64,000 nucleotides of DNA from a virus: positions 27,895 through 91,894 of the IMG/VR virus record IMGVR_UViG_3300030737_000007, one strand, 5' to 3'. Position numbers and translations under genes: made by a program. Within the stretch, counting starts at the first letter, position 1, and each line of letters begins with the position of its first letter. Below are positions 1 to 64,000 of the stretch, one piece after another. The notes under the pieces were generated by a model that had not been told where the DNA came from, searched no databases, and worked only from the letters and a program-made list of their open reading frames with translations.

Positions 1-361
1 TACCCGTGGGGGTAGGACCGACCGTCTTGACCAAGGTATTCACAGCCAGAAGTTCCTGCTGCGCCTTGGAGACGATGTTGCCAACGAGGGTGGCCGCCGG
101 GCCATTACCGTCGATCGTGAATACCGTTTCGAGCGAGATGCCGACGATGTTTACGCCGACGCTCAGAACGTTATAGAAGGCGGGCTCTTTGCCCCACCAG
201 GATTCCAAGACTTTCTCTACCTTGGAGATGTCGCTTTCAAGTGCGGTGATAAAGCTCATTGAGGTGTCCTTGGGTGTAACTGTGGGTGCTGCTACCTGGG
301 GAAGAGGCTGAGATACGGGAGTAACTGAAACGGTAGGTTTGGACCTGGAGAACCAGCCCAT
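1..361 (-). CDS. Hypothetical phage protein, C-terminus outside window
   Basis: An open minus-strand frame begins at ATG 361 (MGWFSRSKPTVSV...) and runs off the window edge without a stop, giving about 120 residues. Its start overlaps the stop of the upstream gene as TAATG, which supports the start. The N-terminus is Pro/Thr/Val-rich. It is followed by a helical stretch (ITALESDISKVEKVLESWW) and a weakly hydrophobic Gly/Val-rich region. I do not recognise a family. Its place in the minus-strand late block suggests a virion or lysis-associated role, which is inference. Confidence 0.6.
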   Translation of the reverse strand, partial: MGWFSRSKPTVSVTPVSQPLPQVAAPTVTPKDTSMSFITALESDISKVEKVLESWWGKEPAFYNVLSVGVNIVGISLETVFTIDGNGPAATLVGNIVSKAQQELLAVNTLVKTVGPTPTG

Positions 362-675
362 TACATTCCTGCCGGTGCGCCGCCAGCAGCCGGGGGAGGA
401 GCGGCAGCTTGCGCGGCGGCTGGATCCGGGGCGGCGGGAGCAGGAGGCTGGTCACCCATCGAATCGCTCATGTGCTGATTAAGGCTTTGCATGTCGGGGA
501 TCACGTGTTCTTCCGGCTCTTGCATCTGGCCGTCTGCGTCCGGCTTGTGGTGGTGGGTTGCTACAAACCCGCCCGAATGCCCGCGGCGTACGTGGATCGA
601 ATGGGGCTTGCCGCCAGACTTTGACTTGTGGCCGCCGCTGAGGGCTGACTTCGCTCGTGAGTGTTCTTTTGCCAT
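361..675 (-). CDS. Small basic His/Gly-rich phage protein with Ala/Pro tail
   Basis: This 104-residue protein has a Lys/Ser/His-rich first half (PHSIHVRRGHSGGFVATHHH) and a low-complexity Pro/Ala/Gly second half. The IHVRR..SGGF..THHH pattern resembles a short protein found among late genes of many tailed phages, but no function is known to me. It is coupled by TAATG to the next gene downstream and sits 4 bp from the tiny gene upstream. Confidence 0.6.
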   Translation of the reverse strand: MAKEHSRAKSALSGGHKSKSGGKPHSIHVRRGHSGGFVATHHHKPDADGQMQEPEEHVIPDMQSLNQHMSDSMGDQPPAPAAPDPAAAQAAAPPPAAGGAPAGM

Positions 676-679
676 AATG

Positions 680-775
680 TTATTTCCTGACCACTAGTTT
701 TTTGGACCCCGAAACCGGGACCTTGACTTTAACTTTTACCTTGACGACGACGCCTTTTTTCTTCTGATCAGGCAT
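680..775 (-). CDS. Tiny Lys/Val-rich protein (31 aa)
   Basis: A 31-codon minus-strand ORF starts at ATG 775, sharing TAATG with the stop of the upstream gene, and ends at TAA 680. The product alternates Val and Lys (VVVKVKVKVKV) and ends in LVVRK, so it would be a highly basic beta-prone peptide. It exactly fills the gap between two well-supported genes, which argues that it is translated. Function unknown. Confidence 0.45.
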   Translation of the reverse strand: MPDQKKKGVVVKVKVKVKVPVSGSKKLVVRK

Positions 776-1110
776 TAGACCGTCCACCAGAGGAACAAGC
801 GCGTTCCCGTCGCAGTAAGTCCAGTAACGGCGAAGTCCCGCCAGGTCAGGTAGTCACCTGAATCCGGGTTGTCTACGTATAGGATGGTGTTCGCCGCGGA
901 CGAACCGGGCACAACCATCGGGGGGAACAGCGTAGAGCTATCAGACGGAGCCGTGATCGTAACGGTGCCCGCGGTCGAAGCCCCACCGGGCCCGACGGCC
1001 AGCGTCAGCTTTTGGACACGGATGCCTTGGAGTCGTTCACCTGACGTAGTACGATACGAAGTAATATCCGTATCAATAATTAGGGGTAAACTGTTGAGAG
1101 AATTGGCCAT
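775..1110 (-). CDS. Putative small virion protein
   Basis: This 111-residue protein (MANSLNSLPLIIDTDITSY...) is rich in Thr, Gly and Ser, with a beta-strand-like pattern and no signal peptide. Composition and position among late genes suggest a head-decoration or tail component; that is inference. Its ATG lies directly after the TAA of the upstream gene. Confidence 0.6.
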   Translation of the reverse strand: MANSLNSLPLIIDTDITSYRTTSGERLQGIRVQKLTLAVGPGGASTAGTVTITAPSDSSTLFPPMVVPGSSAANTILYVDNPDSGDYLTWRDFAVTGLTATGTRLFLWWTV

Positions 1111-1338
1111 TTAGTTCTCCGGAAAGTATTTGCCGAGCACTCCGGACAACCGGTTGGCTACAGCCTTGTAATGAATTTTGATTCTCGGGTCGTCCGTAAT
1201 CCGCTCGACCTCCCTGCAATCCTCTGCGTACTCCTCCAGTTCAAACCGGATAGCTTCGAGGGTCAGGTACTGGCCGATCGCCAGGATAATCAGGAACGCG
1301 AGCCCAACGCCGAACACGGCAACTAGCAGGAATTCCAT
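1111..1338 (-). CDS. Small membrane protein with one N-terminal TM helix
   Basis: The 75-residue product starts with a transmembrane helix (about residues 3-24, LLVAVFGVGLAFLIILAIGQYL), followed by a charged helix with many Glu and Arg. It has a good AGGAG ribosome-binding site. This anchor-plus-helix form is common in phage lysis genes (spanin or holin accessory), and an endolysin gene lies in the same strand block, but there is no family-specific motif. Confidence 0.55.
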   Translation of the reverse strand: MEFLLVAVFGVGLAFLIILAIGQYLTLEAIRFELEEYAEDCREVERITDDPRIKIHYKAVANRLSGVLGKYFPEN

Positions 1339-1349
1339 TGGGACTCCTC

Positions 1350-1367
1350 GGGGGTGTTTCCACCCCC
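1350..1367 (-). other. Perfect GC-rich hairpin before a ribosome-binding site
   Basis: GGGGGTG-TTTC-CACCCCC forms a perfect 7-bp stem with a 4-nt loop, just upstream of the AGGAG site of the 1111-1338 gene on the minus strand. There is no U-tract, so it is not a classical terminator. It may affect mRNA stability or processing between the 1390-2025 gene and the membrane protein gene. Confidence 0.5.
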
Positions 1368-1389
1368 TAAGGTTCTGATTCTAAATGGA

Positions 1390-2025
1390 TTAGAGCCGGT
1401 TAATGACGAATTCCGTGACCACGATCGAGGTCGTAGCAGCGGAAGCGATCGTGAACGAGGGGATGAAGTTCAGATCCGTCAGCCCAACCGCCGTAGCGTT
1501 CGCCGTGGTGCCCGCTGCCACCGAGGCTCCGTTGAGGTAGGCCGTGGAGGTCGTGTAGGCGAGGATCTTCGTAACCGAATCCCAAACGAACTGCGCCTTC
1601 AGCCAGTAGTTGATCGATTGCGAGGCCGTCAGACCAGCGGTACCGGTACCCGTAACAAGCAGGGTGCAGCCAGTGCCGAGCGTGCCGAGAGTATAGCCAC
1701 CCGCTGTGCCCGCGCCAGAGCCCGCCGAAAACGAGGAGTTCTTAGCGTTATACAGGCTAACCTGGAAATTGGTGGTGGCCGTCGAGGTTACCTTGAGGGC
1801 GAGCGAGACTTCGAACGGGTGTCCGTCGAACACGCTGCCCGCGATGTCGGCGGGAATGCCAACGAAAAGACCCGTGGGCAAAGAGCTGGTGGACAACGGG
1901 AACTCGGGGGAAGGGAGCCCCGGATAAACTCCGGAAGCGGAAGGAGCGAGGAGCGGGGTATTGGAAGTGACCGCAACCGTCTGCGGGAAATTCTGGATAC
2001 CGAACGAGGAGTCTTGACGTGCCAT
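1390..2025 (-). CDS. Putative virion structural protein
   Basis: The ATG at 2025 (MARQDSSFGIQNFP) with AGGAAAC upstream is preferred over a longer ATG-less extension. The 211-residue product is Ala/Thr/Ser/Gly-rich with a beta-sandwich-like pattern and no signal peptide. The C-terminal half repeats short Thr/Ala stretches. It resembles head-fibre or decoration proteins in composition only. Virion role is inferred from the late-gene setting. Confidence 0.6.
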   Translation of the reverse strand: MARQDSSFGIQNFPQTVAVTSNTPLLAPSASGVYPGLPSPEFPLSTSSLPTGLFVGIPADIAGSVFDGHPFEVSLALKVTSTATTNFQVSLYNAKNSSFSAGSGAGTAGGYTLGTLGTGCTLLVTGTGTAGLTASQSINYWLKAQFVWDSVTKILAYTTSTAYLNGASVAAGTTANATAVGLTDLNFIPSFTIASAATTSIVVTEFVINRL

Positions 2026-2093
2026 GATTTGTTGTTTCCTTTGAGGGGTGAGTTGTGTTGCGTCAGGGGCGTAAACCGACCCCACAAATACTG

Positions 2094-2438
2094 CTACCAC
2101 AGACCGTTGAACGCGCCTTTAGCAGCTAAATCTTTCATCCGGTTCTGAAAAAGACGACCGTGTTCCCGACCTGTCTTGACCTTATCCCATTGTTCGACGT
2201 GGACAAGTTCGTGGATTACAGTCATGATCGTGACGGACCGGTATCGACGAAGAGCCCAGTCTAGTTCTATCAGGAACTTGCGTTTTCCTTTTGGGACAGT
2301 TCCCAGAACCGATCGGGTCCGCGCCATTATGTGCGAACTCGGAAATCCTTTTCGAACCCACTTGATCTTCACGTTCTTAAGCCTGCCGCGGAAATACCGA
2401 CTGTTGGCTAGGTGATAAATCTGTTCGAGCTGCGTCAC
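2094..2438 (-). CDS. SprT-like zinc metallopeptidase, copy 2
   Basis: The likely start is GTG 2438, overlapping the TGA of the upstream paralogue as GTGA, giving 114 residues. The HExxH zinc-protease motif is HELVH, followed by VEQWD and a downstream G..H..F (GREHGRLFQNRM) that matches the SprT-like pattern of a third zinc ligand. SprT-like proteins are metallopeptidases or DNA-protein-crosslink proteases; the phage role is unknown. It is a tandem, diverged copy of the next gene. Confidence 0.75.
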   Translation of the reverse strand: MTQLEQIYHLANSRYFRGRLKNVKIKWVRKGFPSSHIMARTRSVLGTVPKGKRKFLIELDWALRRYRSVTIMTVIHELVHVEQWDKVKTGREHGRLFQNRMKDLAAKGAFNGLW

Positions 2439-2767
2439 CAAAGATCCTTGAGCGCCCCCAGGTTGGCGAGCCGTTTCATTTCGTCCTGGAATATCTTTCC
2501 ATGCCCACACCGTACCCGGGCCGGAGCGTTCCGGAGTTTACAGTGCGCCATCTCGTGAACCAAAAGCAAGAGAGAGTAGTTGTCCAGTTTCAGACGTTTG
2601 ATCAGAGGGTGAATATGGATTCGGTAGGTTCCGTCTTCGTACGAGATAAACTCCGCGGCGTGCCCAGACGAAACATCAGCGTACCCTACGAATATATCGG
2701 GCAACGAGTTTCCGAAGTACTTTCGGTTGAAAACCCTGTATTGCTGCTTAAGCTCCCGGTTGGTCAC
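2435..2767 (-). CDS. SprT-like zinc metallopeptidase, copy 1
   Basis: This 110-residue protein starts at GTG 2767. It opens YRVFNRKYFGNSLP, the usual SprT-like N-terminus, and carries the zinc motif HEMAH. A downstream GHGKIFQDEMKRLANLGALKDLW closely parallels the end of copy 2 (RLFQNRMKDLAAKGAFNGLW), so the two are paralogues. Its 5' end overlaps the endolysin gene by 20 nt and its stop is coupled to copy 2. Confidence 0.78.
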   Translation of the reverse strand: MTNRELKQQYRVFNRKYFGNSLPDIFVGYADVSSGHAAEFISYEDGTYRIHIHPLIKRLKLDNYSLLLLVHEMAHCKLRNAPARVRCGHGKIFQDEMKRLANLGALKDLW

Positions 2768-3215
2768 TGTTCCAAAGCCCCACCTCGAATTGTCTTCGTC
2801 TAGTAAGGCCGTCCAGAACTACCAACTCCCCGTTGACCCGGGCTTTATTGTACTCCAGGATCTTGAGGGGAACTTCTACATACCCGCCTTGGTTGAGTCC
2901 AGTTTCGGAAATAACGTGCTGGAGGGTACCGGCACCCAGGTTGAAGGTAAAGCTGGAGAGTGCGTCGAACTTATTCTGCGTCAGCGGCACTCGGACAAAC
3001 TCGTTGATGTACCGCTCGGATACGTGGACAAGGTCTGCTGCGAAGAGCGAGAGAGCCTGCTGGATCGTAATCGGCTTTTCCGTACCGTTTAGCGGACCGA
3101 GGTGAAGGAGATGACCCACCCCCACCGTTGCGTTTCCGGAAGCGTCGTTGTATGGAACCAGTTTGCAGCTCTCGAAGGAGAAGATACGGGCCGCGGTCTG
3201 GGAGGAGGTTGTCAT
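2748..3215 (-). CDS. Endolysin, GH24 lysozyme-like
   Basis: This 155-residue protein has the phage-lysozyme N-terminal signature FESCKLVPYNDASGNATVGVGH: a catalytic Glu, then Asp and Thr at the usual spacing of the E-D/C-T triad. A later segment, LTQNKFDALSSFTFNLGAG, matches the second conserved block (Q..ALvSF.fN.G). Length is normal for the family. It would cleave peptidoglycan at lysis. No signal peptide is visible, so a holin would be needed. Confidence 0.88.
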   Translation of the reverse strand: MTTSSQTAARIFSFESCKLVPYNDASGNATVGVGHLLHLGPLNGTEKPITIQQALSLFAADLVHVSERYINEFVRVPLTQNKFDALSSFTFNLGAGTLQHVISETGLNQGGYVEVPLKILEYNKARVNGELVVLDGLTRRRQFEVGLWNSDQPGA

Positions 3216-3271
3216 GGGTGGTACGACTGGGGTCCGTTTACAATTTGGAAACCGGAAATAAAATGACTTTG

Positions 3272-3289
3272 GTAATTTAAATAAATTAC
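3272..3289. promoter_or_regulatory. AT-rich palindrome upstream of endolysin gene
   Basis: GTAATTTA-AA-TAAATTAC has perfect 8-bp arms with a 2-nt centre, 57 bp upstream of the endolysin start. It is a candidate operator or an easily melted promoter element. Confidence 0.5.
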
Positions 3290-3590
3290 TTTAGTATTTA
3301 TGAAAGGAAAAGACCCTCGGGGTGACCAGGTCACGTAGCGGTACCGGCGGCGGCCAAGGGGGTAAGGCCCGCCCCAGCCGAAACTGATTTTAGGGTCCCC
3401 TACTCTAGCCAGCCAGCGACTCGATCTAACTCACTCAGTCTAAACGAGTTAGCACGCTGTAACATGACTGGCTTTCGACTCTGATACACTGTTGCGAGTC
3501 GGGCATCTAGTGTATTCAGCGACTCACCAAAGGGAAATTGACACAATCGCGTCACAATACCGCGTCAAGTGATTGATTCTAAAGGCTGTT

Positions 3591-3610
3591 GACTAATCGT
3601 AGGATTAGTC
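3591..3610. other. Perfect 8-bp hairpin
   Basis: GACTAATC-GTAG-GATTAGTC. No U-tract follows on either strand, so termination is unlikely. A motif A variant begins 14 bp downstream at 3624. Confidence 0.5.
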
Positions 3611-3623
3611 TCGATGTCGTGTT

Positions 3624-3638
3624 GTCCATTATTCGGAT
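3624..3638 (-). repeat. Motif A variant, intergenic
   Basis: GTCCATTATTCGGAT, the diverged end of the motif A family, in the non-coding region after the 3591-3610 hairpin. Confidence 0.5.
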
Positions 3639-3701
3639 ATTTTCGCGGTAAAAACACACTGAAAAGTTCCACGTAACCTATTCGTCGGGCGTGTTCAGCA
3701 A

Positions 3702-3914
3702 TTAGGCGTGTTCGCGGTACGTGAACGGCTGGAGCAGCGTGTCGCCAGTGTAGAACGGAGAGAACGGGAACATCTCCGCTAGTTTATGCCTTGCTTCGCT
3801 TACACACGAGTCGCATACTTCTATTGTCTTTCCCCGTTCGATCTCTACCAGCTTATAGGCTATGTCATGCTTAGGGCATTGGGCGAGCATTGTATCCTTT
3901 GGGCGCGAGTCCAT
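3702..3914 (-). CDS. Small Cys/His protein, possible zinc-binding
   Basis: This 70-residue minus-strand ORF starts at an ATG that lies inside a motif A copy. It contains CPKH and CDSC, which could form a small zinc site. No family is recognised. Confidence 0.5.
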   Translation of the reverse strand: MDSRPKDTMLAQCPKHDIAYKLVEIERGKTIEVCDSCVSEARHKLAEMFPFSPFYTGDTLLQPFTYREHA

Positions 3915-3923
3915 TATCCGGAC
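3909..3923 (-). repeat. Motif A copy on a start codon
   Basis: GTCCGGATAATGGAC when read on the minus strand. Its ATG is the start codon of the 3702-3914 gene. Confidence 0.75.
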
Positions 3924-4082
3924 AAGGTTTCAGTAATCAGGTCGGTTTCAGCATTCGGTGAACCAAGGCAGACGGGTGAAACTAACTCCCATCGCTCAAC
4001 TTGAATGCTCTATCTCTACCCTTGGACTGTCTTACACTCTCTACAGTCTTATTACATCCGTTGCGGGCAAGCTGTTTCGTAC

Positions 4083-4286
4083 TTAGCAGGCTGGTCCGTA
4101 TTCTCGGAACGTTGGGCGCGCCTCAATCTTTAGTCGAAACGCCAGCGATTCACTAGGCATGTACTCTGTGACGTTGTTCGCTTGCATCCAGCGCGCGAGC
4201 TCATCTAGGCTGTTGCAGTCTTGTGCGCGTTCAGGCAGTTTGCGCGCGTCTAGCACGATAACCCTATGTCCAGACCGTCGCCGCAT
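4083..4286 (-). CDS. Hypothetical small protein
   Basis: The ORF has up to 67 residues. A GTG near 4257, overlapping the stop of the upstream small gene, is an equally good start and would give the product a LDARKLPERAQDCNSLDEL beginning. The body is mixed alpha/beta with no known motif. Confidence 0.4.
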   Translation of the reverse strand: MRRRSGHRVIVLDARKLPERAQDCNSLDELARWMQANNVTEYMPSESLAFRLKIEARPTFREYGPAC

Positions 4287-4405
4287 CTGTCCAGCCTATA
4301 GCGAATCTCTTTGATCCATTCCGCATACCATTGCTCTATCGCGCGGTCAAGTTTGCATCTCTTGAGCGTTGCGCCGTGCCGGTATTTGTCCCTGTTGCGC
4401 GCCAT
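4250..4405 (-). CDS. Hypothetical small basic protein (51 aa)
   Basis: A minus-strand ORF, MARNRDKYRHGATLKRCKLD..., runs from ATG 4405 to TAG 4250. A motif A copy lies 5 bp upstream of its start. It overlaps the following small gene. It is Arg/Lys/Tyr-rich and helical, with WYAEWIKEIRYRLDRC. Coding status rests on position and start context only. Confidence 0.4.
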   Translation of the reverse strand: MARNRDKYRHGATLKRCKLDRAIEQWYAEWIKEIRYRLDRCGDGLDIGLSC

Positions 4406-4409
4406 AGTT

Positions 4410-4424
4410 GTCCGGATAATGGAA
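4410..4424 (+). repeat. Motif A copy, intergenic
   Basis: GTCCGGATAATGGAA, 5 bp upstream of the minus-strand gene at 4250-4405 and in the opposite orientation to it. Confidence 0.75.
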
Positions 4425-4451
4425 AATCGTGCTACGTGTCGCTTGTTTACC

Positions 4452-4643
4452 CTATGCCCTTGTACCTAACACGCTGTTTGGGAGTGTTGCGCGCGGTTTA
4501 CGCTTCGCCCTGGGGCGCGGCTTTATCTTGCGTATCTGCGTGAGTTGCGCGCTCGCCGTTAGCTTTTGATCCATGCTCGCATTGGGGTCCTCACAGATGC
4601 GGATCAAGACTTGCTCTAATCTTTGGGCGATAGTCTTTGGCAT
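4452..4643 (-). CDS. Hypothetical small basic protein
   Basis: This 63-residue ORF begins MPKTIAQRLEQVLIRIC and ends in a Lys/Arg/Pro-rich tail (KPRPRAKRKPRA), suggesting nucleic-acid contact. An exact motif A copy lies 30 bp upstream of the ATG. No family is recognised. Confidence 0.45.
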   Translation of the reverse strand: MPKTIAQRLEQVLIRICEDPNASMDQKLTASAQLTQIRKIKPRPRAKRKPRATLPNSVLGTRA

Positions 4644-4672
4644 GGGTTAGCGGTTGGGCTTGGCGTGCGGTT

Positions 4673-4687
4673 TTCCATTATCTGGAA
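4673..4687 (-). repeat. Motif A exact copy, upstream of a gene
   Basis: Exact TTCCAGATAATGGAA on the minus strand, 30 bp before the start of the 4452-4643 gene. Confidence 0.9.
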
Positions 4688-4690
4688 AGT

Positions 4691-4748
4691 GGTTCTAAGC
4701 GGTTCCCTAAGTCAAGTATATAATCATTACTATACTTGCTTTAGAACC
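4691..4748. promoter_or_regulatory. Nested inverted repeat with TATAAT
   Basis: The inner arms are CAAGTATA (4713-4720) and TATACTTG (4731-4738), perfect over 8 bp with a 10-nt centre. The outer arms are GGTTCTAAGC and GCTTTAGAACC, with a one-base bulge. A plus-strand TATAAT falls on the inner left arm. It looks like an operator-promoter, possibly driving the structured RNA just downstream. Confidence 0.55.
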
Positions 4749-4763
4749 ATCAACATAAGGTTT

Positions 4764-4844
4764 GGGGCAGAGTGTTTCCCAGTGGTTAGGGCGCTAGCGC
4801 TTTGAGCGTTGAAAGCCATAGAGGATAGGCGCGCATTCTGCCCC
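4764..4844 (+). ncRNA. Candidate structured RNA, partly tRNA-like
   Basis: GGGGCAGAGTG at 4764-4774 pairs with CATTCTGCCCC at 4834-4844: an 11-bp terminal stem with one G-U pair. Inside lie CCC-AGTGGTTA-GGG, identical in form to a tRNA D-arm, then a possible anticodon arm with loop CTTTGAG (anticodon TTG). There is no T-arm (no GTTCGA-type loop), so an ordinary tRNA is ruled out. A degenerate tRNA, tRNA-like element or regulatory RNA is possible. Only seen by eye. Confidence 0.3.
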
Positions 4845-4932
4845 GTCCGTAAACCGTAAAAAGGTCTACATAGTTATTAGACGTTCAAATGAGACGAAAA
4901 TCACAACCCATCCGAAAAATAATTGAAAATAA

Positions 4933-5346
4933 TTACTTTTGGGCTTGACGTTTGGCCTGATACTCGTCTAACATGTACCGCCTATCCGCTGGCATTTCCC
5001 ACCTGTTGAGGACGATAAACCCGAACTTGCCCATTCGATTGAGCGGCGGCTTATGCGTATGAATGAGATACGCCTCTGTCCACATCCTGGTTAGATCGTT
5101 CGGGATCTCGATACACGACACATGCGTCACTCCGTTGTCTATAAATTCCTGCATTCGGTTGTGGTACAGCAGCCTGTGTCGCGGCTGGACCGATGTTCCA
5201 ACATATAGCAGCCGGTTTGCCGCCCAAACTGTGTATACAGCGGGCCGTTTCGGAGCGGTACGGGCCGCCGCAAACCATTCATTCTCTTTGGGCGTGCCTG
5301 TCTTATATGGATAATTGGGTGGGAGCTGAAAATCGTCTGAATACAT
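4933..5346 (-). CDS. GIY-YIG family nuclease
   Basis: The 137-residue protein contains the pattern AVYTVW..NRLLYVGTS, corresponding to the GIY...YIG strands, then an Arg/His helix (QPRHRLLYHNRM) and a Glu-containing helix (TEAYLIHTHKPPLNR) matching the metal-binding Glu. This is typical of GIY-YIG homing or repair endonucleases. A TATAAT (complement of 5353-5358) ends 6 nt before the ATG, so the transcript may be leaderless, although GGGAG could serve as an RBS. Confidence 0.72.
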   Translation of the reverse strand: MYSDDFQLPPNYPYKTGTPKENEWFAAARTAPKRPAVYTVWAANRLLYVGTSVQPRHRLLYHNRMQEFIDNGVTHVSCIEIPNDLTRMWTEAYLIHTHKPPLNRMGKFGFIVLNRWEMPADRRYMLDEYQAKRQAQK

Positions 5347-5352
5347 GCTCCC

Positions 5353-5358
5353 ATTATA
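5353..5358 (-). promoter_or_regulatory. -10 box for GIY-YIG gene
   Basis: Perfect TATAAT on the minus strand, 6 nt before the ATG at 5346. The best -35 at 17 bp is weak (TTTCTG). Confidence 0.5.
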
Positions 5359-5386
5359 TCACATGCAATTTATTTCAGAAAAACAC

Positions 5387-5415
5387 TTGACAATTTATTC
5401 GGTGGGGAATAATGT
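5387..5415 (+). promoter_or_regulatory. Sigma-70-type promoter of the rightward early operon
   Basis: TTGACA (5387-5392), 17-bp spacer, TAATGT (5410-5415). It is divergent from the GIY-YIG promoter and the first promoter of the long plus-strand block. Confidence 0.65.
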
Positions 5416-5452
5416 GAGTTTGTTGGTTCAAAGCAAACGGAGGAAACACCCC

Positions 5453-5617
5453 ATGAAAGACGCACAACAGGCTTTCGAGGAAGCGATCGCAGCCGGTAGA
5501 CTGTCACTCAACCCAGCCGCCACCAACTATGTCGGGCATTACATGTACATGGGCCCGAACGCAGCCGGAACACTCGACACGTTCAAACATCGTCTTACCC
5601 GGCAGTACATCGCCTAA
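5453..5617 (+). CDS. Hypothetical small protein
   Basis: This 54-residue product starts at ATG 5453 with GGAGGAAAC upstream. It begins MKDAQQAFEEAIAAGRLS and has a Tyr/Met-rich centre. It is the first gene after the rightward promoter. The form resembles short host-takeover proteins encoded first in phage early operons, but no motif supports that. Confidence 0.6.
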   Translation: MKDAQQAFEEAIAAGRLSLNPAATNYVGHYMYMGPNAAGTLDTFKHRLTRQYIA

Positions 5618-5649
5618 CCGAAACGTCTTTACAACCTGGGAGGTAGAAA

Positions 5650-5823
5650 GTGCAAACCCTAAAGAAACTAACACTTACACACGTATTGCTCGCCGTCATT
5701 GCTGTGATGCTCGGCCTAACCTATCACCGGCTGTTTCTCATGGATCAAGACATAGAGAACAACGTAGAGTTTTCACAACAGATTGCAACAGCGTTCGGCG
5801 CGCTTCCGAGCTCGGCGCGCTAG
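5650..5823 (+). CDS. Small single-TM protein
   Basis: This GTG-started, 57-residue ORF has one clear TM helix (HVLLAVIAVMLGLTYH) and a polar C-terminal helix. Its TAG at 5821-5823 abuts a motif B copy. Function unknown. Confidence 0.5.
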   Translation: MQTLKKLTLTHVLLAVIAVMLGLTYHRLFLMDQDIENNVEFSQQIATAFGALPSSAR

Positions 5824-5838
5824 TTCTCAGTTTGAGAA
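5824..5838. repeat. Motif B copy
   Basis: TTCTCAGTTTGAGAA. It abuts the motif A copy at 5839 with no gap, in an intergenic segment. Confidence 0.75.
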
Positions 5839-5853
5839 TTCCAGATAATGGAC
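5839..5853 (+). repeat. Motif A copy, adjacent to motif B
   Basis: TTCCAGATAATGGAC, 40 bp upstream of the preferred start of the next gene. Its ATG is an in-frame alternative start. Confidence 0.85.
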
Positions 5854-5892
5854 ATAACCGCGCGGCGCGTATCGTCGCAGAATGAGGAACTT

Positions 5893-6075
5893 ATGGAAGA
5901 TCCAAGGGACGAAATTTACCGCGAAATGGCTCGGGAAGAGTACGGCTCCGACGAATGCGAGATAGATGATAACGCAGTGGTCAGCTACGGCGAGGATGGG
6001 GCGTTCGTCGCGGCTTGGGTTTGGGTTCGCTACCCCGAGAAAAGCGAAACAGAGGACGAAGACGAAGCCGCCTGA
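5893..6075 (+). CDS. Hypothetical acidic protein
   Basis: The preferred ATG 5893 has GAGG six bases upstream; the in-frame ATG 5848 inside motif A would add 15 residues. The product is very acidic with Trp/Val in the middle (FVAAWVWVRYPEK) and an E/D-rich tail. Highly acidic small phage proteins are sometimes DNA mimics; there is no specific evidence here. Confidence 0.55.
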   Translation: MEDPRDEIYREMAREEYGSDECEIDDNAVVSYGEDGAFVAAWVWVRYPEKSETEDEDEAA

Positions 6076-6129
6076 TGAGCCGGTGAGATCCCGGCGAAAC
6101 GCTCGAACCTGGGCGTAGCGGTACGCAAC

Positions 6130-6158
6130 TTGACAACCTAACCCCTAGCCTGTAGTAT
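6130..6158 (+). promoter_or_regulatory. Sigma-70-type promoter
   Basis: TTGACA (6130-6135), 17-bp spacer, TAGTAT (6153-6158), 25 bp upstream of the 6184 gene. Confidence 0.65.
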
Positions 6159-6183
6159 GGTCTAAATCTGAAAGTGAGGCGCG

Positions 6184-6282
6184 ATGCCTAAGCTAACCCC
6201 AACTGAGCGCGGATACATGAAGACGGAGTTTATCGAGTTCGTTTGTCTTATGGCGCTCTTGATATTCATTCTTTGGATCTGA
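6184..6282 (+). CDS. Tiny membrane peptide (32 aa)
   Basis: ATG 6184 follows GAGGCGCG. The peptide has a polar N-terminus and one C-terminal TM helix (FVCLMALLIFILWI). It has its own good promoter and RBS, which supports expression. Function unknown. Confidence 0.5.
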   Translation: MPKLTPTERGYMKTEFIEFVCLMALLIFILWI

Positions 6283-6283
6283 A

Positions 6284-6391
6284 CCGAGACCCGGCGGTAT
6301 CCGGGTTAGCTCCCCTACAACCTGGCCGCCAAGTGGCGGGGAGCGGGCAACGGGTTTATCCCGGCTAATAGGTTGAGAAAGAGAGGGTTAC
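6284..6391 (+). other. Multi-hairpin leader
   Basis: Between two genes lie several GC-rich complementary segments: ACCCGG/CCGGGT, GCTCCCC/GGGGAGC enclosing CCGCC-AAGT-GGCGG, and CGGG...CCCG. It could be a structured leader of the 6392 gene or a processing site. I cannot match it to a known riboswitch. Confidence 0.35.
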
Positions 6392-6649
6392 ATGAGAAAA
6401 TATCCTGAACACGAAAAACAAGCGAAGGTGCTCGACCAGAGTCAAACAATTGGCTCGTTCCTAGATAACGGCGGTCTGGGTGATGGTGTAGTTTTAGCCA
6501 AATGGGACGAACGTCCGGGGAGGGATAATCTGTACCCCATCCACATGGATATCAACAAAATACTCGCCGCTTATTTTGAGATCGACCTCAACAAGATCGA
6601 AAAGGAAAAGCAGCAGATGCTGAAAGATCTCCGAACGGCTGCCGCATGA
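6392..6649 (+). CDS. Hypothetical protein
   Basis: This 85-residue protein with GAGAGGG upstream has a C-terminal charged helix (EIDLNKIEKEKQQMLKDL) likely to form a coiled coil. Its TGA overlaps the next ATG. No family recognised. Confidence 0.6.
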   Translation: MRKYPEHEKQAKVLDQSQTIGSFLDNGGLGDGVVLAKWDERPGRDNLYPIHMDINKILAAYFEIDLNKIEKEKQQMLKDLRTAAA

Positions 6650-6822
6650 AACGCCATGATCTAATGCGCTACACCTACGGCGATATCTCTTACCTGGTAA
6701 TAGTCCAGCGGGCAACGCTCGACGAGTTCGGGACTGTACTAGTCAAGCGGGATGACGACGGGCACTATTTCTTCGCCACGCCCGAACGGTTGGAGGCTGT
6801 AATTGCTGATCCCAGCGTTTAG
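6646..6822 (+). CDS. Hypothetical small protein (58 aa)
   Basis: The ORF MKRHDLMRYTYGDISYLVIV... starts in ATGA overlap with the previous gene and ends at TAG 6822. The pattern is a compact alpha/beta domain. It sits exactly between two genes with coupling at both ends. Confidence 0.5.
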   Translation: MKRHDLMRYTYGDISYLVIVQRATLDEFGTVLVKRDDDGHYFFATPERLEAVIADPSV

Positions 6823-7003
6823 CCGCTCCCCCAGCCGTTTACCACCAAAGGCCGCGACCAGGTTTAGGGCCGCGATTCTACCCGCTGGACGCAAAACAGT
6901 AAGCCGCACGGCGCGAACGGATTGGACCTGTGTAGCCTGTATGAAGGGTAAACACGGGTGCGTAAGTCGCAAATGTAACTGTGTCCGGTGTAATCTAGCT
7001 TGA
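6803..7003 (+). CDS. Small Cys-cluster (zinc-binding) protein
   Basis: A TTG start at 6803 with GGAGG 7 nt upstream gives 66 residues. The C-terminal pattern CVACMKGKHGCVSRKCNCVRC has CxxC...H.C....C.C..C spacing, as in a small zinc-binding protein common in phages. The N-terminal half is Arg/Pro-rich. Function unknown. Confidence 0.5.
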   Translation: MLIPAFSRSPSRLPPKAATRFRAAILPAGRKTVSRTARTDWTCVACMKGKHGCVSRKCNCVRCNLA

Positions 7004-7028
7004 CGGGCACGAAACCGCAGCGTAGTAT
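7000..7028 (+). promoter_or_regulatory. Promoter overlapped by motif A
   Basis: TTGACG (7000-7005), 17-bp spacer, TAGTAT (7023-7028). The last base of the -10 is the first base of a motif A copy, which then covers the start site. A protein bound there would block transcription. Confidence 0.65.
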
Positions 7029-7042
7029 TCCATTATTTGGAA
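7028..7042 (-). repeat. Motif A copy on a transcription start
   Basis: TTCCATTATTTGGAA (one change from consensus), overlapping the -10 and start site of the 7055 gene promoter. Confidence 0.85.
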
Positions 7043-7054
7043 AGAGAGGGCCAA

Positions 7055-7273
7055 ATGACTAAGAAGGACGCCGTAGCAACAGCAGTCAAGCGAGTAGACG
7101 AGACTGGGTTTACCTTCCTCGTTTTGCGCCGAGGATATGGCTATCGAGCGCAAATCTCTTCCTACCCAGTTGCGCGAGGCTGGAAGATCGCCGAACAGAT
7201 TGGTGTCGGCAACGTACAGAACTTCCGCGATGACCTACAGGAATTCAACCCGATTTGTGATGTCGTTTCTTAG
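7055..7273 (+). CDS. Hypothetical protein
   Basis: This 72-residue product starts at ATG 7055 after GAGAGGG. It is a mixed alpha/beta sequence with TFLVLRRGYGYRAQISSYPV. It is the first gene after a promoter overlapped by motif A, so probably controlled by the motif A-binding protein. Confidence 0.55.
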   Translation: MTKKDAVATAVKRVDETGFTFLVLRRGYGYRAQISSYPVARGWKIAEQIGVGNVQNFRDDLQEFNPICDVVS

Positions 7274-7282
7274 GAGGAACCG

Positions 7283-7471
7283 ATGCCGAGATACAAAGTA
7301 GCTTTAGAAGTCGAGATCGAAGCCGAAAGCGCAGAGGCCGCGTTTGCTTACGTCCGGTCTTACGCCACGATCACAGACGAGTACGCGGCCCAACACGGTA
7401 CGCAATCGCAGTTTGAGTTCTATGTGTTGCCGCCAGAAGAGCTGGCCGAGGGAGAATTGGTAATTCAGTAA
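7283..7471 (+). CDS. Hypothetical small protein
   Basis: MPRYKVALEVEIEAESAEAAFAYV... has a strand-helix start similar to small ferredoxin-like folds with an EAESAEEA-type helix, as in several phage proteins. It is preceded by AGGAGG. 62 residues. Confidence 0.6.
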   Translation: MPRYKVALEVEIEAESAEAAFAYVRSYATITDEYAAQHGTQSQFEFYVLPPEELAEGELVIQ

Positions 7472-7561
7472 CACGCCCGCCCGAGCGTATCGGGTAGTCC
7501 GCCACAAACCAGCCTCCACGCGGCGCGGACGGGTAAAGCTAATGGGCGAAAGGGAGTGTTT

Positions 7562-7798
7562 ATGCAATGCAAGATATGCAACACCAGGACGGAAGCGCCT
7601 TACGCTGTAGCGACGAGAGTCAACAGCAAGGAGCTTTCCATCAAAAGGTATAACCGCACGGCGCAGCCGGTCAAAGGCTCGGTGTTACTATGTGGCGTGC
7701 GTTGCTCGGGCTCGGCGCTTGAACGGTTCCTACAGTCGGGCTCTCTTGAAATGCCAAACCAGCAAGGGAGGATTCCAGATAATGGACGAACAATTTGA
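7562..7798 (+). CDS. Small zinc-ribbon-like protein
   Basis: ATG 7562 has GGGAG upstream. The product contains CKIC...CGVRCSG, compatible with a two-CxxC zinc site. A motif A copy lies near its 3' end (translated IPDNG) and the next gene starts inside it, overlapping by 17 nt. Confidence 0.5.
   Translation: MQCKICNTRTEAPYAVATRVNSKELSIKRYNRTAQPVKGSVLLCGVRCSGSALERFLQSGSLEMPNQQGRIPDNGRTI
7773..7787 (+). repeat. Motif A copy on a start codon
   Basis: TTCCAGATAATGGAC. Its ATG (7782) starts the next gene while the upstream gene reads through it in another frame. Confidence 0.88.
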
Positions 7799-7976
7799 CC
7801 CCGAGAAAGTAGATCGCTGGGAGCCCCAATGGGACTATGACTTCGCGGGCATGGGAATAGACCCCGATGGCGGTTTCGTAGCCGTAGAAGATTACGACAA
7901 ACTCCTACAAGTCCACATCCAGACTCTAATCGACTTCAACGCCTGCACCCTAAAGCTCGCCGCAATGAAAGGATGA
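7782..7976 (+). CDS. Hypothetical acidic protein
   Basis: The start ATG is within motif A. The 64-residue product MDEQFDPEKVDRWEPQW... has the segment VEDYDKLLQVHIQTLIDFNACTLKLA, similar to the DYDKLLETCRSLLEVNEAL segment of the 11781 gene, so the two may be distant relatives. Confidence 0.6.
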   Translation: MDEQFDPEKVDRWEPQWDYDFAGMGIDPDGGFVAVEDYDKLLQVHIQTLIDFNACTLKLAAMKG

Positions 7977-7977
7977 C

Positions 7978-8211
7978 ATGACCGACCTAGCCGAACGCAG
8001 CACACGCAACCGCTTCGGGACCTCCGAGGTACTGTTCACCAAGGGCAAGAACCGGAAGATAATTGTCGAGGCCCGCCCGCGGTGTGCTATCATAAAGTTC
8101 TCAGGGTTACACGCAGAGTATGAGGTTCCGTGGAGCGCGATCGCGAGCCTGGCAGTAAAGGCAGACGTGGCGGCTAAGCGGGCGGCGAAGAAAGCGAAGG
8201 TGGCGGCGTGA
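7978..8211 (+). CDS. Hypothetical basic protein
   Basis: The 77-residue product ends in a Lys/Ala-rich helix (KADVAAKRAAKKAKVAA) typical of non-specific nucleic-acid contact. The stop overlaps the next start as GTGA. Confidence 0.55.
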   Translation: MTDLAERSTRNRFGTSEVLFTKGKNRKIIVEARPRCAIIKFSGLHAEYEVPWSAIASLAVKADVAAKRAAKKAKVAA

Positions 8212-8396
8212 TTGAAGTAACAACCAGCAAACAGTGGGCTTGGTGCAAAACCTGTGACGGCCTGATTGTGCGGGAGTCAGCAGATCGCATTTGGAGCCAC
8301 GCCCGATCAAACAACCATTGCCACAATTTGGTCGTAGAGCCTTTCATTTCAGCCACTGAGATAGAAATGGCTTCCTTGCTCCGAAATTCCAGATAA
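8208..8396 (+). CDS. Small Cys/His protein, zinc-finger-like
   Basis: GTG start in GTGA overlap. WCKTCDGLIV...HARSNNH..H has CxxC and spaced His, resembling a C2H2-type small finger of phage proteins. The TAA stop lies inside an exact motif A copy. Confidence 0.55.
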   Translation: MIEVTTSKQWAWCKTCDGLIVRESADRIWSHARSNNHCHNLVVEPFISATEIEMASLLRNSR

Positions 8397-8401
8397 TGGA
8401 A
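8387..8401 (+). repeat. Motif A exact copy on a stop codon
   Basis: Exact TTCCAGATAATGGAA. Its TAA ends the plus-strand gene, and the minus-strand gene ends 2 bp further at 8403. Confidence 0.92.
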
Positions 8402-8402
8402 A

Positions 8403-8588
8403 TCAACCCGCCGCAACAGCAGACTGAACCACAACACTAGGAAATATCACCAAGTTGGACTTCGGGGTCGCCTCTAACAAGGCGGCCCCTGTTGTTGCTA
8501 CCCAGTCCTCGATGGCTTGCTCTATAATGGTTTCGACCGACAGTCCGGTCCGCACGGCGTAATCCTCGACAAGTTCTAGGTAGGTCAT
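8403..8588 (-). CDS. Putative ribbon-helix-helix-like small regulator
   Basis: From ATG 8588 the product is 61 residues, MTYLELVEDYAVRTGLSVETIIEQAIEDWV.... The helix-turn-helix spacing with hydrophobic residues (VEDYAVRTGLSVETIIEQAIEDW) resembles the helical part of RHH/CopG-type DNA-binding proteins, but the usual N-terminal DNA-binding strand is short or missing. It is divergent from the 8744 gene in a temperate phage, a typical place for a lysogeny regulator. Assignment is tentative. Confidence 0.4.
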   Translation of the reverse strand: MTYLELVEDYAVRTGLSVETIIEQAIEDWVATTGAALLEATPKSNLVIFPSVVVQSAVAAG

Positions 8589-8595
8589 AGTGAGC

Positions 8596-8625
8596 AATAT
8601 AGCTCATGCCCATCCGACATAGCAA
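8596..8625 (-). promoter_or_regulatory. Promoter of the 8403-8588 gene, leaderless type
   Basis: On the minus strand: TTGCTA (complement of 8620-8625), 18-bp spacer, TATATT (complement of 8596-8601). Seven bases separate the -10 from the ATG, and no RBS is visible, so the mRNA is probably leaderless. Confidence 0.6.
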
Positions 8626-8743
8626 GCATAAATCTGTGGAAATCAAATAATTCTGTAAAATTGTTTCCATTTCCGTACAACTGTGCCGCTATGCGGTGTA
8701 TCATACAGACATCCGCCCTACTAGGGCATACAGGAGATTTACA

Positions 8744-9418
8744 ATGGCGAAGCAAGCAATCCACACACCAGACCTCGCCGAGCTGCAATCGTTAGAGGGC
8801 TGGGCCCAACTAGATCCAGATGAGCGAGAGACAATCGTAACCAAGGCTGAGGACTTGGCCCGAGCACTTCACCAGGAGGGCCAATCCAAACTCAGCATCG
8901 GCTCCCACTTGGTGGTGATCCGTGGTATACTCCACCCTAAGAAGATGTGGACTGGGTTCCTCCGGAAGAGTTTCCACATGAGCGTGGCTACGGCGTTCCG
9001 GTATATCGCCGAGCATGAGACAGTTTCGAAGGCGCTGCCCGCCAACGTGATGAGCATTGCCATGAGCCGCGGGTATAAGATCAAGCCCCAGGCGATCGCG
9101 AAGAACCCACCGCCCAAGACGACGGATACGAAAGAGATTGTCCATTATCTGGACAAACTGGTCCGTATCCCAAAGTCGAAGGTGATCGTGGTCGAGGCGC
9201 TGGACACCGACCTGATGCTGAAGGAATGCCTGAACTTCTGCAAGACTCGGTTCGCGCGCGTGCCAAGTGGCCGCGCGAAGACTAACTTCACCCGGGCGCT
9301 GCTGGGTATGCTGCTCACCACTTTTGGAATGTCAGACCAGACGCTTGCTCCCGTAGCCGTCCCCGCTTTCTTTGCGGCAAAGCGGGGACGCCCGCTTGGG
9401 TCGCGTAAGGCTGCCTGA
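8744..9418 (+). CDS. Putative DNA-binding regulatory protein (DUF3102-like)
   Basis: ATG 8744 follows AGGAGATTTAC and gives 224 residues. The segment LSIGSHLVVIRGILHPKKMWTGFLRKSFHMSVATAFRYI matches the pattern of DUF3102-type phage proteins (a helix, then W..F......S..TA.RY). The end, KRGRPLGSRKAA, is AT-hook-like. It is divergent from the 8403 gene and 0.7 kb before the integrase gene, so it is a candidate lysogeny or replication regulator; this is inference. A motif A copy lies inside the gene. Confidence 0.5.
   Translation: MAKQAIHTPDLAELQSLEGWAQLDPDERETIVTKAEDLARALHQEGQSKLSIGSHLVVIRGILHPKKMWTGFLRKSFHMSVATAFRYIAEHETVSKALPANVMSIAMSRGYKIKPQAIAKNPPPKTTDTKEIVHYLDKLVRIPKSKVIVVEALDTDLMLKECLNFCKTRFARVPSGRAKTNFTRALLGMLLTTFGMSDQTLAPVAVPAFFAAKRGRPLGSRKAA
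9140..9154 (-). repeat. Motif A copy inside the 8744 gene
   Basis: GTCCATTATCTGGAC, a perfect-arm copy translated as VHYLDK. Confidence 0.8.
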
Positions 9419-9447
9419 CTGAGGGGGCTGGGGTTCGCCTCAGCCCT

Positions 9448-9462
9448 TTCTCAATTTGAGAA
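9448..9462. repeat. Motif B copy
   Basis: TTCTCAATTTGAGAA, fully palindromic apart from the central base. Intergenic, 15 bp upstream of a -35 box. Confidence 0.85.
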
Positions 9463-9477
9463 TTGTGGAAATAAGAG

Positions 9478-9505
9478 TTGACTTTTTGCGGGGCGGTGGT
9501 ATTCT
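9478..9505 (+). promoter_or_regulatory. Promoter with GTGGTA -10, leaderless gene
   Basis: TTGACT (9478-9483), 16-bp spacer, TATTCT (9500-9505) preceded by GTGG. Seven bases later is the ATG at 9513. Confidence 0.6.
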
Positions 9506-9512
9506 ATGAGGC

Positions 9513-9734
9513 ATGGGAGCCTTTGATCTCTACGGACAGTACTACGAGAATGCCCGCGACGCTCACAACGCCGAAGATGCGCAGTGCGCAGCGATTGACG
9601 CTCAGGTTGCGGCGGAACGGGTGAACCAGTCAGAGTCGTATCTCTACAGTTTGTTGGAAGGCCAGCACTGGGAGATTGTACAACTGACTGAGCGTGTTGC
9701 CGCCTTAGAAGCGAAACTATCGGAGACCAAATGA
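9513..9734 (+). CDS. Hypothetical coiled-coil protein
   Basis: The 73-residue product is almost wholly helical with a C-terminal leucine-heptad stretch (QLTERVAALEAKLSETK). It starts 7 nt after a -10 box, so translation is probably leaderless; a GAGG lies only 3 nt away. A motif B copy precedes its promoter. Confidence 0.55.
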   Translation: MGAFDLYGQYYENARDAHNAEDAQCAAIDAQVAAERVNQSESYLYSLLEGQHWEIVQLTERVAALEAKLSETK

Positions 9735-9922
9735 GCCTATACAGCCAAGCACGGGCCTGTGGCGTCAACCCCGACGCGGATGCGGATCCAGAGGATTATG
9801 ATCGGTACGCACATCACTATGTCTGCAACGCTTGCGCCGCAACCGAAGACTTTGCCCAGTATCGCGCCAACTATGTCTGCCCGTGGTGCGGCGAGGGAGT
9901 AATGGAGCTAGACACGCTATGA
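9731..9922 (+). CDS. Small zinc-ribbon protein
   Basis: The 63-residue protein carries CNAC and CPWC 21 residues apart, a typical rubredoxin-like zinc ribbon, after an Asp-rich start. It overlaps both neighbours by 4 nt (ATGA). Confidence 0.65.
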   Translation: MSLYSQARACGVNPDADADPEDYDRYAHHYVCNACAATEDFAQYRANYVCPWCGEGVMELDTL

Positions 9923-10101
9923 CGCCCCGACAGAAAACCATGAATGAGATTTGCGACATTCTCCACGAGCAGGTCAAGGCCGACGGCATGGGTATGGACC
10001 GAGAGAGGTTCATAAAACAGCACCGACGCTTGAACCACAAGTGGTTACTGGTTGCGCTAGAGAACTTGAAGAACCCGATCAAAGATGAGGTTTCCGGATA
10101 A
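9919..10101 (+). CDS. Hypothetical small protein before integrase
   Basis: The 60-residue helical, charged protein (MTPRQKTMNEICDILHEQ...) has a TAA stop overlapping the integrase ATG through motif A. An excisionase or integrase partner would fit this place and size, but no Xis motif is evident. Confidence 0.5.
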   Translation: MTPRQKTMNEICDILHEQVKADGMGMDRERFIKQHRRLNHKWLLVALENLKNPIKDEVSG

Positions 10102-10106
10102 TGGAA
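10092..10106 (+). repeat. Motif A copy on the integrase start codon
   Basis: TTCCGGATAATGGAA. TAA ends the upstream gene and the overlapping ATG starts the integrase. Confidence 0.9.
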
Positions 10107-11237
10107 AACGTCCTCAAGCGCGGCAACCAGTACCACTACTCAGCCACAGTCGGCAACGGCAGAAGGCTCCGGGCCTCGCTCGGCACGTCATGTCCGAAGT
10201 CGGCCAAGCGCCTAGCCCACCGTATCGGTCTAGCCATAGCCTCGGGGCCGGACAGTGAGTTGTGGCCTACCTTACGCCTCACCCTGCCCACCCAGAGTTA
10301 CCGCACCATAGCCACGGGTATGAGCGTAACCGCGCCGCCCGACTTGGCAGAGTTCGAATCCCTGTTCAAAGAGAAGCTGGACCGGCGGGAGAAGTTGGGC
10401 GAGATCACGGCCTCGACTCACAGTCTGTACGAGGCCGCCGCCGACAGCTTTTTCAACTGGCTAATCGGCCAGAAGATCGGCCAGATCTCAGAGGTAACCC
10501 CCTCACTGGTAGAAAAGTACCAGGTCTGGCGCAAGGAAAGAGTGTCCGAGCGGCCCCAGTCTAAAAACGGGCGCTCCCTGCTGACGGACAACACGGTGCT
10601 GGCCGCTATCTTCGAACTCGCCCAGGAGGAAAGGCTGATCCAGAAGTCTCCGTTCAAAGGCCGATTCAGAGCGTACGGTGCGCCCAAGGGTGCTGAGCCG
10701 TTTACACCGGAGGAGATGGCAAAGCTGGAGGCTGCGACCACAGACGGCGATCGCCTCGCATTCAAGATCTTCAAGTGGACAGGTATGCGTGGGTCAGATG
10801 TTGCTGATCTTACTTGGGCGGCGCTTGACCACATCGGCAGGACACTGCGTTGGGAGACCCGGAAGCGCGGCGTTTGGGTTACCATCCCGATATCCGAAGC
10901 TCTTGCTGATCAGTTGGGTGCGCGTTGGTACAACTCAACTGTAGTAGTGGAGGACAAGGTGCTTTCTGGCATGACGCGCCCGAAGCTATACCGCATGATC
11001 AAAGAACTTGGCATCCGGGCTGGCGTGCCCAACTGTCATCCCCACAGATTTCGTGACACTTTAGCCGTGACATTACTTGAGCGAGGTGCTACAATTTACG
11101 ACGTAGCCAAAATGCTGGGCGACTCCGTTACGACCGTAGAGAAACACTATGCACCGTTTACCGGTCGATTGCAGGAACGGGTCCGCGGGATTTTAGATTC
11201 CAGCCGGGAGTTTATGGAATTCCGGACCACGGGATAG
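10101..11237 (+). CDS. int: Tyrosine recombinase / phage integrase
   Basis: The 378-residue protein has the usual layout: a core-binding SAM-like domain (about 85-185), then a catalytic domain with the first Arg in TGMRGSDVADLTW, the H-x-x-R box HPHRFRDTLAVTLLERGATI and the nucleophile region MLGDSVTTVEKHYAPF (Tyr). All catalytic residues are present. It makes the phage temperate. Its start codon is part of a motif A copy, so motif A may control integration. No att site could be recognised nearby. Confidence 0.95.
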   Translation: MENVLKRGNQYHYSATVGNGRRLRASLGTSCPKSAKRLAHRIGLAIASGPDSELWPTLRLTLPTQSYRTIATGMSVTAPPDLAEFESLFKEKLDRREKLGEITASTHSLYEAAADSFFNWLIGQKIGQISEVTPSLVEKYQVWRKERVSERPQSKNGRSLLTDNTVLAAIFELAQEERLIQKSPFKGRFRAYGAPKGAEPFTPEEMAKLEAATTDGDRLAFKIFKWTGMRGSDVADLTWAALDHIGRTLRWETRKRGVWVTIPISEALADQLGARWYNSTVVVEDKVLSGMTRPKLYRMIKELGIRAGVPNCHPHRFRDTLAVTLLERGATIYDVAKMLGDSVTTVEKHYAPFTGRLQERVRGILDSSREFMEFRTTG

Positions 11238-11290
11238 TCGTACCTGCAATTTCTGTTGGAGCGCATCGACCGCCTCACCAGTAGCAAGCC

Positions 11291-11316
11291 CTGAGTAGCC
11301 CTTGGAGGAGAGAGAG
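11291..11316 (+). repeat. Repeated RBS linker CTGAGTAGCCC, copy 1
   Basis: CTGAGTAGCCC followed by GGAGGAGAGAGAG before the 11317 gene. Same 11-mer at 11521, 11750 and 11980. Confidence 0.75.
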
Positions 11317-11514
11317 ATGGCAAAGCAATACGTAGTTTCAGAGGAAGAGTTCATGTCTCTCATTGAGAGCCTAGAACTCCACGCCCTGCGTAAGAACAAC
11401 TTCATCCGCGACGACATGGGCAAGCCGCCAACGTTTGAAGAGATTCATCGCACGTATCACTACGTGGTTGTTCGATGGGTTCAGGCTATGGGCTTCGGCG
11501 GAGTCAGAAGGTAG
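11317..11514 (+). CDS. Hypothetical small protein
   Basis: MAKQYVVSEEEFMSLIESLELHALRK..., 65 residues, starts right after a strong GGAGGAGAG site. It is helical with no known motif. It is the first of a series of unrelated small genes that share repeated upstream linkers. Confidence 0.6.
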   Translation: MAKQYVVSEEEFMSLIESLELHALRKNNFIRDDMGKPPTFEEIHRTYHYVVVRWVQAMGFGGVRR

Positions 11515-11520
11515 CAGGCT

Positions 11521-11556
11521 CTGAGTAGCCCCTTAGAAGAGAGGAAAGAGAGAGAG
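11521..11556 (+). repeat. Repeated RBS linker CTGAGTAGCCC, copy 2
   Basis: CTGAGTAGCCCC then GAAGAGAGGAAAGAGAGAGAG, directly before the next ATG. Confidence 0.75.
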
Positions 11557-11757
11557 ATGAAAGATAAGCGACCGTTCGCGCCGAAGAGATTGTGGATTCT
11601 GATGCACAGAGTATGTGGTGGCACCCAATGGGCGGCGTCGATGGACTATGCATTTCCTTGGACCACGAAAGCAGCAGCGATGAGGAAGATCAAGTCGCTC
11701 GGAGAAAAGGGAAAGAACTACAGGGCGTTCAGATTCGATTGCTCCACTACTGAGTAG
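11557..11757 (+). CDS. Hypothetical small basic protein
   Basis: 66 residues, MKDKRPFAPKRLWILMHRV..., Trp- and Lys-rich, ending in TTE with the TAG belonging to the repeated linker. No family recognised. Confidence 0.55.
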   Translation: MKDKRPFAPKRLWILMHRVCGGTQWAASMDYAFPWTTKAAAMRKIKSLGEKGKNYRAFRFDCSTTE

Positions 11758-11780
11758 CCCCAGAAGAGAGGAAGAGAGAT
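11750..11780 (+). repeat. Repeated RBS linker CTGAGTAGCCC, copy 3
   Basis: CTGAGTAGCCC contains the stop codon of the upstream gene and is followed by AGAGAGGAAGAGAG. Confidence 0.75.
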
Positions 11781-11987
11781 ATGGCGTTCAAGGTTTTTCA
11801 CAGGCGCAAAAGCGCGAGCCGGGCCGCTTTCACCATCCGCCAAATCATAAAGAATGTGGAGATTTGGCATCGCATGGAAGCCGGAAGATGTGTAGGAGAT
11901 TTTGTGCCAAAGACCGACTATGACAAGTTGTTGGAAACATGCCGCAGTTTACTGGAAGTCAACGAAGCTTTACGCGACGCTGAGTAG
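11781..11987 (+). CDS. Hypothetical small protein
   Basis: 68 residues, basic at the N-terminus. A C-terminal helix (DYDKLLETCRSLLEVNEALRD) resembles part of the 7782-7976 product. The stop is again in the linker repeat. Confidence 0.55.
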   Translation: MAFKVFHRRKSASRAAFTIRQIIKNVEIWHRMEAGRCVGDFVPKTDYDKLLETCRSLLEVNEALRDAE

Positions 11988-12017
11988 CCCTTACCCCAGC
12001 ACCAGAAGGAGAGAGAG
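11980..12017 (+). repeat. Repeated RBS linker CTGAGTAGCCC, copy 4
   Basis: CTGAGTAGCCC with the upstream stop codon, then AGAAGGAGAGAGAG before ATG 12018. Confidence 0.75.
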
Positions 12018-12200
12018 ATGAAATATCCGAAGCGCAAAGTCCTGTCGATGAGATTCTATCGCGTCCGATGCAAGCTTGGTTACGGCTCAGTGATGATGCA
12101 GTTGGAGTGTGGTCACGCGCAGGGCAGGAAGCAGAGCGAGGCCAAGAATGTCGTCGCAGGAGTATCCACCGTCACATGCAAGCAATGTGACCCCCTGTAG
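12018..12200 (+). CDS. Small zinc-ribbon-like protein
   Basis: 60 residues. The C...H pair in LECGHAQGRK and C..C in TCKQCDPL give a probable zinc-binding site. Function unknown. Confidence 0.5.
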   Translation: MKYPKRKVLSMRFYRVRCKLGYGSVMMQLECGHAQGRKQSEAKNVVAGVSTVTCKQCDPL

Positions 12201-12206
12201 CAAAGA

Positions 12207-12223
12207 ACTGATGCGCTGCTGCG
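12207..12223 (+). repeat. 17-bp direct repeat linker, copy 1
   Basis: ACTGATGCGCTGCTGCG, exact copy at 12373-12389. Both precede a purine-rich RBS. Confidence 0.8.
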
Positions 12224-12239
12224 AAACGAGGAGATACCG

Positions 12240-12377
12240 ATGAGTCAGGAAGAAGGGATGAAACTGGCGTTCTGCTGCCGCTGTGGAATGCCGATGCTGC
12301 GCTCCGGTGACGAACCACTACACCACGTTAGGCTTCTACACGGACTTTTGTGTTGGCTGAACTATTCAAGAGACTGA
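12240..12377 (+). CDS. Tiny CxxC protein (45 aa)
   Basis: MSQEEGMKLAFCCRCGMPML... runs from ATG 12240 (after GAGGAGA) to TGA 12377. CCRC and later H/H/C residues suggest a small metal site. It is bounded on both sides by the same 17-bp repeat. Confidence 0.45.
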   Translation: MSQEEGMKLAFCCRCGMPMLRSGDEPLHHVRLLHGLLCWLNYSRD

Positions 12378-12389
12378 TGCGCTGCTGCG
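12373..12389 (+). repeat. 17-bp direct repeat linker, copy 2
   Basis: Exact repeat of 12207-12223. It includes the stop of the 12240 gene. Confidence 0.8.
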
Positions 12390-12407
12390 CTGAAATGAGG
12401 AAATGAA

Positions 12408-12605
12408 ATGAGCGAAGCGAGAGAGCCAATGATTGGAACTGGCCCATGTTATGCGCCTCGGCAGTGCTGCTTTTGCGGAGCCGTCCACGAGAAGGGTGCC
12501 GTGATGGGCTATGCGGGAGAGATTCAATGCGGAGTCTGCGGCAAGGGTGGCAACGGAGAACCTGACGAGCCGGGGATGTTTTACAAGCGCGTAGGGATGG
12601 CCTAA
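12408..12605 (+). CDS. Zinc-ribbon protein
   Basis: 65 residues with CCFCGAVHEKG and CGVCGKGGNG: two CxxC-type knuckles about 20 residues apart. Its TAA overlaps the next ATG closely. Confidence 0.6.
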   Translation: MSEAREPMIGTGPCYAPRQCCFCGAVHEKGAVMGYAGEIQCGVCGKGGNGEPDEPGMFYKRVGMA

Positions 12606-12779
12606 ATGAGCAACCTTAGCGAAATGGATGAACCCTGCAAGTGCGGCCATCCTCGACATGTCCACGTAATTCGCATGATAAACACCAAGTGTGACTTTGG
12701 CTGCGCACACGGCTTATGGAGCGACAAGGAATGTCCATGCGTGAAGTTCGTTTCCGTCGCACCACCTGAAGCAAAGTAG
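12606..12779 (+). CDS. Small Cys-rich protein (57 aa)
   Basis: MSNLSEMDEPCKCGHPRHVH... has CKCGH, CDFGCAH and CPC, which suggests a multi-cysteine metal-binding fold of the type found in many phage small proteins. ORF 12606-12779. Confidence 0.5.
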   Translation: MSNLSEMDEPCKCGHPRHVHVIRMINTKCDFGCAHGLWSDKECPCVKFVSVAPPEAK

Positions 12780-12784
12780 TCCCA

Positions 12785-12800
12785 CCACACCATAAGGAGC
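12785..12800 (+). repeat. 16-bp direct repeat linker, copy 1
   Basis: CCACACCATAAGGAGC includes an AAGGAG ribosome-binding site; exact copy at 13000-13015. Confidence 0.8.
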
Positions 12801-12804
12801 CACC

Positions 12805-12999
12805 ATGACACCGAAACAGCGCAAGATTTGGAGTGATCGGATGATTCAGAAAGAAATTCGAATGCTCAACTTCTACCGAGCTCCTCTCGCGAATAATGAT
12901 CCTCCTGATGGATCATTTCTCATGGGCGCATTCTTGCAGGGATGGGATTCTGCGATGCGGGCCTCGCGGAAAAACCCCAAATCAAAGCCAACGAAGTAG
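12805..12999 (+). CDS. Hypothetical small basic protein
   Basis: 64 residues, MTPKQRKIWSDRMIQKEIRML..., helical with a Lys-rich C-terminus. Start fixed by AAGGAG in a repeated linker. Confidence 0.55.
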   Translation: MTPKQRKIWSDRMIQKEIRMLNFYRAPLANNDPPDGSFLMGAFLQGWDSAMRASRKNPKSKPTK

Positions 13000-13015
13000 C
13001 CACACCATAAGGAGC
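13000..13015 (+). repeat. 16-bp direct repeat linker, copy 2
   Basis: Exact copy of 12785-12800, providing the AAGGAG site for the 13020 gene. Confidence 0.8.
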
Positions 13016-13019
13016 AGAG

Positions 13020-13742
13020 ATGGACGACAGAGATTTTGCAGACATGGAAACCGAGGACTTCGAGCGCGAACAGGACGATTTACGCGCCAAGCTCCCAGCA
13101 GATGCTAGCCTCTCAGAGCCGCAGGAGATTCTTGGAGAGTGCGATTACAGACTCGAAGGGCCGCACAAGAAAACTCCCGAGTGTAAGAACTGGAAGGCAG
13201 CCCCAACAGCAGCAGGGAGCGAGGAGCCGACGTCTCAGCCACGGTGCAGGAATTGCGGCCAGTTCAAAGCCATGCACGAAGGATGGAGATGGTGCGTTGG
13301 CGATCCGTGGGAGGATCATAAGAAATTCTTCATCCCCGGCGACGAACCCGAGGCCACGCAGGACTCTCCGAATAAGCCCCTAGACACACAAGAACTGCCG
13401 CCGCTGGGAATGACAATCATCACCCGAGAAGATGTAAGGCGAGCGCTGGGAATCCGTGAGCGCCAGTTACGCGAAGCCCGGGCTCGGCTCTCCCAGCTTG
13501 AGAAAGAGAACCAGTGGATCAGCGTGGAGCAGGAGTTGCCTACCGAGCGCGAGCAGGTAATGATCTCCACCGCTATCGCAGGAATAATGCTGTCCTCATG
13601 GTTTTGCTGGTTTCCAGAGAAGGGTGACCCGCCTTTATGGCACAACGTTCTTCGGGAATTTGGAGAAGTTACCCACTGGCGTCCTCTTCCATCCCCTCCC
13701 AGGGAGGCACTAAGCTCCGGGTCCGAAAGGAATTCCAGATAA
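13020..13742 (+). CDS. Composite protein with zinc knuckle, coiled coil and DUF551-like end
   Basis: The 240-residue protein has a Cys-containing segment (CRNCGQFKAMHEGWRWC, about 78-95), a helical coiled-coil region (REDVRRALGIRERQLREARARLSQLEKEN) and a C-terminal W-I-S-V-E...LP...HWRPLPSPP pattern characteristic of DUF551. It looks like a fusion of modules. Two other genes in the window (36128 and, more distantly, 26574) share the last module. Function unknown. The stop overlaps a motif A copy. Confidence 0.65.
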   Translation: MDDRDFADMETEDFEREQDDLRAKLPADASLSEPQEILGECDYRLEGPHKKTPECKNWKAAPTAAGSEEPTSQPRCRNCGQFKAMHEGWRWCVGDPWEDHKKFFIPGDEPEATQDSPNKPLDTQELPPLGMTIITREDVRRALGIRERQLREARARLSQLEKENQWISVEQELPTEREQVMISTAIAGIMLSSWFCWFPEKGDPPLWHNVLREFGEVTHWRPLPSPPREALSSGSERNSR

Positions 13743-13747
13743 TGGAA
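13733..13747 (+). repeat. Motif A exact copy on a gene junction
   Basis: Exact TTCCAGATAATGGAA. TAA ends the 13020 gene and ATG 13742 starts the next. Confidence 0.93.
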
Positions 13748-13918
13748 ACCCATGACCTGATAAACGAAGTAGTCAACCAGGCGAACATGATCGATAAAGG
13801 TATGACCAAGATGCGGGCCAAATACTCTTTCTCAGGCACGCCGCCGGAAGGACTGAACGAAAAGTTCGCCGCGGACGCAAAAGAGTTTATGCAGTGGCAC
13901 AAAATTGGTATAAGATAA
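13742..13918 (+). CDS. Hypothetical small protein
   Basis: METHDLINEVVNQANMIDKG..., 58 residues with start codon inside motif A. Helical, no motif. Confidence 0.55.
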   Translation: METHDLINEVVNQANMIDKGMTKMRAKYSFSGTPPEGLNEKFAADAKEFMQWHKIGIR

Positions 13919-13931
13919 GAAAGAGGACAAA

Positions 13932-14138
13932 ATGAGATTGGGCGCAGAACCGAGCATAACTGTAAACGGTGTAGTTCTATCACAGGCCGAAGCCATGACG
14001 TTGCGGGTGGCGCTAGGTTCATTCGTTATTTCCCTCCTCTCGGAGGGATTGGGTGAAGATGAAACTGGTCTCGCCATTTCACAGGGATACAAACGTTGCG
14101 CCGATAGCATTCATAAACTTATGTGGAGGAAACCATGA
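13932..14138 (+). CDS. Hypothetical small protein
   Basis: 68 residues, MRLGAEPSITVNGVVLSQAEAMTLRVALGSFV..., matching a widespread phage small-protein pattern (I.vNG..L...qa..lR.al..f). It overlaps the next gene by 4 nt. Function unknown. Confidence 0.6.
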   Translation: MRLGAEPSITVNGVVLSQAEAMTLRVALGSFVISLLSEGLGEDETGLAISQGYKRCADSIHKLMWRKP

Positions 14139-14365
14139 ACCGTCAAGAATTCGACAACGCACTTTACATCAAACCCAGTGGCCGCGAAGACCGCGAGGCC
14201 CGAGAAAAGTCTAACACCCGCCGGTTCTGGTTTCTGTGCGTTCCGGGCGGTGCGCTGGCCGCGTTTATCGTGGCGCTGGTATCCGGCTCGGGCGGGGTAT
14301 TCTTCTGGGCCTGGCTGGTGTTTACCTTTCTGATTTACGGGCTTAGTATTCCGGAGGGGAAATGA
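14135..14365 (+). CDS. Membrane protein with two TM helices
   Basis: 76 residues. A polar N-terminus (about 1-33) is followed by two hydrophobic segments (FLCVPGGALAAFIVALVSG and FFWAWLVFTFLIYGLSI), giving a helical hairpin. It lies immediately upstream of the polymerase block. A holin is possible by topology, but it is far from the endolysin. Confidence 0.6.
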   Translation: MNRQEFDNALYIKPSGREDREAREKSNTRRFWFLCVPGGALAAFIVALVSGSGGVFFWAWLVFTFLIYGLSIPEGK

Positions 14366-14976
14366 ATTCTCAAGTTGAGAAACCAGTGGTGATGTTCGAT
14401 AGCCCCGAAGCTGCCACGTATCGGACGGACATAAAGGGTTGGGTCTCGCGGGGCGGCTTGTTCTATGGGGACAACCCAGGATCGGAGCGTGGCGCGCGCT
14501 GGAGCGGCTGTACACACCAGACTTGCGAATGCGGGGCCGTTCACGAAAAGAGCCGCAGCATTTGCTGGGCCTGCGTTTCCAAACAGAGGGACGAGAAGTA
14601 CAACGCCCTTCCTATGGTGGAGTGGGATGAAGCCACACCTATCTGCACGTTCGACGACGACAAGTTCTTCTTTGACGAGTCCTCCCTGCTGGACTGGATG
14701 GGTGAACTCAAGTGGGAGGCGGAGCAACGGGGCGAAGGGCTACCGTGCGTTCAGCTTGTGCTCTGTACACCTCACCGGCTCGGGTATATCGACGAGGACC
14801 AGTGGGCCGACGACTTAGCTGAGGACGGAGAACTCCCCGCCGAGGTACAGGAAAAGCTGGACGAATTAAACGAGGCCATCAAGCGCGCGCCGGTGGTATC
14901 GTGGTGGGCTGGGGCGACCCGGATCGACGTGGAGAAGCTGTGGGAGCAGGTCGCGGCTGAGGAAGTTTCCGGATAA
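14362..14976 (+). CDS. Unknown protein upstream of DNA polymerase
   Basis: 204 residues. It contains CTHQTCECGAVHEKSRSICWAC, a Cys/His cluster likely to bind zinc (about 51-72), and acidic stretches in the second half. Codons 2-6 are formed by motif B, and the stop overlaps the polymerase start in motif A. Tight coupling to polA suggests a replication-linked role; that is inference. Confidence 0.55.
   Translation: MNSQVEKPVVMFDSPEAATYRTDIKGWVSRGGLFYGDNPGSERGARWSGCTHQTCECGAVHEKSRSICWACVSKQRDEKYNALPMVEWDEATPICTFDDDKFFFDESSLLDWMGELKWEAEQRGEGLPCVQLVLCTPHRLGYIDEDQWADDLAEDGELPAEVQEKLDELNEAIKRAPVVSWWAGATRIDVEKLWEQVAAEEVSG
14367..14381. repeat. Motif B copy at a gene start
   Basis: TTCTCAAGTTGAGAA, beginning 5 bp after the A of ATG 14362. 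Translated as NSQVEK. Confidence 0.8.
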
Positions 14977-14981
14977 TGGAA
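14967..14981 (+). repeat. Motif A copy on the DNA polymerase start codon
   Basis: TTCCGGATAATGGAA with the TAA/ATG overlap between the 14362 gene and polA. Confidence 0.9.
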
Positions 14982-17111
14982 ACGGACTTTTACCTCGACT
15001 GGGAAGTAAAATCTGTTGTGGCCCTAGATGTTCACGGGCTCGACAGGTACGCTAAGGATCCTTCGACGGCGATCCTGATGGGGGCGTACGCCGAGGGAGA
15101 TCACGCACCCAAACTCTGGCAGCCTCACCTCGAACCCAAGATGCCCGCCGAGCTGCGTGAGGCGCTTGAAGACCCGATGGTCGCTATCCACGCATGGCAC
15201 AGCGCCTTTGAAAGGGTGATTTCCAAGAATGTGCTGAAGATCGACAAGCCCATCCCTGAGTGGAGATGTTCGATGTCCGCAGCGCGTTATTTGAGCTTGC
15301 CGGGAAGCCTGGACGACGCAGGCAAGATTCTGGGTCTGCGTGAAGACCAAGCCAAGATGAAGATCGGCGACAAGTTGATTCGGAAGTTTTGTATCCCGGA
15401 AGACCTTGGCGGAGAAACTACACTTTTCGGAATGAGCGAGCCCACTTTCCGATCCTGGGCGACGGACCCCGCCGAATGGGAATTATTTTGCGATTACTGC
15501 AAGCAGGATGTAGTTGCGGAGCGCGCCATCCTCAAAAAGATCCGCAAGTTCCCGTTGCCCGACTTCGAATGGGACACGTATTATCTCAACGAAATGGTCA
15601 ATGCTACTGGGTGGCCAGTGGACATGCGTCTCGTGACCGGGGCGCGTGAGATTGTCGTGCGGGAATTAGAACGCCTCGGTACCCGACTGCACGAACTCAC
15701 AAAATTAGACAATTCTAACTCCGTGGAACAGTTACTACCCTGGTTAAGGGATCGTGGGTACAACTTCTCGTCGCTGAATAAAACCCTCGTCGCGCGCGCG
15801 CTCGAAGACACCCAACTGTCCGAGGACGCCCGAGAGGTTCTGATCCTGCGCGGCCAGACTTCCAAGTCATCGGTACGGAAGTACACCAACATCGCGGACA
15901 TGGTGAGCTTGGACGGGCGGCTGCGGCACCAGTACACTTACTACGGCGCGGCGAGAACTGGGCGGAATGCTGCGCACGGTGTTAACGTCGGAAATCTCCC
16001 AAAACCAGTCAAGTCAGTCGAAAAGCACCTGGAGCGAGCGATCGAACTGGTGCGCGCCGGAGACTACGAGGGAGTCAAGCGAGAGTTTGACAAGCCTCTG
16101 GACGTGATTACCTCGACCGTCCGTGCGTCCTTTCGAGCGGAGGACGGGAGTAAGTTTATCGTTTCGGATCTCACGTCAATCGAGAACGTAGCGATCATGT
16201 TCCTGTCTCGGTGCGTCTCGGGGCTAAAGGTGTTTGAGGAGAAGCGTGATCCCTACCTGGACTTCGCCGTCCACTTCTTCAAACAGAGTTACGCCGACCT
16301 CTACGCCGAGTACAAGGCGGGGGACAAGTCGAAGCGTACGCTGTGTAAACCAGCCTCCCTCGGATCTGGCTTTGGCTTGGGCGCGGGCGAAGAGTTCCTA
16401 GACGCAGACGGTAACAAACAGTGGAGCGGTCTCCTGAAATATGCCCGAGACATGGGAGTAATCATGACCCAGGAAGAGGCCACCAAAGCCATCGCTGTGT
16501 TCCGGAAAGTTTATCCCGAGGTGCCGCAGATCTGGAAGGACCTAGAGCGCGCCGCCGTCCGGGCCATACGAAACCCCGGATCATTGGTAGGCGTGGGCGT
16601 GCCTCAGTCGGACAAAGATCGTGAGTGGTATCTATCTAGAGGGCGCGCCGTAGACTTAGAGCCGTTCCTATCCTTCCGGTGCCACGGTAAGAAGATACTG
16701 GAATTGATCCTGCCATCTGGGCGATCGCTGCATTACATTGACCCTCGCGTCGAAGAGGAACCAGCGGTTTGGGAAGGCAGATCGTACACCCGCCAGAAAA
16801 TCATGTACTACGGCAAGCAACAGAACACGTCCGCTTGGGGTTTGGTTCCCACATTCGGCGGCAAGTTGCTGGAAAACAGTGCCCAGAGCTGGGCCCGAGA
16901 CATCCTCATGGAGGGCATGAAGAACGCTGCTGCGATGGGATTCGAAGTTGTCGGATCGACGTATGACGAGATCATCGCGCTGGTGCCTAATGATTCCCCC
17001 CTTGGGGTGGACCAGTTATGCGAGTGCATGACGCGGAAACCCTCGTGGATGCCCGATGGCATACCTCTTGGCGCGGCTGGTTTTGAGACACAAGAATACC
17101 GAAAAGATTAG
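14976..17111 (+). CDS. polA: DNA polymerase I, family A
   Basis: 711 residues. The 3'-5' exonuclease domain has D-x-E in LDWEVKS (D8, E10), HSAFE and Y-x-x-x-D (YCKQD, about 175). The polymerase domain has motif A VSDLTSIEN (D398), motif B KRTLCKPASLGSGFGLG (K453 region) and motif C TYDEI (D664, E665). Motif C has Tyr in place of the usual His of HDE. No 5'-3' nuclease domain, as in phage family A enzymes. It starts in TAATG overlap within motif A. It probably works with the clamp and loader encoded here. Confidence 0.95.
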   Translation: METDFYLDWEVKSVVALDVHGLDRYAKDPSTAILMGAYAEGDHAPKLWQPHLEPKMPAELREALEDPMVAIHAWHSAFERVISKNVLKIDKPIPEWRCSMSAARYLSLPGSLDDAGKILGLREDQAKMKIGDKLIRKFCIPEDLGGETTLFGMSEPTFRSWATDPAEWELFCDYCKQDVVAERAILKKIRKFPLPDFEWDTYYLNEMVNATGWPVDMRLVTGAREIVVRELERLGTRLHELTKLDNSNSVEQLLPWLRDRGYNFSSLNKTLVARALEDTQLSEDAREVLILRGQTSKSSVRKYTNIADMVSLDGRLRHQYTYYGAARTGRNAAHGVNVGNLPKPVKSVEKHLERAIELVRAGDYEGVKREFDKPLDVITSTVRASFRAEDGSKFIVSDLTSIENVAIMFLSRCVSGLKVFEEKRDPYLDFAVHFFKQSYADLYAEYKAGDKSKRTLCKPASLGSGFGLGAGEEFLDADGNKQWSGLLKYARDMGVIMTQEEATKAIAVFRKVYPEVPQIWKDLERAAVRAIRNPGSLVGVGVPQSDKDREWYLSRGRAVDLEPFLSFRCHGKKILELILPSGRSLHYIDPRVEEEPAVWEGRSYTRQKIMYYGKQQNTSAWGLVPTFGGKLLENSAQSWARDILMEGMKNAAAMGFEVVGSTYDEIIALVPNDSPLGVDQLCECMTRKPSWMPDGIPLGAAGFETQEYRKD

Positions 17112-17142
17112 TTGACATTTACGTCCCCGCGTGTGCTATATT
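17112..17142 (+). promoter_or_regulatory. Promoter after polA
   Basis: TTGACA (17112-17117) and an extended -10, TGCTATATT (TATATT 17137-17142), spacer 19. It drives the 17229 gene through a hairpin-containing leader. Confidence 0.6.
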
Positions 17143-17166
17143 CAATTCAACACAAACGTACTGGAG

Positions 17167-17206
17167 ACAGGGACTCAGCGCTTGACCGTCATCTCCCTGT
17201 ATTTTT
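17167..17206 (+). terminator. Leader hairpin with U-run, possible attenuator
   Basis: ACAGGGA (17167-17173) pairs with TCCCTGT (17194-17200), followed by ATTTTT. It lies between the 17112 promoter and ATG 17229, so it could attenuate or terminate. The loop is long (20 nt), which weakens the call. Confidence 0.45.
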
Positions 17207-17228
17207 CCGGACCCAAAGGAGAAACACC

Positions 17229-17495
17229 ATGAAGCAAATTGTGAGCGTAGTAGAAGTAGACGGCGAGGGCCTAGAAGCCCTCCTTAACCAAGATGTCCTG
17301 CTGTTCGGACTCAACTATATCTATGCCGGGAAATTAGTCGGCGTGAACACAACTTTTGTCAAACTAGAAAACGCGAAGATCGTGTACGAGACCGGTTCGT
17401 TTACTGATAAGGGATACAAAGACGCACAGCCGCTGCCCGGCGCTTCGTGGTATGTCCAGACCTCCGCCATTGAGTCTTTCGGCCTCGGAAAGTAG
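17229..17495 (+). CDS. Conserved-looking small phage protein
   Basis: 88 residues, MKQIVSVVEVDGEGLEALL... with KLENAKIVYETGSF and PLPGASWYVQTSAIESFG. It is beta-rich, starts after AAAGGAG, and has its own promoter and leader hairpin, so it may be strongly expressed. I recall similar sequences among phage proteins of unknown function. Confidence 0.65.
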   Translation: MKQIVSVVEVDGEGLEALLNQDVLLFGLNYIYAGKLVGVNTTFVKLENAKIVYETGSFTDKGYKDAQPLPGASWYVQTSAIESFGLGK

Positions 17496-17889
17496 GCGGC
17501 TATGGCCCGTTCAAGCAAACAAAAATACCGCTCTTTATGGTCGCGGTCGGGGTCGCGGTCGGGGTCGGGGTCGTGGTCGGGGTCGTGGTCGGGGTCGGGG
17601 TCGTGGTCGGGGTCGTGGTCGGGGTCGCGGTCGCGGTCGCGGTCGGGGTCGCGGTCGGGGTCGTGGTCGCGGTCGCGGTCGCGGTCGTGGTCGTGGTCGC
17701 GGTCGGGGTCGGGGTCGTGGTCGCTATAACTTAACTCTAACTGCCCGCCGGGAGCAATATCCCGGTTTTCCAGATAATGGAAAGAGGTCGCACATGACGA
17801 TCGAAGAAGCCACAGAAGAACTCCTTGACTTGGTGTACGACCCGCCGATCTTCCACTCCGATCCGTACGTCCAACGAAAATCAGTATAG
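17452..17889 (+). CDS. Possible (Gly-Arg)31 repeat protein, frame +1 over the array
   Basis: This frame encodes 31 consecutive Gly-Arg dipeptides (GGT CGN). The only base that varies between units falls on the Arg wobble position, so every difference is silent in this frame alone. The only upstream ATG (17452) lies inside the previous gene; a frameshift from the 17502 frame is another way in. After the array the frame continues in phase through motif A into the 17794 gene. Expression is unproven. Confidence 0.35.
   Translation: MSRPPPLSLSASESRRLWPVQANKNTALYGRGRGRGRGRGRGRGRGRGRGRGRGRGRGRGRGRGRGRGRGRGRGRGRGRGRGRGRGRGRGRYNLTLTARREQYPGFPDNGKRSHMTIEEATEELLDLVYDPPIFHSDPYVQRKSV
17502..17729 (+). 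CDS. Ser-Arg/Gly/Trp repeat ORF over the array
   Basis: MARSSKQKYRSLWSRSGS... starts 6 bp after the upstream stop, a natural position, with GGAAAG 12 nt before. It reads the array as Ser followed by Arg, Gly or Trp. Because the variable base changes the amino acid in this frame, it is less likely than the Gly-Arg frame to be the selected product, though its start may feed that frame by frameshifting. Confidence 0.3.
   Translation: MARSSKQKYRSLWSRSGSRSGSGSWSGSWSGSGSWSGSWSGSRSRSRSGSRSGSWSRSRSRSWSWSRSGSGSWSL
17539..17724 (+). repeat. Hexanucleotide array (GGTCGN)31
   Basis: 31 perfect-register tandem hexamers, 186 bp. Five positions are invariant; the sixth is G in 12, C in 11, T in 8 and never A. 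A simple-sequence array of this size is unusual in phage DNA. Confidence 0.97.
17768..17782 (+). repeat. Motif A exact copy
   Basis: Exact TTCCAGATAATGGAA, 11 bp before ATG 17794; its last bases form GGAAAGAGG, a ribosome-binding site. Confidence 0.92.
17794..17889 (+). CDS. Short ORF ending at an in-frame amber
   Basis: MTIEEATEELLDLVYDPP..., 31 codons with a GAAAGAGG site, ends at TAG 17887-17889. The same frame stays open beyond the amber for 76 codons to TGA 18120, and the reading after it is protein-like. It may be a single 108-residue gene broken by one base change, a readthrough site or a sequencing error. Confidence 0.45.
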   Translation: MTIEEATEELLDLVYDPPIFHSDPYVQRKSV

Positions 17890-18120
17890 ACTTCTATAGC
17901 GGACATCCTGGAAGGGTACGAGCCTGCTTTGCCGCCGGTTTGCCCCGAGTGTTCGCACAAGGACAGAGAGCATGACCGACTCGTAGATGAGAATACTGAT
18001 ATGGCGGGCGACATAGAGGATTTGGAACGCAAACTCGGGAGACTTCTAGAACAAAACGAGACCTTGCAAGACCGCAACATCTGTCTGAGCGCGCGATTGC
18101 GGGAGCTAGAAGGCGAATGA
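17890..18120 (+). CDS. C-terminal part: CPEC zinc knuckle and coiled coil
   Basis: In phase with the 17794 ORF across the amber: TSIADILEGYEPALPPVCPEC.., then a long coiled coil (DIEDLERKLGRLLEQNETLQDRN). A TTG at 17929 is the only reasonable independent start. Residues CPECSHKDREH could hold zinc. Probably the remainder of the 17794 gene. Confidence 0.45.
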   Translation, partial: TSIADILEGYEPALPPVCPECSHKDREHDRLVDENTDMAGDIEDLERKLGRLLEQNETLQDRNICLSARLRELEGE

Positions 18121-18257
18121 CTTACTGGGGCCGAGTAACCGTTGCCGTGCTGTTCTTCTTTGCCGGAGTTGCCTTCCTCGGTGTGGGCAGTGTTAGTTTT
18201 TGGTGTTTTGCTGGGGCCGCAGTCGCTGTATTCTGGCCCAGAGGGAAGTATGACTGA
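18117..18257 (+). CDS. Small membrane protein (46 aa)
   Basis: MTYWGRVTVAVLFFFAGVAFLG... has one or two TM helices and ends PRGKYD. It is in ATGA overlap with the previous gene and overlaps the next by 8 nt. Confidence 0.5.
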   Translation: MTYWGRVTVAVLFFFAGVAFLGVGSVSFWCFAGAAVAVFWPRGKYD

Positions 18258-18429
18258 ACTTGAAGAGATGCGGGCCCGAGTGATAAAACTTGAGGCCCGG
18301 GTAGCAAGGCTCAAAAAGCGGCTGCTCAAGAAGAAGAAATACGAAGCGGGGTATTTGCAGGCTACGTCGGCTACCCCACAGTTGAGAGATTTGATTGACC
18401 AGAAAGATCGGGCCGTGCTCGAAGATTGA
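18250..18429 (+). CDS. Small basic coiled-coil protein
   Basis: 59 residues from ATG 18250: MTELEEMRARVIKLEARVARLKKRLLKKKK, a clear heptad pattern followed by a Lys cluster. Function unknown. Confidence 0.5.
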   Translation: MTELEEMRARVIKLEARVARLKKRLLKKKKYEAGYLQATSATPQLRDLIDQKDRAVLED

Positions 18430-18444
18430 TTCCAGATAATGGAA
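18430..18444 (+). repeat. Motif A exact copy before an RBS
   Basis: Exact TTCCAGATAATGGAA, one base after the upstream TGA and overlapping the AAGGAG site of the 18455 gene. Confidence 0.92.
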
Positions 18445-18454
18445 AAGGAGAGGT

Positions 18455-18652
18455 ATGGACAAGTCTCGCAGTTCTGTAAGCGTGTTTATCGGGTGGATGG
18501 CGGCTATTATAATGGACGGGGTTGCCCCCAAAGCCAGTATTTGGGTGATTATCGGGTTTAGTTTTGCCGCCTACTCGGCAGCGGCGGTCATTGAGCACTT
18601 CCGTCACGAAAAGGAACTGAACAAACTTCGCTGGCCCAAGGCGCTAGACTAA
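18455..18652 (+). CDS. Small two-TM membrane protein
   Basis: 65 residues with two hydrophobic segments (VFIGWMAAIIMDGVA and IWVIIGFSFAAYSAAAV) and a charged C-terminus. TAATG coupling to the next gene. Confidence 0.6.
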   Translation: MDKSRSSVSVFIGWMAAIIMDGVAPKASIWVIIGFSFAAYSAAAVIEHFRHEKELNKLRWPKALD

Positions 18653-18837
18653 TGGCTAACATCCTACAAGCAACCGAGTGGCTGAAGCAGCACAAGCGCG
18701 TCCGGCGCGCCAGCATGGGCGAGAAGGGTCACTTCGGTCTTACGCCGTCCGGGTTCGTCGTGTTCTCCGAGCCGGACTTCACCGCCACACTGCATATCAA
18801 TGACCTGCTGGCGGAAGATTGGGAAGTAGATGAGTAG
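18652..18837 (+). CDS. DUF2829-like small protein, possible Tad2-type anti-defence
   Basis: 61 residues. ATEWLKQHKRVRRASMG at the start and LHINDLLAEDWEV at the end match the two conserved ends of DUF2829 (aL..GK.vrR..W ... DLLA.DWEv). Some DUF2829 proteins are Thoeris inhibitors (Tad2) that sequester the cyclic ADP-ribose-type signal. This is a short member with a reduced middle, and Met replaces the usual Trp. Family call is moderate and function tentative. Confidence 0.5.
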   Translation: MANILQATEWLKQHKRVRRASMGEKGHFGLTPSGFVVFSEPDFTATLHINDLLAEDWEVDE

Positions 18838-19777
18838 CTTAGCTGAAATCCTCCGCCCGCAAAAACTCGACGACCTGCTGGGAAACTCTGGGATCAAAAA
18901 AGTTGTACAATCCTGGATCGACACGGACAACTTCCCTCGGTGTCAGCTCTACACCGGCCCGGTCGGCACGGGGAAGAGTTCTCTTGCGGCGATCGTGGCG
19001 CGCGCTTGCCAAGGGAAGGGTGACTTCGAAGGCGCGGACATCCGTTCTATCAACGCCGGGGCCGTCGGGAAGGTAGACGACATGCGGGAACTAGCCGCCG
19101 AGTCCGCCAGCCGCCCGTTCCTTGGCCGCTATAGAGTGTTCATTCTAGAAGAGTTTCAGAGGTGTACGGACGCCGCACAGGACGCGATCCTTGTGCCTAT
19201 GGAGAATAACCCTTGGACAGTGTGGCTCCTTACAAGTTCTGAACCCGCCAAGATCTTGGCTTCGATCAAGTCCAGGTGTTCGGCGGCTACGTTCGAGCTG
19301 AAGCCCCTGAACCGAGGAGAGATTGCAGACTTAGTGTTGCGCGCCGCCCCCTCGGTTGCCTCTGGGACAGGCGTAGGCGTCGGAGATTTCCTCAGCAGCA
19401 AGGGCATCACATCTCCCCGGGAAATTCTGGGTGTTCTCGATCAGCACCTGTCCGGACTGCCCCTCGAAGAGTGTATACACGGATCCGAGCACGAGCCCCT
19501 CTACTCCGCCGTAGCCTCAGCCGTGCTGTCCGGAAACTGGACAAAGACCGCCGGGCTGCTGGCCCAGATCCCTACCGCAGACTACCGAGGTATGGTGGCT
19601 ATGGTATCGGCGTACCTGGCGGGGGCACTGCTGAAGGAGCCGGTTGGAGCGCGCGCAGACGGATTGGCGGCCTGCCTGGTCGGGCTCGGGTCGAACCAGT
19701 TTGCGGATGGCGTAGCGTACGCGGCGGCTAAGGGTCTACTTTACAAATGTGCAAAGATTTTAGGAGGCGGCAAATGA
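18830..19777 (+). CDS. AAA+ clamp loader ATPase (RFC/DnaX-like)
   Basis: 315 residues. It begins LAEILRPQKLDDLLG (clamp-loader N-terminus), then Walker A GPVGTGKSS (about 44), Walker B VFILEEF, sensor 1 LLTSSEP and the clamp-loader SRC motif (IKSRC, about 147). Walker B carries EE in place of the DExx of active subunits, a variation worth noting. The C-terminal part would be the collar. With the beta-clamp-like product at 33167 and PolA it forms a phage replisome. It overlaps the upstream gene by 8 nt. Confidence 0.88.
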   Translation: MSSLAEILRPQKLDDLLGNSGIKKVVQSWIDTDNFPRCQLYTGPVGTGKSSLAAIVARACQGKGDFEGADIRSINAGAVGKVDDMRELAAESASRPFLGRYRVFILEEFQRCTDAAQDAILVPMENNPWTVWLLTSSEPAKILASIKSRCSAATFELKPLNRGEIADLVLRAAPSVASGTGVGVGDFLSSKGITSPREILGVLDQHLSGLPLEECIHGSEHEPLYSAVASAVLSGNWTKTAGLLAQIPTADYRGMVAMVSAYLAGALLKEPVGARADGLAACLVGLGSNQFADGVAYAAAKGLLYKCAKILGGGK

Positions 19778-20115
19778 GCAGTGAACTCACAAACCTGTTG
19801 CAAGAAACTTTAGAAACCCTGCGAGATAACGGCAAGACCTCCTCCGACGTGATTTGGGTCGGCAGTGGAGACGGCACAAAAGCCATTACCTGGGACCTGT
19901 TTGCCGAATTCGCCAACGTCGGATATGACTCAGGGTGCGGTGGTCATGAGATAAATGGCGGCTTGGTCGTGGTCGGAGACGACTGGTGGCTTGAACGCGG
20001 TGAGTACGACGGTTCGGAGTGGTGGGATTTCAAAGAGCGTCCCCGCCTCCAAGAAAATCCCCTCCCGTTTAACAACGTTCTGCTGCGGGGCTATCAGGAT
20101 GCTTGGACAATTTAG
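19774..20115 (+). CDS. Hypothetical acidic protein
   Basis: 113 residues; start ATG 19774 with AGGAGGCGG, in ATGA overlap with the loader gene. A Trp-rich core (DDWWLERGEYDGSEWWDFKERP) suggests a compact beta fold. Similar Trp-containing small proteins are frequent in phages; function unknown. Confidence 0.6.
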   Translation: MSSELTNLLQETLETLRDNGKTSSDVIWVGSGDGTKAITWDLFAEFANVGYDSGCGGHEINGGLVVVGDDWWLERGEYDGSEWWDFKERPRLQENPLPFNNVLLRGYQDAWTI

Positions 20116-20116
20116 C

Positions 20117-20144
20117 TTTCCATTAGCTGGAATTTGTGGTAAAA
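20117..20144 (+). promoter_or_regulatory. Promoter flanked by motifs A and B
   Basis: TTTCCA (20117-20122, inside the motif A copy), 17-bp spacer, TAAAAT (20139-20144) preceded by GTGG. Motif B begins 5 bp after the -10 and covers the start site. Confidence 0.55.
20118..20132 (-). repeat. Motif A variant on a -35 region
   Basis: TTCCATTAGCTGGAA, one change from consensus. Intergenic, 17 bp before a motif B copy. Confidence 0.8.
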
Positions 20145-20149
20145 TTGAA

Positions 20150-20164
20150 TTCTCAAATTGAGAA
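20150..20164. repeat. Motif B copy on a transcription start
   Basis: TTCTCAAATTGAGAA, just after the TAAAAT box and before ATG 20174. Confidence 0.87.
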
Positions 20165-20173
20165 AGAGGACGT

Positions 20174-20488
20174 ATGACTACAGAGGAGCTTTCTGAATTC
20201 TACGATGAACACAAAGACGAATTTCTCCACTTCGAGCGCGTCGAAGACAAGATAACCAACCGCCCGGATCTTCACGCTTTTCTCCGGCTTGATAAACTAT
20301 TACCCAACGCAGACCCCGTGGGGCGAGGTGCGGACGATATTGTTAGCGGAGCCGACCATGACGTTATTTACATCGGAATAGATGTCGAGGAACTCTTGGC
20401 CGTAGCCACTGATGACCAACTTATCGAACTTTACCGCTGCGGAATCTTCTACAGCGAAGACAACGATGCCCTCATTTCATTCGTCTAA
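20174..20488 (+). CDS. Hypothetical acidic protein
   Basis: 104 residues, MTTEELSEFYDEHKDEFLHF..., strongly acidic, with VIYIGIDVEELLAVATDDQLIELYRCG. Starts after AGAGGACG and downstream of the motif A/B promoter. No family recognised. Confidence 0.6.
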   Translation: MTTEELSEFYDEHKDEFLHFERVEDKITNRPDLHAFLRLDKLLPNADPVGRGADDIVSGADHDVIYIGIDVEELLAVATDDQLIELYRCGIFYSEDNDALISFV

Positions 20489-20497
20489 AGGAGTAAC

Positions 20498-21679
20498 ATG
20501 GAATTTACTGACCAAGAACTAGCTGCAATACGTGCCGAGCAATGTAAGGGTGCGTCCGACAACCAATTTACGCTGTTCATCAGCGAGTGCAAGAGTCGTG
20601 CGCTACGTCCGGGTAGCCATATCCTATTTCAGCTCAGGAAGGCGAAGGAATACGATCCTGTCACCGGCGCGTACATCTCCTTCATGAAACCTTTCTACAT
20701 CACCACGATCAGCGCGCTGTTGCTGATTGCTGAACGGACAGGTAAGTATGATGGGGCCTCCGCACCCGAGTACATCTACCTCGACGACGCCGGGGAGCCG
20801 ACGGTCCTCTCCGAAATCCCCCTGCCCGACAAAGAGAAGAAGTCTTTGCCCCGGGAGCCGTGGGCTGTTCGGGTCAAGGTGCGCCGTAAGGACTTCTCCG
20901 AGCCCATCTCCAGCATTGTCCGGTTCGAATCGGTCGCCGGTACTCGCCGGGTTGAAGGCGGGGGCGTAGCGCTCACCGAGATGTGGCAGAAGAGGGGGCC
21001 CGAGCAAAACGCCAAGTGCTCCCTGGCCGCGGCGATACGCATTTGTTTCCCGGAAGAGGCTGGTCAACTGTTCATTGCAGAGGAATTGAAGAACGAACCA
21101 GAAGATGCACCAACACCATCTCAAGCCCTTACCCCCGCACCCTCCGCCCCGATCGTCCCCAAGGTAGACCAAACGCCCGCAACCTCAACCGATGCCCCGC
21201 GACCCGGCGAAGAGAAGCCGATCCCAACACTAGTGGAGCTGATCCTGGATAAGCCCGCCGCCCCCGAACCCGAGAGGAAGAAACCAGGCCGCCCGAAGAA
21301 AGAGCCGGTTCCAGATAACGGAAACCCCGGTGAGCTTGGGATCACAGACGAGGACATCGCCCTCGCAGGCCCCTCGACCACCGAGACTCCCGAAGAGCGT
21401 GCGGCGGCCCTAGCAGACGCCCACGCATTTGTAGAAGAGGTATCGGTCGTAGCAACTGACCCGTTACCAACCAAAGAGCAGAAGGATGCCTTCGTAGCCC
21501 ATGTCCGAGAAATAGTAGCGGCGGGGGTTGACAACAAGCTGTTGGGAGCGTATATTTGCGGCAGAGTAAATAAGCAAAAGTCCAGTGAGCTAACCGTAGG
21601 CGAATGGAAGTCAGCGTTTGAGATTCTGAACTCCGCCAAAGCGGCTGGGACGCTCAAGGAAGTGGTGAAGCCGGTATGA
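20498..21679 (+). CDS. Red-beta/RecT-type single-strand annealing protein with long tail
   Basis: 393 residues. Residues 1-185 fit the Red-beta family: TISALLLIAERTGKYDG, then PWAVRVKVRRKDF, and QNAKCSLAAAIRICFPEEAGQLFIAEE, matching the end of the annealase core. The remaining half is Pro/Ala-rich linker (about 190-270) and a helical tail, longer than usual. A motif A copy in the linker is translated VPDNGNP. It anneals ssDNA in recombination; the exonuclease partner is probably the 26885 product. Confidence 0.85.
   Translation: MEFTDQELAAIRAEQCKGASDNQFTLFISECKSRALRPGSHILFQLRKAKEYDPVTGAYISFMKPFYITTISALLLIAERTGKYDGASAPEYIYLDDAGEPTVLSEIPLPDKEKKSLPREPWAVRVKVRRKDFSEPISSIVRFESVAGTRRVEGGGVALTEMWQKRGPEQNAKCSLAAAIRICFPEEAGQLFIAEELKNEPEDAPTPSQALTPAPSAPIVPKVDQTPATSTDAPRPGEEKPIPTLVELILDKPAAPEPERKKPGRPKKEPVPDNGNPGELGITDEDIALAGPSTTETPEERAAALADAHAFVEEVSVVATDPLPTKEQKDAFVAHVREIVAAGVDNKLLGAYICGRVNKQKSSELTVGEWKSAFEILNSAKAAGTLKEVVKPV
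21309..21323 (+). repeat. Motif A variant inside the annealase gene
   Basis: TTCCAGATAACGGAA, one change from consensus, in the linker region. Confidence 0.8.
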
Positions 21680-22311
21680 TTGACCACCGCGAGGCGTACT
21701 ACGAACTTACCCGCAGTATGAATTCATCAAGGTGTAGTCACCCTGCTATCGCCATACAGGTTTGCCAGACCTACGTTGATTGGCAATCCCGCAGCTACGG
21801 TTATTTTGTTACCTGTGACGCCTGCCACCAAACTGGTAAAACTTGTAGCGATCCGGATTCCGCGAAATACAGCTTCTATCAGGACGAGTTTATCCGTACC
21901 CTCGGTTCCGTCTTCAAAAACCCCGAGAAGTTAGTAAAAACCGAACCCGAAGTAGACTACGTAGACATCTACCGTCAAGTCGGCGAGAACTACGTCCTTC
22001 AAACTCAGTACCTGACTTTCGAAGAAATTGCGAGGAAATACCCTATGGCAATTCTGCCCAACCCTACCCCCTACTGGATCATCGTGTCAGATGAGGGACA
22101 CGCCGCGATCCCCGCCAAGCACCTCACAAAAGAAGCCGCAGACGCCGAAGCTAAGCGCCTGACCGCCGCCAAACCTGGTGCTACGTTTACCGTGTTCGAG
22201 GCTAAGTACAGCCTGAAGACACCGAAGGCCGAGGCGGTGAAGACGACGTACGAACCGAAGGCGACACATTTCTACGATCCTTATCCGTGGGTGTATCCCA
22301 TCGGGCGGTAA
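21676..22311 (+). CDS. Unknown protein
   Basis: 211 residues in ATGA overlap with the annealase gene. The first part has CSHPAIAIQVCQTY...CDACHQTGKTC, a Cys/His group that may bind zinc. The second part has a repeated Lys/Ala/Thr-rich segment with WIIVSDEGHAAIPAKHLTKEAADAEAKRLTA, a domain-like pattern. No name can be given. Confidence 0.6.
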   Translation: MIDHREAYYELTRSMNSSRCSHPAIAIQVCQTYVDWQSRSYGYFVTCDACHQTGKTCSDPDSAKYSFYQDEFIRTLGSVFKNPEKLVKTEPEVDYVDIYRQVGENYVLQTQYLTFEEIARKYPMAILPNPTPYWIIVSDEGHAAIPAKHLTKEAADAEAKRLTAAKPGATFTVFEAKYSLKTPKAEAVKTTYEPKATHFYDPYPWVYPIGR

Positions 22312-22321
22312 CCGCTGTAAA

Positions 22322-22336
22322 TTCCATTATCTGGAA
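22322..22336 (-). repeat. Motif A exact copy upstream of SSB
   Basis: Exact motif, minus orientation, 8 bp before ATG 22345; GGAAAGGGAAAC beside it is the RBS. Confidence 0.93.
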
Positions 22337-22344
22337 AGGGAAAC

Positions 22345-22788
22345 ATGTCAAAAGGTTTTAGTTTTGTAGTGGTCGGTGGCGGCCTTGGTCGCGACCCCGA
22401 GATCCGCTCTACCCAAGGGGGCAAGAGAGTTGCCTCGTTCAGCGTCGCGGTAGAAGAAGGGTACGGGGAGCGCCAATCCACGGCTTGGTATGACTGTATC
22501 GCATGGGAACCCCTCGCCGACTTCGTAGAGAAGCACCTCAAGAAGGGCAAGCAGGTCATCGTGTCCGGCAGCCTCCAAACCAGGTCATGGGACGACAAGT
22601 CCACGGGGGCCAAGCGCACCAAGACCGAGATCGTAGCCAAGGACATCAAGTTCGGGGATGACGGTAAGTCGGGCGGCTCTGGCCAACCAGCTAGGGCAGC
22701 CGCAGCCCCACCTGCCCGCCGTGAAACGCCCCAACCAGAGCGTCGGGAAGCGGCTGATCCGTTCGGCGACGAGGAAGAAGCCTTTTAG
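22345..22788 (+). CDS. ssb: Single-stranded DNA-binding protein
   Basis: 147 residues. The OB-fold core (1-105) has the SSB pattern GRDPEIRSTQGGKRVASFSVAVEE and WYDCIAWEPLADFVEKHLKKGKQVIVSGSLQTRSW. A Gly/Pro/Arg linker and the acidic tip DPFGDEEEAF follow; the tip normally docks partner proteins. Length is normal. It sits between recombination genes and coats ssDNA in replication and annealing. Confidence 0.95.
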   Translation: MSKGFSFVVVGGGLGRDPEIRSTQGGKRVASFSVAVEEGYGERQSTAWYDCIAWEPLADFVEKHLKKGKQVIVSGSLQTRSWDDKSTGAKRTKTEIVAKDIKFGDDGKSGGSGQPARAAAAPPARRETPQPERREAADPFGDEEEAF

Positions 22789-22796
22789 GAGCTACC

Positions 22797-23033
22797 GTGA
22801 AGATTTCAGTCACCCAGCATCACATTGACTCAGGGGTTCGGGGAAGTTGTACCTCGGACCCTATTGCTTTGGCCCTCAAGGATCTAGGTTATGAGCGGCC
22901 CTGGATCGGCGTGCATTACATCCGGTTGGACAAGGTAGACGTACACATGCCGTCCGAGGTGTACGAGTTCTTGAAGAGATTCGACAATGGTTTACCGCCG
23001 CTCGATCCGTTCGAGTTTTCGCTGGAGTTCTGA
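22797..23033 (+). CDS. Conserved small phage protein
   Basis: 78 residues from GTG 22797: MKISVTQHHIDSGVRGSC..PIALAL, then V..V and PFEFSLEF. This layout is common in phages as a short unknown family. TGATG overlap with the helicase gene. Confidence 0.65.
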   Translation: MKISVTQHHIDSGVRGSCTSDPIALALKDLGYERPWIGVHYIRLDKVDVHMPSEVYEFLKRFDNGLPPLDPFEFSLEF

Positions 23034-24055
23034 TGCCCGCTAAGAAGCAAGCCCCCAAGCCGATCGCTCTCAACGAAGAGCAGCAGGCCGTGGTGTACGC
23101 GCGCGCTGGATTCTATCAAATTCTTGCCGGGCCGGGAGCTGGTAAGAGCCAATGTGTGACAACCCGGTTCGTCCAGTTGCTAAACGAAGGAGTCTCTCCG
23201 GACGACATTGCCTCCATGTCCTTCACTAGTACAGCGGCCAAGAACCTCAAGGACAGGGTCGAGGCTCAAGTAGGGAAGCTAACCACCACACGTAAAGCAG
23301 GCGCTACCACCTTTCATGGGCTGGGACTTGCCTTCGCGGTAGAGGAGCGCGAACACTTTGGATACGAACTCGCCGAATTTCCGTTATGCCCTGAGCCTCT
23401 GGCAAATAAGCTATCCGCTATTGCCGGAAAACGATTCGAAGCTGATCCCCGCTCACTGCGCGCCTACATCAGCCTTAGAAAACGGGAACGGGTTCGTGCT
23501 TCTGCGGCTGTCTCTAGAGCTGAGGCTCGCCTCGACGCCCCGGAGCTGAAGAACGCACTTGCCTACCGTCAGTACGAGAAGTCTTTGAAAGAGAACGGGG
23601 TGCTCGATTTTGACTCCCTCATCCTAGAGATGGTCGAGATTCTGGAGAAGAAGCCCGAGGTCCGCAAGCGCTGGACACGCGGCTGGATTATGGTGGACGA
23701 GGCGCAGGACTGCGCGAAGATAGAATGGGATCTGATCAAGCTGATCTCGGGCAGGTCGGTTATGGCGGTTGGGGATATTTCGCAGGGTCTCTACGCGTTC
23801 AGAGGAAGTGATCCAGCGCTATTCGCCCACATGTCCGAGATGTTCCCGGGAACTAAAACGCTGTTCCTGGCCCGCAATTACAGAAGTTCACCACAGATCG
23901 TAGACTTCATCCGGCCTTACGCTACGTCGGCTGAACTGGCAGAGAAGTTCCATACGTCGAATCCTGCGGGCCCCCTGCCAGTTGTGAAGGGGTTCGCAAG
24001 TAGTGCTCAAGAAGTAGAATGGATAATCGCTCAGATAAAGGAAACAATAAAGTGA
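23033..24055 (+). CDS. UvrD/Rep-like helicase, N-terminal part of split gene
   Basis: 340 residues with Q motif LNEEQQAVV, motif I GPGAGKS (about 35), Ia SFTSTAAKNLKDR, motif II IMVDEAQD, motif III VAVGDISQGLYAFRGSD and motif IV LFLARNYRSSPQIVDF. It stops at EVEWIIAQIKETIK, where intact UvrD proteins continue with an ILxRTN block. That block opens the 24807 ORF. Together the two halves would make about 609 residues. The two parts may associate as subunits. Confidence 0.88.
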   Translation: MPAKKQAPKPIALNEEQQAVVYARAGFYQILAGPGAGKSQCVTTRFVQLLNEGVSPDDIASMSFTSTAAKNLKDRVEAQVGKLTTTRKAGATTFHGLGLAFAVEEREHFGYELAEFPLCPEPLANKLSAIAGKRFEADPRSLRAYISLRKRERVRASAAVSRAEARLDAPELKNALAYRQYEKSLKENGVLDFDSLILEMVEILEKKPEVRKRWTRGWIMVDEAQDCAKIEWDLIKLISGRSVMAVGDISQGLYAFRGSDPALFAHMSEMFPGTKTLFLARNYRSSPQIVDFIRPYATSAELAEKFHTSNPAGPLPVVKGFASSAQEVEWIIAQIKETIK

Positions 24056-24810
24056 GTAGGAGAGGACAGGCCCGAAATATCCCAATGTTGGGAAAGAAAT
24101 TTGGGAAGCTGACAGTTTTAGAGCGGGCAAATGGGCTGAGAAACGGGCGTTATTGGCGTTGTGAATGCGAGTGCGGGCATAGTAAGGTGGTGTTTGGTAA
24201 CGAACTGCGGCGAGGAAGTACTTGGCATTGTGGGTGCTCCAACAAAGCAGTTATCGACTTGGTGGGAAGAAGATACAACAGGTTGCTTGTCTTGGGGAGG
24301 GATCTTGAGAAAGAAAGGGAGAGCAAGAAGAGAAAGGTATGGTGGAAATGCGCTTGTGACTGTGGGAACCTTAAAACCATATGCAGTTCTGATTTGACTT
24401 GGAAGCACATTCAAAGTTGTGGATGTTTTCTAAGAGACACCCGGGGACAGTCCACCTTGAAGCACGGTTTGGCTAGAGTGGGCGCAAAAACATTAGAGTA
24501 CACAATGTGGGCGCACGCCAAGAAGCGAGCCAGAGATCGGAATATTCCTTTTGACATCAAGCCGGAAGACATTGTCATTCCCGATAAATGTCCTATATTC
24601 GGGACACCGCTGAGGTCCAGCAAAGGCAACGGAGGCAAGATGACTTCAAACAGTCCTTCTCTTGACAGAACCATTGGTGAGCTTGGCTATGTCAAAAGCA
24701 ATATTAGCGTTATCAGCCGAAGAGCTAACACTATAAAGAATGACGCCTCTTCAGAAGAACTAAGGGCTATCGCCAATTACATCGATAAGCAGACCAAAGA
24801 GGCCGCGTGA
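24019..24810 (+). CDS. HNH-type homing endonuclease interrupting the helicase gene
   Basis: 263 residues. Two zinc-ribbon-like repeats (FGKLTVLERANG..YWRCECECG and YNRLLVLGRDL..VWWKCACDCG) are followed by a nuclease part with CPIFGTPL and NSPSLDRTIGELGYVKSNISVISRRANTIKND, the typical end of phage HNH endonucleases. Its ATG lies within the helicase 5' part and its TGA overlaps the GTG of the 3' part. GC looks lower than the flanks, which fits recent arrival. Confidence 0.85.
   Translation: MDNRSDKGNNKVSRRGQARNIPMLGKKFGKLTVLERANGLRNGRYWRCECECGHSKVVFGNELRRGSTWHCGCSNKAVIDLVGRRYNRLLVLGRDLEKERESKKRKVWWKCACDCGNLKTICSSDLTWKHIQSCGCFLRDTRGQSTLKHGLARVGAKTLEYTMWAHAKKRARDRNIPFDIKPEDIVIPDKCPIFGTPLRSSKGNGGKMTSNSPSLDRTIGELGYVKSNISVISRRANTIKNDASSEELRAIANYIDKQTKEAA
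24038..24049 (+). repeat. Direct repeat at left edge of endonuclease insertion
   Basis: AAGGAAACAATA, coding K-E-T-I; matches 10 of 12 bases of the copy at 24816-24827, in the same codon phase. Confidence 0.7.
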
Positions 24811-25640
24811 CAGAAAAGCAAACAATTAGCATCCTAGCCAGAACCAATCGCGCGCTACTTCCTTTTGAGCAAGCGCTGTCGGCCGCCAACATACCCTTTT
24901 ATTACGTGAATAAGAGTGGATTTTTCAACCAGACGGAGATACAACTAACTCTTGCCTACCTCGGGGCCTCCCTCTTTCCCGCGAATTACCTCATCTCTGG
25001 TATGCTTCGGGGCGATCTGCACCCGACCAAATTTCTCCCGCGTACTCGAATCTCCGCGAAGCTAAAGGAGTTGAAAGCCGAAGATGAAGACGCCTCCTAC
25101 TGGGCAATCCTTACTAAGGAACCGCAGCGCCTGGTCGAGCCCCGCAATTTGGAAGCTGTCCGTAATTTCACGCAGTTTGTGCATAGCCTGTCCCGCTACC
25201 GCGACCTGTCTGCCGCCGACGCCCTTAAACAACTCTTCGGCGCTCTCCGGATAGGAGACCACTTCTCAGAGATGGAGTACGCAGACTCGGACCCACTGGA
25301 GAACCTGGCGGCTCTATCCAAGATGGCAAGCAAGTACGGTTCAATCAAAGAGTTTTTGGATTTCTGCCGGAGGGTCGCCGCAGCGTCTAAGAAAAAGACC
25401 GGCGTGGCCTTATCGACCTGTCATAGTTTCAAAGGAATGGAAGCCGATACGGTGTACCTCGTACAGTGCTCGGAGGGTATAATCCCGCACAGCAAAGCGA
25501 CTGATCTAGACGGGGAGCGTAATGTGTTTTTCGTAGGCTGCTCTAGACCTCGCCGCGAACTTGTGATAAGTTATTCAGGAACCCCCAGTGTGTTCCTTGC
25601 GCCGTTTATAAAGAAGGAGAAAGCTGATGTTCAAGCCTAG
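24807..25640 (+). CDS. UvrD/Rep-like helicase, C-terminal part of split gene
   Basis: 277 residues starting at GTG 24807: TISILARTNRALLPFEQALSAANIPFYYV, the block after motif IV in UvrD proteins. Motif V is ALSTCHSFKGMEADTVYLV and motif VI NVFFVGCSRPRRELVISYS. It lacks motifs I-IV, so alone it cannot hydrolyse ATP and must act with the 23033 product. Translation is coupled to the endonuclease by GTGA. Confidence 0.88.
   Translation: MTEKQTISILARTNRALLPFEQALSAANIPFYYVNKSGFFNQTEIQLTLAYLGASLFPANYLISGMLRGDLHPTKFLPRTRISAKLKELKAEDEDASYWAILTKEPQRLVEPRNLEAVRNFTQFVHSLSRYRDLSAADALKQLFGALRIGDHFSEMEYADSDPLENLAALSKMASKYGSIKEFLDFCRRVAAASKKKTGVALSTCHSFKGMEADTVYLVQCSEGIIPHSKATDLDGERNVFFVGCSRPRRELVISYSGTPSVFLAPFIKKEKADVQA
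24816..24827 (+). repeat. Direct repeat at right edge of endonuclease insertion
   Basis: AAGCAAACAATT, coding K-Q-T-I. Deleting 24038-24815 (778 bp) would restore one continuous helicase frame. Confidence 0.7.
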
Positions 25641-26124
25641 AGATGTGGTGCGGTACCGGTCCTCAGACACTTGGTGCCGACACGGGATCGCGGTAATCCA
25701 CGGAGGTCCAGAGTGGGGTTACGCTCAAGACACTTACTGGGGCGTTACCGACAACTACTCAGATTACGGGTGGATTCGCGAGCAAGACTTGGTAGAGTCG
25801 GTGCTTATCGGAAACCTGGATGAGTTCGAGCCGTCCCAGTACAAGGAGTGCCGGGACTTCCGCGAAGAAGATCAGTTCTACATTCCGATCGGCGGCGGTT
25901 CGGCTCAAATTTGGTACCGAAAAGGCGCGGAGCCGCAACCCGAACTCGTCTGGAAGAGACTGGTGTACGAAGTCGAGAAGGCCGAGAGCGCGATTCAGTC
26001 CGCTAATTGGAAACGGGAATGGGCCGTCAAAGAGTTGAATCAGCATATCGCCAAACACGGAATTCCAGATAATGGAATGGAGGACATCGGTGAGGCCCTA
26101 CTTCATCCGTCTGTTTCTGCCTAA
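25627..26124 (+). CDS. Unknown protein with SH3-like start
   Basis: 165 residues. The N-terminal MFKPRDVVRYRSSDTW...GWIREQDLV resembles a small SH3-like or KOW barrel, with a C-terminal charged helix. A motif A copy near the end reads HGIPDNGMED. It overlaps the helicase part by 14 nt. Function unknown. Confidence 0.6.
   Translation: MFKPRDVVRYRSSDTWCRHGIAVIHGGPEWGYAQDTYWGVTDNYSDYGWIREQDLVESVLIGNLDEFEPSQYKECRDFREEDQFYIPIGGGSAQIWYRKGAEPQPELVWKRLVYEVEKAESAIQSANWKREWAVKELNQHIAKHGIPDNGMEDIGEALLHPSVSA
26063..26077 (+). repeat. Motif A exact copy near a gene junction
   Basis: Exact TTCCAGATAATGGAA inside the end of the 25627 gene, just before the GTG start of the next. Confidence 0.92.
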
Positions 26125-26428
26125 CTTCGCTTTTGCGAACCCCGAAGACATCCACAAGTTCCCGCCCGACGCGCAGATTCGATTTGACCCTGAGCGCACG
26201 GGAAACGGAACTTCCCTTTTTGAGCACCCCACCGACAGCACGCATTACAACTACTACTGCATCTCGTGTTATGCCGCCGGTGGTTATAAAGATGCCTGTT
26301 TTAAGACTTCCGCCCGAGCAGCTAAGTACAAGCTAGACGGCCCCACTCTGGATCAGCAGCAAGAAATGAAAGAGCACGGCGAGCAACACTCCATCATCTA
26401 CCAATGGGCGAAAGGAATACTCAAATGA
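26090..26428 (+). CDS. Hypothetical protein
   Basis: GTG 26090 with GGAGG seven bases upstream is preferred; ATG 26072 inside motif A is possible. The product has about 112 residues, VRPYFIRLFLPNFAFANPED.., with CISCYAAGGYKDAC (possible metal site) and a charged helical end. Overlaps the previous gene. Confidence 0.55.
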   Translation: MRPYFIRLFLPNFAFANPEDIHKFPPDAQIRFDPERTGNGTSLFEHPTDSTHYNYYCISCYAAGGYKDACFKTSARAAKYKLDGPTLDQQQEMKEHGEQHSIIYQWAKGILK

Positions 26429-26577
26429 AGGGTTATTGGGAACACAGAGCTAAACTACTGAAGCTGATGGGGCGTGAGCTGTCCGTGAACGAATTGGAGT
26501 TCGTGATCTGCATGTACTTCCTCGGTAAGAAGCCGAAGGCGGTCTACGACGTACTCAGAGAGTGGGAGGGTCGGTGA
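26425..26577 (+). CDS. Small helical protein (50 aa)
   Basis: MKGYWEHRAKLLKLMGRELS... runs from ATG 26425 (ATGA overlap) to TGA 26577 (GTGA overlap with the next). The tight coupling at both ends supports it. It looks like a small HTH-like helical domain (KPKAVYDVLREW). Confidence 0.5.
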   Translation: MKGYWEHRAKLLKLMGRELSVNELEFVICMYFLGKKPKAVYDVLREWEGR

Positions 26578-26888
26578 GCGACATCAAGTGGTACTCATAC
26601 GAATGGGAACGCCCGCAGCAGGATCTACCGGTAATCATGCGCCGTCGGAACTACGGAAGCGACGAAACTCTCTGGGAAATGATCATGATTTCGGAGGAAC
26701 TGCCTGATTGGTTCAACGTAAGCGGCCTCGAATGGCGGCCTACTGGAATCTTCACAGAGTTCGGCGGCACGATAACCCGAAATCACCAAGGATGGCAGCA
26801 AGCTAACTGTGTCGGCCTTGGGTCGAGCAGTTTTATGAGTGCCTTACTGGGGTCAGCGGCTTCCCAAGGAATAGGGGAGTGGCTGTGA
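26574..26888 (+). CDS. DUF551-like fragment protein
   Basis: GTG 26574 gives 104 residues. DIKWYSYEWERPQQDLPVIMRRR...LEWRPTG follows the DUF551 layout (W.s......LP.....v.......WrP) with a variable tail. Ends in GTGA overlap with the nuclease gene. Confidence 0.5.
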   Translation: MSDIKWYSYEWERPQQDLPVIMRRRNYGSDETLWEMIMISEELPDWFNVSGLEWRPTGIFTEFGGTITRNHQGWQQANCVGLGSSSFMSALLGSAASQGIGEWL

Positions 26889-28030
26889 GCTTCCTCTACA
26901 AGAACGCCTCCGGGCGCGAGATCCAGCACGGGTCAAATTCTTCCCTGTCCACATACCGGACATGCCGCCGTAAGTTCAAACTAAACCGAGTGGACGGCTG
27001 GAAACAGAAGGGCCACAAAGCCAGCCTTGAGTATGGCAAGGCTGTAGAAGACGCGATCATGTACTACCATGCCAACGGCCTCAAGAAGGGCGACTGCCTC
27101 GAAGAGTTCCAGCGGATATGGCTCAAGTGGGCCGACCAAGACCTTTCCTACACCGACCAAGAGGGTGACTTTTTCCAGCTTATGGGTATGGGTAAGGAGA
27201 TGGCGCGGCTGTACGAGGCCCGACTTCCGAGCCTACCGATCCGCAACCCCAAATTTCAGTTGCAGTACTTGAAGAAAGTCTTTGAGGGCACCGAGCTCGC
27301 CGACCTGGAGTTCATGGGGTACGTGGACATGCTGTCTACCCTCGAAGACGGCAGCCGCCTGATCATCGACATCAAAACGGCGAAGTCCGGCCTCGACCTA
27401 ACCCCGAACATGCTATCCATGGACCCCCAGCTCCGAGAGTACGCCTGGCTGTCCGGAATCCGGGATGTGGCGTTCCTGTGGTTCGTCAAGTCCAAAGCCG
27501 GGGTCAAGAAGGGCGACACCGTAAGCCTGCTGGACGAGGGTGGGGCCGAGATGACCGCCTTCAAATACCAGAAGGACGAAGAGACTCAAGAAGAGAAGGT
27601 GCTGCTCGGGCACCCGATCGCTGTCCAGATACTGGACGACCAACTATCCGAGATCAAGGGCAAAGGCTCTACCAAGTTACAAGAAGCCTTCGTCGAGAAT
27701 TGGGTGGAATTGGGTATAATCAGGTGGGTTCCGCGCGACCAGATTGTTAAAGTCCGGCTCCAGTTTGTCCGTGCTACAATACCCGCAGAGATTATCCCAG
27801 AAGTCGGCAACCGTGTCGGGCATTTGATGGTGCAGATGAGGCAGTCGGCCCTAGACAACGACTATCCGCAGGACGGCGGCGTGCGATTCCCGAACCAGAT
27901 CTGCACATGGTGTGAATTTCGGGGCTGCTGCCTGAAAGACCAAGGCTTGCGGGACGCCCTGCTTGTCCAGATCGCCCCCGCAGCAAACGAACCAGACTGG
28001 TTAGATGACTTAGAAGAGGAGGCAGCGTGA
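26885..28030 (+). CDS. PD-(D/E)XK exonuclease with probable Fe-S cluster (Cas4/AddB-like)
   Basis: The GTG 26885 start has AGGGGAG upstream. About 381 residues: STYRTCRRKFKL (first Cys), EYGKAVEDA helix, catalytic FMGYVDML...RLIIDIKTAKS (D...D-x-K), then the Q helix QLREYAW and C-terminal CTWCEFRGCC. One N-terminal and three C-terminal Cys match the four-Cys Fe-S cluster of Cas4/AddB-type nucleases. It is likely the 5' resecting exonuclease for the annealase. Confidence 0.85.
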   Translation: MSFLYKNASGREIQHGSNSSLSTYRTCRRKFKLNRVDGWKQKGHKASLEYGKAVEDAIMYYHANGLKKGDCLEEFQRIWLKWADQDLSYTDQEGDFFQLMGMGKEMARLYEARLPSLPIRNPKFQLQYLKKVFEGTELADLEFMGYVDMLSTLEDGSRLIIDIKTAKSGLDLTPNMLSMDPQLREYAWLSGIRDVAFLWFVKSKAGVKKGDTVSLLDEGGAEMTAFKYQKDEETQEEKVLLGHPIAVQILDDQLSEIKGKGSTKLQEAFVENWVELGIIRWVPRDQIVKVRLQFVRATIPAEIIPEVGNRVGHLMVQMRQSALDNDYPQDGGVRFPNQICTWCEFRGCCLKDQGLRDALLVQIAPAANEPDWLDDLEEEAA

Positions 28031-28281
28031 AATCAGTTGATTACTTATACGACATTCTCAAGAAACATCCGGACGAAGGGTGGTATATCGGCAAGAAGCG
28101 GTACACCATCGGAACCTCAAGGATCGATGGAAAGTGGAAAGAGGCCGTATGCCTCTGCTGGCGCGATCGGGTTGGCGTGATTAGCGAATTCTACGACACC
28201 CCCGAGGAGGCTTGGGAAGTCTTTCTCGCAGCCAATTACCCGAAGGTCTTGGAGCAGTGGAAAGAGAAGGAGGCAGCGTGA
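28027..28281 (+). CDS. Hypothetical protein
   Basis: 84 residues, MKSVDYLYDILKKHPDEGWYIGKKRYTIGTSRIDGKWKEAV.., coupled (ATGA, GTGA) between the exonuclease and HNH genes. No motif recognised. Confidence 0.55.
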   Translation: MKSVDYLYDILKKHPDEGWYIGKKRYTIGTSRIDGKWKEAVCLCWRDRVGVISEFYDTPEEAWEVFLAANYPKVLEQWKEKEAA

Positions 28282-28709
28282 GTCTAACCCCAAAGAAACG
28301 AGCCGAGCTGTTCAATATGTTCAAGGGGAAGTGTGCTTACTGTGGCTGCGATCTCCCCGCAAAAGGATGGCACGCCGACCACATAGAGCCTATCATCCGA
28401 GGAGGCAAGTTTGTGCCGGTCGAAAATCACGGGTACACCTCCTACAAATACGTCCAGAACGGAAAGTGCGAGAGGCCCGAGAACAACCGAGACGATAACT
28501 ACTACCCCTCCTGCCGGTCATGCAATATCAACAAGAGCTCCTGCGGCTTAGAGCTGTGGCGTAAGTGCTTGGAGCGGGTGGTTGAGGGGATGCGGCGCGA
28601 CCACGCTTCTTTCAGACACGCCGAGAGGTTTGGGTTGGTCAAGGAAGCGGAGACCAAGGTAGTGTTCTATTTCGAGAAATTCCAGAAAGTGGAAAGTGAG
28701 GTAGCATGA
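28278..28709 (+). CDS. HNH endonuclease
   Basis: GTG 28278, 143 residues. KCAYCGCDL..GWHADHIEPIIRGG.. and later YPSCRSCNINKSSCGLELWRK give the ββα-Me layout: CxxC, DH, and a C..CN..K end. Standard phage HNH nuclease; may be homing or packaging related. A weak motif A relative (TTCCAGAAAGTGGAA, 28680-28694) is at its 3' end. Confidence 0.8.
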   Translation: MSLTPKKRAELFNMFKGKCAYCGCDLPAKGWHADHIEPIIRGGKFVPVENHGYTSYKYVQNGKCERPENNRDDNYYPSCRSCNINKSSCGLELWRKCLERVVEGMRRDHASFRHAERFGLVKEAETKVVFYFEKFQKVESEVA

Positions 28710-28900
28710 GTGAAGTATACGTATTAGTGAAGCAGGTTCCTGGTCGCCCGAACGGTGAGGTGACCTTGCATGGTGCAACAAGCGACGAGATAGTGTCTGA
28801 TACTTGGTCGGCGGCGGGTCCTGATAATGTGTCTTTTCTGGTCGATACCGATTACGCGCCCGGATTTGATCCCTGCCAGTGGGAAGAGGTGGAAGAGTGA
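28706..28900 (+). CDS. Hypothetical small acidic protein
   Basis: 64 residues, MSEVYVLVKQVPGRPNGEVTLHGATSDEI..; ATGA and GTGA overlaps on both sides. Beta-rich start, acidic end. Confidence 0.6.
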   Translation: MSEVYVLVKQVPGRPNGEVTLHGATSDEIVSDTWSAAGPDNVSFLVDTDYAPGFDPCQWEEVEE

Positions 28901-29097
28901 GCACAATCCTGCGTAATGCAGTTCGGTGTAAGAAGTGTCTAGCCGTGCTAGAGTCTAAGCACCGGCATGACTTCGTCCAGTGCCCCTGCGGCGTATTCGT
29001 AGATGGCGGGCGCGACTACCTGCGCGGCGGCTGGCCCGGCGGCGAGTACGAAGACTGGGTCGAGGAGTTGCACGAGTTCGCCAATGACGAAGTTTAG
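28897..29097 (+). CDS. Zinc-ribbon phage protein
   Basis: 66 residues. AVRCKKCLAVLESKHRHDFVQCPCGVFVDGGRDYLR matches a very common phage zinc ribbon of unknown function (CxxC...l.s..RHDf..C.Cg...vDGG..YlR). GTG start in GTGA overlap. Confidence 0.75.
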   Translation: MSTILRNAVRCKKCLAVLESKHRHDFVQCPCGVFVDGGRDYLRGGWPGGEYEDWVEELHEFANDEV

Positions 29098-29099
29098 CT

Positions 29100-29114
29100 T
29101 TCCATTATCTGGAA
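29100..29114 (-). repeat. Motif A exact copy upstream of the replication-initiator-like gene
   Basis: Exact motif in the 30-bp gap before GTG 29128. Confidence 0.92.
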
Positions 29115-29127
29115 TTTAGGGGTAGCC

Positions 29128-30255
29128 GTGCCGAAAAGAGTCGTGGATGGGGACGCTGTATGGCGCTCCAAGAAGCTGAAACTGATGCACCCGCAGTTCC
29201 GGGCCGAGTACGCCAACCTGGTCCCGCTCGCGGAGGCTAACGGAGTGTTTGAAGTGGACGCGGACAGGATCTGGTCGGATGTCTACTCATACAACCGCGA
29301 CGAAATCTCGGTCGAAACGGTCGAAGAAATCCTCGCTAACCTAGAAGAAGTCGGTCTCCTGCGTGTCTGGGAAGAGGATCGCAAGGTCTGGGGGTATTGG
29401 GAAGGTATCCACAAGTCTGGTCGGCTGCCAAAAGCCTCGGAACTGTCGAAATATAAGAACTTACCTCCGAACCCACCGCCGGAAAAGAGTATCAGCGGAG
29501 ACTCAGCGGAGACCTCGCTGACCCTCGGCCCTAGGTTTGGTATTGGTTTGGATAGGATTGGTAATGGTTTAGATGCGGAACCGCAAGACCAAAATGAAAC
29601 AATTTCTGAAGACGAGGACACGGACATGAAGCTCAAGAAAGAAATTCAGGTAGTGTGCATGAGGTACGGAGCCAACGCCGGGGGGTTCAACGAGACCTGG
29701 GAACAGATGTCCGCTTTGGAGCAGGCCCATTCTCGCGGAGCAGTTGTCCGCAGCTTTACCGAGTTCCTGGACGAGAACCAAGGGGATGACTTCCCCCGGG
29801 GGGCTGTTTCTGCGTACCTGAGGGGCGCTGCGAGGCGTTTGTCCTCTGGAACGTCCTCAGCATCGGTCGCGGCCAAGGACCCGCAGGTGAAGGCACTGGA
29901 GGCCGAATTGATCTACTTGTCCGACGATCGGGTAACCTTTCAGGCCGGGCACAAGATCGTTCTGGAGGAATTGCTTCGGGAACATAGCCCCGAGGAGGTT
30001 ATCTCAGCTTTCAAGACGTTCATTGAGAACAAAGACCTGAATGACCCTAAGGTGCTGAACTTCGCTGCCAAGAACTTCGTGGACGCTGCAAACGGTCTGA
30101 TACTCTCTGCGCGCCGCCGCAACCAAGAACGGGATCGCGACTCCGCCGCCCGAGAATCAGCTAAGCTCCGCCTCCAAGAAGAAGCAGAAGCCGAGCGGGC
30201 CGCCGCGGAAGTCGCCAAGCAGGCTGAGGAAGCGTTGTTCGATCCCCTCGCGTAA
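29128..30255 (+). CDS. Replication initiator-like protein (winged-helix N-terminus)
   Basis: 375 residues from GTG 29128. The N-terminal part (VWRSKKLKLMHPQFRAEYANLVPLAEANGVFEVDADRIWSDVY...LANLEEVGLLRVW) matches the winged-helix start of phage replication-organiser or DnaD-like proteins. The C-terminal half has several long helices, ending in a coiled coil. It lies upstream of the primase-helicase gene and probably loads it or binds the origin. Exact family uncertain. Confidence 0.6.
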   Translation: MPKRVVDGDAVWRSKKLKLMHPQFRAEYANLVPLAEANGVFEVDADRIWSDVYSYNRDEISVETVEEILANLEEVGLLRVWEEDRKVWGYWEGIHKSGRLPKASELSKYKNLPPNPPPEKSISGDSAETSLTLGPRFGIGLDRIGNGLDAEPQDQNETISEDEDTDMKLKKEIQVVCMRYGANAGGFNETWEQMSALEQAHSRGAVVRSFTEFLDENQGDDFPRGAVSAYLRGAARRLSSGTSSASVAAKDPQVKALEAELIYLSDDRVTFQAGHKIVLEELLREHSPEEVISAFKTFIENKDLNDPKVLNFAAKNFVDAANGLILSARRRNQERDRDSAARESAKLRLQEEAEAERAAAEVAKQAEEALFDPLA

Positions 30256-30262
30256 CACCTAT

Positions 30263-30291
30263 TTGCGTGACACCTGAAAGTGTGGTACACT
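30263..30291 (+). promoter_or_regulatory. Promoter with GTGGTA -10, motif A just after
   Basis: TTGCGT (30263-30268), 17-bp spacer, TACACT (30286-30291). The motif A copy starts 3 bp later and covers the transcription start. Confidence 0.65.
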
Positions 30292-30293
30292 CC

Positions 30294-30308
30294 GTCCAGA
30301 TAATGGAA
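30294..30308 (+). repeat. Motif A copy on a transcription start and start codon
   Basis: GTCCAGATAATGGAA at about -4 to +11. Its ATG (30303) is a possible start of the next gene. Confidence 0.88.
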
Positions 30309-30485
30309 AACCGAAAGGCCCCGATGAAAATTCAGTATGTTGAACCAATCCACGACCTGGCGACCCCGCGCAAGTGCTCGGTCTGCCTTGAACCTGCCAC
30401 TAGCTTCGGGTTTACCGCCAACCATCGTGGCGCGGTCAACCCTTCCTCGAAGACACCACTCTGCCCGGCCCACTCGGAACTCTAA
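30303..30485 (+). CDS. Small zinc-binding-like protein
   Basis: 60 residues from ATG 30303, or 53 from ATG 30324, which lies after GAAAGGCCCCG. CSVCLEP...CPAH could bind zinc. TAATG to the next gene. Confidence 0.55.
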   Translation: MENRKAPMKIQYVEPIHDLATPRKCSVCLEPATSFGFTANHRGAVNPSSKTPLCPAHSEL

Positions 30486-30679
30486 TGGAAAACACATGGG
30501 GTAAAACAGCCTACTTAGGCCCGCGGGTAGATCAGAAGGTCTGGATCTACTACAAGCGGGAAGTGCTAGAAGCCGTGTACCTCGGGCACGGAAATTACTA
30601 CCTTCAGTTTGCGCAGCGCGGCGTAGCGTTCGAGGGCCGCTGGATGCCCCGAGAGATACCAGCACCACCAGTGGAGTAG
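30485..30679 (+). CDS. Hypothetical small protein
   Basis: 64 residues, MENTWGKTAYLGPRVDQKVWIYYKREVLEAVYLGHGNYYLQF.., rich in Tyr and Trp, a probable small beta barrel. Start in TAATG overlap. Confidence 0.6.
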   Translation: MENTWGKTAYLGPRVDQKVWIYYKREVLEAVYLGHGNYYLQFAQRGVAFEGRWMPREIPAPPVE

Positions 30680-30681
30680 CC

Positions 30682-30996
30682 TTGACCATCACAGAGTTCA
30701 GAGACAAGCACCAGTCCACGATGGAAGAGAGTACCTGGATAGCCGGGTGCTATCTCGAAGAAGTAGAAGGACTTAGGTTCGGGATCGACTTCGTAACCGG
30801 GGATGCTCTGGAATTGGCCGCCTCCGCGCTGACCCGGACAATGACCAACAAATTCCGGGACGAGCAGGCGAACAAAGCTATTCTGGCTGACGTGCAATCC
30901 GAAATGCTGGCGCTATCCGCGCCGAAGCCGAACAGATTTGAAGATGATGACTGGGAAGAGCGCTGGCCGCACGGAGACGAGACTGACGATGTCTGA
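30682..30996 (+). CDS. Hypothetical protein before primase-helicase
   Basis: TTG start at 30682, 104 residues. Helical with an acidic end (DDDWEERWPHGDETDDV). Overlaps the primase-helicase start by 8 nt. Confidence 0.55.
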   Translation: MTITEFRDKHQSTMEESTWIAGCYLEEVEGLRFGIDFVTGDALELAASALTRTMTNKFRDEQANKAILADVQSEMLALSAPKPNRFEDDDWEERWPHGDETDDV

Positions 30997-32857
30997 TGAC
31001 CTTGATGCAATTAAGGGGAACCCCGCGGTAATTCGGGTGTACAACTCAATTCTCAAATTGAGATCTTTGGGCGGGGGAAAGTATCAGGGACTTTGCCCGC
31101 TACCAGGACATAGCGAGAAGTCCCCGTCCTTTACCGTTTACCCCGACATGCGCGCGCACTGCTTCGGATGCAACCAGGATTTCAACATATTTACGCTGTT
31201 GCAGGCCGTCGAGGGTATTGATTTCAAGCAGGCTCTGGAGAAGGTGAAGAAAGAGATTGGCGGGTGGGAAGAGGCCAAGGAGACTACCGAACGGGCTTTC
31301 AAGCCGATCGCCCCGACCAAAGTGTTTAAGACAATACCGCTCAGTAACTTTCAGAAGCTAGAGGAGGCTTTGGAGTATAGTGTTCCTGCTCGGGAATGGC
31401 TACTCAAGGAGCGTGGCCTAATCTACGAGGCAGTAAAGCGACTCCACGTTGGGTTTGTCCAGTCCATAGGCAATTTGGCTGGACAAGACGGGGCGGACAT
31501 CGCCGATAAGGGTTGGATCGCCTTTCCGTGTATCGAGGGTGACAAGGTAATCTCAATCAAATACCGTTCCATTATTCGGAAAAAGCCGGGTGGATTCGCA
31601 CGCCAGCCGGGAATGGCGACCGCTCTCTGGAACTCCGAGACGATCGATGTATTCGAACCTGTCTACCTGACGGAAGGCGAGTTCGACTCCGCCGCGCTAG
31701 AGGCTGCGGGATTCCATGCGGTCAGCGTCCCCTCTGCCGGGGTGAAACTAACCCCAGAGCAGAAGGACCAACTGATGAAGGCGGCGTACGTAGTGCTGTC
31801 CGGAGACAACGACCCCACTGGCTCGGGGTACATGAAGAAGCTTTGGGGTGAGCTGAATGAGCGGTGCTACCTACTAACATGGCCGGACGGCTGCAAGGAT
31901 GCGAACCAGGCGCTGAAGGAGAACTGCAAGGGTGACATAGATAAGTTCCGCGAAATGGTAGACAGTCTCACGTCTAAAGCGAAATCAACCCCGGTCCCAG
32001 ATGTCTACGCTATTCAGGAAATCATGAAGAATAGCGAGGATACCAGCCTTGCCGACCGGGCTGATCGCCTGCGGTTCCCGTGGTCCAACGTGGATAAGAT
32101 GACCATCCTGTTACCCGGGTCCGTGCTGGGGCTCACCTCGACGAACACGTCTATGGGTAAGACCCCCTTCGCGATCCAAGGAACTTTATTTGGGGCTAGG
32201 AAATATCAGGAAGTTGTGGTAAACTGGCAGTGCGAATTAAGTCCAGCGGAAATTTCAGTGATCGTAGCGGCACAGGTGCTCCACAAGAACCGTAATTTCC
32301 TGGGCAAAGAAGACTTGAAACAAGCAGCAGAGCAACTCGACGGAGTAGCCTACTACGTCGGTAATAACCCAGTCATCACGAACATCATGGAAGTGCTTGA
32401 TATCATGGAGGCCGCAATACGTCGCTTAGGGGCCACGGTCGCAGTGCTTGATAATCTGCATTTTTATACAACAGGCATCGACGACGAGAACCGAGTCCAG
32501 ACCGCGGCGATCAAGAGGATTAAGCAGATAGCAGGGACGTATGGCTGTAAATGGATTGTGGTCGGACAGCCTCGTAAGGCCTCTGCGCAGTCCAAAGGTA
32601 AAAAGACCCACATTACCGACGCCAAAGGTTCTGGGTCATTCGGCGATACATGCGACAGCTTCATGGCGATCCACCGTGAAGTCGCGAAGCGGGACGGCGA
32701 TGAAGAGTTGAGCGATATTTACGAGGACAAGGTATTAGTAGAAATGCTGAAGACGCGATCAAAGGGTACAGGTAAGTCCAGCGGGTTCTTGACCTTTTTT
32801 GGAGAGTTCGCAGAGTTTGTTCAGTTGGATACGCATCACGAGGAGGAACCGGAATAA
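30989..32857 (+). CDS. Primase-helicase, T7 gp4-like fusion
   Basis: 622 residues from ATG 30989. A CHC2-type zinc finger (CPLPGH...HCFGC, about 33-60) and a TOPRIM segment (VYLTEGEFDSAALEAAG, about 225) form the primase. The helicase has Walker A TNTSMGKTPF (about 385), Walker B AVLDNL and VVGQPRK, as in DnaB. The primase synthesises primers while the hexameric helicase unwinds. A motif B and a motif A copy lie in the gene. Confidence 0.9.
   Translation: MSDDLDAIKGNPAVIRVYNSILKLRSLGGGKYQGLCPLPGHSEKSPSFTVYPDMRAHCFGCNQDFNIFTLLQAVEGIDFKQALEKVKKEIGGWEEAKETTERAFKPIAPTKVFKTIPLSNFQKLEEALEYSVPAREWLLKERGLIYEAVKRLHVGFVQSIGNLAGQDGADIADKGWIAFPCIEGDKVISIKYRSIIRKKPGGFARQPGMATALWNSETIDVFEPVYLTEGEFDSAALEAAGFHAVSVPSAGVKLTPEQKDQLMKAAYVVLSGDNDPTGSGYMKKLWGELNERCYLLTWPDGCKDANQALKENCKGDIDKFREMVDSLTSKAKSTPVPDVYAIQEIMKNSEDTSLADRADRLRFPWSNVDKMTILLPGSVLGLTSTNTSMGKTPFAIQGTLFGARKYQEVVVNWQCELSPAEISVIVAAQVLHKNRNFLGKEDLKQAAEQLDGVAYYVGNNPVITNIMEVLDIMEAAIRRLGATVAVLDNLHFYTTGIDDENRVQTAAIKRIKQIAGTYGCKWIVVGQPRKASAQSKGKKTHITDAKGSGSFGDTCDSFMAIHREVAKRDGDEELSDIYEDKVLVEMLKTRSKGTGKSSGFLTFFGEFAEFVQLDTHHEEEPE
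31050..31064. repeat. Motif B copy in primase-helicase gene
   Basis: TTCTCAAATTGAGAT, one mismatch, near codon 20. Confidence 0.75.
31567..31581 (-). repeat. Motif A variant in primase-helicase gene
   Basis: TTCCATTATTCGGAA, read as SIIRK, about codon 193. Confidence 0.75.
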
Positions 32858-32994
32858 TGGAAACTATCACTTACGCCCTAACCTGCAAAACAGAAGAAGA
32901 CACGCAACAAGTAGGTCTTCTTATCGACTACCTTTACGAGATGGACCGGCGCGCGGCGATTTTACTCGTCGAGAAATACGGGGTGAAGTCGTGA
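32857..32994 (+). CDS. Tiny protein (45 aa)
   Basis: METITYALTCKTEEDTQQVGLLIDYLYEMD... in TAATG overlap with the helicase stop; ends in GTGA overlap with the next. The start context AATAATGGAA resembles motif A without a matching left half. Confidence 0.5.
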   Translation: METITYALTCKTEEDTQQVGLLIDYLYEMDRRAAILLVEKYGVKS

Positions 32995-33170
32995 AAGTAG
33001 TCTTCCTCGCGGTCCCGTTCATTGTGTTTTTCTTCGCCGCTTTCTATTTCGCCAGCGTCCTCCCTTCGGCGTGGTGGTCCTTCCCTGCGTCCTTCCTCTG
33101 CGCGATATTTGACTTTTTCTTCTTCATCGCGGCGTTTGGCGAACTGATGTCCAGGATTACCAACCGATGA
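32991..33170 (+). CDS. Small two-TM membrane protein
   Basis: 59 residues from GTG 32991. Two hydrophobic segments (VVFLAVPFIVFFFAAFYFASV and FPASFLCAIFDFFFFIAAFG), very Phe-rich. Holin-like in size and topology, but it lies in the replication block, so the role is open. Confidence 0.6.
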   Translation: MKVVFLAVPFIVFFFAAFYFASVLPSAWWSFPASFLCAIFDFFFFIAAFGELMSRITNR

Positions 33171-34243
33171 TCATCTCCTCCACAGACCTGAAGCGCGACC
33201 TCAAGAAACTCTCGGGCGTTCGCGCAGAGCAGTACGTCTTCGGCCCCCACGGAGTCTCCGCGCAGGACTCGGACGTGTGGGTCGTGGTCGCCTCCCCGCT
33301 ATCCGAACTCGGGAGTTTCAGTTTGCTCGGTAAGAAACTGACCCAGGTAGCGAACAGGATGTCCGGGCAAGTCGAGATCACCCGCACCGAGCAGTCTCTG
33401 GTCCTGAAGTCAGCCAAGGCGCGAATCGAGCTCGAAGTCAAAGACGCCCGCCCGCAGGCTTTCCCCAAGGCGAATGAGAACGGTCTCACCTTCACGGGTG
33501 ACGCCGCGGTCAAGTTCAAAAAGTCGCTGGCCCTGTCCGCCGCCTCAGTAGATTCCCAGAAGTCCAAGTGGTGCGGAGACGTGGTCCACTTCGAGAGCCT
33601 GGCAATGGGGATCGAGGACGAGTTCGCGCCCGGGTACCGACTGGTCGGAACCGACGAGAAGGTACTAACGGTAGTGTCCGAGCCGGGCGGGAGTTTCCCT
33701 CAGTTCTCGCACCTGCTCAGTCTGGCGGCCTGCGGGTTTGTCCAGATAATGGAAAACTCGATCACGTTCCGCGAAGCGGGCACATGCACCTTGATCCAGT
33801 CCCCCGGCCTTGACGTGTACGCCTCCAAACCCCTCAAGGTGTACCAGCCGATCGAGCGGATTTTAGCCGTCACGCCGGTCCTGAAATTCTATTTCAAACC
33901 CGAAGAGTGGTTGGCCGCATACCGGACAGTAGAGCCTCTGCTGGAAGAAGACGACGGCGCGCGCCCAGTGACTTTACATTTCTCGGACGGCGTGGTACAA
34001 TTCTCTACATCAGGAACAGGAACAAACGGTTTAGACGAGTCAGTTTATGAGCAAGTTGAACCCGACCCTCTATTTGATCCGCAAGAGATTACTTTGGTGG
34101 TGAACGCAGATCACTTGTCCGGGTTTTTGTCTAAGGTGACCGGCGAGGCTACACTAGCGTTCACGGCAATGAACAAGCCATTGAAGTACGAGTCGGGCGG
34201 GTTACAGACTCTGACGTTTCTTAGAAAGGGGAGTAAGAAATAA
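33167..34243 (+). CDS. Sliding clamp, beta (DnaN)-like
   Basis: 358 residues, close to bacterial beta (about 366). The pattern fits three clamp repeats: an N-terminal block with TDLKRDLKKLSG, a middle with MGIEDEFAPGYRLVGTDEKVLTVV, and an end with FLSKVTGEATLAFTAMNKPLKYE, matching the last clamp domain. Identity is low, so the call rests on size, layout and the clamp loader in the same genome. It would tether PolA. A motif A copy and a promoter lie within the gene. Confidence 0.65.
   Translation: MIISSTDLKRDLKKLSGVRAEQYVFGPHGVSAQDSDVWVVVASPLSELGSFSLLGKKLTQVANRMSGQVEITRTEQSLVLKSAKARIELEVKDARPQAFPKANENGLTFTGDAAVKFKKSLALSAASVDSQKSKWCGDVVHFESLAMGIEDEFAPGYRLVGTDEKVLTVVSEPGGSFPQFSHLLSLAACGFVQIMENSITFREAGTCTLIQSPGLDVYASKPLKVYQPIERILAVTPVLKFYFKPEEWLAAYRTVEPLLEEDDGARPVTLHFSDGVVQFSTSGTGTNGLDESVYEQVEPDPLFDPQEITLVVNADHLSGFLSKVTGEATLAFTAMNKPLKYESGGLQTLTFLRKGSKK
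33740..33754 (+). repeat. Motif A copy in clamp gene
   Basis: GTCCAGATAATGGAA, read as VQIMEN. Confidence 0.85.
33973..34001 (+). promoter_or_regulatory. Intragenic promoter before BCS1-like gene
   Basis: TTTACA (33973-33978), 17-bp spacer, TACAAT (33996-34001) preceded by GTGG, inside the clamp gene. Would add expression of the AAA ATPase gene. Confidence 0.5.
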
Positions 34244-35493
34244 TGCCGATTGCCGCGCACAGCGTTTCAGAAATTTTAGGGATCGGAAGCCTTCTAACTC
34301 TTGTCGGAGGAAGTTTATTCGCGTGGGCTAAAGGGCTACCAGTTCAGGTTACTAACTTCGTGTTGAACAAGTTTACGGTTGGGGTTACGATAAGAGATAC
34401 AGATCCCTTGTTTCCGAGCGTACTTTTGTTGTCGCAAAAGCAAGAAAATATGAAAAGTTGCCGTCGGCTATTGGTTGAGTCTGAGCAGTTAAATTCAGAC
34501 GCGTGGACTGCGGCTTCCCTTAGTTTGGCCAGAAATACCAAAGGAAGGATACTGTTTACAAGGGCACCCGGTAAACACGTTTTTCGCTACAAAGATCAAT
34601 GGGTATTCTTTACTAGAATCGTAGACGATAAGAAGACGGGGATCGGGCGCAATGTCGAGCAAATTTTCATGAGGACGATCGGAAGAAATAGGTCGTTGTT
34701 AGAGGCCTTGTTCGCAGAAGCTAAATCCGAAGTAGATAAAACTAGATCAAACAGTCTGAATATACGCGTCTCGAACGGGGAAGGTCAGTGGTCGTACATC
34801 GCTGGATGCGGAAAGAGATCTCTGGATTCTGTGGTTCTTAGGGGCGAATTTCTAGAGAAAATAAAGAGAGATATAGAGGTTTTTATCGCCAATGAAGATT
34901 TTTATCGGTCCACTGGGACTCCCTACCACCGTGGATATCTGCTAGAAGGACCTCCCGGTAGCGGCAAGTCTTCCTTAGTTCAGGCACTAGCTACTCACTT
35001 CGACAAGAGCCTGTTTGTCCTGTGCCTAAATGAAATACACAGTGATGCGAAGTTACGACAATTAGTGGGCGCTGTTCCTGAAGATAGTTTTCTGCTGATC
35101 GAAGATGTGGACGCTTCTGCTTCTACGGTTTCACGCAAAAAAGATGATAGTTCGGAAGACAACGAAGACAGGATATTCACCAGGGGGCCGTCGTTAGCTG
35201 GGTTCTTGAACGTTTTAGACGGAATTTTTGCCAAGAATAAGTTGCTCGTGTTTATGACGACGAACTACCCAGACCAACTCGACGCGGCCCTCGTCCGCCC
35301 AGGAAGAATTGACATGCGTATTCGGCTTGATAACGCCGTTCCAGAGCAGGCGGCGCGGTTGTATCAAAAATTCTTTCCGACTGCTTCCATCGGAGAAGCA
35401 AATGTTTTTGCAGAACAAACAGAAGGTAATAACGTTTCGATGGCGTCACTTCAAGAACAACTCATCAAAAAAGTTCTCGGAGGTGTAGTGTAG
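34243..35493 (+). CDS. BCS1-like AAA ATPase with N-terminal membrane segment
   Basis: 416 residues. N-terminus LGIGSLLTLVGGSLFAWAKGL is a likely TM helix. A BCS1-type N-domain follows, then the AAA core: GYLLEGPPGSGKSSLVQALA (about 225), Walker B SFLLIEDVDA, a Ser/Asp-rich insert, FMTTNYPDQLDAALVRPGRIDMRI (sensor and arginine finger). BCS1 translocates folded proteins across mitochondrial inner membranes; prokaryotic and phage relatives are poorly known. GC looks lower than neighbours, suggesting separate origin. Confidence 0.82.
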   Translation: MPIAAHSVSEILGIGSLLTLVGGSLFAWAKGLPVQVTNFVLNKFTVGVTIRDTDPLFPSVLLLSQKQENMKSCRRLLVESEQLNSDAWTAASLSLARNTKGRILFTRAPGKHVFRYKDQWVFFTRIVDDKKTGIGRNVEQIFMRTIGRNRSLLEALFAEAKSEVDKTRSNSLNIRVSNGEGQWSYIAGCGKRSLDSVVLRGEFLEKIKRDIEVFIANEDFYRSTGTPYHRGYLLEGPPGSGKSSLVQALATHFDKSLFVLCLNEIHSDAKLRQLVGAVPEDSFLLIEDVDASASTVSRKKDDSSEDNEDRIFTRGPSLAGFLNVLDGIFAKNKLLVFMTTNYPDQLDAALVRPGRIDMRIRLDNAVPEQAARLYQKFFPTASIGEANVFAEQTEGNNVSMASLQEQLIKKVLGGVV

Positions 35494-36131
35494 TGGCTAT
35501 ACGCGAAGAAATCGACGACCTCCTAGAGCAGATCAACTCCCACCAGATCCGGCTATCCCACAGCTACGCCCGGCTCGGGGGTATGCTCTCCGAGGTAGAG
35601 AAGTCCAAAGAGTGGGTGAACTGGGGCTTCGAGAGTTTCCCGCGCTACATGGCGTACGTGGGGGAGAAAATTGACCGGCGGAAGTCCCAGATGTACGCGG
35701 TGCTGTCCGTCGCAACCGACCTGCTGCCGTACCTGACCGAAGAGAAACTGGAAGCGATCGGGATCACCAAGGCACACGAGCTCCGGCGGTTTGTGAACAC
35801 CTCGGGGCTGCGACCAGACGTGTTGCTACACGGAGGCGATGTCCAGCTAATGGAATTCGCCGCGGACCCCAAGGTAACGGCGGCCCAGCTCAGGGTGGAA
35901 GTGAACAAACTACTCCACCAGGATGAAGACCCCCAAGGTCTCTGGTACGACCTCAAGGGCTGCTACTTCACGGTAGAAGAGAAGAAGACATGGGAGCGGG
36001 CGGTCGAGCTGGGCAAGCAGATGGCCGAGGTAGCAAGCAGTACCTCGGAACACGGACAACTCAAGGCTGCGCTGCTGCTGATGGCGCAGGAAGTAATTGG
36101 AAGCTGGGAACCGGAGATGATAAGCGCATGA
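35493..36131 (+). CDS. Unknown helical protein with DUF3102-like pattern
   Basis: 212 residues from GTG 35493. LSHSYARLGGMLSEVEKSKEWVNWGFESFPRYMAYVGEKIDRRKSQMYAVLSV has the W..WG..SF..Y pattern of small phage regulator or DUF3102-type proteins, similar in layout to the 8744 product. Remainder is helical. A motif A variant lies inside. Regulatory role possible. Confidence 0.45.
   Translation: MAIREEIDDLLEQINSHQIRLSHSYARLGGMLSEVEKSKEWVNWGFESFPRYMAYVGEKIDRRKSQMYAVLSVATDLLPYLTEEKLEAIGITKAHELRRFVNTSGLRPDVLLHGGDVQLMEFAADPKVTAAQLRVEVNKLLHQDEDPQGLWYDLKGCYFTVEEKKTWERAVELGKQMAEVASSTSEHGQLKAALLLMAQEVIGSWEPEMISA
35841..35855 (+). repeat. Motif A variant in the 35493 gene
   Basis: GTCCAGCTAATGGAA, read as VQLMEF. 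Two differences from the exact 15-mer. Confidence 0.7.
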
Positions 36132-36319
36132 ACGGCTGGATCAGCGTAGAAGATCAATTACCAAAATTTTGCGAAGATGTCATCATCTCTAACGGTAAAA
36201 AGACGTTCGTCGCTCAGTTACACCACTTTGGTAGCCATCAACCTGAGTTCAGTCTGGACGGAATGTACCCGTGTTCGGGATTCACCCACTGGCAACCGCT
36301 TCCCGAGCCGCACAAATGA
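36128..36319 (+). CDS. DUF551 protein
   Basis: 63 residues: GWISVEDQLPKFCEDVIISNG...FTHWQPLPEP, the complete short DUF551 pattern. ATGA overlap at both ends. Function of DUF551 unknown. Confidence 0.75.
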   Translation: MNGWISVEDQLPKFCEDVIISNGKKTFVAQLHHFGSHQPEFSLDGMYPCSGFTHWQPLPEPHK

Positions 36320-36711
36320 GTTACGGGTGGGCAGAATTTGACGAAGCAGCAGACGAAGCGGGATCCAAGATAGTCCGGGTAGAACTGGGCGCGAACGGCC
36401 TCCCGATCCGGATCTTCCGCAAAGACCACGAGTACCTTCAGTGTCCGGAACAGTGGCTGGGGATCATGACCAAGAAGGAAGCGGTCGGGAGTATTCGCCG
36501 CCAGGTGTTTGACCGCTGCGACGGGAAATGCGAGCAGTGCGAGCGGTATATTACGTGGGAGAGTTTTGAATTGCATGAGAAAGTTTTCAAGGGTAAAGGC
36601 GGCGAGGTCTCACTGGAGAACTCCGTCGCACTCTGTAATCACTGCCATCAGTCCGGCCCCAACGCAGCACACCGAGACAGACGCTGGCAATCGGCGAAGC
36701 TGAGGAACTAA
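36316..36711 (+). CDS. HNH nuclease-like protein
   Basis: 131 residues from ATG 36316. RRQVFDRCDGKCEQCERYITWESFELHEKVFKGKGGEVSLENSVALCNHCHQSG matches the HNH layout (CxxC..., H.., N..., C..CH). The first His is in ELHEK rather than DH. Coupled to the sigma gene by TAATG. Confidence 0.72.
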   Translation: MSYGWAEFDEAADEAGSKIVRVELGANGLPIRIFRKDHEYLQCPEQWLGIMTKKEAVGSIRRQVFDRCDGKCEQCERYITWESFELHEKVFKGKGGEVSLENSVALCNHCHQSGPNAAHRDRRWQSAKLRN

Positions 36712-37187
36712 TGAACCTGGAAGATTTCAAACCCACGATCGCCGGTATTCTGGTCAAGCTGAAGGTACCCTCGGCCCAGAAAGAAGACATGGCCCAAGAG
36801 TGCTACATAGAGCTCCTTGAAAAACAGGAACTGGTGGCCGCCGCAGACTTCCCATACAGCTACGCAGAGTCGCTGTGCAAGAACCGGATCTTCGACATCT
36901 GGCGCGCGCAGGAGCGGAAGATACCTACCGAGAGCCTGAGCGATCCCCGTGTTTTACACAAGGCCGCCAAGGTGCCGATTTACGAGCAGTTCGGGGTATC
37001 GGACGAGAGTATGCAGGAGGCGCTCAGCACCCTGTCCGAGGACGAGCGCGCCGTGGTGGACCGGCTATACGTCCAAGGGTACTCCAGGTTCGAGACGGCG
37101 GCGGTGCTGAACATTCATCTGAACACAGTAGACAATCGGGTCAAGTCAGCGGTAGTGAAATTGAAGATGTATTTCGGGGTTGCGTAA
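36711..37187 (+). CDS. ECF-type sigma factor
   Basis: 158 residues. Region 2 (KEDMAQECYIELLEK.....SYAESLCKNRIFDIWRAQERK, about 24-75) and region 4 (MQEALSTLSEDERAVVDRLYVQGYSRFETAAVLNIHLNTVDNRVKSAVVKLK, about 102-155) are both present, separated by a short linker, so this is a sigma70-ECF-like protein. It would redirect host RNA polymerase, perhaps to late genes. TAATG overlaps on both ends. Confidence 0.8.
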   Translation: MNLEDFKPTIAGILVKLKVPSAQKEDMAQECYIELLEKQELVAAADFPYSYAESLCKNRIFDIWRAQERKIPTESLSDPRVLHKAAKVPIYEQFGVSDESMQEALSTLSEDERAVVDRLYVQGYSRFETAAVLNIHLNTVDNRVKSAVVKLKMYFGVA

Positions 37188-37489
37188 TGGGCGTCCGCAC
37201 AACTCTCACAATTACCTGCGATTATTCTGAGTGCAAGGGTAGACAGACGGGCCCTTCGGTGATAGAATGGGTTCAAGAAGACATCAAAGCAGGCGCTCCG
37301 CTTCCTCCCGCCGCCGCTAGTATTGTGAGCATGGACTTGAACGGGACGAAGCTGGCGTTTTGCAAGTTGCTGTGCGCGGCCCGGTTCTTCGCGCCGCCCG
37401 GGTTTGAAGTGGTTCAGAAGAAGGTTATTGATTTTCCAGATAATGGAAATTTCCCAGGAGAGCCGGATGAAAGTGTCGCCTCAAGTTGA
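37187..37489 (+). CDS. Hypothetical protein
   Basis: 100 residues from ATG 37187. MGVRTTLTITCDYSECKGRQTGPSV..., with a Cys-x-x-x-x-Cys pair at the start typical of a small zinc-ribbon-like phage family, and a motif A copy at the end (FPDNGN). Confidence 0.55.
   Translation: MGVRTTLTITCDYSECKGRQTGPSVIEWVQEDIKAGAPLPPAAASIVSMDLNGTKLAFCKLLCAARFFAPPGFEVVQKKVIDFPDNGNFPGEPDESVASS
37434..37448 (+). repeat. Motif A exact copy
   Basis: Exact TTCCAGATAATGGAA in the end of the 37187 gene, 19 bp before ATG 37467. Confidence 0.92.
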
Positions 37490-37634
37490 CAGGGTCGCCC
37501 GAGCAATCTGCAAGTCTGAAGGGTTCTCTTTCTGGCCGCTGGATATGATCGAGCCGGATAGCGGGGACCTCGCAATGGTCGAGCACTTTTACACGGCGGC
37601 GCAGGCTGCTATAGAAGCGATGGAGGTTGAGTGA
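37467..37634 (+). CDS. Hypothetical small protein
   Basis: ATG 37467 with AGGAG is preferred over ATG 37443 in motif A. MKVSPQVDRVARAICKSEGFS.. ends FYTAAQAAIEAM, a pattern common in small phage proteins of unknown role. Confidence 0.6.
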   Translation: MKVSPQVDRVARAICKSEGFSFWPLDMIEPDSGDLAMVEHFYTAAQAAIEAMEVE

Positions 37635-37996
37635 CCGCATCAGAATTTTCCCGGGGAGTAATGGCGCAAGCGGCGTGGCAGGCTGCGCAGAACGAAACCC
37701 ACCAGGTCATGCTGTCTGTCCTCATGGTGTTCAAGAATCGGGCCGAAGCGGGTTGGTTCGACGGCTCACTCTACCTAAACTGTGCGCAGTGGCTCATCGA
37801 GAACCCGCCAAAGGCTATGCCAGATGAGCGCGACCCTCAGTTCTTGAATCTGCTGTCCAAGCTGGACGGAGTAGTAGCCGGGCTGGTGCCGGACAAAGTG
37901 GCGGGGGCGTTGTGGTTCGCGCCCAAGTCAGAGTGTGAAGCGATCGCGGGCCGGATCGTAGCAACTGTCGGGCAAATGAACTTTATATCTCAGTAG
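37631..37996 (+). CDS. Unknown protein, weak SleB-hydrolase-like pattern
   Basis: 121 residues from GTG 37631. VMLSVLMVFKNRAEAGW..., DPQFLNLLSKLDGVV and VAGALWFAP resemble the order of motifs in SleB-type cell-wall hydrolase proteins (V..VirNRv... ... D...GA..F), but the N-terminal catalytic Glu context is not clear. Low-confidence. Confidence 0.35.
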   Translation: MTASEFSRGVMAQAAWQAAQNETHQVMLSVLMVFKNRAEAGWFDGSLYLNCAQWLIENPPKAMPDERDPQFLNLLSKLDGVVAGLVPDKVAGALWFAPKSECEAIAGRIVATVGQMNFISQ

Positions 37997-38004
37997 GAGG
38001 AAAC

Positions 38005-38269
38005 ATGGCAGCTAAGAAGAAGGCAGCACCAGTTGACCCGTTCCAAGAGTACGAGCAGCGACTGGGGAAACTGGAAGAGCAGCTACAGGATTTAGACGAG
38101 GGTGTGGCTCACAATTTCATGGCTCATGATGATCTGATTGACGGTCTTCGCGAAGACCTGGCCCGTAGAAGACAAAGCAATCGCCGAGGTAACTGCTCCT
38201 GCCTGGTTTACGATCTTGGGTTTTGTGGCTCTGGTTGTGGTGGGAGTCTACCTACTAACGCATCTTTAG
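38005..38269 (+). pseudogene. Coiled-coil plus TM protein, needs +1 frameshift (XhlA-like layout)
   Basis: Frame 1 from ATG 38005 (AGGAGG upstream) gives an acidic coiled coil, EYEQRLGKLEEQLQDLDE, through residue 53. Skipping C38164 moves to a frame that continues VEDKAIAEVTAPAWFTILGFVALVVVGVYLLTHL to TAG 38269, a classic TM anchor. Without the shift the frame continues as Cys/Gly-rich sequence with no similarity to a TM. It may be a programmed frameshift (GGCCCG) or an indel. Coiled coil plus TM is the layout of XhlA-type lysis proteins. Confidence 0.5.
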
Positions 38270-38278
38270 GAGACCGCG

Positions 38279-38443
38279 GTGCCGATTTTCAGCTACGAGT
38301 GCAAGTCCTGCAATTCTCAATTTGAGAAACTTGTCCGGAAAATGGACAAGCCTGTTGAGTGCCCAAAGTGCGGCCAACCCGCAGAACAAGTATGGAGTAC
38401 TCCGTCTCCTATGGTATGGGGCCGGGGTGGAAGAGGGTTCTAA
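38279..38443 (+). CDS. FmdB-family zinc-ribbon protein
   Basis: 54 residues from GTG 38279: MPIFSYECKSCNSQFEKLV...VECPKCGQPAEQVWSTP. This is the FmdB-type pattern (MPiYeY.C..Cg..FEkl...CP.Cg), possibly a transcription-linked zinc ribbon. A motif B copy and a motif A variant lie within it, 4 bp apart. Confidence 0.8.
   Translation: MPIFSYECKSCNSQFEKLVRKMDKPVECPKCGQPAEQVWSTPSPMVWGRGGRGF
38314..38328. repeat. Motif B copy
   Basis: TTCTCAATTTGAGAA inside the FmdB-like gene, read as NSQFEK. Confidence 0.8.
38333..38347 (+). repeat. Motif A variant next to motif B
   Basis: GTCCGGAAAATGGAC, 4 bp after the motif B copy. Confidence 0.6.
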
Positions 38444-38739
38444 TGAGTGATAGAAGTTTCGGTAAATCATGCGCCACGAGCGACCAACAAGAAGACTTCC
38501 ACGCCTTCCACCGTCACAAGGATTTTCACGGATGCGAAATCCGGCTAGAAAAATCCGATGCGCACGGAGACGCGCTTCGTCATCTGGTAAAAGGGGCCGC
38601 TACTTGGCCGACGGTTAGGAGCTATCCAGACGGCCTCAAGGTCGGATGTACTTTCCTCACCAGTGCGGCGTTGGAGTTGATCTATAGGTGGCATGAAGAC
38701 TTTCTTGTTACAAACAACACCCGCACCCACCAGGGGTAG
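38443..38739 (+). CDS. Hypothetical protein
   Basis: 98 residues from ATG 38443 (TAATG). Rich in His (HAFHRHKDFHGCE). No family recognised. Confidence 0.55.
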   Translation: MSDRSFGKSCATSDQQEDFHAFHRHKDFHGCEIRLEKSDAHGDALRHLVKGAATWPTVRSYPDGLKVGCTFLTSAALELIYRWHEDFLVTNNTRTHQG

Positions 38740-38741
38740 TT

Positions 38742-39176
38742 ATGCCCAAGCCTAAGACGAAAGCACAACTCGACCGCGCGGCTGACCTGCACCGGCAAAA
38801 GAAGTATGGGGTCGGTTTGGATTATTACGATAAGCAGCTCGACGCCCAGAGCGGCGGGTGCGCAGTGTGCGGAGTTCCTCCAGGCGCGAGACGGCTCCAC
38901 ATTGACCATGATCACGGCTGGACAAAGATCAGGGTCGAGTCGGTAAAGATTTCTGAGGCTTGGGCAGCGCGCGCTACCTACAACGGGACTTTATATCTAG
39001 GCGGCGGACGGACCAAGTCCCACGCGATCCGGGCCGTCAAGGCGCAACTTAAGAAGTCTAGTGTACGCGGGCTACTTTGCTATCAACACAACGTCGGGCT
39101 CCAGAAGTTTCAGGACAACCCTAAGTACTTACGTGCGGCGGCCCAGTACCTAGAGAACCACCAGGAGGCAGCATGA
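38742..39176 (+). CDS. Endonuclease VII-like (HNH) protein
   Basis: 144 residues. CAVCGVPPGARRLHIDHDHGW...VRGLLCYQHNVGLQKFQDNPKYLRAAAQYL matches the EndoVII family: CxxC, IDHDH, RGLLC...N.gl..f.d.p..L..A..YL. The C-H pair in RGLLCYQHN replaces the usual C..CN. An insert of about 50 residues separates the two parts. Resolves branched DNA or acts as a homing nuclease. Confidence 0.82.
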   Translation: MPKPKTKAQLDRAADLHRQKKYGVGLDYYDKQLDAQSGGCAVCGVPPGARRLHIDHDHGWTKIRVESVKISEAWAARATYNGTLYLGGGRTKSHAIRAVKAQLKKSSVRGLLCYQHNVGLQKFQDNPKYLRAAAQYLENHQEAA

Positions 39177-39469
39177 AAAATCTTTTCGAAGGTTACGGTT
39201 TAGGAATTATATTTGTTTTAGGCTTCGTGTTATTCATGTGGGGGTTCCGTCCTCTCGTTTTTCCACGAACTGAAAATTGGGACACGGTGCGCGGGGAAGA
39301 GACCCGATACTGGGTCGGCAATCAGGACTGCGGAGAGGTGGACGACGACACGATATTGGGATTTTGGGGAGGTTACTCTGATCCTCCAATCTGGGTCGGT
39401 CTGGGTGACTATTCTCATTATCAAACAAAAGAACAAGCAATGCGCGCCGTCGAAGCGAGTTGCAAATGA
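39173..39469 (+). CDS. Membrane-anchored hypothetical protein
   Basis: 98 residues with an N-terminal TM helix (GLGIIFVLGFVLFMWGF), then a soluble part containing an N-Q-D-C-G...Trp-rich segment. GC appears lower than in the core genes. ATGA coupled to the next. Confidence 0.6.
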   Translation: MKNLFEGYGLGIIFVLGFVLFMWGFRPLVFPRTENWDTVRGEETRYWVGNQDCGEVDDDTILGFWGGYSDPPIWVGLGDYSHYQTKEQAMRAVEASCK

Positions 39470-39954
39470 AAAAGTTTGTGTTCTTTCTAGTTTTTGTGCT
39501 TGGCGTTCTATCGGGGTTCTCAATTTACGTGTACCATTTTCACAACTTACGCGCACCAGTAGTGACTAGCAATAACGAAGTGCTATTGCCGCCTCCGACT
39601 TATTTGGACGTTCGGGGCGATCGCTGGCTAGTTTGGGAATCGAATCTATCATCCGCCTCTCCAGCGAGCGGTACCGGAAGCAGGGTTCAGGCAGATACAG
39701 ATTGCGAATGGAAAGAGATACGGTACGACGCGAAAGCCATTAACTCTCAAGATGAGTTTCGAGAGGTTTTGTGGCATGAGGTTCTGCACGCCGAGCACTG
39801 CGGTATAACAGCCGACAGCATTGAGGCTTCTAATTGGGGTCCAGATACGAAAGATATACGAGAACACGCCAGCGTATATGAGGTCGGCATGTTCCTACCT
39901 GGGTTTGTCCACGACAACCCTGACTTTATGAAATGGGCGGAGGACTGGAAATGA
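39466..39954 (+). CDS. Signal-anchored putative zinc metalloprotease
   Basis: 162 residues from ATG 39466. Signal peptide or anchor at 1-24 (FVFFLVFVLGVLSGFSIYVY). The HExxH zincin motif is HEVLHAEHC, in a region similar to phage peptidases (ALWHEVLHA). If exported it would act on the host envelope. Other HExxH genes occur at 2094-2767 and 42455. Confidence 0.65.
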   Translation: MKKFVFFLVFVLGVLSGFSIYVYHFHNLRAPVVTSNNEVLLPPPTYLDVRGDRWLVWESNLSSASPASGTGSRVQADTDCEWKEIRYDAKAINSQDEFREVLWHEVLHAEHCGITADSIEASNWGPDTKDIREHASVYEVGMFLPGFVHDNPDFMKWAEDWK

Positions 39955-40349
39955 GCCACACAACACGAGTAGAACGCCACGCAGCCGTAGACATCATTTC
40001 CTCCGCAGCCGGTGGAGCCTTGGTCGCCGCAGTCCTTCAGAAGTCCTGGCTCTGCGCGCTGGTAGCTGTAGTACTGGGTGCGGCAGTTTACATCTTTGAC
40101 CGGATGAGCATAGAGGAAGACGAGATTGAGTTTGACCCGGAGCCGGACATTCGGTTGATGAACCTGCCTCCGCTACAACCTTACGAGCGTATTCCGCCGC
40201 GCATCTACAAGCGGATCATGTTTGAGGCCGATCGCGACACCGAGGGAATCCAGTCCGACCAGCCGCTGCTGACCTACCACAACGGGCTGCAAGACGGCGT
40301 GATCACCTTCGCGCAGTGGCTAAAAGAAGAGATTGAGGTTTCCAGATAA
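39951..40349 (+). CDS. Membrane protein with two TM helices
   Basis: 132 residues from ATG 39951 (GGAGG). Hydrophobic pair around 14-47 (DIISSAAGGALVAAVLQKSW and LCALVAVVLGAAVYIF), then an acidic Pro-rich soluble part. Stop is TAATG coupled inside motif A. Confidence 0.55.
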   Translation: MSHTTRVERHAAVDIISSAAGGALVAAVLQKSWLCALVAVVLGAAVYIFDRMSIEEDEIEFDPEPDIRLMNLPPLQPYERIPPRIYKRIMFEADRDTEGIQSDQPLLTYHNGLQDGVITFAQWLKEEIEVSR

Positions 40350-40354
40350 TGGAC
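40340..40354 (+). repeat. Motif A copy on a gene junction
   Basis: TTCCAGATAATGGAC with TAA/ATG overlap of two genes. Confidence 0.88.
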
Positions 40355-40642
40355 GCGATTAGACCAGTATTTTCGGGCCCCATCGGGGAGCCGACCGTAG
40401 ACTTGAACATGGGTGCAGGACAGGAACAATATAACACCCTGCCGGTAACTGCTATCCGCCGCAATGACGGGGGCGGTGACTACTTCGTATCTCTCAGCCG
40501 CTGGGTCCTTACACCGGAAGAGCGTCAAGTTATCGCGAGTGGTGGCGATATTATCCACCAAGTGATCCACGCGATAGGGGCCTACCCACCGATGAACCTA
40601 CAAGTAGTGGAATCAGATCAGAACCCCGCCGTCGCGCGATAG
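40349..40642 (+). CDS. Hypothetical protein
   Basis: 97 residues; start codon is the motif A ATG. Contains TPEERQVIASGGDIIHQVIHAI, a pattern I have seen in small phage proteins of unknown function. Beta-rich start. Confidence 0.6.
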   Translation: MDAIRPVFSGPIGEPTVDLNMGAGQEQYNTLPVTAIRRNDGGGDYFVSLSRWVLTPEERQVIASGGDIIHQVIHAIGAYPPMNLQVVESDQNPAVAR

Positions 40643-40649
40643 GAGACCA

Positions 40650-41936
40650 ATGCCTAAAACAATTCAAGTGCCGCTGGAACTAAAGCTGGAGATACGCAAA
40701 CACCACGCTGCGTTCCCGGAAGTATCGGCCCGCAAGATCGCAAAGCTATTCGGGTTGCACCATAAGACGGTGAGCCGGATCCTGAAGGACGAGCCTCGGG
40801 GCGACTGGCCGCGGGGAATTGAGGTTCCGTATAACGCGCCAGAGCTGACGGAGAAGTCGGAACTCAACGACGACACTTGGACGATCTCGATGCCGAAGAC
40901 TCGGATCCAAACCTTGGAGGAGTTGCTTGAGCATTGCAAGGTAGACTTAGCCCTGTGGTCCGTGGATAGATTCGTTTGCAATAAATGGGAAATGGGAGCC
41001 AAGGACGAGACGGGAAAGATCGTAGTCGAACCCTTATTCCAAATCAAGGTCTTCCTCAAAAAGCGCAAGGAAGTAGAAGCCGCGCGAAACGAAATCGCAG
41101 AACTCAAGCTGTTGGCCGCCGAGCATCCGTGGCCGATCGAGAAATACAAGCCACACCCACCCACTGGTCTGCTCCTGGAACTTAATCTGCCGGATCTTCA
41201 TCTAGGCAAGCTCGCCTGGGCCGTGGAGACTGGCGGACCCAACTACGACGTGAAGATCGCGGAATCCACTTTCTGGAGAGCGTTCGAAACGCTTCTGAGC
41301 CGTGTGTCCGCGTTTCAGTTTGACGAGATTCTGTTCGTGCTCGGTAACGATGTGCTCCATAGCGACGACATCGAAGGACGTACCACCGCTGGTACACAGG
41401 TCAATCCGGACGCGCGCTACCACAAGACGTTCGCGACCGCCCGCACGATGTTCATCAAGGCTATTCAAAGACTGACGGAGATCGCACCAGTCAAAGTGGT
41501 ACCTTGCTATGGGAACCATGACAGGCTCAGCGCGTGGCATCTTGCAGATAGCATCGAGATGTTCTTCTCGAACGATGCCTCTGTGTCCGTGGACAACCGC
41601 CCGCGTTCCCGGAAGTATCACAACTTCGGGAAGGTCATGCTCTGTTTTACCCACGGCGACAAAGGGAAGAGAACAGACTACCCTTTGACGATGGCTACTG
41701 AGGAACCTGAGATGTTTGGCCGCACCCTCTTCCGCGAGTGCCACACCGGGCACACTCACATGACGAAACTAGACGAACAACACGGCGTCCGAGTTCGGGT
41801 ACTTCCGGCGTTGTGCCCCGCGGATGCCTGGCACAGCGAGAACGGGTACATCGGGAATAAGCGCAGCGCCGAAGCCTATGTCTGGGACAAGAACGAGGGT
41901 TTGATTTCAGTGGTTTATCACACGGAGAAGGATTAG
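40650..41936 (+). CDS. Metallophosphoesterase with N-terminal HTH
   Basis: 428 residues. N-terminal 50 residues form an HTH (PEVSARKIAKLFGLHHKTVSRILKDEP). The phosphoesterase core has NLPDLHLGK (D-x-H), GNDVLHSDD (GD), CYGNHDR (GNHD/E), CFTHGD and TGHTHM, all five calcineurin-like blocks. Related phage proteins may process DNA or nucleotides, but substrate is unknown. The HTH fusion suggests DNA recognition. Confidence 0.85.
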   Translation: MPKTIQVPLELKLEIRKHHAAFPEVSARKIAKLFGLHHKTVSRILKDEPRGDWPRGIEVPYNAPELTEKSELNDDTWTISMPKTRIQTLEELLEHCKVDLALWSVDRFVCNKWEMGAKDETGKIVVEPLFQIKVFLKKRKEVEAARNEIAELKLLAAEHPWPIEKYKPHPPTGLLLELNLPDLHLGKLAWAVETGGPNYDVKIAESTFWRAFETLLSRVSAFQFDEILFVLGNDVLHSDDIEGRTTAGTQVNPDARYHKTFATARTMFIKAIQRLTEIAPVKVVPCYGNHDRLSAWHLADSIEMFFSNDASVSVDNRPRSRKYHNFGKVMLCFTHGDKGKRTDYPLTMATEEPEMFGRTLFRECHTGHTHMTKLDEQHGVRVRVLPALCPADAWHSENGYIGNKRSAEAYVWDKNEGLISVVYHTEKD

Positions 41937-42152
41937 ATGGCAGCAAACGACAAGCAAATCTCCGGCAACCACTACAAGAACAAAGGTATTGAACCGTGGG
42001 ATTACGTAGCCGCAAACGGACTAGACTACTTCCAAGGAAACGCGATCAAATACATCACTAGGTTCCGGGAGAAGGGCGGCATCCGAGACTTGGAGAAGGC
42101 CATTCATTTTTTGGAGAAATTAATAGAACTAGAGAAGGAAAAAACACCATGA
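41937..42152 (+). CDS. DUF3310 protein
   Basis: 71 residues. ISGNHYKNKGIEPWDYV..NGLDYFQGNAIKYITRFREKGGIRDLEKAIHFLEKLIE is the full DUF3310 pattern, a widespread phage protein related to the SaV nucleotide-kinase annotation. Function not settled. Confidence 0.88.
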   Translation: MAANDKQISGNHYKNKGIEPWDYVAANGLDYFQGNAIKYITRFREKGGIRDLEKAIHFLEKLIELEKEKTP

Positions 42153-42379
42153 AAGACTTACTACTCCGCGCCAAACACGAAATCGTCGCTCTCCGCCGAA
42201 GCAACGAACTGCTGTCCGCCCAGATGGAAATCGTCCAAGTCTTTGCGGTCGCTTTGGGGATCAGGCCACAGAACCAAGGGGCTTGCGTAGATGTAGCATG
42301 GGAGTTACAGCGAGAGATCGACAAGCTGGAAGCCGCGCCTACCCACACCGGCAATACCCCGCACGAGTTCTACCCGTAA
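42149..42379 (+). CDS. Hypothetical protein, last rightward gene
   Basis: 76 residues in ATGA overlap. Begins with a leucine-heptad helix and contains IRPQNQGACVDVAWELQREID. Last gene of the plus-strand block. Confidence 0.6.
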   Translation: MKDLLLRAKHEIVALRRSNELLSAQMEIVQVFAVALGIRPQNQGACVDVAWELQREIDKLEAAPTHTGNTPHEFYP

Positions 42380-42394
42380 TTCCACTATCTGGAC
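42380..42394 (-). repeat. Motif A variant at the convergent junction
   Basis: TTCCACTATCTGGAC, just after the last rightward stop codon. Confidence 0.75.
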
Positions 42395-42399
42395 GCACG

Positions 42400-42436
42400 A
42401 AAAAGCCCCTCCTCCCTGTAACAGGGGAAGAGGGGC
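42400..42436 (-). terminator. Intrinsic terminator of the leftward late operon
   Basis: GCCCCT (42405-42410) pairs with AGGGGC (42431-42436), extended by further pairs with one mismatch. Read on the minus strand it is followed by TTTTT. It lies 19 bp after the stop of the last late gene. On the plus strand the T-run is missing, though the hairpin could still slow polymerase. Confidence 0.82.
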
Positions 42437-42454
42437 GACGTGTTTCTGGGCTAG

Positions 42455-43255
42455 TTAGCGGACGTACTCTGAGGGGTTAGCGTACCCGAGCGCAGTACTT
42501 GGGGCCGAAGGTGCCGGTAGCGGCCTCGTGTCGATCGTGGGCTTCGAGATGAAGTCGAGAGCGCGCTGAAGCGGGTGTCCGTTGAAGATGGTGTGTTGCG
42601 CGAGCCAGCTATCGGTAGAAGCCGCCGGGTTGTGTTGGGCCGCCGGTACGCGCTGGAGCTCCTGGATTGGGCGCTCCAAGGTGGTCTTGGTCTTGTCCCA
42701 CTGGGCGAGTTCGGCCTGCGACATGTGCGGATGCAACTTGCTCTGGGCTGTGGTCAGGTCCTCCACAATGCGGGCCTGTTGCTCACGGTTCAACTTCCCT
42801 AGCTCGGTGTGGTTCTTTGCTAAGCCTTCTACCCCGCCGTAATCGTACTTTCCGGTGGGACCGGCAGGGTGCGGGGCGTTGTCAAGAGCATCCAAGTTCT
42901 GCTGAAAGTCGGAGTTACGAGAGAACTGGAAGTTATGAGTGGTCTCGTGGGCGGCGACGGAGGGAGTATAGAGATTGGGGGTTACGACTTGCACGTTGGA
43001 GGTAGGGTGGTTGGCCGCATCCACGAAGGCAAGTTCTACGAGACGAGGATCAGCCATACTACGATCCGGCGCAGACTGTACCGCGACGGGGCGGCCAACG
43101 GCGTCGCTTACCCAGTACGGCTCCCCGGCGTTCGTGGTCTGCTGGATGGTATAACCGGCGGGCGGCTTGGGTTGAAGCTGGTACCCCGCCGGAGGTGTGG
43201 GCGGCCCGTCCAAGGTGCCGCCAATAGGTTGGGTAGTTCCGACCGGATCAGCCAT
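42455..43255 (-). CDS. Putative virion metalloprotease (HExxH)
   Basis: 266 residues from ATG 43255. Pro-rich N-terminus, then VAAHETTHNFQF, a zincin motif HETTH, about one third in. Further on are long helices. It sits in overlap with the giant virion protein gene, so it may be a virion-associated peptidase. The third zinc ligand is not clear. Confidence 0.6.
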   Translation of the reverse strand: MADPVGTTQPIGGTLDGPPTPPAGYQLQPKPPAGYTIQQTTNAGEPYWVSDAVGRPVAVQSAPDRSMADPRLVELAFVDAANHPTSNVQVVTPNLYTPSVAAHETTHNFQFSRNSDFQQNLDALDNAPHPAGPTGKYDYGGVEGLAKNHTELGKLNREQQARIVEDLTTAQSKLHPHMSQAELAQWDKTKTTLERPIQELQRVPAAQHNPAASTDSWLAQHTIFNGHPLQRALDFISKPTIDTRPLPAPSAPSTALGYANPSEYVR

Positions 43256-46200
43256 TGAAGATCTCCCCGCTGTGGGCATCGAGCCACTGGGTACCGTCGT
43301 GCAGAAGTTCGTGGCCTGTTACGGGGTGGACAGCCCGCCACTGACCAACGCTTGCCTGCGGGCCGGGAGTTGGAGGGGCTTGTTCAGTAACGGTGGGTTC
43401 TCCGCCGGGGGTGGTCGGAGGATTTGGGTGCATATTTAGCAGCCGATTGAAGGTCGGATCCTGCTGCCTCTCGGATGGGGTCATATCCTTTTTGGCTTTG
43501 TTGAGATATTTGCTACGAACAGACATGGCTAGTTTCGCCATCGCCCCGCGCTCCGTGGAGTTCATCTGGTCCCATAGCTGGAGAAACTGCGGGGCCGGTA
43601 GCCGCGACGCCCGGGTGTACATGGAAGCCATCGTGGAGTCCATGCCTTTGGTCGCCTTCAGGTTGGTCTCGATCTTCTTGAGTTCGGACTCCTTGAGCTG
43701 GTCAGTCTGGTAAGTGAGGCGCATCAGGTCCGATAGCGGCATCTCGCCGGAGCGGACTTTGTCCTCGAAGTTCATTACCATCCGGTGGCGGGCCTGCTGG
43801 GAGGGGTCGATCGGGCCGTCTTCGGTGTGGCTGGCGGCGAGGTCGGCGGCCATCTTCTGGGCGGGCGAGGCGTAGGTCTGGGCGGTACCGCCGAGCGCCT
43901 TCACGATCTGGCCGGTATTACCGACCTGCGGGCCGGTTCCTGACACAGCCTGTCCGATACTCTGGAAGGGTATGGGGGACATGTTGCGGAAAACGTCGGC
44001 GTACAAGTCCTGCGGTTGCAGTTTGCGCCCCCAGTGGTCGCGGCCTGTGGTGAGCTCGGTCGCCAGGTTCACACCCGGGGATAGGCGGCCCTTGATAAAA
44101 CCGGTGGGGTCCGCGGCGGCGTGGAGCAAGTCGGTCGGCAGGGTACGGATTGAGTACACGATCTCTTTGCCGTCTTTGTTCTTGGTGACCAGTCCGAACG
44201 GGGCCTCGTTATGGAAGTTACCGGTGGACATGTAGTTTAGGACGCGGGAGATACCCCATACGCCCATCGCCATGCGCGCGACCTGGAAGCGACCGAGGCC
44301 GCCGTCATCCTTGTTGAATAGCCGGGCCGCCGAGCGCATTTCAGATTCCAACCAGTCCGGCGCGAGCAGCAGCAGCCGCCCCCAGTCCTGAGTGGTAGCC
44401 GACCGGCCCATGGCCTTCCAGTTGATCCCGCCGAAGGTGTCGTTGGTGTGAAGAGCCGCGGCCTTAGCGACGCGATCGACGCTCCAGTCCGGATGGGCGT
44501 TCTGGTAGTCGTGGAACATCTTCTCCATAGCATTCGCCTTGAGAGCGGGCATGAAACGCTTGAAGAGGAAGTTCTGGTACCAGTCCAGCGAGTTGGCGAT
44601 GGTCGGCCCGACCCCTGGGATTTTACGCACGAGGCCGCCGCCGGTGGACACGCCTTCGGAGTGTTCTTGAAGTGCTTTGTAATCAGTACCGGTGGTGAGG
44701 CCGTTCTCGACGCCTTTCCGGATAATGGAAGGGGAGGAGGGGTCGTTTGGATCCACCTTCTCGCCGTTCAGGATGTCGGGCGTCTCTAGCGTAAACGGGT
44801 TCATTCCCACCATGACACCGCGGAGAGCGAGCTGAGCCATGTGGAACGGACTCATTGAGAGCAGGATCTCTTTGGACTTGGTGCCGAGGGAGAGCGCGCC
44901 CTTCGAGATCGGGTGCGACGCGAGGGCGGACGGTTCTAGGCCGAGGCGGTTCTTCAAGTACTCGGCGAACTCGGGATGGACACGGATATCTGACCGCACG
45001 ACGACACTATTGCCGTTGGGGTCATTGGTGACGAAGTTCCACCCCTTCATGGCCGAGTTGTCCATGTTGATGTAGTCCTGCGGGTCCCAGGCGTACATCT
45101 TCTTCAGGTTGTCGTTGTAGTCCTTCAGTTCCGATATGTTCCGTTTGCCGCTCTGGATGTCCTTCAGGAACTCAATGGCTTTGCGGTTGAGGCTGTTGCC
45201 CTCCTCGTCGAACTTGATCGGGGAGCCGATGTTTCTTTCTTGCAGCTTGGCGATTGCGGCGTCGATACCCTCGGGCCGTATCTTGGGGGTGATATCGCGC
45301 AGGCTGCCATTTTCTAGGAACCGTTCGAGGTCGCCCGACTTGGTAAGTTGCTGAACGACGTTGTCAGCCACTTGAATCTTGCGGACGCGGTCGGGCTGGA
45401 TCATCGTGGTGGGGTCTTCGCCGTCGGGGCCGTGAACAACCTGCCCTGAGCCGGAGAGGACCACAGCGGGGCGTCCGTCACTTGCGCGGGTGAACTTGTC
45501 GCGCAGGGTGTCGATAAGCTGTTTGTTTGCCGCAGCCTTGATGAGGTCTGCGCGGCCTTTGGCTGTCATCTTGATCGGGTCGAGGTCGAGCTCTTTGGGA
45601 GACTTGAGGAGGGCGGTAAGGGTAGAGTCGTACACGCGCTGCCGGGCCATCGTCACGTTGGTCGCGAACTTACCCGCCTTGGTGGCGGCGGTGATGACCT
45701 TGCCTTCAGGATTTTCGTCCTTGTAGGCGCGGGTCATGTAGTTCTCGACATAGGTGTGCAGCAAATCATTAGCTAGCCCAAACTGGAAGTTCTTATCCTG
45801 CTCCCCAGCGAGATATTTTGACGTGGACAGTTCGCGATCGGAGAGTTGTTCTTTAGCTACTCGGCTAAGCGCGGTAAGTACTATGTCTTTATACTCGGGA
45901 GTCATCTTAGCGAATACGCCCGAGGAGATCTGCTCGGCCAGGTTGTCCGATAGGTCTACTTTTCCAGATGCCGGGATCCGGTCGTCTTTACCATCGGCCT
46001 CCGCTAAAGCGTTGTACCAAGTTGCTGCCTTATCTGTGTCTCCACCTAAATTCCGGTGCAGGTATGTAGTAGCTAGTTCAAGCCTACGCTTCGCTTCCGC
46101 CACATTTTTGGATACTTCGTCTTGGCCGCTACCTTTCATTGCGTAGGTGTTAATGTCGTGCCCCAGCATTACGCGCGCGGTTTGGTCAAGGTCGGTTGCT

Positions 46201-47396
46201 TGGGCCTCCCCGACAGCGTGCAGTGCCTCCCGCTCGTTGTTAGCTTTACCCATGAACTGCCACTGGTCGTTAGGCCGGAACTTGTTTGTTTCTAACAGCG
46301 GCTGGAACAGTTCCCCGGCAGAGTGCAGGGCGTGGGTTGTCCCCATGACCCCGAGTACCCCGCCCGCCAGCGCCTCGGTGCCGTATTCCCACGCATTGTC
46401 CGTGTCCCCGTTCTTGAGGGCGTCGAAGAACTGGGGCGAGATAGCTGCGGCCTGTTGGAGTTGCTGGTAGGTGAACCCAGCCTGCATCACCGTGTTGGCG
46501 GTCTTGGCAGCGCGCGCCGCGGCGGCTACCGGCATGTCGGGCACGGTGTTGCGGATGATTTTGAAGGCCCCGCGCTCGACGGCATCGCCGCCCAGTAGGT
46601 CGTGCTCGGTCAGGCCGTTGTCGTACAGGATGCTCTGGGCCTGTTTCCACTTATCCACATCAGCGCCCGAAGCGCGGACGGCGTCTTCCACAGGTGAGAA
46701 GTCGGCTTTGGCTTTCTGGATGGTCTCGCTGGCTTTGGTCAGGTCTTTGAGTTCCTTGTCAGAAAACCCAGCCTTCTGGAGGGCGGTCTGGACTTCGGGT
46801 TCCGCGAAACTGTCTTCCAGGTTTACGGGGCCGAGGGCCTCGCGCGCCTTAGTGACGAGAGCAGGATCATGCCCGGCAGCGGTCAGGGCCTGTTGGACGG
46901 CACCCTCGGCGGACGGCATCTCTTTGGCCACGTTGGTCGCGATCTCGGAGGCCTTGGACACGTCGGCGATTTCAGCAGCGGTAAGACCAGCTTCACGCAG
47001 GGTACTCGCGCCCGCAGACTCCAGCAACCCGCCCCCGCCGAAAGTAGCAGCGGTCAGGGCCAGACTGAGGGGGGAAGTTAGTCCGGACACAATGTGCTCG
47101 ACTCCGCGCTCGAACCCACCTGCGCCTGCTCGGGAGGTGGGGAGGCCGAAATCCTCTGTGAGCGGCGTATTTAATGCGTCCCAGGCCTTGGTATACCACG
47201 GTTCGTTCGGGTCTTTGAACATCGAGTGCGGCTGCGCGTTTCCATTATCTGGAATTGACGCGGGAGCAGGCGCAGCTCCGCCCGAAGGAGAAGCGTACTT
47301 ATCCCACGGGTCTGAGCTAGACGAAGGTGCTGTCGGGGTTTGGGAAGGAGCGGCCCCGCCAACTGGTGTAGCGTACTTATCCCACTGATCGGGCAT
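43248..47396 (-). CDS. Giant internal virion / ejection protein (1382 aa)
   Basis: 1382 residues. N-terminus has three WDKYA/S repeats (QWDKYATP, PWDKYASP) and a Pro/Ala linker that includes the motif A-coded SIPDNGN. Then a membrane-like Gly/Ala stretch (SGLTSPLSLALTAATFGGGG), long helices and a central domain. Size, helix content and position beside other virion genes match podovirus ejectosome proteins (T7 gp16-type role), but no lysozyme motif is evident. Contains two motif A copies. Confidence 0.65.
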   Translation of the reverse strand: MPDQWDKYATPVGGAAPSQTPTAPSSSSDPWDKYASPSGGAAPAPASIPDNGNAQPHSMFKDPNEPWYTKAWDALNTPLTEDFGLPTSRAGAGGFERGVEHIVSGLTSPLSLALTAATFGGGGLLESAGASTLREAGLTAAEIADVSKASEIATNVAKEMPSAEGAVQQALTAAGHDPALVTKAREALGPVNLEDSFAEPEVQTALQKAGFSDKELKDLTKASETIQKAKADFSPVEDAVRASGADVDKWKQAQSILYDNGLTEHDLLGGDAVERGAFKIIRNTVPDMPVAAAARAAKTANTVMQAGFTYQQLQQAAAISPQFFDALKNGDTDNAWEYGTEALAGGVLGVMGTTHALHSAGELFQPLLETNKFRPNDQWQFMGKANNEREALHAVGEAQATDLDQTARVMLGHDINTYAMKGSGQDEVSKNVAEAKRRLELATTYLHRNLGGDTDKAATWYNALAEADGKDDRIPASGKVDLSDNLAEQISSGVFAKMTPEYKDIVLTALSRVAKEQLSDRELSTSKYLAGEQDKNFQFGLANDLLHTYVENYMTRAYKDENPEGKVITAATKAGKFATNVTMARQRVYDSTLTALLKSPKELDLDPIKMTAKGRADLIKAAANKQLIDTLRDKFTRASDGRPAVVLSGSGQVVHGPDGEDPTTMIQPDRVRKIQVADNVVQQLTKSGDLERFLENGSLRDITPKIRPEGIDAAIAKLQERNIGSPIKFDEEGNSLNRKAIEFLKDIQSGKRNISELKDYNDNLKKMYAWDPQDYINMDNSAMKGWNFVTNDPNGNSVVVRSDIRVHPEFAEYLKNRLGLEPSALASHPISKGALSLGTKSKEILLSMSPFHMAQLALRGVMVGMNPFTLETPDILNGEKVDPNDPSSPSIIRKGVENGLTTGTDYKALQEHSEGVSTGGGLVRKIPGVGPTIANSLDWYQNFLFKRFMPALKANAMEKMFHDYQNAHPDWSVDRVAKAAALHTNDTFGGINWKAMGRSATTQDWGRLLLLAPDWLESEMRSAARLFNKDDGGLGRFQVARMAMGVWGISRVLNYMSTGNFHNEAPFGLVTKNKDGKEIVYSIRTLPTDLLHAAADPTGFIKGRLSPGVNLATELTTGRDHWGRKLQPQDLYADVFRNMSPIPFQSIGQAVSGTGPQVGNTGQIVKALGGTAQTYASPAQKMAADLAASHTEDGPIDPSQQARHRMVMNFEDKVRSGEMPLSDLMRLTYQTDQLKESELKKIETNLKATKGMDSTMASMYTRASRLPAPQFLQLWDQMNSTERGAMAKLAMSVRSKYLNKAKKDMTPSERQQDPTFNRLLNMHPNPPTTPGGEPTVTEQAPPTPGPQASVGQWRAVHPVTGHELLHDGTQWLDAHSGEIFNG
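44716..44730 (+). repeat. Motif A copy in giant virion gene
   Basis: TTCCGGATAATGGAA on the plus strand, read as PSIIRKG in the minus-strand gene. Confidence 0.85.
47240..47254 (-). repeat. Motif A exact copy near 5' end of giant virion gene
   Basis: Exact motif, read as SIPDNGN around codon 50. Confidence 0.92.
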
Positions 47397-47445
47397 AGTT
47401 CCTTTTGACGGCTAAAAACCCACGCCGGTAGTAAGATTTATGTGG

Positions 47446-47451
47446 TATACT
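47446..47451 (+). promoter_or_regulatory. -10 box of 47458 gene
   Basis: TATACT preceded by GTGG, 6 nt from the ATG. No clear -35 at the right distance. Confidence 0.45.
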
Positions 47452-47457
47452 TCTGAC

Positions 47458-47643
47458 ATGAGAGACTACGATTATACCACAGAACAGGACATTTCCGAAG
47501 TCTTGCAACGATCAGCCCGAAGAGGCTGTTCCCGGTGTGGTAATTCTGTCCTGAAAGTTGACGAAAAGATGTCAACGGTGTCCTGTGAAGAGTGTGGGTT
47601 TGGGTTGTTTGTTCACGTTAGCCCGTACAAGTCCCCTACATAA
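47458..47643 (+). CDS. Zinc-ribbon protein on opposite strand (moron-like)
   Basis: 61 residues from ATG 47458: CSRCGNSVLKV...SCEECGFGLFV, a CxxC-CxxC zinc ribbon. Lies between two minus-strand virion genes, with a -10 box 6 nt upstream and no strong RBS. The 3' end overlaps the neighbouring gene by 8 nt. Confidence 0.6.
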   Translation: MRDYDYTTEQDISEVLQRSARRGCSRCGNSVLKVDEKMSTVSCEECGFGLFVHVSPYKSPT

Positions 47644-49258
47644 CGGGCGGGGCGAAGGTAGGCGAGGGCGGGGCCACCGCAGCCGCAACCTTTTTAGCCC
47701 CCTGTATCAAAGTCCCGAAACCGGGATCTGCGGTACCAAGCGGCGTGTCGGGTTCAGCAGGTGCGGGTTTTGCTCCGAGTTTGGTAGCCTGCGGGTGGGC
47801 GACCAAGAACGCGGCGACTTGATCCGCCGGGATGTTGAACGCAACCCCTGGCCGAGTTGGATCGGTGAAGGGGACGGTTGATCCTGCTACCCCACCTCCT
47901 GCTACGTTCGGTCCGCCAAGGTTGGCGAGCTGGGTGAGCGTGTGGTAGTTAGACCATAACCCGGGGAGCTGATCTTTACCGTTCTTCGCAGTGTCGGTGT
48001 CAGTGCTCTCTGCTTCCTTAGCCGCCTCGGTGATAGCTGCACGTACCTCAGCGACAGCAGGTTGTGAGGCTCTTGCAAGAGCAATTCTATCTTGCGGAGC
48101 GAGCTTGCTGGGATCGTTGTGAAAGGCGGCGAGATGCGTCCAAGCTAGATTGGTGGATTTCTTCTGGCGCATCTCTTCTTGCTTCTCTTGTGAGTTCAGA
48201 TTCGAGTTCCGCGTAGACGCCCGATACTCGTCGATGAGAGACTTTGCCTCGTCGATCTTGGTCTGTTCCAGTTTTACTCCAAGGTCCTGCATGGTCCGTG
48301 CTACCTGCTGACCGTGCAAATTCTGAGCCTGTCGGTCGAGAGCGGTGAATTGATTGACCGTCATGGTTTTGCCCGGCTGAGCAACGGCTTCGTACTCCGG
48401 GTGGTAATCAAACAACCCGTCCTTTTTCCACTGATCTACCGTAGCTTTCGCCAGAGGCATGGGCTGCGTGGGGTCATATGCGGACAGGGTATACTCGTAA
48501 TGCGGCCGCCCATCCGAGCCGACGACGGTCTGGACTCCAGTATGACGCCAATCAAGAGTGGACGAACCGGGCCGGTTTTTGAAGATGTCGGGAAGCTGGG
48601 ACTCAGTGACGTTGTCGAAAACAGGTTTTAGTCCGGCTTGGTCGTAGGTCGCAACACGCGCCGCATCGGCCTTCGCTACCTTGTCATGCAAGTCGTAGCT
48701 CGTATCCTGAGTCAGCATGTTTGTCCGCAACGTCTCAGCATTGGCCTGAGCGATCTGCGCCTTCCGCACCTGGTTCTCAGTGTCGGCGGCGGTCGCTTCC
48801 TGTGAGGCCTTCTGCGCGGTCAGCTTGTTCTGCCACTGCTGCTGGGCGTTCTGTTGGGCGAGGGCCTGCTGTTGGGCAGCCTGTTTTGTGGCCGCTCCGG
48901 CTCCTGCTCCTGCGGCGGCCCACCCGCTACCGGCGTGGTCAGATTCCTGCGAGCCTGCTACGCTTCCAGCTAACGCTCCGGCCAGGATATTCCGAAAAAA
49001 CCCACCCGCGCCCGTCTTGGATTGCACAGGTACGGGTCCGTTCGGGCCCTGCTGATACGTGGTGGTCGTCCCGCCCATAGAGGACAGCAGTGACTTGAAC
49101 CCGTGACCGAGGAGGGCGGAGTGCGCGAGGTCAGCCTGCTGGGGGGTCGGAACCGGCTGAGCGGGAGGAGCCTGTGTTACCTGCGGCTGCTGGGGCGCGC
49201 CGAGGTCGGGCGGGGGCGCTTGAGGTAGTGGCTGCGGCTGGGGGGCGTTCGGGTCCAT
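47636..49258 (-). CDS. Internal virion-like protein (540 aa)
   Basis: Pro/Gln-rich N-terminus (about 1-40), Gly/Ala-rich segment with FFRNILAGALAGSVAGS (possible membrane contact), then a long Gln/Ala coiled coil (KQAAQQQALAQQNAQQQWQNKLTAQKASQEA). Residues 200-480 alternate alpha/beta. Layout fits podovirus internal virion proteins. Its ATG overlaps the stop of the upstream gene. Confidence 0.6.
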   Translation of the reverse strand: MDPNAPQPQPLPQAPPPDLGAPQQPQVTQAPPAQPVPTPQQADLAHSALLGHGFKSLLSSMGGTTTTYQQGPNGPVPVQSKTGAGGFFRNILAGALAGSVAGSQESDHAGSGWAAAGAGAGAATKQAAQQQALAQQNAQQQWQNKLTAQKASQEATAADTENQVRKAQIAQANAETLRTNMLTQDTSYDLHDKVAKADAARVATYDQAGLKPVFDNVTESQLPDIFKNRPGSSTLDWRHTGVQTVVGSDGRPHYEYTLSAYDPTQPMPLAKATVDQWKKDGLFDYHPEYEAVAQPGKTMTVNQFTALDRQAQNLHGQQVARTMQDLGVKLEQTKIDEAKSLIDEYRASTRNSNLNSQEKQEEMRQKKSTNLAWTHLAAFHNDPSKLAPQDRIALARASQPAVAEVRAAITEAAKEAESTDTDTAKNGKDQLPGLWSNYHTLTQLANLGGPNVAGGGVAGSTVPFTDPTRPGVAFNIPADQVAAFLVAHPQATKLGAKPAPAEPDTPLGTADPGFGTLIQGAKKVAAAVAPPSPTFAPPVM

Positions 49259-49653
49259 TATTTACTCTTCTCCAAAAACCAGCTCAACGGAGTCTGGCGG
49301 CTGATCTCTTGGTTTTTCAATGCGCGCTTGAGGAACTTGATGACTTGGGTCTGCCCAAGGGTTTCGGTGACGCCGTAGACGCGGAGTAGGTTCTCCAGCT
49401 TGTCGTCGGCCTTGACTCCGGCCCGCGACGTACCTTTAATCTTGATTTCGGCGTCGAAGAGGCAAGCCCGCATTCCAGCCAGTGAAGACGAGAACACGCG
49501 GCGTCCTTGGTCGTCGATCTCGTTCTTACCGGGGCGCGAGAAGCTGGGGAGACCCAAAGGATTTCTGATTTGATAAAGTTCTGAATCAGGATTCGAAAGG
49601 CTACCTTTGAGGTGGGCGATCGCGTCTACGAGTGCTTCAATTCTGTCTATCAT
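49258..49653 (-). CDS. Hypothetical late protein
   Basis: 131 residues, MIDRIEALVDAIAHLKGSLSNPDSELYQIRNPLGLPSF... ATGA/TAATG-type coupling with both neighbours. Resembles small virion-associated proteins near ejection proteins in podophages by position only. Confidence 0.55.
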   Translation of the reverse strand: MIDRIEALVDAIAHLKGSLSNPDSELYQIRNPLGLPSFSRPGKNEIDDQGRRVFSSSLAGMRACLFDAEIKIKGTSRAGVKADDKLENLLRVYGVTETLGQTQVIKFLKRALKNQEISRQTPLSWFLEKSK

Positions 49654-50492
49654 AAGAACATACCGCTTTCATCGGACGACGTGGTACTGAGGGGTCCGCC
49701 CGACCCGCCTATCCCTTCAAGAGCCGTACCGACGCCCGTTGCGCCGCCAAGCGCCGTACTCATTCCGCCCGTTAGCACTCCGAGACCCGCGCTGGCCGCC
49801 CCACCAAGGATGCCGCTGACCAAGTTCCACGGACTGGCTGCATTGTTCTCCTGGGTGATGGTGTTGATCTCGCTCCCTGCCGCACTGCCCGCGTTGTTCG
49901 CTGAACCTGCGGTACTGTTCGCGCTGGATCCGTATTGACCGGCGACTCCGCTGAGAGCACCGGTAGCGTTGTTGTAGTTGTTCAGACCCTGTTGGTACCC
50001 GGCCTGCTGAACACCTGTGAGTCCAGTTGCGGTTTGGTTCGCCGCCCCTGCCGCAAGAGCCGCTTGCTGCCCACTCGCCACGCCCGAGGGGAGAAGTGTG
50101 TTGCCCCCGCCCTGCGCGCCCTGCTGTTGTCCGAGCGCGCGAGATGCGTTGGCATACTGGGTAGCCGTATTGTTGATTACGCTGGAGTTGAGGTTATTGG
50201 TCTCCGCCGCATTAAAGCCGTACTGGTTTGGGCCCGCCGCCACCGTGGGGTTGAAGGTGTTCTGAAGCGTGTTCAGGATGTTGTTCTGGTTTGCGAACTG
50301 CTGGGAGTAGTCGCCCGAGAGCTGATTATAAAAATTAGTCTGCGAAGCCGCGAGACTGTTCTGAGCTGCGGAGGCACCTTTGCAGAGGTCCAATTTTCCA
50401 TTATCCGGAAAATCAAAACCCCGCTCGGACACGAGAATGTGCGCCTCGGCGGCCTCATCCCAAATGTAGACTAGCTCTGTGTGGATTCGCAT
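49650..50492 (-). CDS. Internal virion protein, Asn/Gln/Ala-rich
   Basis: 280 residues. After a short N-terminal part with motif A (FDFPDNGK), AAQNSLAASQTNFYNQLSGDYSQQFANQNNILNTLQN is followed by Gln/Asn/Gly-rich low-complexity helices and a Gly/Ala/Leu-rich hydrophobic end (GILGGAASAGLGVLTGGM). This type of sequence is typical of small podovirus ejection proteins (T7 gp14 role). Confidence 0.6.
   Translation of the reverse strand: MRIHTELVYIWDEAAEAHILVSERGFDFPDNGKLDLCKGASAAQNSLAASQTNFYNQLSGDYSQQFANQNNILNTLQNTFNPTVAAGPNQYGFNAAETNNLNSSVINNTATQYANASRALGQQQGAQGGGNTLLPSGVASGQQAALAAGAANQTATGLTGVQQAGYQQGLNNYNNATGALSGVAGQYGSSANSTAGSANNAGSAAGSEINTITQENNAASPWNLVSGILGGAASAGLGVLTGGMSTALGGATGVGTALEGIGGSGGPLSTTSSDESGMFL
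50396..50410 (-). repeat. Motif A copy near 5' end of internal virion gene
   Basis: TTCCATTATCCGGAA on plus, i.e. TTCCGGATAATGGAA on the coding strand, read FPDNGK. Confidence 0.85.
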
Positions 50493-50962
50493 GTATTTTC
50501 GCCTTGTCCTAGTTCCGGCCTAAAAAATTCTAGATATTGAACAGCGGAGAGTAACAACTCTGGAGTATGGTAAAAATGCCCAATTCCGCTATTGCACGCT
50601 TTGCAAAGAAGGCCTCTAATCTTATGCGTATCGTGACAATGGTCAACCGAAAGACTCACGACACGCCCGTTTTTCGTGACTGTTTCTGGTTTCTTGCAAA
50701 TCCAACAGACACCGTTTTGGGCGGCGAGCATCGCCTCGAATTGTTCTATTCTCATACCGTAGTAGCGGCGAAGACTTAGAGCTTTTCGCTTGCGTTCGTA
50801 GCCAATAGGATCTTTCCTTTTTCTTGCTTCTGAATTCTCCCGACCATAGTTCGGGTTAGCAGCGTGCCACCGAGCTGCATACTCTCGGGCAACCCTTTTG
50901 GCGTGCTCTTCGCGTGTTTCGCCTTCGAGTAAAGGGTAGATATATTCTCGACGCCTAGGCAT
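50471..50962 (-). CDS. Endonuclease VII-like (HNH) protein
   Basis: ATG 50962 is preferred over an earlier start, as it follows the upstream stop (MPRRREYIYPLLEG). 163 residues: MRIEQFEAMLAAQNGVCWICKKP...SVDHCHDTHKIRGLLCKACNSGIGHFYHTPELLLSAVQYL, a complete EndoVII signature. It overlaps the internal virion gene start by 22 nt, so it may be an inserted homing nuclease. Confidence 0.87.
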   Translation of the reverse strand: MPRRREYIYPLLEGETREEHAKRVAREYAARWHAANPNYGRENSEARKRKDPIGYERKRKALSLRRYYGMRIEQFEAMLAAQNGVCWICKKPETVTKNGRVVSLSVDHCHDTHKIRGLLCKACNSGIGHFYHTPELLLSAVQYLEFFRPELGQGENTCESTQS

Positions 50963-51374
50963 TCCCGTTCTCCAGATCTCGAACCCGAACTCTGTAGATT
51001 TTGTACGGTAGTTCTTCAAAGATTTGGTTGGTAGCGAACTTGTCGGTATCGGGATCGGAACTGAGATAGTAGATCTCTCCCGCTCCCTGAATGTGCCCTT
51101 GGGTGACAAACTGCTGAGTAAGCTCTTTCATAGCCCGAGCCTTTTCAATATCCGAAAGCCCAGGCCGGGGGGCTAAACTCTCCATCATGAGTGGACACTG
51201 CATCGGCATGTAGGCTATGGGGCCATACTCGTCGTAGACACACCAGGTGATGGTGGACGGGTAGGCGGCCACAGCGGGATCGAAATTACCCTTGGGGTTG
51301 GCCAGCGACCACTCTTTGAACTGATCAGCTTCCTCGGCCCTTGCCGGGCGAACATACAGGTGGTTCCTGCGCAT
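50955..51374 (-). CDS. Late protein with GNAT-like pattern
   Basis: 139 residues. MRRNHLYVRPARAEEADQFKEWSLAN begins like GNAT acetyltransferases (vR.a...D...l..w), and YLSSDPDTDKFATNQIFEELPYKIYRVRVRD ends like them, but the acetyl-CoA loop (Q/R-x-x-G-x-G/A) is not obvious. Such proteins occur beside virion genes in podophages. Tentative. Confidence 0.45.
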   Translation of the reverse strand: MRRNHLYVRPARAEEADQFKEWSLANPKGNFDPAVAAYPSTITWCVYDEYGPIAYMPMQCPLMMESLAPRPGLSDIEKARAMKELTQQFVTQGHIQGAGEIYYLSSDPDTDKFATNQIFEELPYKIYRVRVRDLENGNA

Positions 51375-51667
51375 TACGGGAGCCTCGATGTGAGGACGGC
51401 CCGAAAGTCCTGTCTCATCTCTTTGAAGTCATCGCGTACGCCCGCGAGATTGGCGTTGACCTGCTCTAACTCAACCTGGAGGTGCGGGAGGTGGTTGGTC
51501 ATCATGGTGTTCAGGTTCTTCTCGGTCGAGATAATCGCCTCGGGATAGAGTAAGAACTTGCGCACGACCACATAGACGCGGTAGAGGAAGTAACATAAAG
51601 CGGAGATTGAGGCAAGTTCTGCCCAGTGTTCTGATGCCCAGTAAAGCGGGTTCCACGGTGTTTGCAT
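51374..51667 (-). CDS. Membrane protein with coiled coil
   Basis: 97 residues. N-terminal TM (about 15-38, LASISALCYFLYRVYVVV) then a heptad helix (LQVELEQVNANLAGVRDDFKEMRQDFRAVL). Anchor-plus-coil layout of lysis or virion accessory proteins. Confidence 0.6.
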   Translation of the reverse strand: MQTPWNPLYWASEHWAELASISALCYFLYRVYVVVRKFLLYPEAIISTEKNLNTMMTNHLPHLQVELEQVNANLAGVRDDFKEMRQDFRAVLTSRLP

Positions 51668-51673
51668 ATTGGC

Positions 51674-51910
51674 CTATTTGAGAGGGGATGGGGGAGTGAA
51701 TCTGTATTGTGGAACGACGCCGCCGTTGTAGTACTGGCGGAGATTATCTGGTCCTGCATTGTTACTTGAAAAAGGCATCGGGCACCGCAGCGTGGTGCTC
51801 AGGATCGGGGCCGCGTTTCCAGATAATGGAGGAAACATGCGCTGTACCGGCGGCGTCAACGAGACCTCTTCCGGATTGGGTGAAACCGTTCTGGACGCTA
51901 TAGAAGGCAT
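51674..51910 (-). CDS. Hypothetical small late protein
   Basis: 78 residues from ATG 51910 (AGGAA 8 nt upstream). Pro/Ser/Asn-rich with little structure, MPSIASRTVSPNPEEV.... A motif A copy lies inside. The divergent methyltransferase promoter overlaps its 5' side. Confidence 0.45.
   Translation of the reverse strand: MPSIASRTVSPNPEEVSLTPPVQRMFPPLSGNAAPILSTTLRCPMPFSSNNAGPDNLRQYYNGGVVPQYRFTPPSPLK
51817..51831 (+). repeat. Motif A variant in small late gene
   Basis: TTCCAGATAATGGAG, one end base changed. Confidence 0.82.
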
Positions 51911-51939
51911 TTGCAATTTCCTATAATTCGTGGTACAAT
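51911..51939 (+). promoter_or_regulatory. Promoter of methyltransferase-like gene, leaderless type
   Basis: TTGCAA (51911-51916), 17-bp spacer, TACAAT (51934-51939) preceded by GTGG. ATG is 7 nt after the -10. Confidence 0.7.
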
Positions 51940-51946
51940 AAAATAA

Positions 51947-52546
51947 ATGAGAGTACTAGTTGCGTGTGAATTTTCAGGAAGGGTCCGCGAGGCTTTCCGT
52001 AGGCGCGGGCATGACGCTTGGAGTTGCGACTTAGAACCAGCAGAAGACGGTAGCCCGTTCCACCGCCAAGGAGATATTCTGGAGTGGTTCTACTGGTCAA
52101 GTTGGGACTTAATGATTGCACATCCTCCTTGCACCTACTTAAGCCGGGCCGGGGCACGTTGGTGGAAAAATCCAGAACGCCAGAAACTAGCCGACAACGC
52201 CTTTCGGTTCGTCCAAGTTCTTACATCGAACCCAATGATTCCGAAAGTCGCTATCGAGAACCCCATAGGACAGTTGAACCGGCGTTGGAGGTATCCCGAC
52301 CAGACTATTCACCCGTGGATGTTTGGAGAGCCATACACGAAAGCTACGTGTCTTTGGTTGAAAGGCTTACCTAAGCTGACCCCCGCCAATATAGTTCCAG
52401 AAGAACAACGGACTCCTTGGGTCGCTTGCAACAGATCAGCGCGAAAGAAAGCCGGTCTGCCGCGACTAGGTGTTGTAAGCGGCGGACGGGAAGCTAGCCG
52501 TACGTTTCAAGGAATTGCAGAGGCAATGGCTGAACAATGGTCGTAA
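51947..52546 (+). CDS. Cytosine-C5 methyltransferase-like protein on opposite strand
   Basis: 199 residues. VLVACEFSGRVREAFRRRGHDAWSCDLEPAED is the SAM-binding start (FsG..r.af...G..a...D). IAHPPCTYLSRAGA is a catalytic PPC-type loop and KVAIENPIGQL corresponds to the ENP block. This short phage family is usually annotated as DNA cytosine methyltransferase-like; activity is unproven. It is inserted opposite to the late operon with its own promoter, so moron-like. Possible protection against restriction. Confidence 0.75.
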   Translation: MRVLVACEFSGRVREAFRRRGHDAWSCDLEPAEDGSPFHRQGDILEWFYWSSWDLMIAHPPCTYLSRAGARWWKNPERQKLADNAFRFVQVLTSNPMIPKVAIENPIGQLNRRWRYPDQTIHPWMFGEPYTKATCLWLKGLPKLTPANIVPEEQRTPWVACNRSARKKAGLPRLGVVSGGREASRTFQGIAEAMAEQWS

Positions 52547-52560
52547 GTTGTTGATTCGGC

Positions 52561-55500
52561 TCACTTTTCCTGCTCAAACGCCCCGAATACGCTCAGCGCC
52601 AGCAGCTCATTCTGAACCGTGTCCGTCCCCCAGTTGACCTCAATCTGCATGTGGCGGCAGACGGCGGGGTCTTGGGTCTGGGATAGGTAGAACCGTTGGG
52701 CGTATGTGGTGGCGCTCGGCTCTAGCTGGGTTGGATCCGGGTGGAAGAACACGAGGGGTTCGAAGTAGCCGCCAAGGGTGGTATTGACGGTCAGGCCAGC
52801 TCCGGTGCCCGTGATGTTGGTGGTCGGGACCGCAGTTCCATTATCTGGAAAAGTCTGGCCGGACACTGTGATCTGGAGGGTCTCGGCCGCGCCACCCGCT
52901 CCGACAGACAGAACCCGCGCTACTCCGGGCTGCGCGCCAGGGACGGTGATCTGCACGAGGTTGCCGACCGCGTACCCAGTACCAGGAGTATTCGGTACTG
53001 CGGTCGCGAGGCCGGTGATATAGCTGATCTCGTCTAGCTGGACCGCCAAGGTTACGGGAGTTCCAACCGCCTGAGAGTCAGTGGTGATGCTCTCGATCAT
53101 GGCGAGTTGGCCCGGCTGCGCGAACACAATCGAACCGATTACAGCGTACGCGGGGTAAGCCACGCCGTTGTCTGAGTTCACCGAGAAGTCGCGTTTCAGG
53201 ATCGGGCCGCTGACTGCGGGTCCGACGAGGAGATCGCGGTTGCCGGGGGTTGTTTCGACTGACTGAACTGCTGAAAACCCGCCAGTGATCGCGGCTCGGG
53301 GGCACCAAGTGTTTCCAGTTTCTGGACTCGGAGTAGGTAGCATCCGCCACCACGAACCCACGTAGTCTGACACGTAGATTGCCTGCTCTCGGGAACCGTC
53401 TACGTGCCAAGTGACACGAGTGGTTAGAGACGTGAAAGTCTCCGTGCCCTGCGTCGGACCAAACTGGTCTCCGATCGGGAAGCCAATCTGCGATACGCCC
53501 GAACTCGGATCCAGAGTAACGAACTGGTTGTCCGAAGTGTACATGTAGATGATGCTGCCGTTGACCGCGAAGGCGTCATACGAAGAAAGCCCGATATTTT
53601 GGAGGAAGGGCGAAGAGAAGAGAGGGCTCGAACTGGTGTTAGTCCCCTGAATCACGTACACGTCCGAAGTCGTAAAGGTGGTCAGACCGCTGACGGTCGG
53701 GAACAGCCGAACTGCGGATGACGGGAAGGTAAAGACGTTGCTCGGATTCCACGCAGTGTTGCCATTGCCGACAGTGTCGCCGGGACCGTTCGAGAAGAAG
53801 ACCTGATTTCCCACATAACCGAAGATGCAACCCAGATGGAAGGTGAGTCCCGTGATGCCAACGGGCGGAGGATTGTTCTCGTCCGCGAGAGGAGCCTCAA
53901 TCTCAACGTCCAAAGAAGTGTCGGGCAAGTAGTCTGTGTACTGCCACGTCGAGGCCGCACCAACAGTCGGGTTCGGGACTGCATCGAGGAATAGGAACGT
54001 CCCGCCACCCTGAGTAGTTCTCCAAACCCAAATCTGGTCGATTTGCGGATCAGCGATTGTAGGTCCGAACAGAATGGCGCGATACTCACCCGGAGGCCCG
54101 AAGACCTGGGTGTTGAAGTTCTGGCTGACGGTAGGGGAGGCTGTAGACACGCTTTTGTCTACCGAGTGGTAGCTGTAGGCATACTGGACGGAGCCGGTGA
54201 ACACAATGTTGCCGATGCCCACGTTCATCCAGGTAATGTTTCCGTCGGTCGTCGTGCCGCCCTGAGTCGCGTTCCAAGCTGGAGTGGTCGCCCCCGAAGT
54301 TGAAGGGGACGTAGCCGAGATCATGACCTGCAAATTACCATTCGAATCTAGGATCGCTTTGTTGAATCCGAAGACGGTAGATGGAGACCACGATACGATC
54401 GGACCCGCGTTGGTCCAAGTGATCGTGTTATCCGAGGTGGGTCCCCCTGCGGTGGGAGTGCCGACTGTAGTAGTGGTGGTTGTGCCGCCGACCGTCGTGG
54501 ACACTGTGGTGTAGGTTACGGCGGGGATCTGGCCGTTCCATGCGGGGACAGAACTCCCCGACTGCCCGGCGGTGCTTACGAACTGGACATTGTTGTTGGT
54601 ATCCAGAATGGAGTAGTACAGCGCGTACGGAGTGTTAGGACGCCATGTCCGGTAATTTGGGTTCTGGGAGATCGTGGGCGCGACCGTCGGTGTAGCAAGA
54701 CCCCAGTTGTAAAGAGGGACGCCGAAGTTTCTCCATTGCACGTTGCCATCGTTGGTCACACCGCCAAGAGCAGGGTTGAATGCAGGAAGAGTCGCTCCGC
54801 TCTGGTTCTGGGTCGCGGTGTTCTGGGAAGTAGCAGTGCCGGTTTCACCCGAAGGACCGAAGGGAGTAGTGGCGGGGGCCAGCACAGCTACCTGATCGGC
54901 GTTCGCGCCGTAGACAGTAGGCGACTGGATGGCGAGCGTTGTACCGTTCAACCCAGTGAAGACGGTCATCCCGTTGAATGTGAGTGAGGTACCCACCGTC
55001 CAAGGAACAGTCTCGTTGAACGTGATCAAAGCGTAGTAAACACCGCTGATCGAAGAGATCAGGATGTTCGTTATATTCAGGGTGAACGCAGACTCCGCAA
55101 CTTGGAGGAAGCCGTTGGAGTCGAGAATATACGCGCCTTGGTTGAACACCGTATTCGGAGCCCAGACAAGCGAGGGCGTTAGCAGCTTCTTCTGATCCGG
55201 GCCGTCCGAGAAATACAACGCGTTGCCGACCGACTGGAAGCTGGTAAACCCAGCTCCTGCGCTCTTGGTGAAGAGTACGTCCTGTGTATCGGGGCCAGTG
55301 GCGTCGTATATAATCCCGCCGTCAGACAGTGTCATCGTACCCGTATCAGGGGTAGGGCCGCTGTTGACGTGACTGGAACCTACGTTGAAGACCGCAGATC
55401 CGGGAGTCGAGGACAGAACCGTAAAACTCAGACCGTTGAGGCTGGTGTTGACGGTCATCCCAGCAAAAGCGACCGAGGTGCCGACGGGTATAATGTATGA

Positions 55501-55944
55501 CCCCGCGTACATGAGGATAGCTTCTTGGAACCCGAGACCGGAGTTATACACCAGCTTAAGAGTCGAGATATTCAACACTTGCGAGGCCGCGGTGGAATCT
55601 GCGATGACCTGGATGTTCTCAGTGGACGAGGTCTGCGACTGGTTGAATGTCGAGGTGCGGTTCTCGTAGAAGCGGTCGATCGGTGGGAAGGTCTTCGAGT
55701 TGTAGACTGTGAGGCCCGGACGCCGGATGAGGGTCAGCTTGGAGCTCGTCTCGCAGTTCAGCCCGTCTACTAGAGCGTCGCCGCGCGAGCCGTAGAACTC
55801 TTCCTCGATATGCCCAGACGCCGCGTCCCTCAGCGGGCTACGGTTGGTCCAGATACCGTCATACGAAAGACGGTTGCTCCAGAGGATTCCGTAGCGTACG
55901 GGTTTGGACGGCTGCGCGCCTTTTGTTGCGAGGAGATTTCCCAT
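52561..55944 (-). CDS. Large tail protein, nozzle-like (1127 aa)
   Basis: 1127 residues. LSYDGIWTNRSPLRDAASGHIEEEFYGSRGDALVDGLNCETSSKLTLIRRPGLTVYN resembles the start of podovirus tail tubular B or nozzle proteins (pG...RpGl..y). The long middle is made of beta repeats (WxxxTxF/VFGFNKAILDSNGNLQVM... with WNxxxGGxTxDGNxxWxNxG), three related modules. The C-terminal part may be a beta-propeller-like domain. No signal peptide. One motif A copy (TFPDNGT). Confidence 0.62.
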   Translation of the reverse strand: MGNLLATKGAQPSKPVRYGILWSNRLSYDGIWTNRSPLRDAASGHIEEEFYGSRGDALVDGLNCETSSKLTLIRRPGLTVYNSKTFPPIDRFYENRTSTFNQSQTSSTENIQVIADSTAASQVLNISTLKLVYNSGLGFQEAILMYAGSYIIPVGTSVAFAGMTVNTSLNGLSFTVLSSTPGSAVFNVGSSHVNSGPTPDTGTMTLSDGGIIYDATGPDTQDVLFTKSAGAGFTSFQSVGNALYFSDGPDQKKLLTPSLVWAPNTVFNQGAYILDSNGFLQVAESAFTLNITNILISSISGVYYALITFNETVPWTVGTSLTFNGMTVFTGLNGTTLAIQSPTVYGANADQVAVLAPATTPFGPSGETGTATSQNTATQNQSGATLPAFNPALGGVTNDGNVQWRNFGVPLYNWGLATPTVAPTISQNPNYRTWRPNTPYALYYSILDTNNNVQFVSTAGQSGSSVPAWNGQIPAVTYTTVSTTVGGTTTTTTVGTPTAGGPTSDNTITWTNAGPIVSWSPSTVFGFNKAILDSNGNLQVMISATSPSTSGATTPAWNATQGGTTTDGNITWMNVGIGNIVFTGSVQYAYSYHSVDKSVSTASPTVSQNFNTQVFGPPGEYRAILFGPTIADPQIDQIWVWRTTQGGGTFLFLDAVPNPTVGAASTWQYTDYLPDTSLDVEIEAPLADENNPPPVGITGLTFHLGCIFGYVGNQVFFSNGPGDTVGNGNTAWNPSNVFTFPSSAVRLFPTVSGLTTFTTSDVYVIQGTNTSSSPLFSSPFLQNIGLSSYDAFAVNGSIIYMYTSDNQFVTLDPSSGVSQIGFPIGDQFGPTQGTETFTSLTTRVTWHVDGSREQAIYVSDYVGSWWRMLPTPSPETGNTWCPRAAITGGFSAVQSVETTPGNRDLLVGPAVSGPILKRDFSVNSDNGVAYPAYAVIGSIVFAQPGQLAMIESITTDSQAVGTPVTLAVQLDEISYITGLATAVPNTPGTGYAVGNLVQITVPGAQPGVARVLSVGAGGAAETLQITVSGQTFPDNGTAVPTTNITGTGAGLTVNTTLGGYFEPLVFFHPDPTQLEPSATTYAQRFYLSQTQDPAVCRHMQIEVNWGTDTVQNELLALSVFGAFEQEK
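52836..52850 (-). repeat. Motif A exact copy in nozzle-like gene
   Basis: Exact motif read FPDNGT, near the 3' end of the gene. Confidence 0.92.
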
Positions 55945-55962
55945 TAGTTAGAGTTCCAGGTG

Positions 55963-55991
55963 TTGACGGGGCGAAGAAAAGGTGATAGGAT
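55963..55991 (+). promoter_or_regulatory. Promoter of EndoVII gene
   Basis: TTGACG (55963-55968), 17-bp spacer, TAGGAT (55986-55991). ATG 56001 is only 9 nt after the -10. Confidence 0.6.
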
Positions 55992-56000
55992 TAAAGGACA

Positions 56001-56696
56001 ATGCCGAATCCGCACAATAAGCTCCCTCAAGAAGTAGGAGAAGAACTAGCACGGTTGTATGCCTCGGGTCTGGAGAGCAGAGTCGTGGCTGCTCAAACGG
56101 GATATTCTCATTACACAGTTATTAGCTGGGCCAGACGGCTGGGTGTTCCAATTCGACGTTCTCCGGGGAAGTACGTAGTAGAAATAAAAGTCTGCAAGAA
56201 ATGTGGAGTCGAAAAAGCAGCAAACGATTTTTATAAAAACCGGGAGAACTTAGACGGGTTGACCGGGTATTGTAAGGCCTGTGAAACCAAAAGACGGGAT
56301 GAAAAAGACCCCGACTGGCGTAAAAAGCTGCTCCAAGCGACCAAGAAATATCGGAAGGAAAATTTCCTAGGGTCGCGAGAAAAAGGGCTCAAACGTCGGT
56401 TCAAAATTACGCTAGAAGATTTCGACCGAATGCTCTCTGCGCAGAACAACGCGTGTCTGGGGTGCGGCGTGGCCAACCCTGAAAATAAAAGAAGGTTCTG
56501 GCACGTAGATCATGACCACGCTTGCTGTGACCAAAAAGATAGCACATGCGGAAAGTGTCTACGAGGAATACTTTGCCGCGGATGCAATATGGCTCTTGGC
56601 GGTGTAAAAGACAACGTAGAAACACTTAGAAATCTAGCCGTGTATCTTGAAAATAGTAAAATAAATCCTTTAGAATCAATACCACGGCCCCGGTGA
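56001..56696 (+). CDS. Endonuclease VII with N-terminal HTH, opposite strand
   Basis: 231 residues. HTH-like start (LARLYASGLESRVVAAQTGYSHYTVISWARRLGV), then CKKCGVEKAANDFYK...GYCKACE zinc part and the EndoVII core QNNACLGCGV...WHVDHDHACC...CLRGILCRGCNMALGGVKDNVETLRNLAVYLE. It is opposite to the late genes with its own promoter, and its end overlaps the adaptor gene by 20 nt. Typical mobile nuclease. Confidence 0.9.
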   Translation: MPNPHNKLPQEVGEELARLYASGLESRVVAAQTGYSHYTVISWARRLGVPIRRSPGKYVVEIKVCKKCGVEKAANDFYKNRENLDGLTGYCKACETKRRDEKDPDWRKKLLQATKKYRKENFLGSREKGLKRRFKITLEDFDRMLSAQNNACLGCGVANPENKRRFWHVDHDHACCDQKDSTCGKCLRGILCRGCNMALGGVKDNVETLRNLAVYLENSKINPLESIPRPR

Positions 56697-57761
56697 GTAC
56701 GGGTAGGCGGCTCCGATATCCATAGCGTTGGTCCACGGGTCGTACCCTCCCATTATGGATTGTCCAGGATATAATTGATTGTCTTCCTGTTGTCTATCTC
56801 CCGCTCGCACGGCTTTAAATAATTGTTCCTCCCACTCGCCGTAGGATTGTTGAGAATCCTTGCTTCCATTAAACATCTTAAGACTGGCCCTGAGTCCCGC
56901 TCGTACAAGATACATCATCTCGTTCGGAATCGGATCCATCGTCTGCTGCATCGTGCGGATTCTCGGCGGACGCTTTTGGTAGCGCGCTTGAATCAGCCAG
57001 CACAGACCATTCAAGGCCGGGACCGGACTCAGCCGCAACGCGTAGGCATCTGGGTCAGCCACGCACCATGTAACGGTTCCGTCGGCTACCAACGTTCCCG
57101 GTGTCGCGTTCGGAACAGCAGCAGGCTGGGTTGTCCCAGAAGTACCGTATGGCGAGTTTGACGGAAGCGTAATAACGTTTCCAACATATCCTGGAGACTC
57201 GATATTCAATCCAAGCTGAGTGCTGTCGATGAAAAGGATATTGCCGTTTACGTCAACGAACTGGTTGATCGGAACCCGCGGAGTTTGCGCAACGCCGTAA
57301 CCCGGGCCATAGACCGTATTCGCCTGCCACAACCCCATAAACGCGAGTGAGTTCTGGATGAAAGAGATGTTGAACGGCACACCCTGAAAACTAGTCTGCG
57401 CAAGATCGCGTACCGTTTCAAGCTGGAACACTGGCTTAGGCGCACCGTTATCATTCGACGTGGAGTTATTGATGTCAATCCGCCACGCGTCTTCAAGCCA
57501 ACCGATGTCCGTAATGTTCGAACAATAGTCCTGTTGCAAGCTGACGGTGATAAAGGCCGGGAAGTTTTTACGGTTCCACTTCCACGGCATGTTCTCTGCC
57601 AAAACGCGGGACATGACTTCGTTCGCCAGCGTGAGCATCGGCTCGGAGGAATAACCCGCCGCGCCGCCGAGGACGTTGTAGAACTCCGGATTGCTCTTTA
57701 GCTGGTTGGCAAGCTGCTGGACGGTTGTCGAGTAGGCTTGATCACCGGGGATAACAGGCAC
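56676..57761 (-). CDS. Adaptor / head-tail connector-like protein
   Basis: 361 residues, MPVIPGDQAYSTTVQQLANQLKSNPEFYN..., with LANEVMSRVLAENMPWKWNRKNFPAFITVSLQQDYC..IGWLEDAWRIDI and a central beta part, ending with a helical RAGLRASLKMFNGSKDS...EEQLFKAVRAGDRQQ. Helix-beta-helix layout and position before the nozzle gene suggest an adaptor (tail tubular A role). Family match not certain. Confidence 0.55.
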   Translation of the reverse strand: MPVIPGDQAYSTTVQQLANQLKSNPEFYNVLGGAAGYSSEPMLTLANEVMSRVLAENMPWKWNRKNFPAFITVSLQQDYCSNITDIGWLEDAWRIDINNSTSNDNGAPKPVFQLETVRDLAQTSFQGVPFNISFIQNSLAFMGLWQANTVYGPGYGVAQTPRVPINQFVDVNGNILFIDSTQLGLNIESPGYVGNVITLPSNSPYGTSGTTQPAAVPNATPGTLVADGTVTWCVADPDAYALRLSPVPALNGLCWLIQARYQKRPPRIRTMQQTMDPIPNEMMYLVRAGLRASLKMFNGSKDSQQSYGEWEEQLFKAVRAGDRQQEDNQLYPGQSIMGGYDPWTNAMDIGAAYPYSPGPWY

Positions 57762-57772
57762 TTTAGTTCCTT

Positions 57773-57787
57773 TTCCAGATAATGGAA
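57773..57787 (+). repeat. Motif A exact copy upstream of adaptor gene
   Basis: Exact motif, 12 bp 5' of the adaptor start, in opposite orientation to the gene; the RBS AAGGAAC lies between them. Confidence 0.92.
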
Positions 57788-57840
57788 TTTACAAATCACG
57801 AATCCAACCGAATAGCCAGTCCAGCAACTTCCCCCACCAA

Positions 57841-58221
57841 CTACTGGACGGTGACGGAGAAACCGGTGGGGGGCTGAGGAGAGAGGGTGCCCGTGGCGAT
57901 ATTGGACGCGGCGGAGGTTGCTCCGTTGAGAACAGTCACACCGTAGTAGGAGTACTGCCCTGCCGTAACCGTAGTGTCTACGTAAGGCCCGGCAGCGGGC
58001 AGACCCGAGACCAGCAACGTAAAGGACGACAACGCGGTGCAGGGTGTTCCGACGCAGCGGTAGATGCTGACCGGGCCGGGCGTGGTCGAAGTTACCCAGC
58101 TAACAGTGGCGGAATTGCCGGTCGTAGTCTGCGCGAAGGCTACTTTGAACGCAGGGTGGGTGTTCTGCTGGGCGACCAGCGGAAGAGCGAAGAAGGCAAG
58201 AAGTAAGGCGAGGGTTTTCAT
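57841..58221 (-). CDS. Secreted FN3-like protein
   Basis: 126 residues. Sec signal peptide MKTLALLLAFFALPLVAQQ (cleavage after LVA or AQ). The rest fits one fibronectin type III domain (ATVSWVTSTTPGPVSIYRC..., QYSYYGVTVLNGATSAASN). Signal peptides on tail-region proteins are unusual in phages. Short gap to the next gene suggests one transcript. Confidence 0.7.
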   Translation of the reverse strand: MKTLALLLAFFALPLVAQQNTHPAFKVAFAQTTTGNSATVSWVTSTTPGPVSIYRCVGTPCTALSSFTLLVSGLPAAGPYVDTTVTAGQYSYYGVTVLNGATSAASNIATGTLSPQPPTGFSVTVQ

Positions 58222-58229
58222 AAATCTCC

Positions 58230-60113
58230 TTAGAAACTTGTGCCGGGGGAGGCGGTGAATCCTATTGAAAATTGAACTCCGAGAAAGGTGGGCGGAGCAA
58301 CGCCTGGTTCAAGCGCACCGATTGCTGGCGGGTTAGGCCGCGTGACGCCTACAAAGTCCAGCGTAGAGGCGAGGCTGGAAGCTCCTGCACCGATTGCGGG
58401 TGACCCACTTTGCAGCTCAAGGTTCGTCCAGGGTCCCGGCGTCGTCACGCTCGCAAATTTGGGATTCGTTGGGATGGCCTGCGAGGTAAGCGAGGATGCT
58501 GGCGACGTGCTTCCCGGCGTTGAGGCGCTGTAGAAAATATTATTGCTTCCCGTGAGCGTCGGACCAGAGACTCCAGTGTTTGAGAGGTAAACATTCTGCG
58601 TCCCGGTGTTGGTATACGCTGGCTGGGCAATGATATTGTTGACAAGGTTCAGTGTTAACCCCGTCTGCGCGTTTTCATAGAAGGCCAGAATCGCACTCGC
58701 GTTGTTCACGTTATTCGCGTTCAAATCGGAAGAACAGTCCCATAGCGTGTTGTTGTAGATGTTCACCGTGCCGCTCCCCGCCGTTGTTGCTTCACCCGGG
58801 GAGGCAATGCAGGCATGGTTCCCGTCTGAATCGCTCGCCGCCTGAATGCCAACGTGGTGGACGATGTTGTTGTAGACGTTGATCGGACCTTGCGTTGGAT
58901 CTAGGGTGGCTAGATTGATTCCAGCGCCATTCGCTCCCTCGATGTCGTTGTCATGGATGCTGAAATTTCCATAGCCTAGCGAGTCGTCGGGGCCGTAATT
59001 GATCTGTATCCCGTTGTAGGTACAGACGCTGGCGATCTTGTTCCAGCCGATTTCTTGTGTGTTCCCGTAGACATAGATCGAATGGTACTGCTTGTTCGAC
59101 AGGCCGCCCGGTGCAGCGCAACCCGCACCAGTCACATAGTTTCCCAATACCTCGTCGTTCGTGCTGGAATCAGCTTCAAAGCCTCCGGATAGCGCTCCAC
59201 TTGATCCATAACAGTCTGGACACTGGATAACGTTGTTGACCGTGCGCATGTCTGGTCCTGCCGAGGTCTCGCCGAAGGATAGGGCACTCCCAGCAGCGGA
59301 TGAGGTCGAGGTTCCGGTGAGAGTCAGTCCTGCCACCACCATGTACTCGTCTGAGTAGTCGCGGATGCCGCCCGTCACGTAGCCGTCACCGCCAATAATT
59401 ACAGTAGCTCCGGGCCTCGCCATGACGGTAGTTGGAATGGCTGCCGTGAAGCCGCTGTCGAACGCAAGCGCGGAAAATAACTGGCCACCGAAGTAGGGGA
59501 AGTTCGCTCCGTTCAGGAAGACGAGGGTATCGCCCTGCGCGAGGCAGTTGTAATAGGGCTGCGGCGTTCGGGCATTTGTAGCTGGCCCCGTGTTGCCGCT
59601 TCCGCCGTTCAGTCCTATGCTTACCACGTTGGTCAGCGTCCACGGGCTTGTATAGGTGCCACTCCCACCCAGCCCATCGCCCGCCGTGCCGTTCTTGAAG
59701 TTTGCGCAGGTGAACGCTGTTCCTGTCGTCACGTTGTCGATGCCCGCGCCGATGTAGTAGATCGATCCTGAGCGAACCGTGAAGCTTAGATTAGAGCACG
59801 ATCCACCCGGCGCGGTGATCACGATGCTTCCACTCCCCGTTGTCCCACTGGGAACCTGAAAGCCGAGTTGTTGACGATTGCCCGTATTGTCCGCGCCGAG
59901 GTAAATCTTGTTGGTGACGGCGGTACCGTTGACCGTGATGGTTATTGCCGAAAGCGAAGATCCGAATCCCGTACCGAACACATCGACATACGTTCCGCCG
60001 CCGCCCTCACCGCCGCTTGCTGGACCCGATTGCACATCTTGGTACATGCAGACGGGCGCAGCGTGAGCAAGGGCAGGACAGAGCAGCGCGAGGATGATGA
60101 GTAGTGTTTTCAT
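58230..60113 (-). CDS. Secreted beta-helix protein with IPT-like domain (tail spike-like)
   Basis: 627 residues. Signal peptide MKTLLIILALLCPALAHA, then an IPT/TIG-like domain (VDVFGTGFGSSLSAITITVNGTAV, about 40-110) and a right-handed beta helix with Asn-rich turns (HDNDIEGANGAGIN, VYNNIVHHVG, IYNNTLWDCSS, LVNNIIAQ). Such folds bind or degrade polysaccharide. The adjacent genes overlap by 1 nt (TAATG). Role as spike or exported enzyme is open. Confidence 0.7.
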   Translation of the reverse strand: MKTLLIILALLCPALAHAAPVCMYQDVQSGPASGGEGGGGTYVDVFGTGFGSSLSAITITVNGTAVTNKIYLGADNTGNRQQLGFQVPSGTTGSGSIVITAPGGSCSNLSFTVRSGSIYYIGAGIDNVTTGTAFTCANFKNGTAGDGLGGSGTYTSPWTLTNVVSIGLNGGSGNTGPATNARTPQPYYNCLAQGDTLVFLNGANFPYFGGQLFSALAFDSGFTAAIPTTVMARPGATVIIGGDGYVTGGIRDYSDEYMVVAGLTLTGTSTSSAAGSALSFGETSAGPDMRTVNNVIQCPDCYGSSGALSGGFEADSSTNDEVLGNYVTGAGCAAPGGLSNKQYHSIYVYGNTQEIGWNKIASVCTYNGIQINYGPDDSLGYGNFSIHDNDIEGANGAGINLATLDPTQGPINVYNNIVHHVGIQAASDSDGNHACIASPGEATTAGSGTVNIYNNTLWDCSSDLNANNVNNASAILAFYENAQTGLTLNLVNNIIAQPAYTNTGTQNVYLSNTGVSGPTLTGSNNIFYSASTPGSTSPASSLTSQAIPTNPKFASVTTPGPWTNLELQSGSPAIGAGASSLASTLDFVGVTRPNPPAIGALEPGVAPPTFLGVQFSIGFTASPGTSF

Positions 60114-62968
60114 TAGCTGCTCGCCGCCGAGAGCGAGGAAATCGTCATACCTGTTGTGGTCGCGCCGTTGAGCGAGAAGCCCAGCGATGTTCCCGAGGTA
60201 GATGGCGTTCCAGTCATGCTTCCGGTGACCGTACCCGTAGGACCGACCACCGTAATCGTCGTCCCAGAGAGCGTAATCGTGTAATTTCCCAAAATGTTCC
60301 CTGTTGGAGTGCTCGCTCCGATTGTCGTGAAGCTCCCGCCATTGCCGTTGAACACGGTAAAAAAGTTTTGCGTTCCAGCGGCTATGTTGATAGCGACATA
60401 ATTACCGGCGCTGCTATAACGAACAATGAATTGACAAGCAGAAGTAGTGCCTGTTCCAGTGCATTTCGTGAGATTGAAGCGAATGACCTCATTGGTAACG
60501 CCTGTATTGATTAGGTCAGTCTGGGCATTTGTGGTCGATGAAGAAACACCGCCACCTGTTTGATATTTATAGTCGGTTCCCGATGCGAGAACCCAAGTAC
60601 ACCCGCTTCCAGCCGTGCAGGTATTCGGAACTGTTCCCGCAAGGTTCGTTCCGCTTGCTGCCTCAGTGAAGTTGGTGTTCAGGTAGACCGACGTGGCCAC
60701 GTTGTAGTAGGCGGTTCCGGTCGTGAAGTAGCCGCTGCCTTGGCATGATCCATATACCGGACCAGTTGCCGATACTGTAACCCCAGTCGCTCCTGCTACA
60801 GCAGTTGTTCCCAGAGAGGCGAATGGAGACCCTCCAGAACAGGCGGTAGTGACGGTAGCTCCTGAAGCAATCTCTCCTGCGTTCGGAGTAAAAGTCGGCG
60901 TGGCTCCGAGCGGAGGCCAGCTTGCAGCGGGGAGGAAATTTCCGGCCCCTACATTGACGACTGCCGTGGTGATGTTAGATGGGTCTACGACATTCTGAAC
61001 CGTATTGTTGTTGCTATTGTTGTCGAGGCTTATCCCAGTCGTTCCATATCCGCCGATCGTGTTGCTCGTAATAGATGTGTACGTTACTGCTGCACCCGAA
61101 ATAAAGGTGGTTGTCGGCTGCCCTGAGACCGCGCTTAGAGCGTTGCCTGTAATCGTGGAATCGCTAACCGTGTTTAGTTGGATACCTGCCACTGGATACG
61201 TCAAAAGGTTGTTGCTGTTAATCGCCAGTCTTGAAGAATTTACGGCTTTGATTCCAATAGCCCCAGCCGATCCTAGTCCGTTCATGGCTAGATTAGACAC
61301 CGTAATTCCGGCAGAGTTTTCAATATCCAACCCAGTCGACGGGAAAAATACGGTGCTCAACCATCCTCCCTTTATCTCCACGTTGCTCTCTGCTGCGGTA
61401 GTAAGACCATTCAAATAAATACCTGTGTTGTAAAATGTATCAGTGATGCAATCAATGATGTGAATATCCCCTGCGGTATTCCCCCCCGGTGCTGTGTTGA
61501 AGATGTATATTCCGTAGGTCTGAAACTCCGTCTCGAACCCGCGTATCATGATGTCGTTCAGGTCTACGCCCTTGGCAATAAATCCGTAACTGGTGACACT
61601 AGAAAATCCGGGGGTTACGATCTGCGATGTGGAGTCGCGAAGACGAAATGACTCGGTGCCAAAGGCCCCATTCAGGTAGAACCCAGCAACCGCCGTCCCC
61701 GGATTGAATCCGTTCGCGCCCCATAGAGACCCGGAGTTTTGGACGTACCCAGTGCCGATTGAGGCAGCATTTTGAAAGTAGAAATTGCAGGCTGAGTCCT
61801 CGGACCAAACACGGTCAACGGAAAATCCACCGTCAAATTGAATCGACAATCCAGAAGGTCCCAGCGGACATCCGGTGCCTGATACTGAAGCAGCCACCGT
61901 CCGCATGAGGGTGAAGTTGCTGAAGTTATTGAATGAGATTGGGTTGGTGTAAACGCCCGTAGGGGAAATGGCTACGATGGTATCCGCAGTTGCAGACGTG
62001 TTGTAAATGGCGCTCGCAGGGACATTGGCAGCGTTCGCGTTGGCTATAGCCGTCGTGATCGCGCCGTTCGATGTACCTGAGAATCCAACACTCGATTGGG
62101 TGATGGTCGTGACGCCGGATACTTTGTACTTCAGCGCCTGCAACAAGCACTGATGAGGGCCTACTGCCGTCGCGCAAGCATTGAACGCCACGGTGTTGTC
62201 CGTTCCACCTGAACCGGAGCCTGAGTAGTCTCCCACCGCACCGAACCATTCCACCGGGGTAACTGGATTTTGCTTGCCAAGGTTTACAGACGCACCCGAA
62301 CCGAGAATGAATAACGCACCAACCGGGGCCTGGACGTTACCTGTGAGCGTCAGTACTTGGCCAGCCGACACTGTGATCGTTCCGCCGAGGCTGAAGATGT
62401 CTCCACTAATAGTTGCCGAGGTAGTTACGTTGTAATTGGTTCCAAAGCCCAAGAAGTTCGGAGAGGTTGCCGAGGCTGCGGTGGGAGCAGTGGTCGCTCC
62501 GTTGCCATACAGAAGTCCGTTGGGAAAGACGATAGTGTTCGGGCATGGCCCAACTACCCAAGTTGACCCGGCTCCGCCCAGCGCACATTGTCCGTTGACC
62601 GGTGCGAGAGATGTAGGCACTCCTGTTCCCGTCGTGTTAACTAACAGCCCCGTTCCCAACCCAGACAGCAGCGTGCCGTTGATTCCCTGTACTGTCGTAG
62701 CCCCGCCAGTTGACGTGCTCGTTGCGTCGCCGGTAAGGGCATTGAAACTCCCACCGCCACCAGAACCAATGAGCGTCCAAGTTCCACTCTGGCAGGTGTA
62801 AATCGTACCCAGTGTAGCTACCTGTTCGTCAGGAAGATTGACGGTGCAGGCTCCGCTCGGGGCCGCGGTAACCAGAAGTATAGTGGGGTATGCGGGTTGC
62901 TGCGCGCGCGCTGAAATCGCCGCTATGAACACCACCAGCCCGCAGATAATCTTTTTCATTGTTTTCAC
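60113..62968 (-). CDS. Secreted beta-helix tail-spike-like protein (951 aa)
   Basis: Signal peptide MKTMKKIICGLVVFIAAISARA. A Gly/Ser/Thr-rich fibre-like segment follows (SFNALTGDATSTSTGGATTVQG), then the pectate-lyase-type entry NPVTPVEWFGAVGDYSGSGSGGTDNTVAFNACATAVG (about 240-280), typical of phage spikes, and a long beta helix (GIYLNGL, GLDIENSAGITVSNLAMNG, TGISLDNNSNNNTVQNV). The C-terminal domain is beta-sandwich-like. Spike function likely, export signal unexplained. Confidence 0.75.
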   Translation of the reverse strand: MKTMKKIICGLVVFIAAISARAQQPAYPTILLVTAAPSGACTVNLPDEQVATLGTIYTCQSGTWTLIGSGGGGSFNALTGDATSTSTGGATTVQGINGTLLSGLGTGLLVNTTGTGVPTSLAPVNGQCALGGAGSTWVVGPCPNTIVFPNGLLYGNGATTAPTAASATSPNFLGFGTNYNVTTSATISGDIFSLGGTITVSAGQVLTLTGNVQAPVGALFILGSGASVNLGKQNPVTPVEWFGAVGDYSGSGSGGTDNTVAFNACATAVGPHQCLLQALKYKVSGVTTITQSSVGFSGTSNGAITTAIANANAANVPASAIYNTSATADTIVAISPTGVYTNPISFNNFSNFTLMRTVAASVSGTGCPLGPSGLSIQFDGGFSVDRVWSEDSACNFYFQNAASIGTGYVQNSGSLWGANGFNPGTAVAGFYLNGAFGTESFRLRDSTSQIVTPGFSSVTSYGFIAKGVDLNDIMIRGFETEFQTYGIYIFNTAPGGNTAGDIHIIDCITDTFYNTGIYLNGLTTAAESNVEIKGGWLSTVFFPSTGLDIENSAGITVSNLAMNGLGSAGAIGIKAVNSSRLAINSNNLLTYPVAGIQLNTVSDSTITGNALSAVSGQPTTTFISGAAVTYTSITSNTIGGYGTTGISLDNNSNNNTVQNVVDPSNITTAVVNVGAGNFLPAASWPPLGATPTFTPNAGEIASGATVTTACSGGSPFASLGTTAVAGATGVTVSATGPVYGSCQGSGYFTTGTAYYNVATSVYLNTNFTEAASGTNLAGTVPNTCTAGSGCTWVLASGTDYKYQTGGGVSSSTTNAQTDLINTGVTNEVIRFNLTKCTGTGTTSACQFIVRYSSAGNYVAINIAAGTQNFFTVFNGNGGSFTTIGASTPTGNILGNYTITLSGTTITVVGPTGTVTGSMTGTPSTSGTSLGFSLNGATTTGMTISSLSAASS

Positions 62969-62969
62969 C

Positions 62970-64000
62970 TTAAGGTTGGCATGAATAATCGAAAGTAATA
63001 CTGCCTGTAGCTACCGATACGGCAACCGAGACGGACACACCTGTCGCGGTTGCAACGCTGTGGCTCAGGCCCAGAGAAGTCGCCCCGCCGTTTTGCGAAA
63101 CAGAGCAGGCGTAGGCGGTAGTCGTCGTCGGCCACACCAGCGTCAAAATCGTCCCAGCAGAAACAGTCGTCGCCGTCATGGTGTAGGTGCCGCGGAGATT
63201 GGTGCAGGCCGCCGTAGAACACGAGACCGCAGAAATTCCAGTTCCTGGAACAGTCGAACTAATAGGGCTGGAGACGGCTGTGGTAATAGTGCAACTCCCG
63301 CCGAGTACACAGGTCTGTCCATTGACTGTCGTAAACGGATTCGCCAGATTGGAGTTAGGCAACGCCCCGCTCACGCCGCCCGCCGTGCTGCTCGCCAAGT
63401 TTACGGTGGAGAAGTTCATCAGTGAAGTAAACTCCGACCCACCGTTGAGATCGACCTTGAACAAATGAGAGGAGTCAGCGCGGATCGTGTCCACGCCTAC
63501 TGCTGGTGTTACCGCAGTTCCCGCCTCGGCAAAGGCTCCGCAACCAGATAACCCGGCGCAAGCGGTCGGAGGAGATGATCCAACCCCCAAGCCCGTTGTT
63601 GCGGTCAGAGTTGTAAAGGAGCCAGGTCCCTGTGTTGTCTGGCCTGTGCTGGTCGGGTTGATCGCCCCCAAGGTCAAAGTGATCGCGGGCGTCGTAGTTG
63701 CTGTTGCTACAGATCCTGAAACGCCGTTGGCCGTGGTTACCGAAACGCTGGTTACCGTACCGGACAAGGGCGTTGACCATGTTGTCAGACCCGTGGGCCC
63801 GCCACTGGTAAGCACCTGACCTGCGGTTCCAAGACTTCCTCCTACCTCGTAGGCCAAAGCGTTGAAAGTCTCGGACCAATTGAGAGTTTCGTCGTAGAAT
63901 GGCGATCCGGTATGAGTGAAACTTAGATTACCAAAGCTATCATTCGTCTGAAAGATGCTCGTAGTCGTCTGCGAATGCAAGAGATACATCAGCGACCGAG
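62970..64000 (-). CDS. Tail fibre-like protein, N-terminus outside window
   Basis: At least 343 residues; the frame is open to the window edge, so ATG 63989 is not necessarily the start. Sequence is Thr/Ser/Gly/Val-rich with repeats of fibre type (GTAGQVLTSGGPTGLTTWS, TLGAINPTSTGQTTQGPGSFTTLTATTG, FTTVNGQTCVLGGSC). The last shares phrases with the 951-aa protein (VNGQCALGG), so these are related fibre modules. Two bases precede the next gene. Confidence 0.7.
   Translation of the reverse strand, partial: RSLMYLLHSQTTTSIFQTNDSFGNLSFTHTGSPFYDETLNWSETFNALAYEVGGSLGTAGQVLTSGGPTGLTTWSTPLSGTVTSVSVTTANGVSGSVATATTTPAITLTLGAINPTSTGQTTQGPGSFTTLTATTGLGVGSSPPTACAGLSGCGAFAEAGTAVTPAVGVDTIRADSSHLFKVDLNGGSEFTSLMNFSTVNLASSTAGGVSGALPNSNLANPFTTVNGQTCVLGGSCTITTAVSSPISSTVPGTGISAVSCSTAACTNLRGTYTMTATTVSAGTILTLVWPTTTTAYACSVSQNGGATSLGLSHSVATATGVSVSVAVSVATGSITFDYSCQP

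Follow-up and report, generated by a model that had tools for sequence, protein, structure and literature searches.

The accepted view is that tailed phages finish their particles within the reducing cytoplasm, ahead of lysis. To our knowledge, the known beta-helix tailspikes are made and assembled there without signal peptides. Export of tailed-phage proteins by Sec with a signal has been described for exported endolysins (fOg44 Lys44) and SAR endolysins (PMC6116005), but these are lysis enzymes and not tail-locus fibres. The Nixviridae phages of P. gingivalis encode signal-bearing proteins that leave an N-terminal Gln on cleavage (PMC10367356); their host belongs to the Bacteroidota, and they were reported without an assigned function and not as a fibre block. 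The cultured podophages Tunturi 1 and Tunturi 2 of Tunturiibacter psychrotolerans, whose lineage is different from that of the phage studied here, were reported with lytic cycles in a paper that says nothing of signal peptides (PMC11924767). No earlier report of exported tail fibres was found in the open-access literature that was searched.

The window, the whole 64-kb stretch of DNA analysed here, makes up the final part of an IMG/VR viral record of 91,894 bp (L017). Its terminase, portal and tail genes indicated a podovirus-like phage. The sole relative of the portal among 50,697 phage records came from Tunturi 3, a cultured podophage that infects the acidobacterium Tunturiibacter, and the similarity in gene order and proteins extends through gp12, gp13 and gp19. 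Because of this relatedness, the host of the phage probably lies within the Acidobacteriaceae. An integrase gene (window 10101-11237) and a phage sigma factor gene (window 36711-37187) were present, so the phage may be temperate and may direct its own late transcription. One ORF (window 17537-17734) encodes almost solely Val, Gly and Ala (MVAVGVAVGVGVVVGVVVG...) in a GT-rich simple repeat and is probably not a gene.

The signal-less tail protein at 56676-57761 (minus strand) is a homologue of Tunturi 3 gp12 (32% over 331 aa, E 4e-40), and the signal-less 1127-aa virion protein at 52561-55944 (minus strand) is a homologue of gp19 (43% over 500 aa, E 5e-90). The gp12 homologue adjoins three genes on the same strand that encode proteins of 126 aa (57841-58221), 627 aa (58230-60113) and 948 aa (60113-62959), which places these genes in the tail locus. 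All three proteins have a basic n-region, a hydrophobic core of 10–13 residues and a small-x-small cleavage motif. The signals were called by a heuristic scorer that gave false positives in 0.8% of shuffled N-termini and in 0 of 1,531 internal Met segments. The cleavage sites, which are our own reading, fall between MKTLALLLAFFALPLVA and QQ, MKTLLIILALLCPALAHA and AP, and MKKIICGLVVFIAAISARA and QQ. The signal peptide spans residues 1-17 (58171-58221) of the 126-aa protein, whose mature part starts with QQNTHP and has two Cys, residues 1-18 (60060-60113) of the 627-aa protein, whose mature part has 10 Cys, and residues 1-19 (62903-62959) of the 948-aa protein. The 126-aa gene is preceded by a strong SD sequence, TAAGGAGA. 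The 948-aa gene was assigned to ATG 62959 because of a ribosome-binding site, AAGG, 8 nt upstream; GTG 62968 has none. The sequence-only reading had described three consecutive proteins with Sec signals, all beginning MKT. The Sec/signal peptidase I signals were confirmed in all three, whereas the third protein begins with MKK.

The block is also longer than that reading stated. Positions 62970-64000 (minus strand) encode the C-terminal part of yet another large exported protein, which is cut by the record end and, judging by homology, would span about 1,630 aa. Its N-terminal 595 aa, with the signal MKLLFTLLLLFLPFPLFG, are encoded at the other end of the record (3-1787). The two pieces match the C-terminal part and residues 49-580 of a single 1664-aa exported protein in another viral contig (L014), and about 2.1 kb is missing between the record ends, inside the split gene. 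A 456-aa exported protein (L017:1787-3157) precedes the split gene. If the record is one circularly permuted genome, the block would comprise five consecutive exported late genes. The genes form a tight, operon-like run in which stops and starts overlap. Among the 109 genes called in the whole record, scores of at least 6 were confined to the late block and one small upstream gene. Upstream of the block, L017:8672-9535 encodes a signal-bearing, trypsin-like serine protease (PF13365) and is adjoined by a gene for a small 114-aa exported protein (L017:9544-9888). The DNA bordering the record ends was 93-95% identical to co-occurring phages, compared with about 76-79% for the remainder, and the contigs L002 and L015 stop at the same base; together these suggest that the record ends are a shared recombining segment that broke the assembly.

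Tail fibres and tailspikes are expected where the block lies, within the tail gene cluster. It is flanked by homologues of Tunturi 3 gp13 and gp12/gp19, and at this position Tunturi 3, on the same phage backbone, keeps its own fibres (gp14-gp18). The Tunturi 3 fibres have no signal peptides, and their Cys are few and mostly unpaired, but their N-terminal fibre domain and some segments are common to exported proteins of related phages. An exported protein of contig L029 carries the N-terminal domain of the Tunturi 3 fibre gp15 soon after its signal (40%, E 1e-11), and it has CFQDAQGNC, with two Cys added, where the unexported gp15 has AFQDALGNV. Segments of Tunturi 3 gp7 (60%, E 6e-17) and gp15 also recur in exported proteins of L004. 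The C-terminus of the 456-aa protein matched a Gp53-like tail-fibre domain at E 2.8e-4, under the curated cut-off, and the protein matched phrog_1396 tail fiber. Whole-protein family searches were almost silent, and the fibre-tip match appeared only with the isolated C-terminal 115 aa. The structure model of this upstream fibre-like protein had a pLDDT of 33. A K1-lyase C-terminal domain was matched under the cut-off in L034. The similarities to fibre tips and to fibre N-terminal domains are either weak or limited in extent.

The 948-aa protein, read here as tailspike-like, matched PF13229 in Pfam. Its predicted model was confident only in a beta-helix at about residues 440-655 of the mature protein. 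The top Foldseek matches of this helix were phage tailspikes, and the nearest folds were the right-handed beta-helix tailspikes CBA120 TSP2 and the KP34 depolymerase; the C-terminus was nearest to galectin/LamG-like lectin folds. The TM-scores were low in both cases because much of the model is poor. The 948-aa protein and its homologue A845 have in common the signal, residues 72-190 and the C-terminal 250 aa and differ in the centre, an exchange that resembles those in receptor-binding proteins. The family was absent from the host-family genomes (0/150), so the 948-aa protein seems to be phage-only.

The other two proteins point to the host. The 627-aa protein, with a beta-helix, matched PF01833 TIG (E 1.1e-5) and, weakly, DUF5123 in Pfam. 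It has relatives of 78% identity in other viruses, and all 10 Cys are conserved in the 78% relative. Its nearest cellular relatives are in Granulicella, where a chromosomal protein is 48% identical over residues 1-602 with the signal present. It is the closer of two tandem secreted paralogues (1413 and 727 aa) that lie amid housekeeping genes on the chromosome of Granulicella sp. L46 (L035:9836-16615), and weaker relatives turned up in 7 of a further 149 host-family genomes. The 627-aa protein thus looks like a host secreted protein rather than a fibre, and its origin as a recruited host gene is supported. The 126-aa protein was similar to host protein domains in 27 of 150 genomes, and both of its Cys are kept in the homologues A127 and B133. 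The FN3 label given to it earlier has no Pfam backing and rests on the weak similarity to host protein domains. Its recruitment from the host is plausible. The earlier suggestion that the signals came with recruited host genes is therefore supported for the 627-aa protein, whose chromosomal Granulicella relative also has a signal, and is plausible for the 126-aa protein. It does not extend to the 948-aa protein, with no relative in 150 genomes, or to the fibre-like upstream protein. The block appears to combine secreted proteins recruited from the host with phage fibres whose signals are of the same type.

The same block was found in about a dozen other viral contigs, traced as relatives of the block proteins and of Tunturi 1 gp17, and in the cultured Tunturi 1 and 2. 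The runs comprise five exported genes in L014, four in L004, three in L005, L024, L031 and L032, three or four in L023, and two in L034, where they adjoin homologues of the window tail genes. In Tunturi 1 and 2, a run of large fibre or spike proteins with Sec signals and even Cys counts occupies gp12-gp17, between a tail gene and the endolysin. The signals are on gp12, gp13 and gp14, annotated as tail spike or pectin lyase, and on gp16 and gp17, annotated as virion structural proteins. No further large fibre or spike candidate was present in the part of these two genomes that was read. Among the 50,697 phage records, gp12 had relatives in Tunturi 1 and 2 only, and no relatives were found for the 948-aa and 1664-aa proteins, the 1328-aa protein of L004, or the exported proteins of L009 and L085. 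The latter are fibre-like proteins in the tail regions of phages that resemble those of other phyla, one Bacteroidota-like (L009:11832-17805) and one Proteobacteria-like (L085:2165-3178). Signal-less fibres or spikes are found in Tunturi 4, in crAss001 and in Tunturi 3, whose host strain is that of Tunturi 1 and 2, so not every phage has the export trait and the host does not demand it. crAss001, considered as a cultured precedent, was ruled out by its signal-less tailspikes.

Exported proteins of disulfide-forming bacteria tend toward even cysteine counts, and VKOR and DsbA-fold proteins were found in six of six host-family genomes. The mature part had an even Cys count in 45 of 48 curated signal-bearing proteins, nearly all from the tail blocks of about 15 phages (p 6.6e-11), and in 32.6 of 34 clusters after adjustment for homology. 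By comparison, the count was even in 84 of 192 signal-less proteins from the same contigs (Fisher p 3e-11) and in 7 of 21 signal-less structural or fibre proteins (Fisher p 3e-7). The Cys content was 1.95% in signal-bearing proteins and 1.10% in signal-less ones. Host signals share the pattern A-x-A before a cleaved Q (19/25). Host secreted proteins, taken as a positive control, were Cys-poor and showed no bias (9/18 even, a small sample), so the parity pattern belongs to the phage proteins and not to export in general. Across all phages, Cys counts of exported and unexported homologues were inconsistent (101 versus 104 in 28 matches), partly because an exported long-signal protein (L082:3535-8739) was counted as unexported; only the comparison within one host, that with Tunturi 3, is clean. 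Signals and cysteine parity together strongly support export of the block proteins.

We propose that the block is the tail-fibre and tailspike repertoire of the phage, plus two host-derived secreted proteins. The proteins would be made late from the structural operon, cross the Sec channel of the host and lose their signals to signal peptidase I, in most cases with Gln as the new N-terminus, as in host proteins, and would then fold with disulfide bonds in the oxidising periplasm. Heads and tails would be assembled in the cytoplasm, and the fibres in the periplasm would dock onto the released tails once the cell has been opened by holin and endolysin. That exported, disulfide-bonded fibres and spikes join the virions at lysis is, in our judgement, evenly poised between right and wrong. 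The data support the signals, the export compartment as read from Cys pairing, the tail-locus position, the candidate fibre and spike domains and the recurrence; from these we infer late expression, cleavage, periplasmic folding, virion attachment and its timing at lysis. Several observations count against the proposal. Five or six exported proteins per phage exceed the needs of most virions, and the host does not require export, since the signal-less fibres of Tunturi 3 serve for infection of the same strain. The weak or local domain matches, the poor models of the upstream fibre-like protein and of the 948-aa protein outside its helix, and the likeness of the 627-aa protein to a host secreted protein also weigh against it.

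The data do not separate attachment to the virion from action free of it, and the latter is the main rival. The proteins may be exported and disulfide-bonded but never enter virions. They would act late in infection, in free form or at the cell surface, either as depolymerases that clear exopolysaccharide for release or as receptor-masking binders that keep progeny from sticking to debris or reinfecting. We regard this as possible but somewhat doubtful. The evidence for export serves it equally, the 627-aa and 126-aa proteins are similar to proteins that the host secretes, and beta-helix folds are similar not only to tailspikes but also to polysaccharide epimerases and lyases; the signal-bearing proteins of the P. 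gingivalis phages were also read as possible host surface modifiers (PMC10367356). However, the proteins are encoded at the fibre locus, candidate fibre-tip and fibre N-terminal domains are among them, and the phages would be left without obvious receptor-binding proteins. No virion proteomics for these phages was found in the literature, and the Tunturi paper only suggests it (PMC11924767).

Lysogens can alter their surface with exported phage proteins, as in the lambda examples Lom and Bor, and export by the lysogen had been raised in the sequence-only reading. The integrase of the window phage makes lysogeny itself possible, but the genes sit close together in a late tail operon, stop codons overlapping start codons, and the same block occurs in Tunturi 1 and 2, which are reportedly lytic (PMC11924767). 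Lysogenic conversion is not favoured for these reasons, and we consider it improbable. It is just as hard to see the signals as leftovers of host genes recruited as fibre modules, with the proteins mostly cytoplasmic or exported without use. The close host chromosomal relatives of the 627-aa protein, which carry signals, would fit such an origin. Yet signals persist on unrelated proteins, after swaps of N-terminal domains and despite sequence change in the hydrophobic core; cysteines are paired in phage fibre domains, and the 948-aa family is without host relatives in 150 genomes.

The premise that virion proteins are not exported may be what fails here. We suggest, tentatively and with rather more doubt than belief, that among tailed phages of Acidobacteriota it is routine for the receptor-binding fibres to be exported through Sec and matured by disulfide bonding in the periplasm, and for the particle to be completed outside the cytoplasm at lysis. 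Two cultured phages, Tunturi 1 and 2, make the export reading directly testable. Signal peptides often serve to label phage genes as 'host-derived' or 'moron', a practice on which the finding would bear. If true, a class of soil phages with exported, cysteine-paired proteins in the fibre locus would break the rule of completion in the cytoplasm and would explain the origin of disulfide-stabilised receptor-binding proteins.
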